From contig JAJFTS010000062.1 of NCBI GenBank assembly GCA_021372815.1, positions 1-44,449 on the forward strand: a stretch of 44,449 nucleotides of DNA, read 5' to 3'. The position numbers were made by a program, and so were the translations under genes. The notes under the pieces were generated by a model. The model was not told where the DNA came from, made no database searches, and saw only the letters and a list, made by a program, of their open reading frames with translations. This DNA is from Deltaproteobacteria bacterium (lineage in GTDB: Bacteria > Desulfobacterota > Syntrophia > Syntrophales > Smithellaceae). Positions 1 through 44,449 of this stretch are shown in pieces. Each line of letters begins with the position of its first letter. Within the stretch, counting starts at the first letter, position 1.

Positions 1-268
1 GTGGGAAGCCATTAAATATAGCTGCGATAGAGGATTCAAGAGTTTCTGCTTTGGACGGACAGAACCTGAAAATGAGGGACTTCGGCAATTTAAAAACGGA
101 TGGGGTGCGCGGGAATATTTTATCAAATATTATAAATATGATTTTCGGGACAATTCTTTCACCACCCGGTCCTCTTCCGTCAATCCTCTATATAAAAAAA
201 TATTCAAAACATTACCCGTCCCTGTTTTGAATATTCTGGGCAGATTTCTTTACCGCCATGCGGGTTGA
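1..268 (+). CDS. FemAB/GNAT-like transferase, C-terminal fragment (5' end outside window)
   Basis: An open frame enters from the left edge, with its first full codon at position 2, and stops at TGA 266-268, giving 88 residues. The fragment contains the phrase FCFGRTEPENEGLRQFKNGW followed by GA. A 'FGRS-like, GL, FK, WG' signature is typical of the last beta-strands of FemAB-type GNAT proteins found in exosortase-associated polysaccharide loci. That family transfers acyl or aminoacyl groups, but the substrate cannot be read from this tail. The stop is 202 bp before the carrier-protein gene, so the two may or may not share a transcript. It adds a further putative acyltransferase to the four downstream. 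Confidence 0.6.
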   Translation, partial: WEAIKYSCDRGFKSFCFGRTEPENEGLRQFKNGWGAREYFIKYYKYDFRDNSFTTRSSSVNPLYKKIFKTLPVPVLNILGRFLYRHAG

Positions 269-470
269 TAAAATAGTTATATGTAATTGCCGAATATTAT
301 TAGACAACAGTCTAATTTTATATTGCTGATAGTGCAAAAACTTTATTCAATAAATCATATTTTTTTATCACTCGAAAGACACCCATGTAATCGAGAGAGC
401 GGAGCTTTGTTTACAGGGATAAATGTCTATTAGCCAATAGAACTACGACTGATTATCATGAGGAGATAAA
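269..470 (+). other. Intergenic leader with a small dyad, before the carrier-protein gene
   Basis: This 202-bp AT-rich gap contains a perfect 7-bp dyad, ATTAGAC-AACA-GTCTAAT, at 299-316, followed by TTTTA. It could be a weak terminator for the upstream gene or an operator. I found no convincing sigma-70 or sigma-54 promoter. A strong ribosome site, GAGGAG, lies just upstream of the ATG at 471. Confidence 0.3.
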
Positions 471-725
471 ATGCTTGATAAAAAAGAAATCCGTTTGTTT
501 ATTCAAACAAAGATAATGAAGGAAGGTAATATTGATGATTTTAAAGATACCGACTCATTAATTGAAACCGGAATCATTGACTCTCTGGGAATACAAATAT
601 TATTAGCTTATCTTGAGAAAGCATATTCAATAAAAATAGCAGATGAAGAACTGACACCGGAAAACTTTGAAAACATAGATGCTATCTCGGTCCTAGTTCA
701 ATCAAAAACTACGGCAATTAGATAA
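471..725 (+). CDS. Acyl/peptidyl carrier protein
   Basis: This 84-residue acidic protein has the carrier-protein length and the phosphopantetheine attachment motif in GIIDSLGIQ, with Ser38 as the expected attachment site. It should carry an acyl or aminoacyl group as a thioester in the cytoplasm. The start is supported by a GAGGAG ribosome site about 6 bases upstream of the ATG. No phosphopantetheinyl transferase is encoded in the window, so one must act from elsewhere. Its neighbours include an adenylation enzyme (3641-5278) and an acyl-CoA-dehydrogenase-like flavoprotein (2474-3619). This makes it more likely to be a dedicated carrier for a modified amino acid or acyl group than the fatty-acid ACP. 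Confidence 0.85.
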   Translation: MLDKKEIRLFIQTKIMKEGNIDDFKDTDSLIETGIIDSLGIQILLAYLEKAYSIKIADEELTPENFENIDAISVLVQSKTTAIR

Positions 726-795
726 ATATGTTTCATGCAAACCAATTAAAAAAGAAAAAGTAGCATGATCCCCTTATTGAAAGTGTAAATTATTT

Positions 796-1422
796 ATGCT
801 TCAATATATCAAAATGCGTTTTTTTCATGTCATTGAATTTATGAACAGTAATAATTTCTTTTCTCTTTGGGGTGAGATTATATATTTTCAAAGAACCTGC
901 ATCCAGCTTGAAAAGGATTTAAAATATTTTTCACCAAGTAATATTTATACCCAACATACTGATTTAACAATTATTAAAATCGATTCCACAACCTTTTCTG
1001 AGAAGAAATTTATTCATAAATCTAAAGCGAGATATCTAAAAGCACTGCAATATCTCAAAAAAGGATATTCAGGTTACGGTATTGTTAGAAAAAATGAAGT
1101 TATTGGCGATATTTGGTGCTTTACCTGCCATAAGCCTCCTGATATTCACCCCGACCTCGTATTACTTAATATCAAGTGTACGCTTAATGAGTGCTATTTA
1201 TTCGATATGTACATTAGCCCACAAGAAAGGGGAAATAAGAACGTAGCAGCATATTTTGAAAGCATTGTTCTCAGCGACTTAAGCAAGAAAGGTTATGAAA
1301 AAGTATACGGCTACGTGTGGGCAGATAATGTGCCAGCGCTTTGGTTGCACAGAATTATTAAATGGAAAGAAAAAAGAAAACTAAAAATAAATCGCTTTCT
1401 CGGTTTTAAAAAAATATCGTAA
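796..1422 (+). CDS. GNAT-like acyltransferase
   Basis: This 208-residue protein has a C-terminal half resembling a GNAT fold. A strand YLFDMYISP is followed by ERGNKNVAAYFES, in the place of the acetyl-CoA pyrophosphate loop and helix, then by KVYGYVWADNVPALWLHR. The loop is not a perfect Q/R-x-x-G-x-G/A, so the donor may be a carrier-protein thioester rather than acetyl-CoA; that is inference. The ATG at 796 has no clear ribosome site, and ATG 814 is an alternative. It sits between the carrier-protein gene and the ureohydrolase gene. It is a candidate for moving the carrier-bound group onto a sugar or amine. Confidence 0.55.
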   Translation: MLQYIKMRFFHVIEFMNSNNFFSLWGEIIYFQRTCIQLEKDLKYFSPSNIYTQHTDLTIIKIDSTTFSEKKFIHKSKARYLKALQYLKKGYSGYGIVRKNEVIGDIWCFTCHKPPDIHPDLVLLNIKCTLNECYLFDMYISPQERGNKNVAAYFESIVLSDLSKKGYEKVYGYVWADNVPALWLHRIIKWKEKRKLKINRFLGFKKIS

Positions 1423-1477
1423 AAAAGCGAACAGTTTCGAATAAGAAATCCAAAATAATCTACGGGGTGGTGGTCAT

Positions 1478-2458
1478 ATGAAAAAAAAAGATGTTCCTAT
1501 GATTCCCAATCGAAAATCTTCATTACCGATCATTTACGGTAACACCCCTTCCTTCTTGGGAGTACCGGTTCTCGATATCAGTTCTTTGCACAAGAAATTA
1601 GATGTAATATTTATGGGTGTGCCATGGGAAGGTACAATTACATGGGGTTCTTTCTCAGGATGTGAGTTGGCCCCCCGTACAATCAGACATGCTTCAGCGC
1701 GCTATGGCGGTTTTTTACCAGAATATGAGCTGAATTTATTTGATCACCTTAGCATTGCAGATATTGGTGATATATCAGTTTTCCCTAATTCCCCGGTCAA
1801 GACAATGAAAAATATTTTAAAGGCTGCACAAGCTATTTATAAAAATGACAGCATACCTTTTGTACTTGGTGGCGACCATTCAATTAACCCCCCAATCATA
1901 GAAGCATTGAGTCAACATGCAGAAGGCAGTATCGGCATCGTTCATTTTGACGCCCATTTAGACAATGCCAAAGATTTTGGTCAAGATCAATTTGCCAGAT
2001 GCAGCCCTCTACACAGGATTGCTCAAAATCCAAAAGTAAGAAAGAAGAGCATTGTACAGATTGGTATTAGAGGTCCCAGAAATTCGCCGGCGCAGTTTGA
2101 ATACGCCAAACAGATGGGTGCAAAAGTCCTTCATATTGGGGAAATACGTAAGCGCGGGATGGAAGCGATTATCAACGATGCAATTAATATTGCCCACGAA
2201 AAAACTAAACAAGTCTATGTAACCATATGTAGCGATTGTATTGATGCGGCCTATAACCCCGGGGGACCGGCGGATTTTAATGGACTCTTTCCGTATGAAT
2301 TATTCACCTCACTCTATGAACTTGGGAAAACTGGCATAGCAGGACTCGATTATGTAGAAATTTACCCGCCTCAGGACCCCAATTCCTTTTCATCCCACCT
2401 TGCTTCCTTGGCTATTATTTATGCTTTGGTCGGCATGGCCGCTCGGAAAAAAGAATAA
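1478..2458 (+). CDS. Ureohydrolase (agmatinase/arginase family)
   Basis: At 326 residues this matches the agmatinase/arginase family, dimanganese enzymes that hydrolyse a guanidino group to an amine plus urea. Visible metal-site motifs are GGDHS (His134), DAHLD (Asp158, His160, Asp162) and the third motif region CSDCIDAAYNPGGP. In the canonical S-x-D-x-D third motif both aspartates bind metal. Here the first position is Cys251 and only the second, Asp253, is kept, which makes the metal site unusual. A GG-rich stretch precedes ATG 1478. The gene lies inside the carrier-protein module, 16 bp before the flavoprotein gene. A role on an arginine-derived intermediate, as with proclavaminate amidinohydrolase in clavulanate synthesis, is an inference. 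Confidence 0.8.
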   Translation: MKKKDVPMIPNRKSSLPIIYGNTPSFLGVPVLDISSLHKKLDVIFMGVPWEGTITWGSFSGCELAPRTIRHASARYGGFLPEYELNLFDHLSIADIGDISVFPNSPVKTMKNILKAAQAIYKNDSIPFVLGGDHSINPPIIEALSQHAEGSIGIVHFDAHLDNAKDFGQDQFARCSPLHRIAQNPKVRKKSIVQIGIRGPRNSPAQFEYAKQMGAKVLHIGEIRKRGMEAIINDAINIAHEKTKQVYVTICSDCIDAAYNPGGPADFNGLFPYELFTSLYELGKTGIAGLDYVEIYPPQDPNSFSSHLASLAIIYALVGMAARKKE

Positions 2459-2473
2459 AAAGAAGGCTGATAC

Positions 2474-3619
2474 GTGGATTTTTTACTCACTCAAGAACAA
2501 ACAAAGTTAAAAGAATCTGTAATTAACTTTGTGACTAAAACCCTAAATGAGGGTGCGCACGAGCGTCAAAATCGTGAAGATTTTTATCTTGAGGGATGGA
2601 AAAAATGTGCTGATTTTGGAATGCTCGGATTGCCCATGCCCAAAAAGTATGGTGGGTTGGAGATGGATCTGTTGGCCTGTGTGGGTGCCATGGAGGGATT
2701 CGGTTATGCATCGAAAGATTTCGGATTATTATTCTCTATCAACTCTCAAATCTGGACTTGCGAAGCTCCTATCTTAAGGTTTGGCACCGAGGAACAAAAA
2801 AATAAATACCTTGGAGGGTTAATCAGCGGCACTCTGATCGGCGGGCATGCCATAACCGAAGCGAACTCCGGCTCTGATGCTTTCAGTCTAACATGCAGAG
2901 CAAAAAGATCAGGAGATAAATATATTCTCAACGGCACTAAGATGTTCATTACGAATGCGCCTATTGCGGACATTCTCCTTGTCTTTGCCCGGACAGATGA
3001 AAGAAAAGGGTTTGCCGGCATTTCAGTTTTTATTGTCGAAAAAGGATTTGCCGGATTTTCCATTGGTAAACCATTAAAGATGATGGGATTAAGAGATTGC
3101 CCGCTTGGTGAAGTCATACTACAGGACTGCGACGTCCCCGTTGAAAATAGACTGGGGAAAGAAGGCGCGGGATCGGCCATATTCAATTCAGAAATGGAAC
3201 AAGAGAGAAGTTGCCTGTTTGCCACACATTTGGGCAGTATGGAAAAAATCCTGGAAGACTGCATCGAATACGCTAAAACACGCCATCAGTTTGGAAAACC
3301 TATCGGCAGCAATCAAGGCATTTCCCATAAAATCGCAGAAATGAAACTTCGCGTAGAAATGTCCCGCCTCATTTTATACAAAGTGGCGTGGATGAAAGCC
3401 AATGGCCTTCGGGCACCCATGGAATCCGCAATCGCCAAGTTGTATATAAGTGAAAGCTATGTGGCCACGTGTTTGGATGCTGTGCAAATTCATGGGGCAT
3501 ATGGTTATTCTACCGAATTTGGACTCGAAAGAAACCTCCGAGACGCAATTGGCGGAAAAATTTATTCAGGCACTTCAGAAATTCAAAGAAACATCATTGC
3601 AACATTCCTTGGTCTTTAA
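2474..3619 (+). CDS. Acyl-CoA-dehydrogenase-family flavoprotein, possibly acting on a carrier-bound substrate
   Basis: At 381 residues this has full acyl-CoA dehydrogenase length. Motifs include ITEANSGSDA (flavin-binding region), RHQFGKPIG and the C-terminal IYSGTSEIQRN. The medium-chain enzyme's catalytic Glu in 'YEGT' is Ser365 here. However, Glu244 in EMEQERSC aligns by eye with the base used by isovaleryl-CoA dehydrogenase and by prolyl-carrier-protein dehydrogenases. It is therefore likely active as an FAD-dependent alpha,beta-dehydrogenase. GTG 2474 is chosen because GAAGG lies just upstream. The adjacent adenylation and carrier-protein genes suggest the substrate is an aminoacyl or acyl group on the carrier protein; this is by analogy with pyrrolyl-carrier-protein synthesis. 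Confidence 0.85.
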   Translation: MDFLLTQEQTKLKESVINFVTKTLNEGAHERQNREDFYLEGWKKCADFGMLGLPMPKKYGGLEMDLLACVGAMEGFGYASKDFGLLFSINSQIWTCEAPILRFGTEEQKNKYLGGLISGTLIGGHAITEANSGSDAFSLTCRAKRSGDKYILNGTKMFITNAPIADILLVFARTDERKGFAGISVFIVEKGFAGFSIGKPLKMMGLRDCPLGEVILQDCDVPVENRLGKEGAGSAIFNSEMEQERSCLFATHLGSMEKILEDCIEYAKTRHQFGKPIGSNQGISHKIAEMKLRVEMSRLILYKVAWMKANGLRAPMESAIAKLYISESYVATCLDAVQIHGAYGYSTEFGLERNLRDAIGGKIYSGTSEIQRNIIATFLGL

Positions 3620-3640
3620 TTTTATCATAAAGAATAGTTT

Positions 3641-5278
3641 ATGTTCGTTTACCTACTTCAACATCTGTTAACAAATACAGCCCGCCACTATCCTGACAAA
3701 GAAGCTGTTGTTTTTAAAAACGACGCCATAACCTATTCCGTTCTGGAAGAAAGAAGCAGTCAGCTTGCTGCTGCTTTATCTCGATCCGGCGTTAAGACGG
3801 GAGATCGTGTCGGCGTTATGCTCAACAAATCAATTGAAGCGATCACCAGTATTTTTGGCATATTGAAAACAGGGGCTATATATGTACCTGTTGATGCGCG
3901 CACACCTGTAAGCAGAGTGCAATACATAATAAAGAACTGCGATATTAAGCATTTAATTTCATCGTCAACAGCTGTTAAAGCCATTATAAATGATGCCGGT
4001 GATGATTCTCCGCTGAGGCATATTATGCTCGTTGATTCCAAGGGAGACACAGATGATAATGAAATAAGCAATATTTCGATACTTTCATTTGAAACGGCGT
4101 TAAGTGACCCAAAAGAAATACCCTTTCAATCAAACATTACAGATGTTAGCCCTGCCTATATTTTACATACTTCCGGATCAACCGGAGTACCTAAAGGGGT
4201 GGTTATTTCACATCTGAATGCGCTTGCCTTCATTAATATGGCGGCGGAATTTTTTAATATTGAATCAAAAGACAGGATGTGCAACGTCGCACCTTTACAC
4301 TTTGACCTCTCCGTGTTTGATATTTTTGTTGCTTTCAGACAGGGTGCTACACTCGTTTTGACACCCGAATACCTCACGACCTTTCCCGTCAAATTAGCTG
4401 AATATATTTCCAAGCAGAGAATCACCGTTTGGAATTCTGTTGCTTCTCTTCTGTCTATGTTGGCAGAAAAGGGCACGCTTGAGAAATATCCATTTGATGC
4501 TCTGCGAATCGTTCACTTTTCCGGCGACATCCTGCCGGTTAAGTATCTCAGGCATTTGAAGAAATATATGAATAACGCGGAATTTTATAATATCTATGGA
4601 CAGACCGAAGCCAACTCTTCGATGTACTATCAGGTAAAAGACATTCAGGACGATCAATGGATAATTCCAATTGGAAAAGCTTTTCCCAACTTTGAAGTCT
4701 TCATTTTGGATGAAAATGGCCATGCGCAAAGCACGCCGGGTTATGAAGGTGAACTCTATGTGAAAGCAGCCACTATTGCTTTGGGATACTGGCGCAATGA
4801 AAAGGAAACAAGCGAGAAATTTGTATCTGATCCGCGCGATCACTCCACAATCAACCGGTGCTACAAAACAGGTGACATTGTCCGTATTGATGAAGATGGT
4901 AACTTTATTTTTATCGGTCGAAAAGATCACATGATTAAAAGCAGGGGGTATCGAATCGAGCTGGCAGAAATCGAAGCAACACTCAACAGCCATCCCCTTA
5001 TCAGGCAGGCCGTTGTCACTGCGGTTCCGGACATAATAATCGGGAACAGACTTATCGGCCATGTATCATTGATCAACGATGGCGAATTGACCGAAAATGA
5101 TATTTCCGTTTTCTGCAGTCGTTTCTTGCCGAAATATATGGTGCCGGAAGTTTTTATATTCCATGACAGTCTCCCAGTAATTTCTACCGGTAAGATTGAC
5201 AGAAAGGTATTAGAAAAACAATTTTTTGAAAAACTAAAAGTTAATTCAGATAATCTTGTCGAAAGAGACATACAATAA
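3641..5278 (+). CDS. Stand-alone adenylation enzyme (amino-acid-type AMP-forming ligase)
   Basis: This 545-residue ANL-superfamily enzyme contains core A3 (LHTSGSTGVPKG, 175-186), A5 (NIYGQTEA), A7 (YKTGD), A8 (GRKDHMIKSRGYRIELAEIE) and A10 (STGKIDRK, with catalytic Lys518). Asp222 occupies the place that binds the alpha-amino group in amino-acid adenylation domains (GrsA Asp235), which argues against a fatty-acyl ligase. Aligned by eye, the ten specificity positions read D-L-F-N-H-S-I-S-S-K. The start resembles prolyl-AMP ligases (D-L-L) and cysteine domains (D-L-F-N), but the whole code matches nothing I know. No condensation or carrier domain is fused, so it probably loads the carrier protein at 471. 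It begins 21 bp after the flavoprotein gene. Confidence 0.82.
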   Translation: MFVYLLQHLLTNTARHYPDKEAVVFKNDAITYSVLEERSSQLAAALSRSGVKTGDRVGVMLNKSIEAITSIFGILKTGAIYVPVDARTPVSRVQYIIKNCDIKHLISSSTAVKAIINDAGDDSPLRHIMLVDSKGDTDDNEISNISILSFETALSDPKEIPFQSNITDVSPAYILHTSGSTGVPKGVVISHLNALAFINMAAEFFNIESKDRMCNVAPLHFDLSVFDIFVAFRQGATLVLTPEYLTTFPVKLAEYISKQRITVWNSVASLLSMLAEKGTLEKYPFDALRIVHFSGDILPVKYLRHLKKYMNNAEFYNIYGQTEANSSMYYQVKDIQDDQWIIPIGKAFPNFEVFILDENGHAQSTPGYEGELYVKAATIALGYWRNEKETSEKFVSDPRDHSTINRCYKTGDIVRIDEDGNFIFIGRKDHMIKSRGYRIELAEIEATLNSHPLIRQAVVTAVPDIIIGNRLIGHVSLINDGELTENDISVFCSRFLPKYMVPEVFIFHDSLPVISTGKIDRKVLEKQFFEKLKVNSDNLVERDIQ

Positions 5279-5283
5279 ATGAC

Positions 5284-5312
5284 TTTCTGACTGCATATCA
5301 GAAATGTATTTT
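5284..5312 (+). terminator. Weak possible intrinsic terminator after the adenylation gene
   Basis: A 7-bp stem, TTTCTGA (5284-5290) with TCAGAAA (5298-5304), has a 7-base loop and is followed within a few bases by a T-run. The stem is AT-rich and short, so termination may be partial. It lies 5 bp after the stop of the adenylation gene, where the tight gene packing is interrupted. Confidence 0.35.
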
Positions 5313-5503
5313 TTGTATGAAGTGAAACTCCGCGTGGCAAGCCACGGGGCACTCTGCAAAGAATTTAGTAGATGCGGATGTTGTTGAAGTGTTGAAAGAC
5401 CGATCGGTTTTGAGACCATTGCCAAATCGGATATTCCGGCGATAAGGTCTCACCATCTTTCCGTAATCTTCATAACCAACCTCCATTCATTTTTAGGATA
5501 AAA
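5313..5503. other. Intergenic segment with a palindrome; possible gene or element remnant
   Basis: This gap has a higher G+C feel than its surroundings. It holds the hairpin CGTGGC-AA-GCCACG (5333-5346). On the minus strand a GGAGG ribosome-like site is followed by a short open frame (5298-5486, 62 codons) with no recognisable motif. It may be a remnant of an inserted element or repeat. The real downstream gene has its own site (TTTTAGGA) before ATG 5504. Confidence 0.25.
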
Positions 5504-7612
5504 ATGTTGTCTGCTACCCCTTTTGCCTTCTTAAAGCCCTTCATTCCCAGGCGTACGCAAATCGCAATTCGCAGGATGCTGATAAACTGGATATCATTAC
5601 ATTATAAAAATGTTTGGCCGATAGATCCGACCTCGGCAACCCCACCGGATGGTTGGCAAGGCTGGCCGGATAATAAAAAATTTGCTTTAATTCTGACACA
5701 TGACGTCGATACACAGAAAGGCCATGATAATTGCCTGCGGTTAGCTGAAATAGACAAACGTTCAGGGTTTCGCTCTTCATTTAACTTTGTCGCGGAGGAT
5801 TATAAGTTATCTGATAAATTAATGGATGATTTGAGATCTGATGGATTTGAGATAGGTTCTCATAGTATTAGTCATAGAAATCCATTCATGTCAAAGGAGA
5901 CCTTTAAGAAAACAGTTGCGAAAATAAATAAATATTTAAAAGATTGGAATGCCGTAGGATTCAGATCACCAAGCATGTATCATAATCTGGATTGGCTGCA
6001 TGATCTGGACATTCAATACGACGCTTCCACCTTCGATACGGACCCTTTTGAACCTCAATCAGACGGCATGGGAACCATATTTCCCTTCTGGGTTGCCGGC
6101 AATAACGGCCGACCGGGCTATGTTGAACTGCCCTATACCCTCCCCCAGGATTTTCTGCTCTACATCCTGATGCGCCAGAAGAATATTGATATCTGGAAAC
6201 AGAAGTTGGATTGGATTGTACAGCAGGGCGGTATGGCCCTGTTCATCAGTCACCCCGATTATATGAATTTCAACGGCAGCAATAGTCCTGAGAAATATCC
6301 GATGCAATATTATGAAGTTTTTCTGACATACATTAAAACAAAATATAAGGATCAGTACTGGCATGTTTTGCCCAAAGACCTGGCCAGATTTTGGGCGGCA
6401 AACTATCGGCTTAAAGAAAATATCAACAGAAAACGCAGGCACATCTGTATGCTCGCCTATTCCTTTTATGAAACGGATAACAGGATTATGCGTTATGCGG
6501 ATGCACTGGCTAATCGCGGCGATATCGTTGATGTAATCGCTTTAAGGGACGAAAAGGCGCCAGAATATGAAATCCTCAAAAATGTCAACGTTTATCGCAT
6601 ACAAAAACGGAAAATTAATGAAAAATACAAAATAACTTATTTATACAGATTAATAGTTTTTTTATTTAAATCATCATTATTTATAACAGGCAAACAATTA
6701 AAACATCCCTACGATCTGATTCATGTTCATTCTGTACCGGATTTTGAAGTTTTCGCGGCATTGATACCGAAACTTCAAGGCGGATCAATCATCCTGGATA
6801 TTCATGATATAGTTCCGGAATTTTATGCCAGCAAATTTCCCGGCAGTAAAGAAAGCTTTTTTTTCAAAGCTCTGGTTAAAGTAGAACAACTTTCAATACG
6901 ATTCTCCGACCACGTTATTATTTCCAATCATCTTTGGCATAAAACACTGACCTCACGCTCAGTCAACGAAAGCAAATGCACCACCGTCATGAATTACCCC
7001 GACGAGGCCATTTTTTATCAGCGTCCGAGAACCAGACAAGACAACAAATTTATCATGCTTTATCCCGGAACACTGGGCTGGCATCAGGGTCTGGATATTG
7101 CCGTCAGAGCCTTTGCATTAATTAAAGACAAGGCGCCGCAGGCCGAATTGCACATTTACGGACGCGGGCCGGAAAGAGACAATCTGGCCGCTCTCATCGC
7201 AGAACTTAACCTGAATGACAAGGTTTTCATCCAGGACCCGCTGCCGATCAATGAAATTGCGGAAGTTATGGGCAACGCGGATGTGGGAATTGTACCCAAA
7301 AAAAATGATCCTTTCGGTGGAGAAGCCTTCAGCACCAAGATACTCGAATTTATGTCCCTGGGCATACCGGTAATTGTTTCCGGAACAATAATTGACAGAT
7401 ATTATTTTGACGATTCTGTCGTAAAATTCTTCACTCCTGATGATGTGGATGATTTAGCACAATCTATGCTTACTCTTTTGCAGAGCAAGAAAATGCGGGA
7501 CACTTTCCGGGATAATGCGCTTTGTTTTGTCGAAAATTATCGCTGGTCTAAAAAGAAAAATGAATACTTTAATCTGGTTGATTCATTGATTAATCAGCAC
7601 GAAAAGACTTAA
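5504..7612 (+). CDS. Fusion of polysaccharide deacetylase (NodB-like) and GT4 glycosyltransferase
   Basis: This 702-residue protein combines two enzymes. Residues ~60-310 form a NodB/CE4-type deacetylase, with the metal and base motif THDVD (65-69) and GSHSISH (His120, His124), followed by a conserved FRSPSM strand. Residues ~325-700 form a GT4 glycosyltransferase of GT-B fold. The acceptor-side part has an LIHVHS strand. The donor-binding part includes LYPGTLGWHQGLD, the helix phrase HIYGRGPERDNL and the E-x7-E region GGEAFSTKILEFMSLGIPV. It probably transfers a sugar and removes an N-acetyl group in the same pathway. No signal peptide is seen, so it should be cytoplasmic. A TTTTAGGA ribosome site supports ATG 5504. 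Confidence 0.85.
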   Translation: MLSATPFAFLKPFIPRRTQIAIRRMLINWISLHYKNVWPIDPTSATPPDGWQGWPDNKKFALILTHDVDTQKGHDNCLRLAEIDKRSGFRSSFNFVAEDYKLSDKLMDDLRSDGFEIGSHSISHRNPFMSKETFKKTVAKINKYLKDWNAVGFRSPSMYHNLDWLHDLDIQYDASTFDTDPFEPQSDGMGTIFPFWVAGNNGRPGYVELPYTLPQDFLLYILMRQKNIDIWKQKLDWIVQQGGMALFISHPDYMNFNGSNSPEKYPMQYYEVFLTYIKTKYKDQYWHVLPKDLARFWAANYRLKENINRKRRHICMLAYSFYETDNRIMRYADALANRGDIVDVIALRDEKAPEYEILKNVNVYRIQKRKINEKYKITYLYRLIVFLFKSSLFITGKQLKHPYDLIHVHSVPDFEVFAALIPKLQGGSIILDIHDIVPEFYASKFPGSKESFFFKALVKVEQLSIRFSDHVIISNHLWHKTLTSRSVNESKCTTVMNYPDEAIFYQRPRTRQDNKFIMLYPGTLGWHQGLDIAVRAFALIKDKAPQAELHIYGRGPERDNLAALIAELNLNDKVFIQDPLPINEIAEVMGNADVGIVPKKNDPFGGEAFSTKILEFMSLGIPVIVSGTIIDRYYFDDSVVKFFTPDDVDDLAQSMLTLLQSKKMRDTFRDNALCFVENYRWSKKKNEYFNLVDSLINQHEKT

Positions 7613-7623
7613 GCAATAAAATC

Positions 7624-8457
7624 ATGATTAATTTCCGTTTGGACCGGTTTTTAACTCTTCATTTTTTCAATCGCATCGTAAAAAAGCAATCATCGGTTGA
7701 TAATGACCGAATACCTATTCTTATGTATCACAGCATTTCGGATGAAAAAGAAACATCACACCCTTATTATCATGTAAACACATCACAAGCCGTTTTTGAC
7801 GCACACATGCGTTATTTGCATGAAAACAATTATGCAGTAATCAGTCTCGCGGATTTAAAAAGCAGTTTCAACACGAAAAATTTATTTCAACATGTTGTCA
7901 TTACATTTGACGACGGTCTCTATGATTTTTTGACAAACGCTTTCCCGATCCTCAAAAAATATAACTTCGGCGCGACTGTTTTTTTACCAACAGGCTTTAT
8001 TCATAATGCAAGGCTGTCTTTCAACGGCAGGAAATGTCTGACCTGGAACGAGGTACGAAAGCTGAGCAGTGAAGGCATTAACTTCGGTTCTCATACCGTA
8101 ACACACCCTCAGTTGAGCAACTTAAGCACAAAGGGAATTGAAAATGAAATTAAACTATCAAAGTACAGGATTGAAGATGAGACCGGTATCACGGTAAAAT
8201 CTTTTTCCTGCCCGTATGCCTTTCCCGAAAACAAAGAATTCGGAATTACCTTGAGAACATTACTTGAGGAATGCGGTTATACAAGCGGCGTTACGACAAG
8301 AATCGGCACAGCCCGCAAGGCTGACGATGTTTTTTTTCAATCCAGATTACCGGCAAACTCAGCAGATGATATTTTGCTTTTTCGCGCAAAACTTGAAGGC
8401 GCCTATGACTGGTTAAGCCAACCGCAAAGATTTATTAAAAGATTTAAAGGAAAATAA
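7624..8457 (+). CDS. Polysaccharide deacetylase (NodB/CE4-like)
   Basis: This 277-residue protein has the CE4 motifs ILMYHSI at the N terminus, TFDDG (94-98) and FGSHTVTHPQL (metal His157 and His161), then a SCPYAFP strand. This is the usual length for exosortase-locus deacetylases. It should remove N- or O-acetyl groups from a sugar or lipid-linked oligosaccharide. There is no clear signal peptide, so the substrate is probably cytoplasmic. It starts 11 bp after the fusion gene and ends 10 bp before the pyruvyltransferase gene, consistent with one operon. The ATG has only a weak ribosome site. It is the second of three deacetylase domains in the locus, and their individual substrates cannot be told apart. 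Confidence 0.85.
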   Translation: MINFRLDRFLTLHFFNRIVKKQSSVDNDRIPILMYHSISDEKETSHPYYHVNTSQAVFDAHMRYLHENNYAVISLADLKSSFNTKNLFQHVVITFDDGLYDFLTNAFPILKKYNFGATVFLPTGFIHNARLSFNGRKCLTWNEVRKLSSEGINFGSHTVTHPQLSNLSTKGIENEIKLSKYRIEDETGITVKSFSCPYAFPENKEFGITLRTLLEECGYTSGVTTRIGTARKADDVFFQSRLPANSADDILLFRAKLEGAYDWLSQPQRFIKRFKGK

Positions 8458-8467
8458 AGGATTAAAG

Positions 8468-9769
8468 ATGTTTAATGTATGTATCATGGGCGCTTCTCTG
8501 ACCACCGGGAATATGGGCGTTTCCGCCCTCGCGGCATCATTGATCAAACTGATCCTAACCATACATCCCGATGCTTCAATCACCTTTTTTATCCCCGAAC
8601 GTTCATCAAAGCCACAGGAAATAGAAATATCCGGCAGGAAAATCAGCATCAAAATCGCCAACACAAGACTCTCGCCCACAGCTTCATGGGGTGAGCATAT
8701 TTTTGTCATATTATTCCTGTCGCTGTTATATAAAATAATGCCCTTTCGAAGATATAGAAAAGCCATCATTAAATACAATGAACGTTTAAGGGCAATCGTG
8801 AATGCCGATTTCATCGGAGATGTGCGCGGCGGTGACAGCTTTAGCGATATTTACGGCGTGAAGGGTTTTCTCCTGGGATCAATCCCCAGTATCATCACCT
8901 TGCTGATGGGTAAAAAGCTTGTTCTTTTCCCTCAAACCTACGGCCCTTATACTAGCCGTATATCCCGCATAGTCGCCCGCTATATTTTAAGCCATGCGCA
9001 TATTATATTATCACGCGACAGAGAAAGTATGGAATTTGTCCAAGACCTACTCGGCAAGAATAAAAAAGACAAGACGATTATGTTTTGTCCCGATGTCGCC
9101 TTTTCTCTCGATTCTATTGCTCCTCAGAATGGAGATATTCCTCCTTTTGTCAATACCGGCAAAGACAGTCCGGTAATCGGATTAAATATTAACGGCCTTT
9201 TATATAACGGCGGATATACACGCAACAACATGTTTAATCTCCGGATGGACTATAAACTGTTTGTGCATAAACTTTCGGAAGCAATCCTAAAAAAGACCAA
9301 TGCCAATCTTCTGCTTATCCCCCATACCTTTGCCCCTCATGGTCATGTCGAAAGCGATCCCGATGCCTGTCAAGAGATTTTGACTGACTTTGAACCAGCT
9401 TATAAAGGCAGGGTACAAATGATTTCCGGCGAATATGATCAACATGCCATCAAAGGTATTATCGGACGTTGTGATTTTTTTATTGGATCAAGAATGCATG
9501 CCTGTATTGCCGCATTATCGCAGAAAATTCCCACCGCCGCCGTCGCTTACAGCAAAAAATTCAAGGGAGTGTTCAACTCCATTGATGTCGGCGGTTTTGT
9601 CATTGATGCCCGGGAAGAACAAAACCAGGTGGCTATTGGTAAAATTATGACATGGATTGAAGACCGCGCGCAAATAAAAAATATTTTGCAGGTTAAAATT
9701 GACAGCGTTCAGAATCAACAAATTAAAATCTTTAGCGAAATAACTCATGCCGCTGCAAACAGAAATTAA
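8468..9769 (+). CDS. Polysaccharide pyruvyltransferase family protein
   Basis: At 433 residues this resembles the polysaccharide pyruvyltransferase family (PF04230, CsaB/WcaK-like). It opens with CIMGASLTTGNMGVSALA, typical of the N-terminal nucleotide-fold loop. It later has GGDSFSDIYG, FPQTYGPYTS, LSRDRESMEF and, near the C terminus, GSRMHACIAALSQKIPT, the conserved R-x-H signature of the family. Such enzymes add a ketal-linked pyruvate from phosphoenolpyruvate to a sugar, giving negative charge. A ribosome site (AAAGGA, then AAAG) precedes ATG 8468. The next gene is an F420-hydrogenase-beta-like protein; these two families often occur together in polysaccharide loci, though the partner's role is not established here. 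Confidence 0.85.
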   Translation: MFNVCIMGASLTTGNMGVSALAASLIKLILTIHPDASITFFIPERSSKPQEIEISGRKISIKIANTRLSPTASWGEHIFVILFLSLLYKIMPFRRYRKAIIKYNERLRAIVNADFIGDVRGGDSFSDIYGVKGFLLGSIPSIITLLMGKKLVLFPQTYGPYTSRISRIVARYILSHAHIILSRDRESMEFVQDLLGKNKKDKTIMFCPDVAFSLDSIAPQNGDIPPFVNTGKDSPVIGLNINGLLYNGGYTRNNMFNLRMDYKLFVHKLSEAILKKTNANLLLIPHTFAPHGHVESDPDACQEILTDFEPAYKGRVQMISGEYDQHAIKGIIGRCDFFIGSRMHACIAALSQKIPTAAVAYSKKFKGVFNSIDVGGFVIDAREEQNQVAIGKIMTWIEDRAQIKNILQVKIDSVQNQQIKIFSEITHAAANRN

Positions 9770-9790
9770 ATTTTACGCTCATAAATATTC

Positions 9791-11038
9791 ATGAGAAGTA
9801 TTAAAACCATAAAAGATGTAGTTGGCTGGGGGCTATGCGTTGGATGCGGCGCCTGCCAGTATTACTGCGGTATAGATTCAATAGAATTGGAAAATATCGA
9901 AAGCATCGGTATCCGGCCAAAATTCAAAAAGTTGGACTGTATAAAATATGCAGAATGCCTTAAATTCTGCCCGGGTTATTCAATTGGTGCAGAAAGAAGT
10001 TGCGAACAAAACAATCCACCAATCGCTGACTCCTTAATCGGACCAGTCCTTGAAATTTGGCAGGGTTATGCTGTGGATCAAGAAATTCGCTACAAAGCTT
10101 CATCAGGAGGCGCACTATCCGCTCTAGCCTCATATTGCCTCGAAAAAGAAAATATGGAATTTGTAGTGCATACAGGCATGGACGAAAACATTCCCTGGTA
10201 TAATAAAACAGTCAAAAGTAAAAGTAGAGCCGATATATTGGCCCGAACAGGTTCACGTTACGCACCCTCCTCTCCCTGTGAAGCTCTTTCACTGATTGAA
10301 GCCAGTTCTCAGTCATGTGTATTTATCGGCAAGCCTTGCGACGTCGCGGCTGTTTCCGCACTCCGCAAGCATCGGCCTCAGTTAGATAAAAACCTGGGAC
10401 TTGTTTTGACATTTTTCTGCGCTGGTCCGCCCTGCACCACCGCGACTTTATCCCTGCTTAAGCATATGGATGTAGATAAGACAACCGCAAATGAGATCAG
10501 ATACCGCGGCAACGGCTGGCCTGGTTTTTTTCAGGTATCATTTAACAATGGCGTCGAACCTAAAAAATTAACCTATGAAGAATCCTGGGGAAAACTGGCA
10601 AAGCACTCCCGTTCCTTGCGTTGTAATCTCTGCCCGGACGGACTGGGAGAACTGGCCGACATCTCATGCGGCGATGCCTGGCATTTATATGACCGGCAAA
10701 AAGGCGATCCCGGTCGTTCGCTGGTACTGTCACGCTCCATACGGGGCAACGATATCCTGCATCGGGCAATGGAAAGCGGCTATCTGCAATTAGAAAAGTC
10801 AAATACCGCCGACGTCATCAAAGCTCAACCGATGACCGGAAGGCGCGCCGCAATTTGGGGGAGATTAGCGGCCATGGAAACATTGCTCATGCCTGTTCCC
10901 CAATTTTTCGGGTTTCCTCTAAGTGAAGTCTGGCAGAGCAATCCGATTAAGTTAAAGATAAAAACCTATCTTGGAACTTTACGCCGCCTGCTCATGCGCG
11001 GCCTGTGGCATCAAAATTCTTTGAATTATACTCAGTAA
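9791..11038 (+). CDS. F420-hydrogenase/dehydrogenase beta-subunit family Fe-S flavoprotein
   Basis: This 415-residue protein begins with a ferredoxin-like cluster motif, C-V-G-C-G-A-C-x3-C (Cys16, 19, 22, 26), and more cysteines in DCIKYAECLKFCPG (Cys50, 56, 60). Then follow the family motifs SSGGALSALASYCL, GSRYAPSSPCEAL, FIGKPCDVAAV and the cysteine-bearing LRCNLCPDGLGELADISCGD. It fits the family of F420-reducing hydrogenase beta subunits (FrhB/FpoF-like). Members in polysaccharide clusters have no settled reaction; a redox change on a sugar or its pyruvyl group is a guess. It lies between the pyruvyltransferase and a deacetylase with short gaps. No transmembrane segment is apparent. Confidence 0.8.
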   Translation: MRSIKTIKDVVGWGLCVGCGACQYYCGIDSIELENIESIGIRPKFKKLDCIKYAECLKFCPGYSIGAERSCEQNNPPIADSLIGPVLEIWQGYAVDQEIRYKASSGGALSALASYCLEKENMEFVVHTGMDENIPWYNKTVKSKSRADILARTGSRYAPSSPCEALSLIEASSQSCVFIGKPCDVAAVSALRKHRPQLDKNLGLVLTFFCAGPPCTTATLSLLKHMDVDKTTANEIRYRGNGWPGFFQVSFNNGVEPKKLTYEESWGKLAKHSRSLRCNLCPDGLGELADISCGDAWHLYDRQKGDPGRSLVLSRSIRGNDILHRAMESGYLQLEKSNTADVIKAQPMTGRRAAIWGRLAAMETLLMPVPQFFGFPLSEVWQSNPIKLKIKTYLGTLRRLLMRGLWHQNSLNYTQ

Positions 11039-11047
11039 AACTCAAAC

Positions 11048-11902
11048 ATGCTCAAGTATACGAAACGAATCCTGAAGCTCATCATCAGTCTGCTTGTATT
11101 TCTTTTCGACCGTGTCACCTTATTAAGCAAAGATACGGCAACTTGCGTTATCCTTTACTATCACGCTGTGCATCCTGAAGATAAAAATTCTTTCGCTTCT
11201 CAAATGGATGATCTTCTGCGTTGGACAAAACCGATTGCAATAAGCGAAATTGACTCGTTTAAATCCACCGGGCATTATTGCGCCGTAACATTTGATGACG
11301 GATTTGTCTGTGTTCTTGACAATGCACTGCCGGAATTGACAAAACGGAATATACCAGCCACGTTATTTATACCGTCGGACTGCCTCGGCCAACATCCACA
11401 GTGGCTTGATGAAAAACATGTCGATTATAAAAATGTTGTTATGACGCAATCACAGTTAAACAGTCTGGATAAAAATTTGTTTTCGATAGGTTCACATTGC
11501 AGAACTCATAGAAATCTTCTGATAATGAACCAGGAAGAAGCCCAAAGGGAAATCCTTCAATCTAAGAAAGAGCTGGAAGATATCTTGAACATCCCGACAG
11601 ATACAATCAGTTTCCCCCATGGCAACTTCAGTCAAAATCATATTGATATGGCTATTCAGGCCGGATATAAACAGGCCTTCTCTATTGAGCCCAAACTAAT
11701 GTATGCCGGATCCGAATGTTTTGTAAGAGGTAGAGTAAAAGCAGATCCATCCGACTGGCGAATTGAATTTCGGTTGAAACTGTTTGGCGCCTATCGATGG
11801 CTGCCCTTGGTTTTCTCAATAAAACAGCAGATAAACACCCTTTTGAAGAAAGTTCTTTACTCAAATCTTGCGTTAAAAGTAGTGCAGCGAAATTCACAAT
11901 AA
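11048..11902 (+). CDS. Polysaccharide deacetylase (NodB/CE4-like)
   Basis: This is the third deacetylase of the locus, 284 residues long. It has an N-terminal hydrophobic stretch (about residues 8-22) that could anchor it to the membrane. CE4 motifs are VILYYHAVHP, TFDDG (81-85), IGSHCRTH (His150, His154) and a SFPHG strand. The C terminus ends with a basic amphipathic stretch after FGAYRWLP, a feature shared with the deacetylase at 7624, whose equivalent is EGAYDWLS, so the two are probably paralogues. The gene starts 9 bp after the Fe-S flavoprotein gene and the next start is 9 bp after its stop. The ribosome site is weak. Confidence 0.85.
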   Translation: MLKYTKRILKLIISLLVFLFDRVTLLSKDTATCVILYYHAVHPEDKNSFASQMDDLLRWTKPIAISEIDSFKSTGHYCAVTFDDGFVCVLDNALPELTKRNIPATLFIPSDCLGQHPQWLDEKHVDYKNVVMTQSQLNSLDKNLFSIGSHCRTHRNLLIMNQEEAQREILQSKKELEDILNIPTDTISFPHGNFSQNHIDMAIQAGYKQAFSIEPKLMYAGSECFVRGRVKADPSDWRIEFRLKLFGAYRWLPLVFSIKQQINTLLKKVLYSNLALKVVQRNSQ

Positions 11903-11911
11903 TGGGTTGAT

Positions 11912-13054
11912 GTGAAAGTATATTTTCAATATCAATTGAGCCAGGCGCAACAAGATGAATGGCTATATTTTTGGGAGAATTGCAAGAATGCACATCCACG
12001 TCAACATCACGTGTTTGCAGAAATCGAGAAAGCAAAAGGCAGAATCCCCTTATTTGTTATCGGAGAGGAAAACCGGAAAATAGCTGCTATAGGACTTTTC
12101 AGTATTCGCCCGTTCTTTTTTGGAAATAAGTTTTCGTTGGAGGCAGTATGCCTTCGTGGCCCGGTATTTGAAAATATCGATAACGGAAGAGATTTTCTCT
12201 TGCAAATTATATCATTTTTTAAATCTCTTCGTGTCGGGAGCATTCGAATATCTCCCCTTTGGTATTTTCCTGAAGCAGAACCGATTGAATCGCTTCTGAA
12301 AGAATTAAATTTTATATCTTATTTGGGACATACCAGAGACTTAACCGCTCTGATTGACCTGCAAAGAAGCATCGAGGATATTTCTGCTTCTTTTTCGCAA
12401 AGCACACGCAGAGAAATACGCAGAGCAGAACGAAATCAGGTTATCATTAGAGCAGCCACAAATATCAAAGAAGGACAATACTTCTTTGAAAAATTTGACT
12501 GTATGCAACACGAACGAGGATTAACCCCCATAACGTTCAATGAATTTCGATCAATGATGGAATTTATTTTCAAGAAACAGGATATCGGCATTCTTCTAAA
12601 TGCATATCATGGAGAAACATTTTTGGGAGGTCTTTGGCTAGTAAGAAGTTCCCTTGTCGCGCATGCGTCAAGATACGTTGTTGTAAATGAAGTCTTGAGA
12701 AGTATATCAAATCTTTCGATAGGACCTGTTTTATGGTTGCACGGAATGATTTGGGCAAAGAAAAAAGGATGTAAATTATTTGACATGGAAGGCAGTGCAG
12801 AAGCAACAGATATAAATAGCATAACTTATGAAGTCCAAAAATTTAAAAAAAGATTCAACCCGGCGACTTTTGAAAGAATCAGTGAGCATGTATATATATC
12901 AAATCATACGATACAATCCTTATTCACAGGATCGACCAAGATAAAATATTTAAAGCAATATATAATGGGGTTACCATATTTCATCAGAAAAAAATTACTA
13001 ACGCACACTGGAAATCATAAATCAGATACCAAAGATAATATGTCACAAACATAA
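11912..13054 (+). CDS. FemAB/BioF2-like GNAT acyltransferase (first of three)
   Basis: This 380-residue protein fits the FemAB or 'BioF2-like' acetyltransferase group, which carries two GNAT-like domains. Features are an N-terminal WLYFWENCKNAHPRQHH segment, a central arginine-rich SFSQSTRREIRRAERNQV helix and a C-terminal GCKLFDMEGSA strand followed by VQKFKKRFNPA. FemAB proteins use aminoacyl-tRNA to extend peptidoglycan bridges. Members in exopolysaccharide loci probably acylate sugars, but the donor is unknown. The start is GTG 11912, 9 bp after the preceding stop, with a poor ribosome site. Two further members of the group follow directly. Confidence 0.7.
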   Translation: MKVYFQYQLSQAQQDEWLYFWENCKNAHPRQHHVFAEIEKAKGRIPLFVIGEENRKIAAIGLFSIRPFFFGNKFSLEAVCLRGPVFENIDNGRDFLLQIISFFKSLRVGSIRISPLWYFPEAEPIESLLKELNFISYLGHTRDLTALIDLQRSIEDISASFSQSTRREIRRAERNQVIIRAATNIKEGQYFFEKFDCMQHERGLTPITFNEFRSMMEFIFKKQDIGILLNAYHGETFLGGLWLVRSSLVAHASRYVVVNEVLRSISNLSIGPVLWLHGMIWAKKKGCKLFDMEGSAEATDINSITYEVQKFKKRFNPATFERISEHVYISNHTIQSLFTGSTKIKYLKQYIMGLPYFIRKKLLTHTGNHKSDTKDNMSQT

Positions 13055-13136
13055 ATCACTAAAAATAGAATTTCGTTAATAACTGATCTAATGAGTGAAA
13101 ACAACATATAGTTTTCATCTTTTCAGATACTTATTC

Positions 13137-14270
13137 ATGATAAGTGAACCTTTACAATCAGAATTCAATTTCAGTATCGATCGAATATCGGAGAGTGATT
13201 GGTCTGTCGCTTTAAATACTTTTGCAGATGCAAATTTCTATCAAACATGGTCTTATGGAAAATTAAACTGGAATATGGGTATTCCGAGCCATTTTGTATT
13301 AGAAAAAAAAGGCAATATTGTCGCTTTAGCTCAACTAAGAATTGTCCGTATTCCATTTATAGAAAAGGGTATCGCTTATTTGGCGCGTGGTCCTGTCTGG
13401 AAACTTCGCAACACTAAACCGGATTTTGAGATTTTTCGAATGGTTATAAAATTACTCTATAATAAATACGTTATAGAAAAAGGGCTTTTACTGAGAATCA
13501 GACCAAATGAAATCATGGATGGCAACGATGCACTTCATAAAATATTGTGTGACGAAGGATTCTCCAAAAAAACATTTCCGCCAGACAGAACATTATTAAT
13601 CGATTTGACACCTTCTATAGACGAATTGCGCCAGAATCTCGTTCGTAAATGGCGTCAGGCTCTAGCAAGAGCGGAAAGATTGTCCTCCCTCAATTTAGAC
13701 TGTGGAACCACCAATGAACACTATCAGATTGCCCTCGATATTTATAGAGAAATGCATGGCAGGAAACAATTTGCAGAATTTGTTGATATGGAAAAACATA
13801 GATTGGCCCAACAGGATTTACCCGATTTTCTGAAAATGAAAATAATGATATGCCGATTAAACGATGAACCGATAGCTGCTCTTGGCTGGTCAACAATCGG
13901 TGAGACCGGGCTGCCACTTATCGCAGCTACCGGCAACAAATCCATAGCATTATCGACTAATGCCAGCAACTTACTATGGTGGAAAATGATCGAAAATATG
14001 AAAACTCAAGGATGTAAGTTTTGCGATGTTGGCGGTATAGACCCCATATTAAACCCCGGCGGTTATAAATTTAAATCCGGTTTAGTTGGGAAAAACGGAA
14101 GAGATGTGTTTTTTCTCAATCCTTATGAAGCGTGCAATGACCCTGCCAGTTCTTTTTTGGTAAATATTGGCGAACAAATCAGACATCGTTCACAGAAATT
14201 TAAAATTAAGTTGCGAAATAAAAATAACGATCCAAAAGAAGCTGACACTTCTGTGATCGACAATTCGTAA
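13137..14270 (+). CDS. FemAB-like GNAT acyltransferase (second of three)
   Basis: The frame is open from GTG 13095, but I prefer ATG 13137 (377 residues): the extra 14 residues are hydrophobic and neither start has a convincing ribosome site. FemAB-like features are a FYQTWSYGKLNW segment near the N terminus, LVRKWRQALARAERL in the middle, and GCKFCDVGGIDP with GGYKFKSGLVG near the C terminus. The last phrase corresponds to the 'FK-x-G/F-G' end of FemAB proteins. It likely transfers an acyl or aminoacyl group to a glycan or lipid-linked precursor. Unlike most genes here it has an 82-bp gap upstream, so translation is less tightly coupled to the previous gene. Confidence 0.72.
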   Translation: MISEPLQSEFNFSIDRISESDWSVALNTFADANFYQTWSYGKLNWNMGIPSHFVLEKKGNIVALAQLRIVRIPFIEKGIAYLARGPVWKLRNTKPDFEIFRMVIKLLYNKYVIEKGLLLRIRPNEIMDGNDALHKILCDEGFSKKTFPPDRTLLIDLTPSIDELRQNLVRKWRQALARAERLSSLNLDCGTTNEHYQIALDIYREMHGRKQFAEFVDMEKHRLAQQDLPDFLKMKIMICRLNDEPIAALGWSTIGETGLPLIAATGNKSIALSTNASNLLWWKMIENMKTQGCKFCDVGGIDPILNPGGYKFKSGLVGKNGRDVFFLNPYEACNDPASSFLVNIGEQIRHRSQKFKIKLRNKNNDPKEADTSVIDNS

Positions 14271-14345
14271 TTTTTATAATCAGATTTCTACTGCGTAAAA
14301 AAACAATTCTTTTAATCGTTTCATTATAAAATACTTAAAAAGTAA

Positions 14346-15563
14346 ATGGCAGACATAAAAAATATTACATGTCAGGTTTATGCCTCTTTTGAAGAATTAA
14401 ATGACACAAGGGATGATTGGGACAAGTTCGTTTTAAATACAGGTGCCGATATTTTTCTTACTTTTGACTGGTGTAAAATATGGTGGCAATATTACGGCAG
14501 TAACAGAAACCTGCGCATTTACATTTTTAGAAATGATGATGGTATTATTGGGATTTTGCCCATGTTTTTTGAAAAAATATGGCTTTTATTATCCTTATGG
14601 GCCGGGAAAATAATTGGTTCCGATTTCACGTTGGCGCAATTTACCTTGCCTATTCGCGAAGAGTATTACGATGTTTGTCTGAAGCATTTATTCGAAGATT
14701 TAAAAACACTAAAATGGCATATTATACGAATCGGCCCGCTTGCCGGGATCTCCGCAAATAATGACGTAAATTTACTCACAGAAGCATTTTATAGACAAAT
14801 ACACAATAACGTAAATATTCGTATCACCGATAGTGCGGTTCAAACTTATTATAAATTGCAACCAACGTGGGAAAAGTACCACGGCTCTTTAAAACGCAAA
14901 CAACGACAGGAGATTTCGCATAAATATAACCTTCTTAAACGCGTTGCCCCTGACAGTGTTTCATATTTGAAATCTGCCATTGCTGACATCAAAAACGTTG
15001 ATAGCTTTTACGATGATTTTGTCAATATGCATCAGATCTACTGGAACGGCTTGGGTAAACTCGGGCACTTTGGTGACTGGCCTGAAGCATATCAATTTCA
15101 TCAAACAATGGCTGAAATACAGTTAAAACACGACCGATTAAGGCTGATTCAAATCTCCTTAAATGATGATATATTGGGTTATGAATATGCATATAAGTTC
15201 GGGAATAAATACTATGCCTTTTTGAATGCCAGAACAAAAAACGGCAATTATGAGAATATTGGTTTAGGCGCAATTATATTCTCTGAATACGCAAAAGTGG
15301 CTATCGGTGAAAAAGTTTCTCTCATTGATTCCATGCGTGGAAAATATGAACACAAATTAAAGCTCGGCGGTGAACTTTTTCCCATAAAAACAATATATCT
15401 ACTCCCGAAGAACATCAGCAACAAATTACGTATTAATATTTTCTTCAAAGTCGCCGGTTTATTAAATCTACTTTACTATCGCATCTGGTTTTTACGTCTG
15501 GCTCACAAACTGCCTTTTAAAAGATCTCCATTGTGGAAAATATGGATACGCACTACTCTATAA
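14346..15563 (+). CDS. BioF2-like GNAT acyltransferase (third of three)
   Basis: This 405-residue protein matches the single-chain, two-domain acetyltransferase group (Acetyltransf_6 type). The N-terminal domain has FLTFDWCKIWWQYYG and LRIYIFRNDDGIIGILPMFF. The middle has KRKQRQEISHKYNLLKR. The C-terminal domain has ILGYEYAYKFGNKYYAFLNA and SLIDSMRGKYEHKLKLGG. Proteins of this pattern recur in polysaccharide clusters and probably N- or O-acylate sugars. It diverges clearly from the two preceding FemAB-like proteins, so the three are not recent duplicates. The ATG is preceded only by an A-rich stretch. The gap to the next gene is 37 bp. Confidence 0.72.
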   Translation: MADIKNITCQVYASFEELNDTRDDWDKFVLNTGADIFLTFDWCKIWWQYYGSNRNLRIYIFRNDDGIIGILPMFFEKIWLLLSLWAGKIIGSDFTLAQFTLPIREEYYDVCLKHLFEDLKTLKWHIIRIGPLAGISANNDVNLLTEAFYRQIHNNVNIRITDSAVQTYYKLQPTWEKYHGSLKRKQRQEISHKYNLLKRVAPDSVSYLKSAIADIKNVDSFYDDFVNMHQIYWNGLGKLGHFGDWPEAYQFHQTMAEIQLKHDRLRLIQISLNDDILGYEYAYKFGNKYYAFLNARTKNGNYENIGLGAIIFSEYAKVAIGEKVSLIDSMRGKYEHKLKLGGELFPIKTIYLLPKNISNKLRINIFFKVAGLLNLLYYRIWFLRLAHKLPFKRSPLWKIWIRTTL

Positions 15564-15600
15564 AAATAGCTGGCATATACATAAGCCAAGCAGCACATTA

Positions 15601-16767
15601 ATGTCTGATAAAAACAAACATCCATATTGCGGACCAACCGGATTAAACATAAAATCTTTCACATGTTGTAATTCTTCGGAAAGTATTTTTGCATGGTTCG
15701 ATAACGCCCGTACATATTATACACATAAAGCCCGGGTAGCCATAAGACAGACTTGCAATCTGTTAGGACCGGCCAATAATATTGAGATTCTCGTTCCATC
15801 ATATAATTGTGGTTCAGAAGTTGATCCCATTATCAAAAGTGGTTGCAAGGCATTACTCTATCGCATTAATAAAAAGGCTTTAGTGGATATCACCGACCTT
15901 GAAGCAAATATAACAAGTAGAACAAAAGCCATATATGTAACCAATTTTTTCGGTTTTTCGCCGGATATCGAAGTCATTCGCAAATTATGCGATCTAAAGG
16001 GACTTGTTCTAATAGAAGATTGCGCCCTATCCCTTTTCAGCTCACACGACGCCAGAAAGCTAGGTACCTTTGGCGATTTTGCCATTTTTAGTTTTCCAAA
16101 AACATTGCCAGTACCGGATGGAGGCGCTTTGGTTATCAATAAAACTGAGCTGGAATCGTCTCTATGGGATTTGCGAAAGCCACAATGGACACCTGTTTTT
16201 AAAAAAATGCTGCCTATCTGTAAAGCGACAGTATTGCGATTTTTAACGCGCCATACCAATCAATCCATTTTAATAAACATTTTGGCGGGTAAAAGTGCCG
16301 CAAAGCGAGCAAATCTGGATGATTCCATAATTCAAAAAATGCCGGACAACTACTTTTATGATGAAACTATCAATAATACTTCTGTATCTAATACTACATA
16401 TTATCTGATGGGTAAATTTTCGCCGCAAGAGATTATTCAGTCAAGGAGAAGAAATTATCTTACGTATCTGGAAGCACTAAAATACGCAGACATACTGGAG
16501 CCACTTTATCGCGAGTTACCTTCTGGTGTCTGTCCACTTACTTTTCCGGTGATTGTACCCAAACGCAACCGCATTTATTCTAAACTAATATCGGAATTCA
16601 TTGCAGCCGCACCATGGTGGGCAGGATACCATCCGGATATCCCCTGGGACAAATACCCTGATGCATGTTTTCTTAAAGATAATATTCTGGCTTTACCCGT
16701 TCATCAACTATTGGACACAGAAGATATCCTATTTATCGCCGATCGCTTAATAAAAAATATCCCATAA
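15601..16767 (+). CDS. DegT/DnrJ/EryC1-type PLP-dependent protein
   Basis: At 388 residues this has the layout of sugar aminotransferases of the DegT/DnrJ/EryC1/StrS family. VPSYNCGSEVDPII is the early helix region, IYVTNFFGF and LVLIEDCAL the cofactor-binding strand, and IFSFPKTLPVPDGGAL the segment carrying the expected Schiff-base lysine. The spacing in this last segment is two residues shorter than in ArnB-type enzymes, and EDCAL replaces the common EDAAQ. The family usually transaminates a nucleotide-linked keto-sugar, giving an amino sugar that the neighbouring acyltransferases could modify. An atypical role is possible given the variant active-site loop. Confidence 0.72.
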   Translation: MSDKNKHPYCGPTGLNIKSFTCCNSSESIFAWFDNARTYYTHKARVAIRQTCNLLGPANNIEILVPSYNCGSEVDPIIKSGCKALLYRINKKALVDITDLEANITSRTKAIYVTNFFGFSPDIEVIRKLCDLKGLVLIEDCALSLFSSHDARKLGTFGDFAIFSFPKTLPVPDGGALVINKTELESSLWDLRKPQWTPVFKKMLPICKATVLRFLTRHTNQSILINILAGKSAAKRANLDDSIIQKMPDNYFYDETINNTSVSNTTYYLMGKFSPQEIIQSRRRNYLTYLEALKYADILEPLYRELPSGVCPLTFPVIVPKRNRIYSKLISEFIAAAPWWAGYHPDIPWDKYPDACFLKDNILALPVHQLLDTEDILFIADRLIKNIP

Positions 16768-16777
16768 GGAAAGTCAT

Positions 16778-17731
16778 ATGGACATTTCTGTGGTAATCGT
16801 AAATTGGAATACGAAGGATTTGCTGATTGAATGCCTCCATTCTCTAAATAAAGTAACAGGAAACTTAAAAAAAGAAATAATCGTTGTTGATAATGGATCA
16901 AATGACGGCTCACAGGAAGCCGTTAAAACCGTATTTCCTGAAGTAAAAATTATTAAAAATAATGAAAATCTTGGCTTTGCAAAAGCAAATAATATCGGAA
17001 TGAAAGCAAGCACGGGCAGGTATCTCTGTCTGGTAAATTCGGATGTTAAAGTTCTGGATGGTTGTCTTGAACAGTTGATGCATTATATGGATCAGGACAC
17101 AGGCATTGGGATTGTTGGTCCCCAAATACTATGGCCAGATATGACATTACAAGATTCATGCAGAAAATTCCCCGGCTTGTGGAACAACATTTGCGATCTT
17201 CTTCATTTAAACAAACTATTCCCCAAATCCGATCTGTTTTCCGGCGAACATATGATGTTTTTCGATCATACGACTGCGAAACAAGTGGAAGGACTGGCAG
17301 GGTGTTTTCTAATGATTAGAAAGAGTGCACTTGAACAAGTGGGAATGTTTGATGAACAGTATTTTATATATTTCGAAGAAACGGATTTATGCAAGCGCTT
17401 CCGTGAAAATAATTGGAAGATCGTATTCTTCCCATATGCCCACGCAATACATTATGGACGAAAAAGCTCATCAAAGGATGCCTTAAGATTTTCATTTGAA
17501 CAATTAAAATCAAAAATACAATACTGGAAAAAACATCATCGCCGACATGTGGTAATAATCATTCTATTTACTCTTTTAGTGCAGCACGGTTTTAAATTAA
17601 TAACAGATACTATTTTATATGTTGCGGCACCCTCAAAGCGAGAACAAATCATCCATCGATTATTAAATAATTATTTTACTGCCAAGTACATCCTTACAGG
17701 GAAATATAGCTGCCATGAACAAAACATCTGA
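16778..17731 (+). CDS. GT2 family glycosyltransferase (rhamnosyltransferase-like)
   Basis: This 317-residue GT-A enzyme begins with the classic GT2 strand SVVIVNWNTKDLL. It then has IIVVDNGSNDGS and NENLGFAKANNIGM, followed by NSDVKV as the metal-binding D-x-D equivalent. GLAGCFLMIRKSALEQVGMFDE and FEETDLCKRF (catalytic ED region) complete the pattern, close to WbbL-type rhamnosyltransferases. A hydrophobic segment near residues 255-280 may associate it with the membrane. An AAGGA ribosome site supports ATG 16778. Its 3' end overlaps the next gene by 17 bp, which implies co-translation. It should add one sugar to the lipid-linked repeat unit. Confidence 0.88.
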   Translation: MDISVVIVNWNTKDLLIECLHSLNKVTGNLKKEIIVVDNGSNDGSQEAVKTVFPEVKIIKNNENLGFAKANNIGMKASTGRYLCLVNSDVKVLDGCLEQLMHYMDQDTGIGIVGPQILWPDMTLQDSCRKFPGLWNNICDLLHLNKLFPKSDLFSGEHMMFFDHTTAKQVEGLAGCFLMIRKSALEQVGMFDEQYFIYFEETDLCKRFRENNWKIVFFPYAHAIHYGRKSSSKDALRFSFEQLKSKIQYWKKHHRRHVVIIILFTLLVQHGFKLITDTILYVAAPSKREQIIHRLLNNYFTAKYILTGKYSCHEQNI

Positions 17732-18620
17732 TGAATATAATTACGTCTTAATAACAGCGGCACGAAATGAAGAAATGTATATTGAAAATACTATTAAGGC
17801 CATCGTTTCACAAACTATATTACCGGTTAAATGGATTATTGTTAGCGATGGCTCAACGGACAGAACCGATGAAATCGTAAGGCAGTATTCTACACTTTAT
17901 AATTTTATCCATCTTATGCGCAGGAATATATGCATAAACACCCGGGTTGATTTTTCTTCCAAGGTTCAGGCAATCAAAAAAGGATATGAAAATCTTCGGA
18001 ACACTGATTATAATTTTATCGGTATTCTTGATGGCGATGTAACTTTTGATTCCTGCTATTATGAAGATATTTTAAATAAATTTTCGACAAATCCAAGATT
18101 AGGAATCGCGGGAGGCATTATTCTTGATCAATACGATACTCATTATAGAAGAAGATCGCCGAATAATTTAAATTACGTATCCGGCTGTATTCAACTCTTT
18201 CGCCGTAAGTGCTATGAAGATATAGGTGGTCTCTTACCGATCAAAGAAGGCGGTGAAGATACGATTGCAGCTGTTAAAGCACAAATCAGAGGATGGGAAG
18301 TCAAAGCTTTCGAAAGCTTTAAAGTTTACCACCATAAACACAAACAAATAACGCAAGACAAATTAAAAGAAGCCTTTAGAACAGGTCAAATGTTTTACGC
18401 ACTTGGTAGTCATCCACTATTCGAACTACTGAAAAGTATAAAATGTATCAGAATGAAACCTTATTTGTTGTTTGCCTTAATAAGAATGTATGGTTATTTA
18501 CTGCCGTTTCTGAAGAATCAAAAACGACCGGTAACTGAAGAATTTATTCTTTTTCTAAGGAATGAACAGTTTTCTAAAATAAAAGTTCTTTTTAACAAGT
18601 CGAGTAAAGATCATGCGTAA
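17715..18620 (+). CDS. GT2 family glycosyltransferase
   Basis: This 301-residue GT2 protein starts inside the previous gene (17-bp overlap). It shows YVLITAARNEEMYIENTI, WIIVSDGSTDRTDEI, the metal-binding ILDGDVTF and GGEDTIAAVKAQIRGW (acceptor-side catalytic region). A membrane-associated segment is likely near residues 245-270 (PYLLFALIRMYGYLLPFL). It should extend the repeat unit on the cytoplasmic face of the membrane. Its last bases overlap the next gene's start by 8 bp, so the two GT2 genes and the beta-helix gene form a translationally coupled trio. Confidence 0.88.
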   Translation: MNKTSDEYNYVLITAARNEEMYIENTIKAIVSQTILPVKWIIVSDGSTDRTDEIVRQYSTLYNFIHLMRRNICINTRVDFSSKVQAIKKGYENLRNTDYNFIGILDGDVTFDSCYYEDILNKFSTNPRLGIAGGIILDQYDTHYRRRSPNNLNYVSGCIQLFRRKCYEDIGGLLPIKEGGEDTIAAVKAQIRGWEVKAFESFKVYHHKHKQITQDKLKEAFRTGQMFYALGSHPLFELLKSIKCIRMKPYLLFALIRMYGYLLPFLKNQKRPVTEEFILFLRNEQFSKIKVLFNKSSKDHA

Positions 18621-20055
18621 GCATAGTAAAACAATATTTTTATTATTAGTTTTTTCTTTACTGTTATGCAATTCACCCATTGTCCTTTCCGCCACTTACT
18701 ATATAGATTACGTCGATGGGAAAGATTCCAATAAAGGAACATCCAAATCGATACCATGGAAACATTGTCCGGGAATGCAAGGGTTCACAGGACATTATTC
18801 ACACGTCGCAGGTGACAAGTTTGTGTTTAAGGGTGGTGTTGTATGGCCTTCGACAGTCATGCCTCTGATACTCGCTAATTCCGGTTCTTCAGATTCCTGT
18901 GATTTGACAAATAATATCGCCACATGCGATCAATACACTGTCGATTCGACATGGTATTCTGGTTCTTCATGGTCTCAACCGACTTTTGATGGTAGCGGTA
19001 TTAAAGCAGGCATTTACGGCAAGGCAGGTAAATCGGAATATCTTATTATTAATAATTTGAAGTTAATTAATTTCGGATCTTATGCAGGGAAAGATAGTGT
19101 TGCCGCGATTACTTTAATCAAACCTAATCACACAGAAATTAAAAACAATTATATAGAGTCACGATGCAAAATTTGTATTCAATTAGCGGACAGCAGTTTT
19201 GAAAATACCAGCAATATACTGGTCCATGATAATATTATAAAAAACTGTTTTAAGCAGTTGACTTTTGATGGAGGCGGGAAAACCATTTATAAAATAAATT
19301 CTTTTAAAATATACAATAATCTATTTCAGGGAAATACTTTTTATCTCGGCGGGCAGGCACATTCAAATATTATACACATTTACTCTGACTCGACCTCAGA
19401 ACCATTTACATTTACAAACTTAAAAATATATAACAATGTTATTTCCGGCCATTATCCTTATGGTTTTACGGCACAAATATACCTGGAAAGAGCTGCACAG
19501 TCAGCTTATATTTATAACAATGTGCTTGCCTTTGACAATTCCGTCGGTTCGGGATGTAGCGGCAAAAATTATTGTAACGGCATAGAATTCAGATATGGTG
19601 GTAGAGTTTATATTTATAACAACACAATAGCCTCTTATGGGACAAATATATCCAACAATTTAGCTCAGGGAACTGCTATCGTCGCAAGTCCGATATATTG
19701 TGAATATAAAGGAAATATTATTTATGGTACGAAGTCTATCGGACAACACTGCGAGTGTCGAAAATGTGTAAGTGATTATAATTTAATTTACCCATCATCC
19801 GGAAAGATAGGAACAACATCAAAAGGAATACAAAAGACGACTTGGACGGATTGGCAAGCATCCGGTTATGATACACATGGCATCAACGCTGATCCGTCAT
19901 TTAATTCTTTTTCTGATTTTCAATTACAAGCAAATTCACCCGCGAGAAATGCTTTTCCAATAGAACAAACCCCGAGAGATATATTTACTACCGACTTATC
20001 GGGTATAACTCGCCCCGACAGTTCTGCGTGGGACATCGGCGCTCTTCAAAGATAA
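18613..20055 (+). CDS. Secreted right-handed beta-helix protein
   Basis: This 480-residue protein has a signal peptide (hydrophobic core about residues 8-24, cleavage probably near LSA-TYY). The mature part opens with YYIDYVDGKDSNKGTSKSIPW, a common start of secreted parallel beta-helix (pectin-lyase-fold) proteins. Rungs with repeated I-x-N-N and IYNN phrases run from about residue 150 to 390. It ends in the family phrase WDIGALQR. Such folds bind or cleave polysaccharides. Position between glycosyltransferases and the polymerase-like gene suggests a periplasmic lyase, epimerase or binding role, but I cannot identify catalytic residues. It shares its start and end phrases with the minus-strand protein at 23193-25922. 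No PEP-CTERM tail is present. Confidence 0.75.
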   Translation: MRKHSKTIFLLLVFSLLLCNSPIVLSATYYIDYVDGKDSNKGTSKSIPWKHCPGMQGFTGHYSHVAGDKFVFKGGVVWPSTVMPLILANSGSSDSCDLTNNIATCDQYTVDSTWYSGSSWSQPTFDGSGIKAGIYGKAGKSEYLIINNLKLINFGSYAGKDSVAAITLIKPNHTEIKNNYIESRCKICIQLADSSFENTSNILVHDNIIKNCFKQLTFDGGGKTIYKINSFKIYNNLFQGNTFYLGGQAHSNIIHIYSDSTSEPFTFTNLKIYNNVISGHYPYGFTAQIYLERAAQSAYIYNNVLAFDNSVGSGCSGKNYCNGIEFRYGGRVYIYNNTIASYGTNISNNLAQGTAIVASPIYCEYKGNIIYGTKSIGQHCECRKCVSDYNLIYPSSGKIGTTSKGIQKTTWTDWQASGYDTHGINADPSFNSFSDFQLQANSPARNAFPIEQTPRDIFTTDLSGITRPDSSAWDIGALQR

Positions 20056-20201
20056 AATCATTCCATTATTAAAAACAATATTCCCCGATAGATATTTCTT
20101 AACGCCCTATCTATTCAGCATTATCGCTTCATATCTATGCTTTTTAAATCAACTTTTATGCAATATTGCATGTAATAAATCATTCAGAACATAAAGGTTT
20201 T
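20056..20201 (+). other. Short intergenic gap with a perfect palindrome
   Basis: This AT-rich 146-bp gap contains the perfect 14-bp palindrome ATGCAATATTGCAT at 20158-20171, about 30 bp upstream of the polymerase-like gene. It could be an operator, but no promoter elements with correct spacing are obvious. Confidence 0.25.
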
Positions 20202-21512
20202 ATGGAAGAAACGACTACCGTCAATTTTATAGGCTTTTTTTTCATCATCTTATCATCTTTATTAATATTTTTTTTACCACGAAGACTTGCCATTTTTCCA
20301 ATGCTTTTAACTGTTTGTTATATAACAATAGGACAAAGAATTGTATTTGCTGGTTTAAATTTCCCAATATTTCGCATTCTCATATTTTTTGGATTTTTGA
20401 GGTTAATTATCAGAAACGAGATATATTCTTTAAAATTGAACAATATAGATAAAGCAATAATATGGTGGGTTATCATAAGCATTGTTACCGGTGTACTGCT
20501 GGAAAAGTCATGGCAGGGATTAATCAACAGATTAGGATTAGCTTATAATGCTCTTGGCTGTTACTATTTGTTCAGATTTCTAATAAAGGATAGACAAGAT
20601 TTAGCAGCTTTATTGAAAATGATAGCTATCATTATCTTGCCTTTGGCTATTTCAGTAGTTATTGAAAAAACAACAGCAAGAAATATATTTTCAATATTCG
20701 GTGGTGTTCCGGAGATTACAATTATCAGAAACGAAAAGCTACGGTGCCAGGGTCCTTTTCGCCATCCTATTTTAATGGGCACATTTGCCGCTACATTAAT
20801 TCCAATATTTGTCAGCCTTTGGTTTCAAGACAAAGGAGGCAAGTTGTTTTCTATGATTGGAATTATATGCGCCACTGTAATCACATACGCTTCAGCATCA
20901 AGCGGTCCTCTATTTACATATATATTTGCGTTAATAGCATTATTTATGTGGCCAATGAGAAATAATATGAGAAGTGTACGTTGGGTTATATTAATAGGAC
21001 TGGTGGCTTTAAATATGATTATGAAAGCACCTATTTGGTTCTTAATTGCAAGAATAGCCGAATTAACCGGAGGAACCGGTTGGCACAGATCAGAATTAAT
21101 CGATACCGCCATCAAACATTTTAGCGAATGGTGGCTTATCGGTACAACGTATACTGCACACTGGATGCCATACACTTCCTTTGATCCCAATATGGCCGAC
21201 ATTACAAATCAATTTATTCTTGAAGGTGTTAATGGTGGCATTTTACGAATGTGTGCATTTTTAATAATACTTATCATGTGTTTTCGTGAACTTGGAATAT
21301 CAAATATAACATTAAAAGATCAACCTATTGACTTGAAAATATTCAGTTGGTCATTGGGGGCTGCATTATTTGCTCATGTTGTGTCTTTCATGTCTGTGTC
21401 TTATTTTGATCAGATAATTGTTTTCTGGTATCTTCTATTAGCAATAATATCCATTTCAAGTAGCATAACAGCTAACCAGACTAAGGTAAATCAAGTACTC
21501 CAACAAGTTTAG
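20202..21512 (+). CDS. O-antigen ligase / Wzy polymerase-like membrane protein
   Basis: This multi-pass inner-membrane protein (436 residues from this start, about 10 hydrophobic segments) has family signatures CQGPFRHPILMGTFAA and, in the large periplasmic loop, TGGTGWHRSELIDTAI. These are typical of O-antigen ligase/polymerase (Wzy_C-type) proteins. It probably polymerises repeat units in the periplasm after flipping. The open frame extends back to TTG 20166, but ATG 20202 has AAAGG five bases upstream and starts right before the first membrane span, so I chose it. It is followed after 78 bp by the flippase, completing a Wzx/Wzy pair at the operon's 3' end. Confidence 0.82.
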   Translation: MEETTTVNFIGFFFIILSSLLIFFLPRRLAIFPMLLTVCYITIGQRIVFAGLNFPIFRILIFFGFLRLIIRNEIYSLKLNNIDKAIIWWVIISIVTGVLLEKSWQGLINRLGLAYNALGCYYLFRFLIKDRQDLAALLKMIAIIILPLAISVVIEKTTARNIFSIFGGVPEITIIRNEKLRCQGPFRHPILMGTFAATLIPIFVSLWFQDKGGKLFSMIGIICATVITYASASSGPLFTYIFALIALFMWPMRNNMRSVRWVILIGLVALNMIMKAPIWFLIARIAELTGGTGWHRSELIDTAIKHFSEWWLIGTTYTAHWMPYTSFDPNMADITNQFILEGVNGGILRMCAFLIILIMCFRELGISNITLKDQPIDLKIFSWSLGAALFAHVVSFMSVSYFDQIIVFWYLLLAIISISSSITANQTKVNQVLQQV

Positions 21513-21590
21513 TTTTTTTTACTTCAAAATATAATTCTCAATAATTATTTTCTAAATAATACCTTCCTAAGACAGGATATTACAATAAAC

Positions 21591-23042
21591 TTGATAGACA
21601 ATTTACGACGCAAATTAAAAATTCATAAATCATTAAATTTATTCGTACGTGCAGGAAGCATTCTTGCATTGGGAAGCTTTCTAGAAAACTTATTCAGGTT
21701 TTTTAGAAATATGATTCTAGCTAGGCTGCTAGCGCCAGATGCTTTTGGCCTTATGGCTACCGTTTTGGCGTCTGTTGCGGTAATGGAGGCATTTACTGAG
21801 ATAGGACTAAAAGATTCAGTAATTCAGCATAAACAAGGAGGAGAAGAAAAGTTTATCAACATAATTTGGTGGTTTGCTTCCATAAGAGGCATCGTTCTTT
21901 ACATGATAGGTTTTTTTTTAGCTCCGCTTATATGTGATTTTTACTCTAAACCCGAATTACTCTCATTGATAAGAGTTGGTTTTATCGCAATTTTATTCAA
22001 TGGTTTAATCAGTCCCAAGGTATATGTTCTATTAAAAGAAATGCATTTAAAAGGTTGGGTTCTTTTAATGCAGGGCTCCGGCACGCTTGGCGTTATTATC
22101 ACAATAACAATAGCTCTTTTTTACCCAAATACATGGGCACTTGTAATTGGCTATGTAGTTGAAGCTTTTCTCAGAAGTTTTCTGTCATTTATTTTTTATC
22201 CTATAAGGCCATCCTTTATTATTCATAAACCTTTTATGAATGACATTATGTTCTTCTCTAAAAAAATGTTTGGGCTACCTATTCTGATGTTACTTTTTGT
22301 GCAAACTGACATTTTCGTAATTGGTAAAGTTATGTCTATGACAGACTTGGGTTTTTATACGCTTGCAAAAAATCTTGCGGAGATGCCCAATACCTTTTTA
22401 ACCAAATTTATTCAACCCATTATTTTTCCAACTCTAGCAAAAATACAGGATGACAAAGCCAAATTAAGGATAAGCATATTATCACTGACAAAATGGACTA
22501 TGGCGTTTGGATTGCCTTTTATTGCTTTTCTAGTCATCTTTGCGGTTCCCATTTTATCCATAGTTTATGGTTCAAAATACATTATTGTTGCCATACCCTT
22601 TGGTTTTTTAAGTATTTCTAATCTTATACTATTATGTTCTTCATTCTTCATGAACACTTTTATTGCTGTAGGTCAACCAGACATTCACAGAAATGCTTCA
22701 TTTATCAGAACATCTCTTTTCTTGATTATTATTTACCCTGCAACTCTCTTTGGAGGATTATCTGGTGCGGCATGTACCGTATTGTTAGTTATGTCTGTTC
22801 TTTTAATTATTCAAATTTTTTCGGCAAAACGCTTACTGCAGATTGGATACTTGGATTATTTTCATGCATCTTTAGAAGGCATAAAACTTTCTATTATTGT
22901 TATCTTACCCGGATATATATTAAATGTCTGTAACCTGACAGAAACTTTAACCGGATTTTTTATTGGGATAGTTCTATGTTTAATCTCATGGGGTTACGCA
23001 ATTGTTAAAATGGTGCGGACATACAAAAAGGAACTTCTGTAA
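21591..23042 (+). CDS. Wzx-type polysaccharide flippase
   Basis: This 483-residue protein has some 12-14 hydrophobic segments. Its N-terminal pattern, GSFLENLFRFFRNMILARLLAPDAFGLMATVLASV, split here by family convention, is characteristic of polysaccharide translocases (PF01943/PF13440). IGLKDSVIQHK and LGFYTLAKNLAEMPN are also typical. It should flip the lipid-linked repeat unit across the inner membrane. The start is TTG 21591, with AGGA about 11 bases upstream. No in-frame ATG lies before residue 41, and a start there would delete the first membrane span, so TTG is the better choice. It is the last + strand gene before a strong bidirectional terminator. Confidence 0.85.
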   Translation: MIDNLRRKLKIHKSLNLFVRAGSILALGSFLENLFRFFRNMILARLLAPDAFGLMATVLASVAVMEAFTEIGLKDSVIQHKQGGEEKFINIIWWFASIRGIVLYMIGFFLAPLICDFYSKPELLSLIRVGFIAILFNGLISPKVYVLLKEMHLKGWVLLMQGSGTLGVIITITIALFYPNTWALVIGYVVEAFLRSFLSFIFYPIRPSFIIHKPFMNDIMFFSKKMFGLPILMLLFVQTDIFVIGKVMSMTDLGFYTLAKNLAEMPNTFLTKFIQPIIFPTLAKIQDDKAKLRISILSLTKWTMAFGLPFIAFLVIFAVPILSIVYGSKYIIVAIPFGFLSISNLILLCSSFFMNTFIAVGQPDIHRNASFIRTSLFLIIIYPATLFGGLSGAACTVLLVMSVLLIIQIFSAKRLLQIGYLDYFHASLEGIKLSIIVILPGYILNVCNLTETLTGFFIGIVLCLISWGYAIVKMVRTYKKELL

Positions 23043-23105
23043 ATGAAACCCGGAAAATGTCATTAACCTGAAAAATGACGGGTGGATAGAGCAGCATTGA
23101 AAAAG

Positions 23106-23153
23106 ATATAGGGGCTTCTTCCTGAATTGGCACAAAGGAAGAAGCCCCTATAT
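23106..23153. terminator. Strong bidirectional terminator between converging genes
   Basis: A perfect 17-bp stem, ATATAGGGGCTTCTTCC (23106-23122) with its complement at 23137-23153, encloses a 14-base loop. A TTTT follows on the + strand, and on the minus strand the stem is followed by TCTTTTTC. It sits between the flippase gene ending at 23042 and the minus-strand gene ending at 23193, so it can stop transcription from both sides. Confidence 0.85.
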
Positions 23154-23192
23154 TTTACCCGCCTGCTTTCTTAAGTTTTCTCTGCTTTCATC

Positions 23193-25922
23193 CTACCAAC
23201 TAAGTAAATAATATGCAGTAGCATTTTTCGCTGCGGTCATTTTTACAGTGCAGGTGCCCGTGCCGGTGCATGCTCCTGCCCATTTATAAAATTTGTATCC
23301 GCTATTTGCCGAAGCTGTCAATGTCACTGATTTTCCTGAACCGTAGTTGGCGGAACAGGTCGAACCGCAATTAATGCCACCGTCATTTGCAGTAATAGTC
23401 CCCGCTTTTGAAATGGATTTTCTAACGGTCAACTTGTATAAAACAGATGTGGTGAAAGTTGCTGTAACGGTTTTCGCTGAAGTCATAGATACGGTGCAGG
23501 TACCCGTGCCCGTGCATGCTCCCGACCAACCGGAAAAGATAGAACCGCTCCCCGCCACAGCCGTCAGAGTCACTGATTTACCGGATTCATAATTCACCGA
23601 ACAAGTCGAACCGCAGTTAATAAGTCCGTCGCTGCCTGTAACAGTTCCTGTTCCCGTACCGGATTTTGTAACGGTTAAATTATATACTGTTGTGGCAAAA
23701 TATGCGGTAACGGATGCTGCTGCATTCATAGTCACGGTGCAGGTGCCCGTGCCGGAACATCCGCCACCGGACCAACCGGTGAAAGTATATCCACTATTGG
23801 GAGAAACTGTTAATGTTACGGATGTTGACGGATAATAAGTCGCTGCACAGGTCGAACCGCAATTGATTTTACCATCACTACTTGTTACAGCCCCTGCCGC
23901 CGCGACAGATTTTGCAACAGTTAAAGTATATACGGGGATAAAAGTCGTCGTAACGGATTTCGCTGCCGTCATAGATACGGTACAGGTACCCGTGCCCGTG
24001 CATGCTCCCGACCAACCGGAAAAGATAGAACCGCTCCCCGTCACAGCCGTCAGAGTCACTGATTTACCGGATTCATAATTCACCGAACAAGTCGAACCGC
24101 AGTTAATAAGTCCGTCGCTGCCTGTAACAGTTCCTGTTCCCGTACCGGATTTTGCAACGGTTAAATTATACACAGGTATGGTATAGTTTGCTGTAACGAA
24201 TGTCGCTTCGTTCATAGTCACGGTGCAAGTCCCGGTTCCTGAACATCCCCCTCCTAACCAACCTGCAAATGTATATCCGCTGTTGGGCGAAGCGGTTAAC
24301 GTCACGGACGTTCCTGACTCATAATCAGCAGAGCAGGTTGAACCGCAATTGATACCCGATGGATTGCTTGCCACTGTACCATTAACAGATGTTACAACAA
24401 GCGTAGATTTATTTGTCGCTCCGTACTGATACGCTCCGATATCCCACGCTCCGGAACGGGGATTGCCATCTTTATCGGCTGGCCATGAAGCATCCATATC
24501 CGTATAAGCCGACAAATCCTTGCCGGTATTGATCGCCGGAGATTCCACTTGCAAGGTCAAATCACTGGTAGATGTATAAGAAGGGTCCATGTCTTTGTTG
24601 TGTAAATAGTCAGGATGATTTGATGCCCAAGTGCAACCACTAGCACATACGGTTGTGTAAGTGGTTATAGAGCCCCCACCACCATCCAACCATGCAAAAT
24701 GATTTGCGGTATTATGGTAGAAGATATTGTAGTCATTAATAGCATCTGCTTCGTTAGCCCATGTCACATATTCATTAAGAATATGTTTTGCCGCACCTTT
24801 GAAAATATTATTCTCAACCTTAAAATTTGTGTAAGTTGCCATATGGGAAGATGAGCCATACATTCTTATCGGATAAAAATAGCCTGTTGTGCTGATAAAT
24901 GAATTATTCAATATAAAGAAATCATCAACTCCACCCGCAGAATCTGCATTTTCTATTGCAATACCGATGGAACAATGCCCTCCGGTATTAGTCGGACTGT
25001 TGCGAAAAACATTATTATAAATTCTTACATGCTGCGTCTTATTACCGGTTGCGGTACTATTTTCCAAGAAGATTGTCTGATCTTCCAACTCTCCATTGTT
25101 GATAAATTCATTATTATAGATTCTTAAATACTGTATTCCGTTGTTGAGAATATGAATTGTATCGTAGGTCTGTGCAGCATCAGTCAGATCAAAGGAGTTA
25201 TTATAAATATCAACGCCCCGCCCGCCGCCTGTAACAACGTTTACAGTAGGCGCAGTAACTGTATTATGGTGGATTTTAACCGCTCCATAGGTGGACGCAG
25301 TAGCACCGGAAACGTTCATTTCTGCGGTTCCTATATTGTCATGGAAATAATTATAAGCGGTTTCAAATGATGTTTGAAGGGCGGCATCAATGCAATATTT
25401 GCCACTTCCGTTCATTCCCGTAAATTCAACATATTGAATGACATTACCAGAACGTCCGGTATTGTATGCTATTCCGTAATTATTACCAATATCGAGTTTA
25501 ATATTTCTAGTGTGATCAACAGATGTTTTACTACCATCAATAGTTGTATTTGTTGCTGACCCCATCCATATTACAGTGTCACCAGTCGCATCTAATTTAA
25601 ATAAGACCAAACCATTGCAACCGGTGGAATCTGGAGAAGCTGAACACGGTTTGATATAAAGGCGATTTGACGCTGTTGTATGTATTACATCAAGGGATGT
25701 GGTATAAGTTCCGCCCATTAAATAAACCGTGCTCTCCTCGTCATCAACCGTTGACCAAGGAACACCGGATGGAGCGCACGGCGATTCTTTGGAGCATGTT
25801 GAACCGCTACCCGATGGGGAAACATAGTAATTTGCCGCAAAAACTATTTGAGAATATAAGAATATGAGCAGGCAAGTTACAAAAATTACGCCTATTTGAC
25901 TTAATATTTTACTTCCTTTCAC
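23193..25922 (-). CDS. Large secreted beta-helix protein with five Cys-rich C-terminal repeats
   Basis: The product has 909 residues. The start is GTG 25922, with GGAGG seven bases upstream; a TTG 36 bp further up has no such site. A signal peptide ends near VFA-ANYY. Residues ~25-480 form a right-handed beta-helix region with many 'IYNN' rungs, ending in WDIGAYQYG. Residues ~490-905 hold five repeats of about 80 residues of the 'bacterial repeat' (InlB B-repeat-like) kind. Each has INCGSTC, SVTLTA, a GW or KW turn and GTGTCTV, so four cysteines per unit suggest disulfides outside the cytoplasm. No PEP-CTERM tail is present. It is probably exported to the surface or matrix. Expression appears controlled by a sigma-54 promoter and three c-di-GMP-I riboswitches. 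Confidence 0.8.
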   Translation of the reverse strand: MKGSKILSQIGVIFVTCLLIFLYSQIVFAANYYVSPSGSGSTCSKESPCAPSGVPWSTVDDEESTVYLMGGTYTTSLDVIHTTASNRLYIKPCSASPDSTGCNGLVLFKLDATGDTVIWMGSATNTTIDGSKTSVDHTRNIKLDIGNNYGIAYNTGRSGNVIQYVEFTGMNGSGKYCIDAALQTSFETAYNYFHDNIGTAEMNVSGATASTYGAVKIHHNTVTAPTVNVVTGGGRGVDIYNNSFDLTDAAQTYDTIHILNNGIQYLRIYNNEFINNGELEDQTIFLENSTATGNKTQHVRIYNNVFRNSPTNTGGHCSIGIAIENADSAGGVDDFFILNNSFISTTGYFYPIRMYGSSSHMATYTNFKVENNIFKGAAKHILNEYVTWANEADAINDYNIFYHNTANHFAWLDGGGGSITTYTTVCASGCTWASNHPDYLHNKDMDPSYTSTSDLTLQVESPAINTGKDLSAYTDMDASWPADKDGNPRSGAWDIGAYQYGATNKSTLVVTSVNGTVASNPSGINCGSTCSADYESGTSVTLTASPNSGYTFAGWLGGGCSGTGTCTVTMNEATFVTANYTIPVYNLTVAKSGTGTGTVTGSDGLINCGSTCSVNYESGKSVTLTAVTGSGSIFSGWSGACTGTGTCTVSMTAAKSVTTTFIPVYTLTVAKSVAAAGAVTSSDGKINCGSTCAATYYPSTSVTLTVSPNSGYTFTGWSGGGCSGTGTCTVTMNAAASVTAYFATTVYNLTVTKSGTGTGTVTGSDGLINCGSTCSVNYESGKSVTLTAVAGSGSIFSGWSGACTGTGTCTVSMTSAKTVTATFTTSVLYKLTVRKSISKAGTITANDGGINCGSTCSANYGSGKSVTLTASANSGYKFYKWAGACTGTGTCTVKMTAAKNATAYYLLSW
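23470..24153 (-). repeat. Near-identical intragenic direct repeat, period 486 bp
   Basis: Within the C-terminal repeat region, about 200 bp at roughly 23470-23670 recur almost without change at roughly 23950-24153. The phrase starting CCGGATTCATAATTCACCG is at 23581 and again at 24067. The 486-bp spacing equals 162 codons, so recombination between copies would delete or add two repeats in frame. The intervening and flanking repeats are much more diverged at the DNA level. Confidence 0.8.
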
Positions 25923-26024
25923 AATACAACCTCCATTTTTCTTTAACAGCAGCCGCAATAATGCACAAAAACGACACTATCTTACGTCTATCTGTTTCGT
26001 TATTCAGAATTGCTGGAGGGCTCT

Positions 26025-26116
26025 GAAATTGCCCGGCAGTTCTGCCACCATATCTTCTTACGAAGACTTAGGTCGGTAACTTTGCGTCCCACCTTTTCAG
26101 ATGGTTTGCCCTTCTC
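26025..26116 (-). ncRNA. c-di-GMP-I (GEMM-I) riboswitch aptamer, copy A (gene-proximal)
   Basis: Read on the minus strand, the RNA has GGGCAAACC, then a 6-bp stem CCAUCU-GAAA-AGGUGG with a GAAA tetraloop, GGGACGCAAAG and CCGACCUAAG. A UCUUC/GAAGA hairpin follows, then UAUGG and GGCAGAACUGCCGGGC. CCUAAG with UAUGG forms the classic 11-nt tetraloop receptor. The G that contacts c-di-GMP (G20 in the Vc2 numbering) is present, as is the stacking A47 in CGCAAAG. The aptamer is about 100 nt upstream of GTG 25922. No T-run terminator lies between, so control may be at translation. Confidence 0.92.
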
Positions 26117-26186
26117 AAGCTTTGGTGCTGTTAAACACCTTTTAAATTTGTTATTTTGTATTGGCAGGATTGCTGAACGTATCTTT

Positions 26187-26280
26187 TGACTTTGCCCGGC
26201 AGTTCTGCCACCCTATCCTCCTTTGAAGACTTAGGCCAGTAACTTTGCGCCCCACCCTTTCAGATGGTTTGCCTTTTTCA
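26187..26280 (-). ncRNA. c-di-GMP-I (GEMM-I) riboswitch aptamer, copy B (middle)
   Basis: The middle copy has GGCAAACC, P2 stem CCAUCU-GAAA-GGGUGG, GGGGCGCAAAG and CUGGCCUAAG, a short hairpin, and the 3' part GGCAGAACUGCCGGGC. One side of the tetraloop receptor reads UAGGG instead of UAUGG, so this copy may dock less tightly. G20 and A47 equivalents are kept. It lies 163 bp from copy A (GGTTTGCC at 26266 and 26103 on the + strand). The flanking linkers are also similar, so the array arose by tandem duplication of a ~163-bp unit. Confidence 0.9.
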
Positions 26281-26349
26281 AGCTTTGGTATTTTTATACG
26301 CTTATAAAATTTTTTAATTTTGGCAGGATTGCTGGACGGAGAGATGTTA

Positions 26350-26443
26350 TGAAATTGCCCTGCAGTTCTGCCACCATATCCTCTTTTTGAAGACTTAGGT
26401 CAGTAACTTTGCGCCCCACCCTTTCAAATGGTTTGCCTTTTAG
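26350..26443 (-). ncRNA. c-di-GMP-I (GEMM-I) riboswitch aptamer, copy C (promoter-proximal)
   Basis: The first copy to be transcribed has GGCAAACC, CCAUUU-GAAA-GGGUGG, GGGGCGCAAAG, CUGACCUAAG, hairpin, UAUGG and GGCAGAACUGCAGGGC. The tetraloop receptor is intact; the 3' strand reads CUGCAGGGC instead of CUGCCGGGC. G20 and A47 equivalents are present. It lies 164 bp from copy B. Its 5' edge is only about 10-15 nt downstream of the transcription start predicted from the sigma-54 site at 26465-26480. Confidence 0.9.
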
Positions 26444-26464
26444 AATTTACCGGAGAGATAGAAA

Positions 26465-26480
26465 AGCAATGTTTATGCCA
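26465..26480 (-). promoter_or_regulatory. Sigma-54 promoter of the riboswitch-controlled secreted-protein gene
   Basis: On the minus strand the site reads TGGCATAAACATTGCT: GG and GC separated by exactly 10 bases, close to the consensus TGGCAC-N5-TTGCA. The predicted start (~26454) is immediately upstream of riboswitch copy C. It faces away from a similar site driving the PEP-CTERM gene. Confidence 0.75.
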
Positions 26481-26808
26481 CAAAACAATATATTTAATTA
26501 ATATATAATATTAATATCTTACATAAAGTGAAACTATTTGATACCCTCCAACCTTGGTCATTTTCCCTTTATATAGATTAAATTAACCAAAAAAGCAAGC
26601 GCAAGGAATAGCACTTGGGACGAGAGAGCAAGGAAAAGGGTAAGGGAATGAAATCAGTGCCTTTGTCGGAATAATTTACAAATATGAAAAATACATTTTG
26701 ATTGCCAAAAACGGCATAAAGAAAGTGAATATTTCTGATAATTATTATTCAATTAATATCAATCACTTATAATCATTCCTGCCTTCATGGCATTATTATC
26801 ACGCTTTA
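26481..26808. other. Divergent regulatory region between two sigma-54 promoters
   Basis: This AT-rich stretch of about 330 bp has no convincing gene. It separates two divergent sigma-54 sites and is the natural place for activator (PrsR) binding. It contains TGTCGGAATAATTTACAA (26664-26681), which recurs exactly upstream of the exosortase gene. Confidence 0.5.
26664..26681 (+). repeat. 18-bp repeat, copy 1: candidate activator-binding site
   Basis: TGTCGGAATAATTTACAA (TGT-N11-ACA) is found here and again at 27687-27704. This copy lies about 130 bp upstream of the PEP-CTERM sigma-54 site and about 185 bp upstream of the divergent one. Those distances suit an enhancer site for a sigma-54 activator. 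The binding protein is unknown; PrsR is the obvious candidate. Confidence 0.5.
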
Positions 26809-26824
26809 TGGCATGGCAGTTGCT
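26809..26824 (+). promoter_or_regulatory. Sigma-54 promoter of the PEP-CTERM gene
   Basis: TGGCATGGCAGTTGCT has GG-N10-GC spacing and matches TGGCAC-N5-TTGCA except at two tolerated positions. The predicted start is near 26835, giving a leader of about 58 nt before ATG 26893. The activator is presumably PrsR, encoded at 31057-32409. Confidence 0.8.
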
Positions 26825-26892
26825 CTCTTATATAGAAAACACGAAAGAAGGAAAAAATAAATATATCTATTAACTTAAAGAGAGGGAAGATT

Positions 26893-27492
26893 ATGAAAAC
26901 AAAGTTAATTTCATGTTTGTTGGTGTTGCTGATGATGTTTGCATTCAGCACGGGAGCAAAAGCCGATTCATATTTTGGTCAAGTAACAATTACACCTGGT
27001 TATCCGTTTGTTGTAAATATTGTTGATAATGGATCATTTTTATCTTTCTGCTTGGAAATGGATGAAGCTATTGCTGGGGGCAATATATATAACGCATACC
27101 TTAACAATGCAGCAGTAGCGGGCGGTGTAGGTGGAGGAGAACCCGACCCTGTCGATCCTCTAACTGTTTATCTTTATACTAACTTTTTGTCAGGTGCAAG
27201 TTACAATCCACTTGCTCTGCAAGTAGCAATCTGGGATATCGAAGAGGAATCACCGTACGCTTTGGTAACTTACCAAAGCTATAAACCTTTAGCCGATACT
27301 TATATTGCTGATGCCATAACAGCGCTCGCTAATGGATGGCAACCCACAATTGGAGTATATGCTCTCAATCTCTACACACTTGATGGTGCTTTAGCGCAGG
27401 ATTTCTTAAGCGTTCCCGAACCGATGACACTTTTACTGCTCGGACTTGGTCTACTGGGCATTGGCATTACAAGAAAAAGGTTCGCGAAATAA
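26893..27492 (+). CDS. PEP-CTERM protein with possible Cys-Gln thioester motif
   Basis: This 199-residue secreted protein has a signal peptide (cleavage near AKA-DS, residue 24). Its C-terminal sorting signal is V-P-E-P (174-177), a hydrophobic helix of about 15 residues and a basic tail RKRFAK. The exosortase encoded 430 bp downstream should cleave at the PEP signal. The mature part of about 150 residues has SFCLEMDE (Cys53) and ALQVAIW (Gln110). These resemble the Cys and T/L-Q-x-A-I-W positions of Cys-Gln thioester domains; whether a thioester forms is inference. An AGAGGGAAG ribosome site supports ATG 26893. It is controlled by a sigma-54 promoter and ends at an intrinsic terminator. Confidence 0.9.
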   Translation: MKTKLISCLLVLLMMFAFSTGAKADSYFGQVTITPGYPFVVNIVDNGSFLSFCLEMDEAIAGGNIYNAYLNNAAVAGGVGGGEPDPVDPLTVYLYTNFLSGASYNPLALQVAIWDIEEESPYALVTYQSYKPLADTYIADAITALANGWQPTIGVYALNLYTLDGALAQDFLSVPEPMTLLLLGLGLLGIGITRKRFAK

Positions 27493-27511
27493 ATACGTAT
27501 CAATATAGTTC

Positions 27512-27548
27512 AATAAAAACCCGTTGTTAACAGCAGCGGGTTTTTATT
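27512..27548 (+). terminator. Intrinsic terminator after the PEP-CTERM gene
   Basis: A perfect 12-bp stem, AATAAAAACCCG (27512-27523) with CGGGTTTTTATT (27537-27548), has a 13-base loop and ends in T-rich sequence. It makes the PEP-CTERM gene a monocistronic unit, separate from the exosortase gene. Confidence 0.85.
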
Positions 27549-27935
27549 GTTTTGTTTTATTTGATAAAATTACCGGTGTCGAAATACTTCACATTCTCAT
27601 TTCAGCCGCAAATTAAGTTTAAATTGCCGTCATTATTAGTAAAATACTGAAAATGAGCGTTTGAACATAATTATTCCGCCTTTTTATGTCGGAATAATTT
27701 ACAATTTTGACAATGGAGAGTAACAAGGGGTGGGGAGGAAGGAAAAAGGGACAACATTAAGAAACCGTGAATAGCCTATGGTGAATAGAAGGAACTTTTC
27801 AATATTCAAAGTTCAATATTTAAAAACACCGGCAAATGGTCAATAGCAAAAGGGGAAAGGAACCATTCAAAAAAATGTTCGCATTTTTCTATCTAATATA
27901 TTAATATAATTGTTAAATAATGAATGAAGGTGAAT
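27549..27935 (+). promoter_or_regulatory. Upstream region of the exosortase gene with inverted and direct repeats
   Basis: This stretch of about 390 bp holds the second exact copy of TGTCGGAATAATTTACAA (27687-27704). That copy lies in an inverted repeat AATTATTCCG (27669-27678) / CGGAATAATT (27690-27699). A purine-rich tract follows. No GG-N10-GC site was found on the + strand. Near the gene, TATATTAATATAAT offers -10-like sequences, so the exosortase promoter is probably not sigma-54 dependent. Confidence 0.45.
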
Positions 27936-28829
27936 ATGAGAGAAGATTCTCTGGTTGTAAAAATCAAGGAATATCTCAGCGCCAGAAACATTGTTTTTAT
28001 TCTAGCCATCGCAGTGGCATTGCTCATGGCTTATTTGCCGATCAAAGTTCTTTATTCATCAAATAAAAGTGAATACTATTCGCATATAGTGTTAATACCT
28101 TTCGTAAGCATTTATCTTATTTACATTAAACACAAAGAAATCTTTGCACAAATAAATTATTCCTTTGTTGCAGGAATTCCCATTTTAATCTTGAGCATTT
28201 TTCTCTTTCTGGGCGGAATCATGTGGGGCACATCGTTCGATAAAAACAACTACGCATCACTTATTTTCTTTTCTATCTTCATTTTTATAAACGGAGCTTT
28301 TATCCTTCTTTACGGTCCGCAGGCTTATCGAAGCGCTTTATTCCCTTTTCTCTTTTTAATTTTCATCGTTCCGATCCCTACGGCACTTATGGACAATATC
28401 ATCTATTTTTTACAGGTCGGCTCGACAGAATTTACAAATCTTTTATTTCTGGCCTCGGGTGTGCCTTTTATGAGAGACGGTTTTGTCTTTCAATTGCCGA
28501 ATGTCAGTGTCGAAATAGCCAAACAATGCAGCGGCATCCGGTCAAGCATGGCTATTTTCATTGTCGCCATTCTGGCCGGTTATATGTTTTTGAAATCTTA
28601 CTGGAAAATAATTTTCCTGGTGATCTGTGCTGTTTTAATTGCCATGTTAAAAAACGGCATCCGGATTTTAACGCTCTCCCTTATGGGAAATTATGTTGAT
28701 CAGCGAATTCTTTCCAGCTCTCTGCATAGAGAAGGCGGCACGCCTTTTTTCATTCTGGCGCTGTTGCTGCTGGCCCCTATATTGTTTTTTTTAAGAAGAT
28801 CCGAAAATCGTAATTCAACAAATTACTGA
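27936..28829 (+). CDS. Exosortase (PEP-CTERM transpeptidase)
   Basis: This inner-membrane protein has 297 residues and about eight hydrophobic spans. It carries the exosortase/archaeosortase catalytic triad: Cys198 in AKQCSGIRSS, Arg243 in KNGIRIL and His264 in SLHREGG. It should cleave the PEP-CTERM signal of the protein at 26893 and others elsewhere. ATG 27936 is preferred over ATG 27924 because AAGG lies five bases upstream. The protein lacks a C-terminal EpsI/DUF3485 extension and no such gene is nearby, so I do not assign a subtype. PrsK and PrsR follow on the same strand. Confidence 0.9.
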   Translation: MREDSLVVKIKEYLSARNIVFILAIAVALLMAYLPIKVLYSSNKSEYYSHIVLIPFVSIYLIYIKHKEIFAQINYSFVAGIPILILSIFLFLGGIMWGTSFDKNNYASLIFFSIFIFINGAFILLYGPQAYRSALFPFLFLIFIVPIPTALMDNIIYFLQVGSTEFTNLLFLASGVPFMRDGFVFQLPNVSVEIAKQCSGIRSSMAIFIVAILAGYMFLKSYWKIIFLVICAVLIAMLKNGIRILTLSLMGNYVDQRILSSSLHREGGTPFFILALLLLAPILFFLRRSENRNSTNY

Positions 28830-28916
28830 CAGTGAACGGCCCGTTTTCTATTTAAAGTAAAAATTAAAATTTTTAATTAAACAACAAAAATAGAAAAAAG
28901 AATTTACGGACTAATT

Positions 28917-31034
28917 ATGGCTTTTAATGTCGGGATCTCATTTGCGGCGGCTTGCATTACTTTTGCGGTAATGGCCGCTGGCATTTACCGCGGACCGCGT
29001 TCCTTTACTCAAGGCGTATTCGCCTTCGGAATGCTGCTTTTGTCTCTGGAAGCGATCTGCACAGGTTTTGTATATCAATCAAAAACGCTTTCCGACTTTC
29101 TTTACTGGCAGCGGCAGTTGTTTATCATATCATCAATTGTGCCTGCCGCCTGGCTGCTTTTCAGTATCAGCTTTGCCCGGGCCAACTATTTTGAACAGAT
29201 ATCCAAATGGAAGTGGATTTTAATGCTGGCGGCGGCAGTTCCGCTTTCCCTGATAATTTTCTTTCCTGACGACTTTATTTCCTTAGTTCTGGCTCCGCGG
29301 AATTCGCAAACTTTGTTTATCCGGCTGGAATGGCCCGGTTATCTATGGCACATTGTATCGGTGATTGCATCCATAGCGATTCTTATGAACATGGAAAGAA
29401 CTTTCCGTCATTCCACCGGTCATATTCGCTGGCAAACTAAATTCATGTTTCTGGGCATCGGCGGTATTTTCGGGATAAGGCTTTTTACGGACAGTCAGGT
29501 CGTCCTTTTCAACGGCGTGGATACAGGTCTTTATGTAGTTGATCTGGGCGCTCTGCTGATTGCCGACATTTTTATCGTGCGGTCGTTGTTTCGCGGCAGG
29601 CCGCTTAATGTCAGCATTCAGCTTTCGCATCAGTTTCTCTACACATCTTTTACTATTCTGATTGTCGGCATTTATTTTATATCGTTGGGAATAATTGCCT
29701 GGGTTTTACTGCATTTCGAATGGCTTAAAAATGTCAACCTGATTATCTTTCTGGTTTTTGTGACGATCATTTTTCTGGCTGCCTTCCTGCTCTCCGACCG
29801 GTTACGAACAAAAAGAAAACGTTTCATCAGCCGCCATTTAAAACGCCCGCAATATGATTATCAGAAAATATGGGAAGACTTCACCCAGAGGACCGCCTCC
29901 GTCACAAAAACCGACGAGTTGTGCAGCAACATTGTCAAGATGGTTTCGGATGCCATGGGGATTCTTTCCGTCGGCATTTGGCTTGTTGACGAAAAGCAGG
30001 AGCAATTATTTTTCGGCGGGTCAACAGTCTTTACGGCGGATCAAATAAAAGGAATGAATGTTTTCAAAGAAGGCGGAACGCAAATGATCCGTGCCCTGAC
30101 CAATCAAAGCATGCCGCTTGATCTGAAAGGGCGTGAAGACGACTGGGTTTCCGATCTGGCTCATATTTATAAACTGGAAACCAGGGAATCGCGTATTCGC
30201 TACTGCGTTCCTCTCAATGCCGCAGGACAGCTCATCGGAATAATGACCTTGAGCGAAAAAGTATTTTATGAACCGCTGACCTTCGAAGAATCGGATCTGA
30301 TAAAAACTATCGCGGACCAGGCCGCGGCCGCTCTGCAAAACCTGCGACTGTCCGAACGCCTGCGTCAGACCAGGGAACTGGAGGCATTGCAGACGATGTC
30401 GTCCTTTTTCATGCACGATTTAAAGAATCTGGCATCGAAACTTTCTCTGGTCATGCAAAACCTCCCTCAGCATATGGACAATCCGGAATTCCGCAGCGAC
30501 GTTTTAAAAACCATTGCTCAAAGCGTATCCAAAATCAACAAAATCAGCAGTGGTCTTTCTCTTTTAAGTCAAAAAATCGACCTGAACTTTGTCGAGACAG
30601 AGATAAACGACCTGGTCAGAAAAGTGGTCACGGATGTAAAGGAATATGTAACGATTCCGGTCAATCAGAATCTGGATGAGCAGATACCCCTGATTTTTAT
30701 TGATCAGGAACAAATGCACAAAGTTCTTGAAAATCTTCTTATAAATGCATACGATGCCACAGGGAAAGATGGTAAAATCTCTGTTGCCACAAGTTTTCAA
30801 AATAACCTGGTGGAAATTTCCGTCAGCGATAACGGCTGTGGAATTTCCAAAGAATTTATAGAAAAAAATCTTTTCCGTCCTTTTCAAACAACAAAAAAAC
30901 AGGGGATGGGCATTGGTCTTTATCACTGTAAAACAATTATTGACGCGCATGGCGGTAATCTTAACGTAGAAAGCGAGGAAGGCAAAGGAACCGTATTCAA
31001 AATAATACTGCCGACCGGCAGAAACCTTGTATAA
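28917..31034 (+). CDS. prsK: PEP-CTERM system sensor histidine kinase PrsK
   Basis: This is a 705-residue membrane kinase. Residues 1-~290 contain about eight hydrophobic spans. A GAF-like domain lies at ~330-480. The phosphoacceptor His500 is in FFMHDLKNLAS. The ATPase has an N box (ENLLINAYDA), G1 (DNGCGI), an F box and G2 (GMGIGL). This domain order and the HDLKNLA motif fit the PrsK family found beside exosortase genes. It should phosphorylate PrsR (31057-32409), starting 23 bp downstream. The input signal is unknown. The ATG has no strong ribosome site, but the first hydrophobic span starts right after it. Confidence 0.9.
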   Translation: MAFNVGISFAAACITFAVMAAGIYRGPRSFTQGVFAFGMLLLSLEAICTGFVYQSKTLSDFLYWQRQLFIISSIVPAAWLLFSISFARANYFEQISKWKWILMLAAAVPLSLIIFFPDDFISLVLAPRNSQTLFIRLEWPGYLWHIVSVIASIAILMNMERTFRHSTGHIRWQTKFMFLGIGGIFGIRLFTDSQVVLFNGVDTGLYVVDLGALLIADIFIVRSLFRGRPLNVSIQLSHQFLYTSFTILIVGIYFISLGIIAWVLLHFEWLKNVNLIIFLVFVTIIFLAAFLLSDRLRTKRKRFISRHLKRPQYDYQKIWEDFTQRTASVTKTDELCSNIVKMVSDAMGILSVGIWLVDEKQEQLFFGGSTVFTADQIKGMNVFKEGGTQMIRALTNQSMPLDLKGREDDWVSDLAHIYKLETRESRIRYCVPLNAAGQLIGIMTLSEKVFYEPLTFEESDLIKTIADQAAAALQNLRLSERLRQTRELEALQTMSSFFMHDLKNLASKLSLVMQNLPQHMDNPEFRSDVLKTIAQSVSKINKISSGLSLLSQKIDLNFVETEINDLVRKVVTDVKEYVTIPVNQNLDEQIPLIFIDQEQMHKVLENLLINAYDATGKDGKISVATSFQNNLVEISVSDNGCGISKEFIEKNLFRPFQTTKKQGMGIGLYHCKTIIDAHGGNLNVESEEGKGTVFKIILPTGRNLV

Positions 31035-31056
31035 CTGAAATTAACGAGGTATTATT

Positions 31057-32409
31057 TTGCGTAAGCCAAAACTGTTAATTGTCGATGATGATGAAGATCT
31101 GCGCACGCAGATGAAATGGGCGCTGACAGCGGACTACGAAGTTTATATGGCTGAAGACCGGCCAAGCGCCGTCGCCATTATCAACAAAGAGCAGCCGCCC
31201 GTCGTCACGCTGGATTTGGGACTGCCGCCGAATCCTACCGGCGTTGAAGAAGGATTTGCTGCTTTAGAATACATTCTTGATGAACAAAGTCACACAAAAG
31301 TGATTATCATAACCGGACGAGGCGAGAAAGAACATGCTCTGCGCGCCGTTGAAAAAGGCGCCTACGACTTCTTTTACAAACCGATTGAACTGGACGAGCT
31401 GAAAATCGTGCTCAAGCGGACATTTCACGTGGCTCAACTGGAGAAGGAGCAACGTGAGCTGCGCCAACGTCTAAGCGGCGATACTTTTGAAGGCATGAGC
31501 GGAATTTCCCCCAAAATGCAACAGGTCTTTTCCGCCATCCGCAAAGTAGCCACAACCGATGCGCCCGTTCTAATCAGAGGCGAAAGCGGCACCGGCAAAG
31601 AACTGGTTGCCCGGGCTATTTACCGGTTGAGTATCAGGGAATCCAAACCCTTCATTCCCATCAATTGCAGCGCCATTCCCGAGAATCTCATCGAAAGTGA
31701 ACTTTTCGGCCATGAGAAAGGAACATTCACCGGCGCGCATATGCAGCGCAAAGGAAGATTTGAAATGGCCGAAGGGGGAACTCTTTTCCTTGATGAAATC
31801 GGTGATCTTCCCCTGACACTCCAGGTAAAGCTTCTTCGTTTTCTACAGGAAAAAAAGATAGAACGTGTCGGCGGCCGGGAACAAATTGAAGTGGACGCCC
31901 GGGTTCTGGCGGCAACCAATCGTGATCTGGAAGAAGCAATGAAAAATGCGACCTTCCGGGACGATTTATATTATCGACTCAGCGTCATCAACATTTCTCT
32001 TCCCGCATTGCGGGAAAGAAACGGCGATGTCATTCTCCTGGCTAAAATATTTCTTGATCGCTACTCAAGTGAAAATAGAAAGAAAATTAAAGGATTCAGC
32101 AATCTGGCATTGGAAGCCATTGAGCACTACTCCTGGCCCGGAAATGTTCGCGAACTGGAAAACCGGATCAAACGGGCGGTGATTATGTCCGAGGGTAAAA
32201 AAATTACGGTGGAAGACCTGGAAATGGAGTCAACCGAAGGCAGAAAAGAGTGCATGGTGCTCAAGGACGCCAGAGAAAATCTGGAAAAAGAGCTCATTTT
32301 AAAAGCCATAGCCCGGAATGAAAAAAATTTGACCAAAGCGGCGTCGGAGCTGGGAGTCAGCCGTCCCACTTTATATGACTTAATGGAAAAATTGGGGATT
32401 CCAAAGTAA
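31057..32409 (+). CDS. prsR: PEP-CTERM system response regulator PrsR (sigma-54 activator)
   Basis: This 450-residue protein has a receiver domain (1-~125, phosphoacceptor Asp53, Lys108 in YKPIE), an AAA+ sigma-54 activation domain and a Fis-type helix-turn-helix (~405-450, TKAASELGVSRPTLYDLMEK). The AAA+ part shows Walker A GESGTGKE (175-182), the sigma-54 contact loop GTFTGA (222-227, Thr where GAFTGA is usual), and Walker B LFLDEIGD. The start is TTG 31057 with an ACGAGG site upstream; the frame begins just before the receiver. It is the natural activator of the sigma-54 sites at 26465-26480, 26809-26824 and perhaps 33530-33545. Confidence 0.92.
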   Translation: MRKPKLLIVDDDEDLRTQMKWALTADYEVYMAEDRPSAVAIINKEQPPVVTLDLGLPPNPTGVEEGFAALEYILDEQSHTKVIIITGRGEKEHALRAVEKGAYDFFYKPIELDELKIVLKRTFHVAQLEKEQRELRQRLSGDTFEGMSGISPKMQQVFSAIRKVATTDAPVLIRGESGTGKELVARAIYRLSIRESKPFIPINCSAIPENLIESELFGHEKGTFTGAHMQRKGRFEMAEGGTLFLDEIGDLPLTLQVKLLRFLQEKKIERVGGREQIEVDARVLAATNRDLEEAMKNATFRDDLYYRLSVINISLPALRERNGDVILLAKIFLDRYSSENRKKIKGFSNLALEAIEHYSWPGNVRELENRIKRAVIMSEGKKITVEDLEMESTEGRKECMVLKDARENLEKELILKAIARNEKNLTKAASELGVSRPTLYDLMEKLGIPK

Positions 32410-32413
32410 ACGT

Positions 32414-33487
32414 TTACATACGCATCCCGTCCCGGAATATTTTCACGCAGGAATTCACAACGGCACTGTCGTAAAGAATTCCTTTATTTTTCTCGATTTC
32501 CTCCAGGGCGACATCAAAATCGAGAGCCGGACGATAGGATCTCCGTGAAACCATGGATTCCACGACATCGGAAACGGCCAGAACCCGGGATTCCATGAGA
32601 ATTTCATCTCCCTTCAGATTTCGCGGATAACCTGAACCATTCATCCGTTCATGATGCTGGTAAACTATTTCCGCCAGAGGCCAGGACGATTCCACATTTT
32701 TCAGCATCTCGTATCCGCTTCGGGAGTGTTCCTTAATCAGAGATATTTCGATATTTGTCAGTTTGGAAGATTTGGACAATATTTCAGCAGGTACGGATAA
32801 TTTCCCGATGTCATAGACAGCGCCGGCCATCCTGATTCCATCCTTTTGTACCTGATCCAATCCCATATCGTTGGCAATGGCATAGGCAAGATTTGTGGCA
32901 CGGAGCTGATGCCCCTGTGTGAAGGGCTCTCTGGTCTCCACAACAGAGACCACTACCTGCATGCTGGCATCAATGGCCTTTCGGAGACTTTCAATGGTCT
33001 GTTTAAATTTCGTTTCTTCCCGATTGCGCTCAATAATGATCTGATGCAGCTCTTCCAGAACAGCTTCTCTCTGGGATTCTGCCTGTTTTTGTTTCCTTTT
33101 AATTTCCTCGTTTTTCAATTCCCTGGCTATGGCCGGACATAGACGGGAAAAATTATTCTTCATGATAAAGTCTTTAGCACCTGTGCGCATGCAATCTGCA
33201 GCAACATCTTCACCGATAGTTTCGGATAAAATTATCACGGGAATATCTATATTTTCTTCTTTTAACACGGCAATGGCGGAGAAAGCATTAAATTCCGGCA
33301 TGTCGTAATCACAAAGCACAATGGCCCATTGTTTCTCCCGGACAGCTTTTTTCATCGTGAAAGAATTATCCACCCTTTGGTAAACAGGATGGTACCCGTT
33401 TTTTTCAAGCTCGTTTATTATCTGAGACGCATCCCGCTCCGAATCATCAACTATTAATACTTTTAAAGATTGATTATTTATTTGCAT
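32414..33487 (-). CDS. Response regulator with degenerate HD-GYP domain
   Basis: This 357-residue protein has a receiver domain (1-~120, phosphoacceptor Asp60, Lys110), a coiled-coil linker (~125-170) and an HD-GYP-type domain. HD-GYP proteins normally hydrolyse c-di-GMP. Many metal-site positions are kept: GHQLRAT (His193), IKEHS (His254), QHHERMNGSGYP (His278, His279, GYP 286-288). However, the defining HD pair reads Tyr225-Asp226 (GAVYDIGK), where GA-x-HDIGK is expected. Activity may be lost or altered, leaving a receptor or interaction role. AAGGA supports ATG 33487. Its stop is 4 bp from the PrsR stop on the other strand. A sigma-54-like site lies upstream. Confidence 0.87.
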   Translation of the reverse strand: MQINNQSLKVLIVDDSERDASQIINELEKNGYHPVYQRVDNSFTMKKAVREKQWAIVLCDYDMPEFNAFSAIAVLKEENIDIPVIILSETIGEDVAADCMRTGAKDFIMKNNFSRLCPAIARELKNEEIKRKQKQAESQREAVLEELHQIIIERNREETKFKQTIESLRKAIDASMQVVVSVVETREPFTQGHQLRATNLAYAIANDMGLDQVQKDGIRMAGAVYDIGKLSVPAEILSKSSKLTNIEISLIKEHSRSGYEMLKNVESSWPLAEIVYQHHERMNGSGYPRNLKGDEILMESRVLAVSDVVESMVSRRSYRPALDFDVALEEIEKNKGILYDSAVVNSCVKIFRDGMRM

Positions 33488-33529
33488 ATTTAGTTCCTTT
33501 TTTTTAATAATTCCTTTAAATTAATTCTG

Positions 33530-33545
33530 TGCAAATATAATACCA
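33530..33545 (-). promoter_or_regulatory. Possible sigma-54 promoter of the HD-GYP-like response-regulator gene
   Basis: On the minus strand the site reads TGGTATTATATTTGCA, with GG-N10-GC spacing and a good -12 element (TTGCA). The -24 element has TGGTAT instead of TGGCAC. The predicted start is ~33519, about 32 nt before ATG 33487. It resembles the two sites at the PEP-CTERM/riboswitch locus, but the high AT content raises the chance of a random match. Confidence 0.5.
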
Positions 33546-34103
33546 AATCATTAATTCCCTGTTTTTGAAAAAGGATAATTTGGCGTTTAATTTTCGACAG
33601 TAATTCTTCAAATTATTTAGATACTTACGAAATAATACCGGATTTGTAATGAACCAATTATGTAAAAAATTTAAATATATAGATTAAGACATTTTAAAAT
33701 GTAAAGAATATCGACACAGGAACTCGAATTTTTAGAACCGAATCATCGTTTCTTTGTTTAGACATCTTAATTATTGCTGTTTCGTCGGCACAATAATCCA
33801 AGTGTTAGGATCACGATAATTCAAAAATGAATTATTCAACATTTATTGATTACTACATCTATGAAGGTTATAAATAACTGTAAATAATTTCGACAATACA
33901 ATATATTTTTTACAGGGATAAAATCACTGATAATAATTCAAATACGATCTATGTTAGAAACTCATTGGAAAGCATTATATATGAATCGGCATGACAATAT
34001 TCTTTGACTTGCGTATATTAAAAAGGTATTTGATAGTCATCAATGTTTCAAAAAATTCCGTTAACGCAGAAGCTGAACAAAAAATAATCATAAGGAGTTT
34101 GAT
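33546..34103. other. AT-rich intergenic region, no gene seen
   Basis: About 560 bp separate two divergent genes. I see no open frame with a ribosome site and no structured RNA. A loose sigma-70-like pair, TTGACT (34004-34009) and TATTTG (34027-34032) with 17-bp spacing, could drive the following gene. An AAGGAG ribosome site lies just upstream of ATG 34104. Confidence 0.35.
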
Positions 34104-35183
34104 ATGTTTAAAAAAATTGTTTTAGCCGCTGTCGGGATTGTCATTTTATCAGCAGCAGTCATTCTCATTGTTTTATCTACCATAGAATCTCCGATAGACC
34201 CGGTCGCTTACGAGGCTCCCGAAAAACCGGAAATGACAGGGGCGCTGGAGCCCAATGATCTTCTGCAAAAAGCGGAACTTCTGGCCCAAGGTAAAGTCAA
34301 TTCCCCCGAAGAGGTTGCGGTGGATAAGAATGGGCGCATCTATTTCGGAACACCGGAAGGAAAAATATCACGGCTTCTTCCCGATGGCGTCATTGAAACT
34401 TTCACCACGACGGGAGGGCGTCCTCTGGGCATGAAGTTCGACCCAAAAGGCAATCTTATTGTTGCAGATGCCGGCAAGGGTCTTCTTTCGGTCGATCCCA
34501 AAGGTTCAATTATGATTCTGGCAACATCGGCTGACGGCGTGCCGTTTAAATGTACAGACGCGCTTGATGTCGCAAAGGACGGAACTATTTATTTTACAGA
34601 TGCATCCGATAAATTCCCGTTAAAAGATTATCTGTTCGATATGCTTGAAGCACGACCGCATGGCAGATTCATGCGCTATGATCCCGCCACCGGCACGGTG
34701 ACAGTGCTGCTGCGCGGACTTAATTTCGCCAACGGAGTCGCTCTGTCTCAAAACGAGGATTTTGTGCTGGTTAATGAAACTTACAAATACCGCATTCACC
34801 GTTTCTGGCTTACCGGAAGAAAAGCGGGAACCAGTGACATATTTATCGAAAATCTTCCGGGTTTCCCGGACAACATTTCATCAAACGGAAAGGGTAAATT
34901 CTGGCTGGCTCTTTTCACCGTCAGAAATGATATGCTCGATACCCTGCACAAATATCCGAAGATTAAATCTCTGTTGAGCAAGTTACCGGCATCGCTGTGG
35001 TCCAAATCCAAACGGTACGGATTCGTTGCGGCCCTTGATGAACGTGGAAACATCACAGAAACGCTTCAGGATCCGTCCGGAAGGAATCTTTTCGACATAA
35101 CGTCCGCACAGGAGTACGATGGGTATTTATATTTGGGCAGCCTTCACGCGGACCGTATAGGCAAACTGAAGATCGGAGAATAA
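34104..35183 (+). CDS. SMP-30/strictosidine-synthase-like beta-propeller protein, membrane-anchored
   Basis: This 359-residue protein starts with one hydrophobic segment (about residues 5-26), which is a signal anchor or signal peptide. The rest resembles the SMP-30/gluconolactonase and strictosidine-synthase-like six-bladed propellers. Phrases include SPEEVAVDKNGRIYFG, GRPLGMKFDPKGNLIVADAG, ALDVAKDGTIYFTDAS, HGRFMRYDPATG, NFANGVALSQNEDFVLVNE and LPGFPDNISSNGKGKFWLAL. This order and spacing match the adipocyte membrane-associated-protein/strictosidine-synthase-like group. It is probably a periplasmic hydrolase or lactonase of unknown substrate. AAGGAG supports ATG 34104. It appears to be a single-gene unit. 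Confidence 0.82.
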   Translation: MFKKIVLAAVGIVILSAAVILIVLSTIESPIDPVAYEAPEKPEMTGALEPNDLLQKAELLAQGKVNSPEEVAVDKNGRIYFGTPEGKISRLLPDGVIETFTTTGGRPLGMKFDPKGNLIVADAGKGLLSVDPKGSIMILATSADGVPFKCTDALDVAKDGTIYFTDASDKFPLKDYLFDMLEARPHGRFMRYDPATGTVTVLLRGLNFANGVALSQNEDFVLVNETYKYRIHRFWLTGRKAGTSDIFIENLPGFPDNISSNGKGKFWLALFTVRNDMLDTLHKYPKIKSLLSKLPASLWSKSKRYGFVAALDERGNITETLQDPSGRNLFDITSAQEYDGYLYLGSLHADRIGKLKIGE

Positions 35184-35631
35184 TCAAGGCAAGAACTTCT
35201 TCTGAACGCCTTTTCCATAGTCCATAAGATGCTTTTCAGTTCCTGCGTTGAATTTTATTAAAAATGGAAGTAATTGTTTGTTAAGAGTCTCTTCTCTTAA
35301 CAAACAAAATTACATCATTTCAATCCGTTCCAAATATAATTCGCGCTCTTTATTTATAGTTAAGATTGTCTTGACAGACAAGACCGCTTTCCCCTATACT
35401 TTTTTATAAAAAGGATTTCCATATCGACCGAAGCCTGTACTGTGGTTAGCTGAAAATTCGAATCATAATTTTCTTATTAAAAGCTGACGCATATGGAATG
35501 ATTGGAATGGCAAAAGACAGAATGATTTCATATTGGCATGCCTCAACAAATTTCCCCATCGCTTATTACGCAGAATTTCTTACAATTGCGTGTCAATATA
35601 GAATAATAATCTATTAATAAACGGTGTATGG
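35184..35631 (+). promoter_or_regulatory. Intergenic region with hairpin and a sigma-70 promoter overlapped by a dyad
   Basis: A perfect 14-bp stem, TTGTTTGTTAAGAG (35274-35287) with CTCTTAACAAACAA (35294-35307), has a 6-base loop. It may terminate the upstream gene, though no T-run follows. Further on, TTGACA (35371-35376) and TATACT (35395-35400), spaced 18 bp, form a good sigma-70 promoter. The dyad TTGTCT-TGAC-AGACAA (35366-35381) covers its -35 element and could be an operator. The predicted leader to ATG 35632 is about 225 nt with no recognised structure. Confidence 0.55.
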
Positions 35632-37314
35632 ATGAACGTCAGAGATCGGAGTCAGGATGATACAAAAAAATTATTCGCCAATTTGTTGCTGACGTGTAAA
35701 AATGTATCTTTGTATCCGGAAGGACACATCATCAGCCTGAATTCCATCAGGCAGTTTCACGAAACGCTGGAAACCTTCATTCGTCAATACGGCGATATCA
35801 AAATCGAAGTTGAAAGAGATCATGTTATTTGTCAGGGAGTAGAGGTTCATAAGGGATCTTATGAAGAAGGTACGCTGCCTTTCACGCTTTTCCGCGACGG
35901 TATACGATGGCTGGAATTCTCCGAAGGAATAAAGCTGGAAGAAACCAGGGAAGTATTATCCATTATTCACAGATATTCGGTACTAACAACGGAACCGGAA
36001 GGAGACATCGTAACTGCTTTCTGGGAAGCACATTTTGACCATGTGCTTTATGAAGCCGACGATTTCTTTGCGGAACAAACGTCTGAGGAGATTGACAACT
36101 TCTCAGAATCGGAAACATCCTCCCTTACTGAAGAAGATGAAATCGAAACTGAAGATAAATCGGCGGCGGTTAACGGTCCCACCATTGGTAAAACGTCGTG
36201 TGGCGGTCTCGCCATTAATCCGGCCGATTTCGTGCTGACCTCCCAGGAGCAATTAGAATTGCAGGAGATGGTCTCCCGTGAGGAAAGAATATCCACCACA
36301 GAACATCTGAATATGCTCTTGGACATGCTTCTGCAGTTTCAGGAAGAGAAAGATTTCAGTATCGTTCTGGGGGTTTTGTCTGAAGAATTTGAAGGATCTT
36401 TTGGCGGCCACGATTTTGAAGCCGCTCTCATCATTCTCAACGGAGTGCGCAAGGTTCTGGATAGCGGACGTCTACGCACGCCCTCGGCAAGTTCGCTGAT
36501 AGAATCTTTTTATAAGGATATCTCTTCCGACTCCAAATGCTTAAAACCACTGGAAGAGATTTGGAGTAGCTTAAATGTACAGCAGACGGAAATGCTGAAA
36601 GGGATTTTTCAGCATCTGAATCCAAGATCCGTTACTACTCTAATGCATTTCCTGCTCTTAGGACAGTCGTCACAACTTCAGCAAATAACTGAAGATACCA
36701 TTGTTTCTCTTGCCTCTCAGGACATAAGCTGTCTGGAGCCACTGATTAATGATCGGGACGAAAAAATAGCCGAGAAACTTGTTTCCGTCCTATCCAGACT
36801 AAAAGCGGATTCATCCTTAAAATATATGATGAAGCTGGCCCGTCACTCATCGGCATCGGTTCGCCGGATGGCAGTTAGAGCGATTGGTCAGGCATACGGC
36901 AATCAGACGGCGGCAATATTTGAATTCATCGATGATCAGGATGCTTCCGTACGCCGTATAATTCTAACGCAACTGGGACAATCCAGAAGCGAAATCGCCG
37001 AAGATCTTCTGATGCAATATCTTCAAAACCGGAAATTCAGCGCTTCGCAGACAGAGCATATTATGGATTGTTTCCGAACGTTGGGTAAATGCGGATCGCT
37101 GCGCTCCGTTCCCTTTCTTCGTAAAACACTGCTGCATCACAAATGGAAGAAGTCCGCATACAGTGAAGGAGCCGCGTTGGCGCTGGTCGCATTGAAAATT
37201 CCGGAAGGCCGGCAAGTTATCGAAACGGCCGGTCGAAGTTTTTATCCCGGACTGCGCGGTGTCGCGCGTGAAGCGGGAAAAGAATTTTTTCAAAAAAACA
37301 GGGGAGGACGATAA
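35632..37314 (+). CDS. HEAT-repeat protein with an N-terminal domain shared with the next gene
   Basis: This 560-residue protein is predicted to be cytoplasmic, with no signal peptide. The N-terminal ~170 residues (SLYPEGHIISLNSIRQFHET, IKIEVERDHVICQGVEV) resemble by eye the N-terminal part of the HD-GYP protein encoded next. An acidic Ser/Glu-rich linker lies around 150-180. From about residue 320 to the C terminus, alpha-helical HEAT-like repeats include PLINDRDEKIAEKLVSVLSR, SSASVRRMAVRAIGQ and DQDASVRRIILTQLGQ. It may be a scaffold working with the adjacent HD-GYP protein. The two genes are separated by only 2 bp and share a likely promoter at 35371-35400. Confidence 0.75.
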   Translation: MNVRDRSQDDTKKLFANLLLTCKNVSLYPEGHIISLNSIRQFHETLETFIRQYGDIKIEVERDHVICQGVEVHKGSYEEGTLPFTLFRDGIRWLEFSEGIKLEETREVLSIIHRYSVLTTEPEGDIVTAFWEAHFDHVLYEADDFFAEQTSEEIDNFSESETSSLTEEDEIETEDKSAAVNGPTIGKTSCGGLAINPADFVLTSQEQLELQEMVSREERISTTEHLNMLLDMLLQFQEEKDFSIVLGVLSEEFEGSFGGHDFEAALIILNGVRKVLDSGRLRTPSASSLIESFYKDISSDSKCLKPLEEIWSSLNVQQTEMLKGIFQHLNPRSVTTLMHFLLLGQSSQLQQITEDTIVSLASQDISCLEPLINDRDEKIAEKLVSVLSRLKADSSLKYMMKLARHSSASVRRMAVRAIGQAYGNQTAAIFEFIDDQDASVRRIILTQLGQSRSEIAEDLLMQYLQNRKFSASQTEHIMDCFRTLGKCGSLRSVPFLRKTLLHHKWKKSAYSEGAALALVALKIPEGRQVIETAGRSFYPGLRGVAREAGKEFFQKNRGGR

Positions 37315-37316
37315 TC

Positions 37317-38759
37317 ATGTCGGAGCGGCAATCGGTTCCGGAGCGTTTGGGCCATGATTTTCTGAGAGCCCTGTATCATATGATCAATACTGTCCGCATG
37401 TACGAGGATAACAATCAGCTTGTCCGGATGAGTGTCAACTCATTTCAGGACATCCTCAATGAACTGACCGTCAGTGGGGATATCAGTATCCATCTTTATC
37501 GCGGCCGCTTTCATCTGGGAGGAGAGAAACTTCCCTACCGCAGGGATGCGGCATTCGTTGTTTACAATATGGTGGAGTTTTTTTCGAAACGAAGCATCGG
37601 AAGTCTGAATTTTCTAAAGTCGTCACGCGATACTTTACCCGAAAATATTATGACATTTACACGCTTGTTCAATGATTCGGTCAAGCATAACAATCCTCAC
37701 CAATGGCTCGAACAAAAATTAGATGAACAGGATTTTTCATGGGTACAAACCTTTCCACGGCACGACGAAGATGCAATATTCGGCAGCGAAAGCATAGAAA
37801 ATGAACGGTACGAGAAGGCGCGAAAAAAATATTTTCTTGCAATCGAAGCGGTGAGAGAAGTAGCGAATAAAGTATCTCAGGGAATGGTGGGGATACGCAA
37901 GAGCAGACGTATAGCCCAAAATCTCGTGGATATGATCAACGAAGATGCAACCCTGATGATCGGATTAACAACCATTAAGGATTATGACAATTATCTATAC
38001 GCTCACTCCGTCAATGTCGCCCTTTTGGCGACCTGCCTGGGCAGGCATATTGAATTATCGGATATTGCACTTGAACATTTGACCATCTGCGGTCTTTTTC
38101 ACGATTTGGGAAAGGTAGATGTACCCAAAAAAGTTCTCCTAAAGCACGGAACGCTGTCCGATGAAGAATGGGATCTTTTAAAAGCGCACCCCATCACCGG
38201 TGTCAGAAAAATTCTCATGTTGAATGCCACACCCTCTTTGAGATCGAGAATTATCTTCGGTCCGTTTGAGCACCATTTGAATCTGGATATGACCGGCTAC
38301 CCAAGAACTACGTTTACAGGACATCTCAGCCTTATAGGCAAGATTATCCATATCGCCGACGTCTATGAAGCAATGACCGCCGAAACGGTTTACCGGCCAA
38401 AATCTTTCACTCCTGATGAAGCGCTGAGAAATATGTGGAGTGAGGCCGGGAAAAGTTTCGACAAAATTTTGCTGAAGCGTTTCATTCATATGATGGGGAT
38501 TTATCCCATCGGCTCCATTGTAGAACTGAGCGACGGAGGCATGGGACTGGTAATGGATTATCCCGACGAAAATGAACGCAGTCTGCCGCTTGTTTTACGT
38601 CTGGTAGATGATGGCAACGGCAATTGGCAGCGCGGGGAAATGGTTTATCTGGCCGACCAAATCACCGAGTATGGTTCGAACAGTTTAAGCATTATCCGGG
38701 GAATTCCACCGGCCCAACTTCGTATAAATCCCGCAGAGTTTTTCCTGCGTATAAAGTGA
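37317..38759 (+). CDS. HD-GYP-domain protein, probable c-di-GMP phosphodiesterase
   Basis: This 480-residue protein has an N-terminal domain like that of the preceding HEAT protein (about residues 10-130) and a central HD-GYP domain. The metal-binding positions appear intact: YAHS (His230), LFHDLGK (His262-Asp263), KAHP (His291), FEHH (His319, His320) and MTGYP (GYP 327-329). It should hydrolyse c-di-GMP. That would matter for the c-di-GMP riboswitches at 26025-26443, unlike the degenerate HD-GYP-like protein at 32414-33487. The start, 2 bp after the HEAT gene stop, has GGGGAGG upstream and indicates translational coupling. No receiver domain is present. Confidence 0.88.
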   Translation: MSERQSVPERLGHDFLRALYHMINTVRMYEDNNQLVRMSVNSFQDILNELTVSGDISIHLYRGRFHLGGEKLPYRRDAAFVVYNMVEFFSKRSIGSLNFLKSSRDTLPENIMTFTRLFNDSVKHNNPHQWLEQKLDEQDFSWVQTFPRHDEDAIFGSESIENERYEKARKKYFLAIEAVREVANKVSQGMVGIRKSRRIAQNLVDMINEDATLMIGLTTIKDYDNYLYAHSVNVALLATCLGRHIELSDIALEHLTICGLFHDLGKVDVPKKVLLKHGTLSDEEWDLLKAHPITGVRKILMLNATPSLRSRIIFGPFEHHLNLDMTGYPRTTFTGHLSLIGKIIHIADVYEAMTAETVYRPKSFTPDEALRNMWSEAGKSFDKILLKRFIHMMGIYPIGSIVELSDGGMGLVMDYPDENERSLPLVLRLVDDGNGNWQRGEMVYLADQITEYGSNSLSIIRGIPPAQLRINPAEFFLRIK

Positions 38760-38856
38760 TATGACTGATTAAAGAAAATGAGTTTTAAATTAAGTTTTCT
38801 CGATAATTATGATAGTAAAATAAAAAGTTCTTAATATTATTAACGGGGGAGAGACT

Positions 38857-39486
38857 ATGCAAAAAGTTATCATTTTCGTTTTTCTTGTTTTGATTCTGAT
38901 CTGCTCATGTTCAAAACCTTCTGAAAATGTGGATGATTTGATTAACGAGGCGAATCTTTTATGGGATGGCAAACAATACACCGATCCGCAAAAAGCGCTG
39001 GATTTTTTGAATAAGGCTATTAAATTGCAGTCGGACTATGCCGAAACCTACAATCAGCGCGGTGTCGCTTATAAAAATATCGGAAATAATAAACTCGCCC
39101 TTGAAGATTTTAATGAGGCAATTCGTCTTCAGCCTGATTTTGTTCTGGCTTATTACAACAGAGGCACCGTTTATAATAATCTCGAGCAATATAAGGAAGC
39201 CATCGCCGATTATAATGAAGCCATTCGCCTGAAGCCTGATTATGCCGAAGCCTATAACAAGAGAGGAATCAATTATAATAAGCTGAAAGAATACAAACTG
39301 GCCATTGAGGACTTTAATAAAGCCATCAAGATCGATTCCAATAATGCCAACGCTTATAATAATCGCGGCCTTGCTTATTTTATGCAGGGAAACGATAGAC
39401 AGGGATGCGTCGATGTGAAAAAAGCCTGTTCATTGGGATTCTGCAAAGCGCTGGATCTTGCCAAAAGCCGCGGATATTGCCAGTAA
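38857..39486 (+). CDS. TPR-repeat lipoprotein
   Basis: This 209-residue protein has a lipoprotein signal: a hydrophobic stretch ends in LICSCS, with lipidation at the first or second Cys (residues 16 and 18). At least four tetratricopeptide repeats follow, each with a phrase such as YAETYNQRGVAYKNIG, LAYYNRGTVYNN, YAEAYNKRGINYNK and NAYNNRGLAYFMQG. The last ~25 residues carry three cysteines. TPR lipoproteins serve as protein-interaction platforms in the cell envelope; the partner here is unknown. A GGGGGAGAG ribosome site strongly supports the ATG. It is separated from the HD-GYP gene by 97 bp and lies on the same strand. Confidence 0.85.
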   Translation: MQKVIIFVFLVLILICSCSKPSENVDDLINEANLLWDGKQYTDPQKALDFLNKAIKLQSDYAETYNQRGVAYKNIGNNKLALEDFNEAIRLQPDFVLAYYNRGTVYNNLEQYKEAIADYNEAIRLKPDYAEAYNKRGINYNKLKEYKLAIEDFNKAIKIDSNNANAYNNRGLAYFMQGNDRQGCVDVKKACSLGFCKALDLAKSRGYCQ

Positions 39487-39591
39487 TCAGGTATTATCGG
39501 ATAAATAATTATCGTTTTTATTTATCTCCATTGAATCGAAGTAAAATTTTTGTCTAGAAATAATGACATGCGAGTTATAAGGAACATCTTA

Positions 39592-41865
39592 ATGAATATT
39601 CTTAATTCATATCAACAACCTCCAAATATAAGAATTTTAGGTCTCAAACGTTATCAGGCTGCTTATTCACTAAACAGACTTCCTACCGGCGTGGACAATG
39701 TTCATTTGGATGTTCATATAAGCAATCAGGTTCACAGCGCTTTAAAAAAGACAGCGTTCGTTTTAATGATTAAACACAGCGGAACGGAAATCTTTTTTAA
39801 AGACTATAAAAAAGATTCTTGTGAAATTGAGAAAGAATCCTTGCGACGAGTTTGCAACGATATTCTGCTTGACGGCATCAACAAAGCGAAAGTTGCGTCC
39901 GAAGTCCAAATAGATTTTCTTGCACAGACGGCGCTGACTAAATTATTTTTAGCGGAAATCAAGGTTCAGTATAAAAATATCGTGGCTCAGATTGAGCCTC
40001 TGGTCAGAATGTATCAACTTTCTGCAAAGCACGACCAGAATGATGTTTTCTTTATTAAAGACAAGCTGTCGGAAATAAAGCTTCATTATAATCAAATTAC
40101 TCGTCTGGCAGGAAAAGAATTATTTGAAATACTGGCTGATATTAACAACAGAAACTTGACAAATATGAGGGAAACCCACTTCCCCCCCGGTGACATTTTA
40201 CCGAGTCATTTTTTCACGAATCCTCTTTTCCATGCAAATAACCCTAATGATGATTTTTTCCTTATTGAAGAATATGTCCTTATGGGACAGAGATCCGAGG
40301 ACGTGGATAACTACAAAAGCGTCAAGCTGATCGTCTATGAACTGCTTAGCGGAATCGACTTAACAAACGAAATTTTCACCAATGACGATAAAGAAAAAGG
40401 ATTTCAAAAAGGGCTTTTCGATTCTGAAAACCAGGCGTTCGATTCATTAATAATGAACCCCGATAACGTTGACCGGATGTTCAACTATTTCGATTCGCAG
40501 GAACGATACGAAAAAGCAAAAAAGGCAAAGGAATCGGAAAATATTCTTGAGCAACTGAAAGAAAAAATTGAAAATCAGAAAAAACTGCTTAATCTTTTTT
40601 ATCGTAAATTTAAGAGTTCCGGGATTATCAGACAAATAGTCGCAAATTTCGAAATGAAATCGGTTTATGAAAAATACTGTCCTCCGATGTCACCGAGGCA
40701 GATAAGAGAATTTCTGGTTAATTTCTGGACAAGAACATCCATGAGAACCCAGCAAAAACGTCTTAGATCTCTTTACGGCAACGAATTCTCTCTGGAACCT
40801 CTCCTGCAGACGGTTAAACGGATTAGAGAAAGTTCGTTAAAAGAGAAAAAACAGTATTTGATCATGTTCCTCAAACAATTTTCCACGTATCATAGAGATC
40901 TGCATAATTTCCGCATCATTAAAGAAGCCATGGACTCCATCTATCTCATTACAGAAGAAAAAATCATTTTATTATCGCGTGAAAACCGCTCCCTTTTCGA
41001 GTTCCTGCTTCCTGATGAACGAATCAAAGAAGAAAAACCCATAGCCAATCATGTCATCCTCAAAGCTGATATACGCGGTTCCATGGCCATAAATCACACC
41101 ATGAGAAGCAAGGGACTTAATGCGGCATCATATTTCAGCCTGAATTTCTTTGATCCCATTTCTTCAATTCTTTCCGAATACGGAGCGGCTAAAGTATTCA
41201 TCGAAGGCGATGCGATTATTTTATCGATATTCGAAAATGAAGATACGGAACAGATAAATTACAGCGTAGCCCGGGCCTGCGGCTTAGCCATCAAAATGCT
41301 GCAAATTGTCCAACGTTACAATGAAAAGAATAAAGAAAATAATCTTCCGGCGCTTGAACTGGGCATTGGGATCTGCTACTGCCAGGGGCCACCGGCTTTT
41401 CTATTCGATGGTGATTCCAGAATAATGATCTCCCCGGCCATCAATCAGGCGGACCGTCTGTCCAGTTGCGATAAATTACTGCGCAAAATATTTAAAAGTC
41501 AGGAAGATCTCTTTAATCTGTTTGTTTTTGAAAATGAATCGGAAGAACTTCCCGAAACCGAAGGAGATGATTCTACTTATCGATATAATGTCAACGGGAT
41601 TGAACTCAATGAAGAAGGCTTTAATAAGCTTGCCAAAGAAATCAACCTGCAAATATTCGATCCTCCGGAAAAAGATAAAACGATGAAATTTTATGCCGGC
41701 AAGGTTCCCTTAGCGAACGGGAATTATCAACGCATTGTCCTTCGGGAAGCGGTAATTCATAAAGTACAAACAAACGCTTTGGATGTAACCGGGAAAATAG
41801 CTAAAAAATACTATGAAGTTTGCACAAATCACAAAATTTACAATTTCGTAGAAAACAAATCCTGA
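39592..41865 (+). CDS. Large protein with a C-terminal class III nucleotide-cyclase domain
   Basis: Length is 757 residues from ATG 39592, chosen because AAGGA lies eight bases upstream; TTG 39550 and ATG 39568 in the same frame lack a site. The N-terminal ~480 residues are helical with no domain I recognise, including a coiled coil (~310-345). Residues ~485-640 resemble the adenylate/guanylate cyclase catalytic domain. KADIRGSM carries Asp493, EGDAIIL carries Asp540 (the two metal-binding aspartates), and AINQADRL carries Asn618 and Arg622 at the expected four-residue spacing. It may therefore make cAMP or another cyclic nucleotide. No transmembrane segment is evident. Confidence 0.7.
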   Translation: MNILNSYQQPPNIRILGLKRYQAAYSLNRLPTGVDNVHLDVHISNQVHSALKKTAFVLMIKHSGTEIFFKDYKKDSCEIEKESLRRVCNDILLDGINKAKVASEVQIDFLAQTALTKLFLAEIKVQYKNIVAQIEPLVRMYQLSAKHDQNDVFFIKDKLSEIKLHYNQITRLAGKELFEILADINNRNLTNMRETHFPPGDILPSHFFTNPLFHANNPNDDFFLIEEYVLMGQRSEDVDNYKSVKLIVYELLSGIDLTNEIFTNDDKEKGFQKGLFDSENQAFDSLIMNPDNVDRMFNYFDSQERYEKAKKAKESENILEQLKEKIENQKKLLNLFYRKFKSSGIIRQIVANFEMKSVYEKYCPPMSPRQIREFLVNFWTRTSMRTQQKRLRSLYGNEFSLEPLLQTVKRIRESSLKEKKQYLIMFLKQFSTYHRDLHNFRIIKEAMDSIYLITEEKIILLSRENRSLFEFLLPDERIKEEKPIANHVILKADIRGSMAINHTMRSKGLNAASYFSLNFFDPISSILSEYGAAKVFIEGDAIILSIFENEDTEQINYSVARACGLAIKMLQIVQRYNEKNKENNLPALELGIGICYCQGPPAFLFDGDSRIMISPAINQADRLSSCDKLLRKIFKSQEDLFNLFVFENESEELPETEGDDSTYRYNVNGIELNEEGFNKLAKEINLQIFDPPEKDKTMKFYAGKVPLANGNYQRIVLREAVIHKVQTNALDVTGKIAKKYYEVCTNHKIYNFVENKS

Positions 41866-42020
41866 GCAAACAAGTCCTGCGTACACAGAGGGTCAATATA
41901 AATTTCGCAGAATTGCAAATTCACTCCTCCATTCATATCATTTTAAAATTTACTCCTGTCCACGAAAATTACTTAAAAATATTGATATATTTTATGAATT
42001 AAGATATTAGCAGCAAAACA

Positions 42021-43634
42021 ATGACAAATAACGACGGCGAAAACAAAACTTACCCGGGCTACCGTTTACTTTTGGCAATAGCTTTTCTGGCCGGCTTTGT
42101 CAGTCTGGCCTACGAAATTGTTGCCACAAAAGTTCTGTACTACTTTTTCAACGAGAGCACCATCACTGTTTCCAGCGTTATCTCCATCTTTCTTTTCGGC
42201 ATAGGACTGGGAAGCTTTATTTTCAGCAGGTTTGAAAAAAAAATCTCCGATAAAAAGAAATTCCTTCTTTTTGCGCAACTGCTTATAGCGCTTTACGCGG
42301 TTTTTATTTTTCCTAACTTTGATCTTGTGCCCTATATCTTCAATCTGCTCTATCCGCTGTTCGGAGATTCTGTAAAAATGCTGCTCCTGAACAAACTCAT
42401 CATCAGTTTTTTCTACCTGATATTTCCAACCGTATTAATGGGTATGGTTTTTCCGGCCATTATCGTCATGTCTATTGACAAAATAGAGCAGCTACCCGAA
42501 AAAATCGGAGTCATATACAGTTTTGATCTCTTCGGCGCCGTTCTGGGAGCGCTGATCAGCGGATTTCTTTTTATTCCGTTTTGGGGCATAAAAACCCTGA
42601 TATTTTTTTCCGTCCTGATAAATCTGCTGATTTGTCTTCTTATCTTCTTTCAAAAAAACAAAAGATTTGCATTGATGGTGCTCGGCTTTATATTTGTTGC
42701 GCTTTTCTTCTATCTGCTGGTAAATCCTTTTGACAGCAGCGCCAACATATTTTCAAAAAAGGAAGTGAACGAAAAATATATACCCAAAGATAATCTTCTC
42801 TTTAAGAATAAAAATGATTCCAAATATTTTCAGAAAGTAAAGATTAAAGAAAAAATATTTTTTTCTCATTCACCGTACGGAGAATTAAGCGTGTTTGATG
42901 AGGTTTTTGATAATGAACAACACCGATATCTCTATATTGAAACAAGGATTCAATGTTCTACCGCCGGACTCCAGCAAAAAGAAGTAAGCGAAATTAACTT
43001 TGCCAATATGTCGATTGATGCTTTGAATAAAGATCATCTTAAAGTTTTAAGTATCGGTCTCGGATGCGGATTTACGCTCAATGAAATAGCCCAAAACCCT
43101 AAAGTTCAAACCGTAGACGTGGTGGAAATAAATCCTATGATGCCCCAGGCAACGAAATGTTTCAGTGAATTTACGGATAACGTGCTGGAAAATCCGAAGG
43201 TCCATCTTATTTTCAATGACGGTTATAAATATCTGCTCGGCACCAATAAAAAATATGACCTTATTATCATGGATATTGATCATCCGTCTCTTATTTATTC
43301 CAGCAATTTATACACTCTTGAGTTTTACAAACTTGTCAGAAATGCTTTGAATAAAGACGGATTGTTCACTCAATGGTCGTACAGACCGATACCTGATGCC
43401 CAGATTATCAACTACAATACTCTTAAAACCGTATTTCCTGAAGTTTTTCCAAAAATATCGGGAGTATTTAATGATCTTTATTATATTGCCGGTGAAAAAG
43501 ATATTCCGATGAATGAAAGCGAAAAGAATTTTTTAAACCGCATGTTAAGCATCAACGATAAAAGACTTAATACCCTGAACAATCCTTTCTTCGGAACGGA
43601 AATGATGCTCAGGGAAATGTTTAATGTTAATTAA
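42021..43634 (+). CDS. Membrane-bound spermidine-synthase-like protein
   Basis: This 537-residue protein has an N-terminal half with about seven membrane spans, starting LLLAIAFLAGFVSLAYEIVA, a common opening of the membrane-fused spermidine-synthase-like family. The C-terminal domain (~290-500) has a Rossmann methyltransferase-like fold: LSIGLGCGFTL (nucleotide loop), DVVEINP (acidic residue at strand 2), NDGYKYL and YDLIIMDIDHPS. Classical spermidine synthase transfers aminopropyl groups from decarboxylated S-adenosylmethionine. Membrane-fused members have no established substrate. ATG 42021 has only a weak AGCAG-like site. It is not clearly linked in function to its neighbours. Confidence 0.82.
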   Translation: MTNNDGENKTYPGYRLLLAIAFLAGFVSLAYEIVATKVLYYFFNESTITVSSVISIFLFGIGLGSFIFSRFEKKISDKKKFLLFAQLLIALYAVFIFPNFDLVPYIFNLLYPLFGDSVKMLLLNKLIISFFYLIFPTVLMGMVFPAIIVMSIDKIEQLPEKIGVIYSFDLFGAVLGALISGFLFIPFWGIKTLIFFSVLINLLICLLIFFQKNKRFALMVLGFIFVALFFYLLVNPFDSSANIFSKKEVNEKYIPKDNLLFKNKNDSKYFQKVKIKEKIFFSHSPYGELSVFDEVFDNEQHRYLYIETRIQCSTAGLQQKEVSEINFANMSIDALNKDHLKVLSIGLGCGFTLNEIAQNPKVQTVDVVEINPMMPQATKCFSEFTDNVLENPKVHLIFNDGYKYLLGTNKKYDLIIMDIDHPSLIYSSNLYTLEFYKLVRNALNKDGLFTQWSYRPIPDAQIINYNTLKTVFPEVFPKISGVFNDLYYIAGEKDIPMNESEKNFLNRMLSINDKRLNTLNNPFFGTEMMLREMFNVN

Positions 43635-43686
43635 TACGGATACAACATTTTTCTGCTGATCAATAAAAAAATGACGGAGTTTGAAA

Positions 43687-44145
43687 ATGAAAAAAATAAC
43701 AGCATTAATAATTGTATTATTTCTCACAGGAATGATGACTTGTCTGGCCGACGCGGCTACAATCGGTTACATTGAAGTTCAAAAAGTTTTTTCGAGTTAT
43801 GAAAAAACAAAAAAAGCACAGGAGCAGATGGCCAGGAAAGAGAAGGAAATTCAGTCTGAAATAGAAAAGAAGCAAAAACAGCTGGAAAAAGAAAAAGCAA
43901 AAGGCACATCCGATAAAGAGCTGAGAAAAATGGTGGAAAAATTTGAAAAAGAACTGGAGCCCAAACGGAAAGATATCACAGAATCACAGCAGAAATTAAC
44001 TCAGGAAATAGAAGAAGACATCATTAAGGCAAGTGAAGAAATCGCTAAAAAAATGAACCTGGAAATCGTTATTAGTAAACAAGTTGTCATTACCGGAGGT
44101 GTTGACCTGACGGATAAAGTCATTGAGCTTCTCAATAATAAATAA
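43687..44145 (+). CDS. OmpH/Skp-like periplasmic chaperone
   Basis: The product has 152 residues. A signal peptide (cleavage near ADA-ATI) is followed by ATIGYIEVQKVFSSYEKTKKA, the conserved opening of OmpH/Skp proteins. A long charged coiled coil (~40-115) and a C-terminal strand region (NLEIVISKQVVITGGVDLTDKVIELL) follow. Skp-type chaperones escort outer-membrane proteins through the periplasm, consistent with a Gram-negative host. ATG 43687 is chosen over TTG 43681 because GGAG lies seven bases upstream of the ATG. The gene ends 55 bp before a strong terminator. Confidence 0.9.
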   Translation: MKKITALIIVLFLTGMMTCLADAATIGYIEVQKVFSSYEKTKKAQEQMARKEKEIQSEIEKKQKQLEKEKAKGTSDKELRKMVEKFEKELEPKRKDITESQQKLTQEIEEDIIKASEEIAKKMNLEIVISKQVVITGGVDLTDKVIELLNNK

Positions 44146-44200
44146 ACTTCAGACAAAAAATCAGCTGTGGTAAAATTATTATAAATAACTGCTTAAACAA

Positions 44201-44231
44201 AAAAGGCGCTCCGTTTCGGGAGCGCCTTTTT
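44201..44231. terminator. Strong bidirectional intrinsic terminator
   Basis: AAAAGGCGCTCC (from 44201) pairs with GGGAGCGCCTTTT (to 44231) around a short GTTTC loop. The stem is GC-rich and is flanked by A-runs on one side and T-runs on the other. It lies between the OmpH-like gene and the converging pyrophosphatase gene and can serve both. Confidence 0.9.
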
Positions 44232-44257
44232 AGTTTATGGTTAAATTTCTTTAATGA

Positions 44258-44449
44258 TTAGCCCAGTTTTTCTTCAGAAATTCTCATGCTGTAGAATGAA
44301 CGATAAACGAAAACCAAGGCGATGACAAAGAAGATAGCCGACAGAGCATACTTCAAATTGACGTTCGTCATGGTAACCGCAATTTCTGTTGCCAGCAATC
44401 CGAACAGGGTCGTGAATTTGATGACCGGGTTCAAAGAAACCGAAGATGT
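44258..44449 (-). CDS. hppA: C-terminal end of a probable membrane-bound pyrophosphatase (5' part outside window)
   Basis: A minus-strand frame enters from the right edge and stops at 44258-44260, giving 63 residues. It opens with TSSVSLNPVIKFTTLFGLLA, close to the C-terminal segment of Na+/H+-translocating membrane pyrophosphatases (the 'DTSS-x-x-x-NPxIKFTTLFGLLAVE' region). One more membrane span and a short charged tail follow. Such pumps couple pyrophosphate hydrolysis to ion export and are common in anaerobes. The catalytic part is outside the window, so ion specificity cannot be judged. The gene converges on the OmpH-like gene and shares its terminator. Confidence 0.65.
   Translation of the reverse strand, partial: TSSVSLNPVIKFTTLFGLLATEIAVTMTNVNLKYALSAIFFVIALVFVYRSFYSMRISEEKLG

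Follow-up and report, generated by a model that had tools for sequence, protein, structure and literature searches.

Tandem c-di-GMP-I riboswitches were catalogued in 2022 as 347 doublets and 12 triplets and, in the passages of that catalogue considered here, were predicted to steepen the response (PMC9481103). In the Bacillus thuringiensis triplet Bc3-5, each of the three c-di-GMP-I units is predicted to bear a terminator and to act as an independent ON switch (PMC4759541). Triple c-di-GMP-I arrays are already known, and one triplet has been studied. The locus analyzed here lies in a stretch of 44,449 nucleotides from a Smithellaceae bacterium (hereafter, the window, meaning the whole stretch). 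It resembles Bc3-5 in that three c-di-GMP-I aptamers share a single 5' UTR, and differs from it in that the internal units lack a terminator, the last unit carries an anti-Shine-Dalgarno (anti-SD) sequence and the promoter is of the sigma-54 type. As far as the compared passages of the catalogue go, the array falls into the same arrangement class as the catalogued tandems, whereas sigma-54 promoters and sensor-only internal units are not discussed there. With the PEP-CTERM/exosortase regulon (Haft 2006, PMC1569441) the locus shares PrsK/PrsR neighbors, a sigma-54 box before a gene for an extracellular protein, and an exopolysaccharide locus, but the protein lacks PEP-CTERM, the leader contains riboswitches, and AAAATRACC is found instead of TTTACA. 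A pairing of a riboswitch with sigma-54/RpoN or with PEP-CTERM was not found in the searched open-access library, which covers few subscription papers.

Activator-gated sigma-54 transcription and RNA-based sensing of c-di-GMP would converge on a single extracellular protein, encoded beside an exosortase/exopolysaccharide locus. What extra aptamers contribute when they have no expression platform of their own cannot be learned from the known triplet, in which the units bear terminators; the present array would provide a natural test.

The leader and its downstream gene

Comparison of the window with Rfam 15 (cmscan) yielded exactly three matches, all to RF01051, on the minus strand and over the full length of the model (1-87), with scores of 72.9-76.8 bits (E <= 1.5e-12) against a gathering score of 35, and with starts 164 and 163 nt apart (Table 1). 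All three copies contain G at the position equivalent to G20 of Vc2, the c-di-GMP-type base; on the strength of the covariance model and this base, they are predicted to be c-di-GMP-I riboswitch aptamers. The preliminary description, which placed three GEMM-I aptamers 163-164 bp apart between a GG-N10-GC sigma-54 promoter and a gene for a secreted beta-helix/repeat protein, with PrsK/PrsR nearby, and suggested an Infernal check with RF01051 on the minus strand, is borne out in all these respects. The deviations of individual copies, from which it considered graded affinities possible, were rejected as evidence for such grading: the UAGGG of copy 2 is a common variation that is also frequent in intact single-copy GEMM-I, and CUGCAGGGC in copy 1 is matched by a 5'-side change from GCUUGA to AUUCUA (U6-A84, C5-G85), so that P1 is re-paired, though weaker. 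The neighbor of this change, C83, is unaltered and would be a pocket base; we take model position 83, from pairing logic, to be Vc2 C92.

The promoter TGGCATAAACATTGCT, which fits the strict pattern TGGCAYN5TTGCW, is 17 bases upstream of the first aptamer model and 27 bases upstream of the GGCAAACC core of aptamer 1. The window contains two strict boxes, compared to 0.1 expected from shuffled sequences, both in one divergent intergenic region, and the genome contains 17, compared to 2 in the reversed control; RpoN is encoded as well (PF04552, E 4e-64). Given the box, RpoN and the conserved placement described below, the leader is predicted to be a sigma-54-dependent transcription unit. Other strict boxes of this genome precede, for example, ammonium-transporter-like and pilin-like genes (named by eye). 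The regulated protein begins with a signal-peptide-like sequence and is of the beta-helix/InlB-B-repeat type.

Table 1. Features of the leader and the adjacent genes in the window.
Feature	Position	Strand	Remarks
Regulated gene, secreted choice-of-anchor Q protein	23193..25922	-	choice-of-anchor Q domain, five InlB-B (Flg_new_2) repeats; GTG start at 25922
Shine-Dalgarno AUGGAGG	25930..25936	-	
Anti-SD CCCUCCA in last-type linker	26014..26020	-	four of four arrays; pairs with SD in folds
c-di-GMP-I aptamer copy 3, last-type unit	26032..26120	-	RF01051 76.8 bits; clusters with last copies elsewhere
Linker element GTTCAGCAATCCTGCC, candidate antiaptamer of copy 2	26163..26178	-	duplex -15.6 kcal/mol, z -3.9
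c-di-GMP-I aptamer copy 2	26195..26283	-	RF01051 75.7 bits
Linker element GTCCAGCAATCCTGCC, candidate antiaptamer, complementary to aptamer 1 3' strand	26322..26337	-	duplex -18.0 kcal/mol, z -3.1; in MFE fold
c-di-GMP-I aptamer copy 1, P1 altered but re-paired	26358..26447	-	RF01051 72.9 bits
Predicted sigma-54 promoter TGGCATAAACATTGCT, GG-N10-GC, -24/-12 element	26465..26480	-	strict box; position conserved
Putative upstream activating element, proximal, GGGAAAATGACC	26556..26567	-	AAAATGACC begins 84 bp above -24 box
Putative upstream activating element, distal, TTGGTTAATTTAATC	26576..26590	-	aligned position in the clade's sigma-54/GEMM promoters
Predicted divergent sigma-54 promoter of PEP-CTERM gene	26809..26824	+	
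PEP-CTERM protein gene	26893..27492	+	
Exosortase gene	27924..28829	+	PF09721 1.4e-45
PrsK histidine kinase	28917..31034	+	TIGR02916 over cutoff
PrsR sigma-54 response regulator, candidate activator	31057..32409	+	TIGR02915 over cutoff

Conserved layout and candidate activator

A scan of 155 genomes of the order for a sigma-54 box followed by a GEMM core identified five true GEMM sites, namely the window, another contig of the same genome (C202) and the relatives G014, G061 and G064, with none in the reversed control. Two further matches, in G041 and G081, were judged to be due to chance, the former from the matched string and the latter upon reading the site, which is not GEMM. A sixth sigma-54/GEMM promoter of the clade, the second in G061, ends in TTGCG and hence falls just outside the search pattern. 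In the four arrays (window, G014, G061 and G064), the box precedes the first GGCAAACC core by 24-28 nt; there are two aptamers in G014 (166 nt apart), three in G061 (163 and 164 nt apart) and two in G064, of which the first is rearranged. The arrays of the three relatives precede a similar secreted-protein gene, with N-termini alike. The predicted promoter, upstream element, three intact aptamers and gene can be read directly from the sequence, and the layout is conserved in the relatives. Given that a sigma-54 promoter combined with c-di-GMP sensors is a layout kept in these genomes, expression of the gene apparently requires that two separate inputs permit it. Multi-input regulation is the most likely purpose.

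The first aptamer of G064 (L071 2591-2707, contig C179) looks as if copies 1 and 2 had fused, a segment of P2 being duplicated so that an extra, partial P2 is present, and would be a snapshot of copy-number collapse. The second leader of the window's genome (L040, C202) has the same upstream element, and its contig ends in the start of an ORF that resembles, by eye, the HD-GYP-associated proteins of the window. In a second leader of G061 (L070 7241-9330, contig C38), a sigma-54 box and a single GEMM-I lead to a GAF-HD-GYP gene, with an apparent decayed fragment of a repeat gene in between; a feedback on c-di-GMP is possible in this case.

The motif AAAATRACC is present 82-84 bp above the -24 box in all six sigma-54/GEMM promoters of the clade, several of which contain a GGTCAnnnTGACC-like partner farther upstream; the G061 counterpart of the distal element TTGGTTAATTTAATC is the palindrome GGTCAATTTGACC. 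Among 51 genomes of the family, the combination of this element with a sigma-54 box was detected seven times, six of these at GEMM loci, compared to none in the reversed control. The distal and proximal elements would be expected to bind a protein. The second input had been ascribed, with a probably, to PrsK/PrsR, and this part of the preliminary description is only partially upheld. In its favor, PrsK and PrsR of the window score above the cutoffs (419 bits against 300 for TIGR02916 and 644 against 503 for TIGR02915), and PrsR is above the cutoff in all four tandem-array genomes but in only 12 of the 51 family genomes (one via joined pieces; p about 0.002 by our own arithmetic, which assumes independence of genomes that are in fact related). 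Moreover, both genes adjoin the array in the window and in G061, where the exosortase gene is found as well. Against it, AAAATRACC differs from the TTTACA motif published for the PrsR regulon and was not seen at the divergent PEP-CTERM promoter of the window, which thus lends no support to AAAATRACC as a PrsR site. The PrsR regulon is characterized by a 17-nt motif 1 that ends in TTTACA and lies 32-92 nt upstream of the sigma-54 box; by eye, TTTACA/TGTAAA was seen at such a distance in the arrays of G061 and G064, but not in those of the window and G014. PrsR is a plausible but unproven activator; given its presence in all array genomes and a conserved element that is not the PrsR motif, the activator would be either PrsR or another Fis-type regulator.

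Units, linkers and expression platform

Comparison of the copies over about 164 nt per unit points to two types. The last copy of the window shares 80% identity with the last copy of G014, compared to 64-69% with the two other copies of its own array; in both G061 and G064, the last copy shares 83% identity with that of G014. Altogether, the last copies of different species and genera share 80-91% identity (75% for the window against G061/G064), whereas copies within one array share 64-71% (window and G014; 66% for the last against the internal copies of G061). The last-type linker, UUCAGAGCCCUCCA..UCUGAA, is found in all four arrays; the internal linkers are of the type GUCCAGCA-AUC-CUGCC or near variants. 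Judging from these comparisons, the last unit is an older, distinct type with its own platform and a lineage separate from that of its array-mates, and the internal type has multiplied while the last type has not. Accordingly, the duplication of the whole unit that had been proposed for all three copies is retained for the internal type and abandoned for the last copy, which is closer to the last copies of other genera.

The internal linkers are complementary to the 3' strands of the preceding aptamers not only in the window but also in G014 (z -5.1) and G061 (z -5.8 to -6.3, both against shuffled sequences), and the MFE fold of the window shows the choice between aptamer and antiaptamer; this complementarity is conserved but with little covariation, and A.C mismatches persist. 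These observations bear on the unlikely alternative that the last unit alone works and the upstream copies are functionless, decaying duplicates. Such decay would be compatible with a copy number of either two or three, with the rearranged fusion that constitutes copy 1 of G064 and with the loss of the canonical P1 strand in copy 1 of the window; however, all window copies score 73-77 bits, the P1 change is compensated, strong complementarity of the internal linkers is kept in two genera and G014 retains an internal copy.

In the last linker, CCCUCCA faces UGGAGG or, in G061 and G064, UGGAG. In fold predictions with P1 forced, each of the four arrays shows SD-anti-SD pairing with a per-base value of about 0.85-1.0, whereas the free state frees the SD partly, and in G061 and G064 only. 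For the window, which contains a roughly 50-nt insertion between anti-SD and SD, and for G014, the SD is predicted to be buried in either state, so that folding shows no switching there. Given that forced P1 makes SD pairing nearly complete and that the free state opens the SD partly in those two genomes, we lean weakly towards an OFF response. Regulation by an anti-SD was also considered for the single-copy prepilin-peptidase loci of the clade and rejected there, as the predicted SD change was inconsistent (a decrease in 12 of 18; mean 0.48 to 0.43); these leaders do not share the pattern seen in the arrays.

No intrinsic terminator, and in particular no terminator after each aptamer as in Bc3-5, was found in the leader (25850-26600). 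A weak hairpin, AACGA..UCGUUUUU, which was noticed by eye within the window-only insertion, was discarded as a terminator. Neither an SD nor a start codon was seen by eye in the internal linkers. With neither a terminator nor an SD nor a start codon, the upstream units look sensor-only, and a role as sensors is suggested by what these units lack. The array could alternatively consist of three independent riboswitches in series, with hidden attenuators (Rho-dependent or weak intrinsic) that multiply read-through as in Bc3-5. The aptamer class and the copy number match those of Bc3-5, a more digital triplet (PMC4759541), and the spacing is even, with a linker behind each copy. Nevertheless, we regard serial attenuation as rather unlikely because the leader has no terminator-like site and the internal linkers end A-rich, without a U-run.

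A further alternative, that the array senses two cyclic dinucleotides, with a different ligand preference of the first unit, derives from the first copies of G061 (L070 10005-10091) and G064 (L071 2591-2707), the only ones with A rather than G at the selectivity position. By the rule given in the part of the catalogue considered here (PMC9481103), A marks cGAMP preference, which is suggested for these two copies only. All three window copies contain G, so that this reading does not apply to the window; for the arrays in general, we consider it very unlikely.

The interpretation that we favor, with moderate confidence, is a sigma-54-dependent leader in which three c-di-GMP-I aptamers add control by c-di-GMP to a transcript licensed by an enhancer-binding protein. 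From a site about 83 bp upstream, PrsR or a different Fis-type regulator would open the promoter as the activator, and each aptamer would then fold during transcription. In the ligand-free state, an internal aptamer could pair its 3' strand with the linker (GGCAG-AAC-UGC-C-GGGC with GUCC-A-GCA-AUC-CUGCC), whereas in the ligand-bound state P1 would retain this strand. Only the last unit would have an output of its own, with the anti-SD CCUCCA opposite the SD UGGAGG. Folding tends, but only weakly, towards a response in which the ligand closes P1 and releases the anti-SD, so that translation falls. The upstream units would contribute additional sensing by which this last switch is sharpened or biased, and the array would not work as three independent switches.

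Sigma-54/GEMM-I leaders elsewhere

A scan of 84,980 species genomes for sigma-54 boxes located 15-45 nt upstream of a GEMM-I core detected 69 stretches from diverse phyla. The positions left free by the search pattern agree with the bases preferred by sigma-54 (A in 47 of 66, p 4e-15; A/T after GC in 57 of 66, p 1e-9), so that most of these boxes are likely to be real promoters. About 66 such leaders (L088-L156) come from many phyla, including Desulfobacterota, Rokubacteria/Methylomirabilota, Brocadia, Acidobacteriota and Gemmatimonadota, and often precede extracellular repeat proteins: fn3, PKD, Big, cadherin-like and InlB-B repeats abound in the downstream ORFs, which were picked mechanically, with Flg_new_2 in 6 of 49. 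The only tandem among these loci outside the clade, two c-di-GMP-I-GGC aptamers, is on an Armatimonadetes contig. We tentatively propose, while regarding it as somewhat doubtful, that a sigma-54 promoter followed by c-di-GMP-I is a general and apparently undescribed two-input design for adhesin-like proteins, and that the sensor-only arrays of the clade, sometimes with a second ligand, tune a single translational switch. The cross-phylum set makes the broader pairing testable.

GEMM-I leaders of other kinds were also encountered. The window's genome (L041 and L042, contigs C129 and C118) and many relatives contain single GEMM-I leaders with TTGAC-type promoters and a GTCGTCCAGCAATCCTGC linker, which precede prepilin-peptidase or pilin-like genes. 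In G009 (L036 3219-3532, contig C84), four c-di-GMP-I or c-di-GMP-I-GGC aptamers are arranged back to back, about 78 nt apart and with nearly no linker, and are followed by a secreted-protein-like gene.
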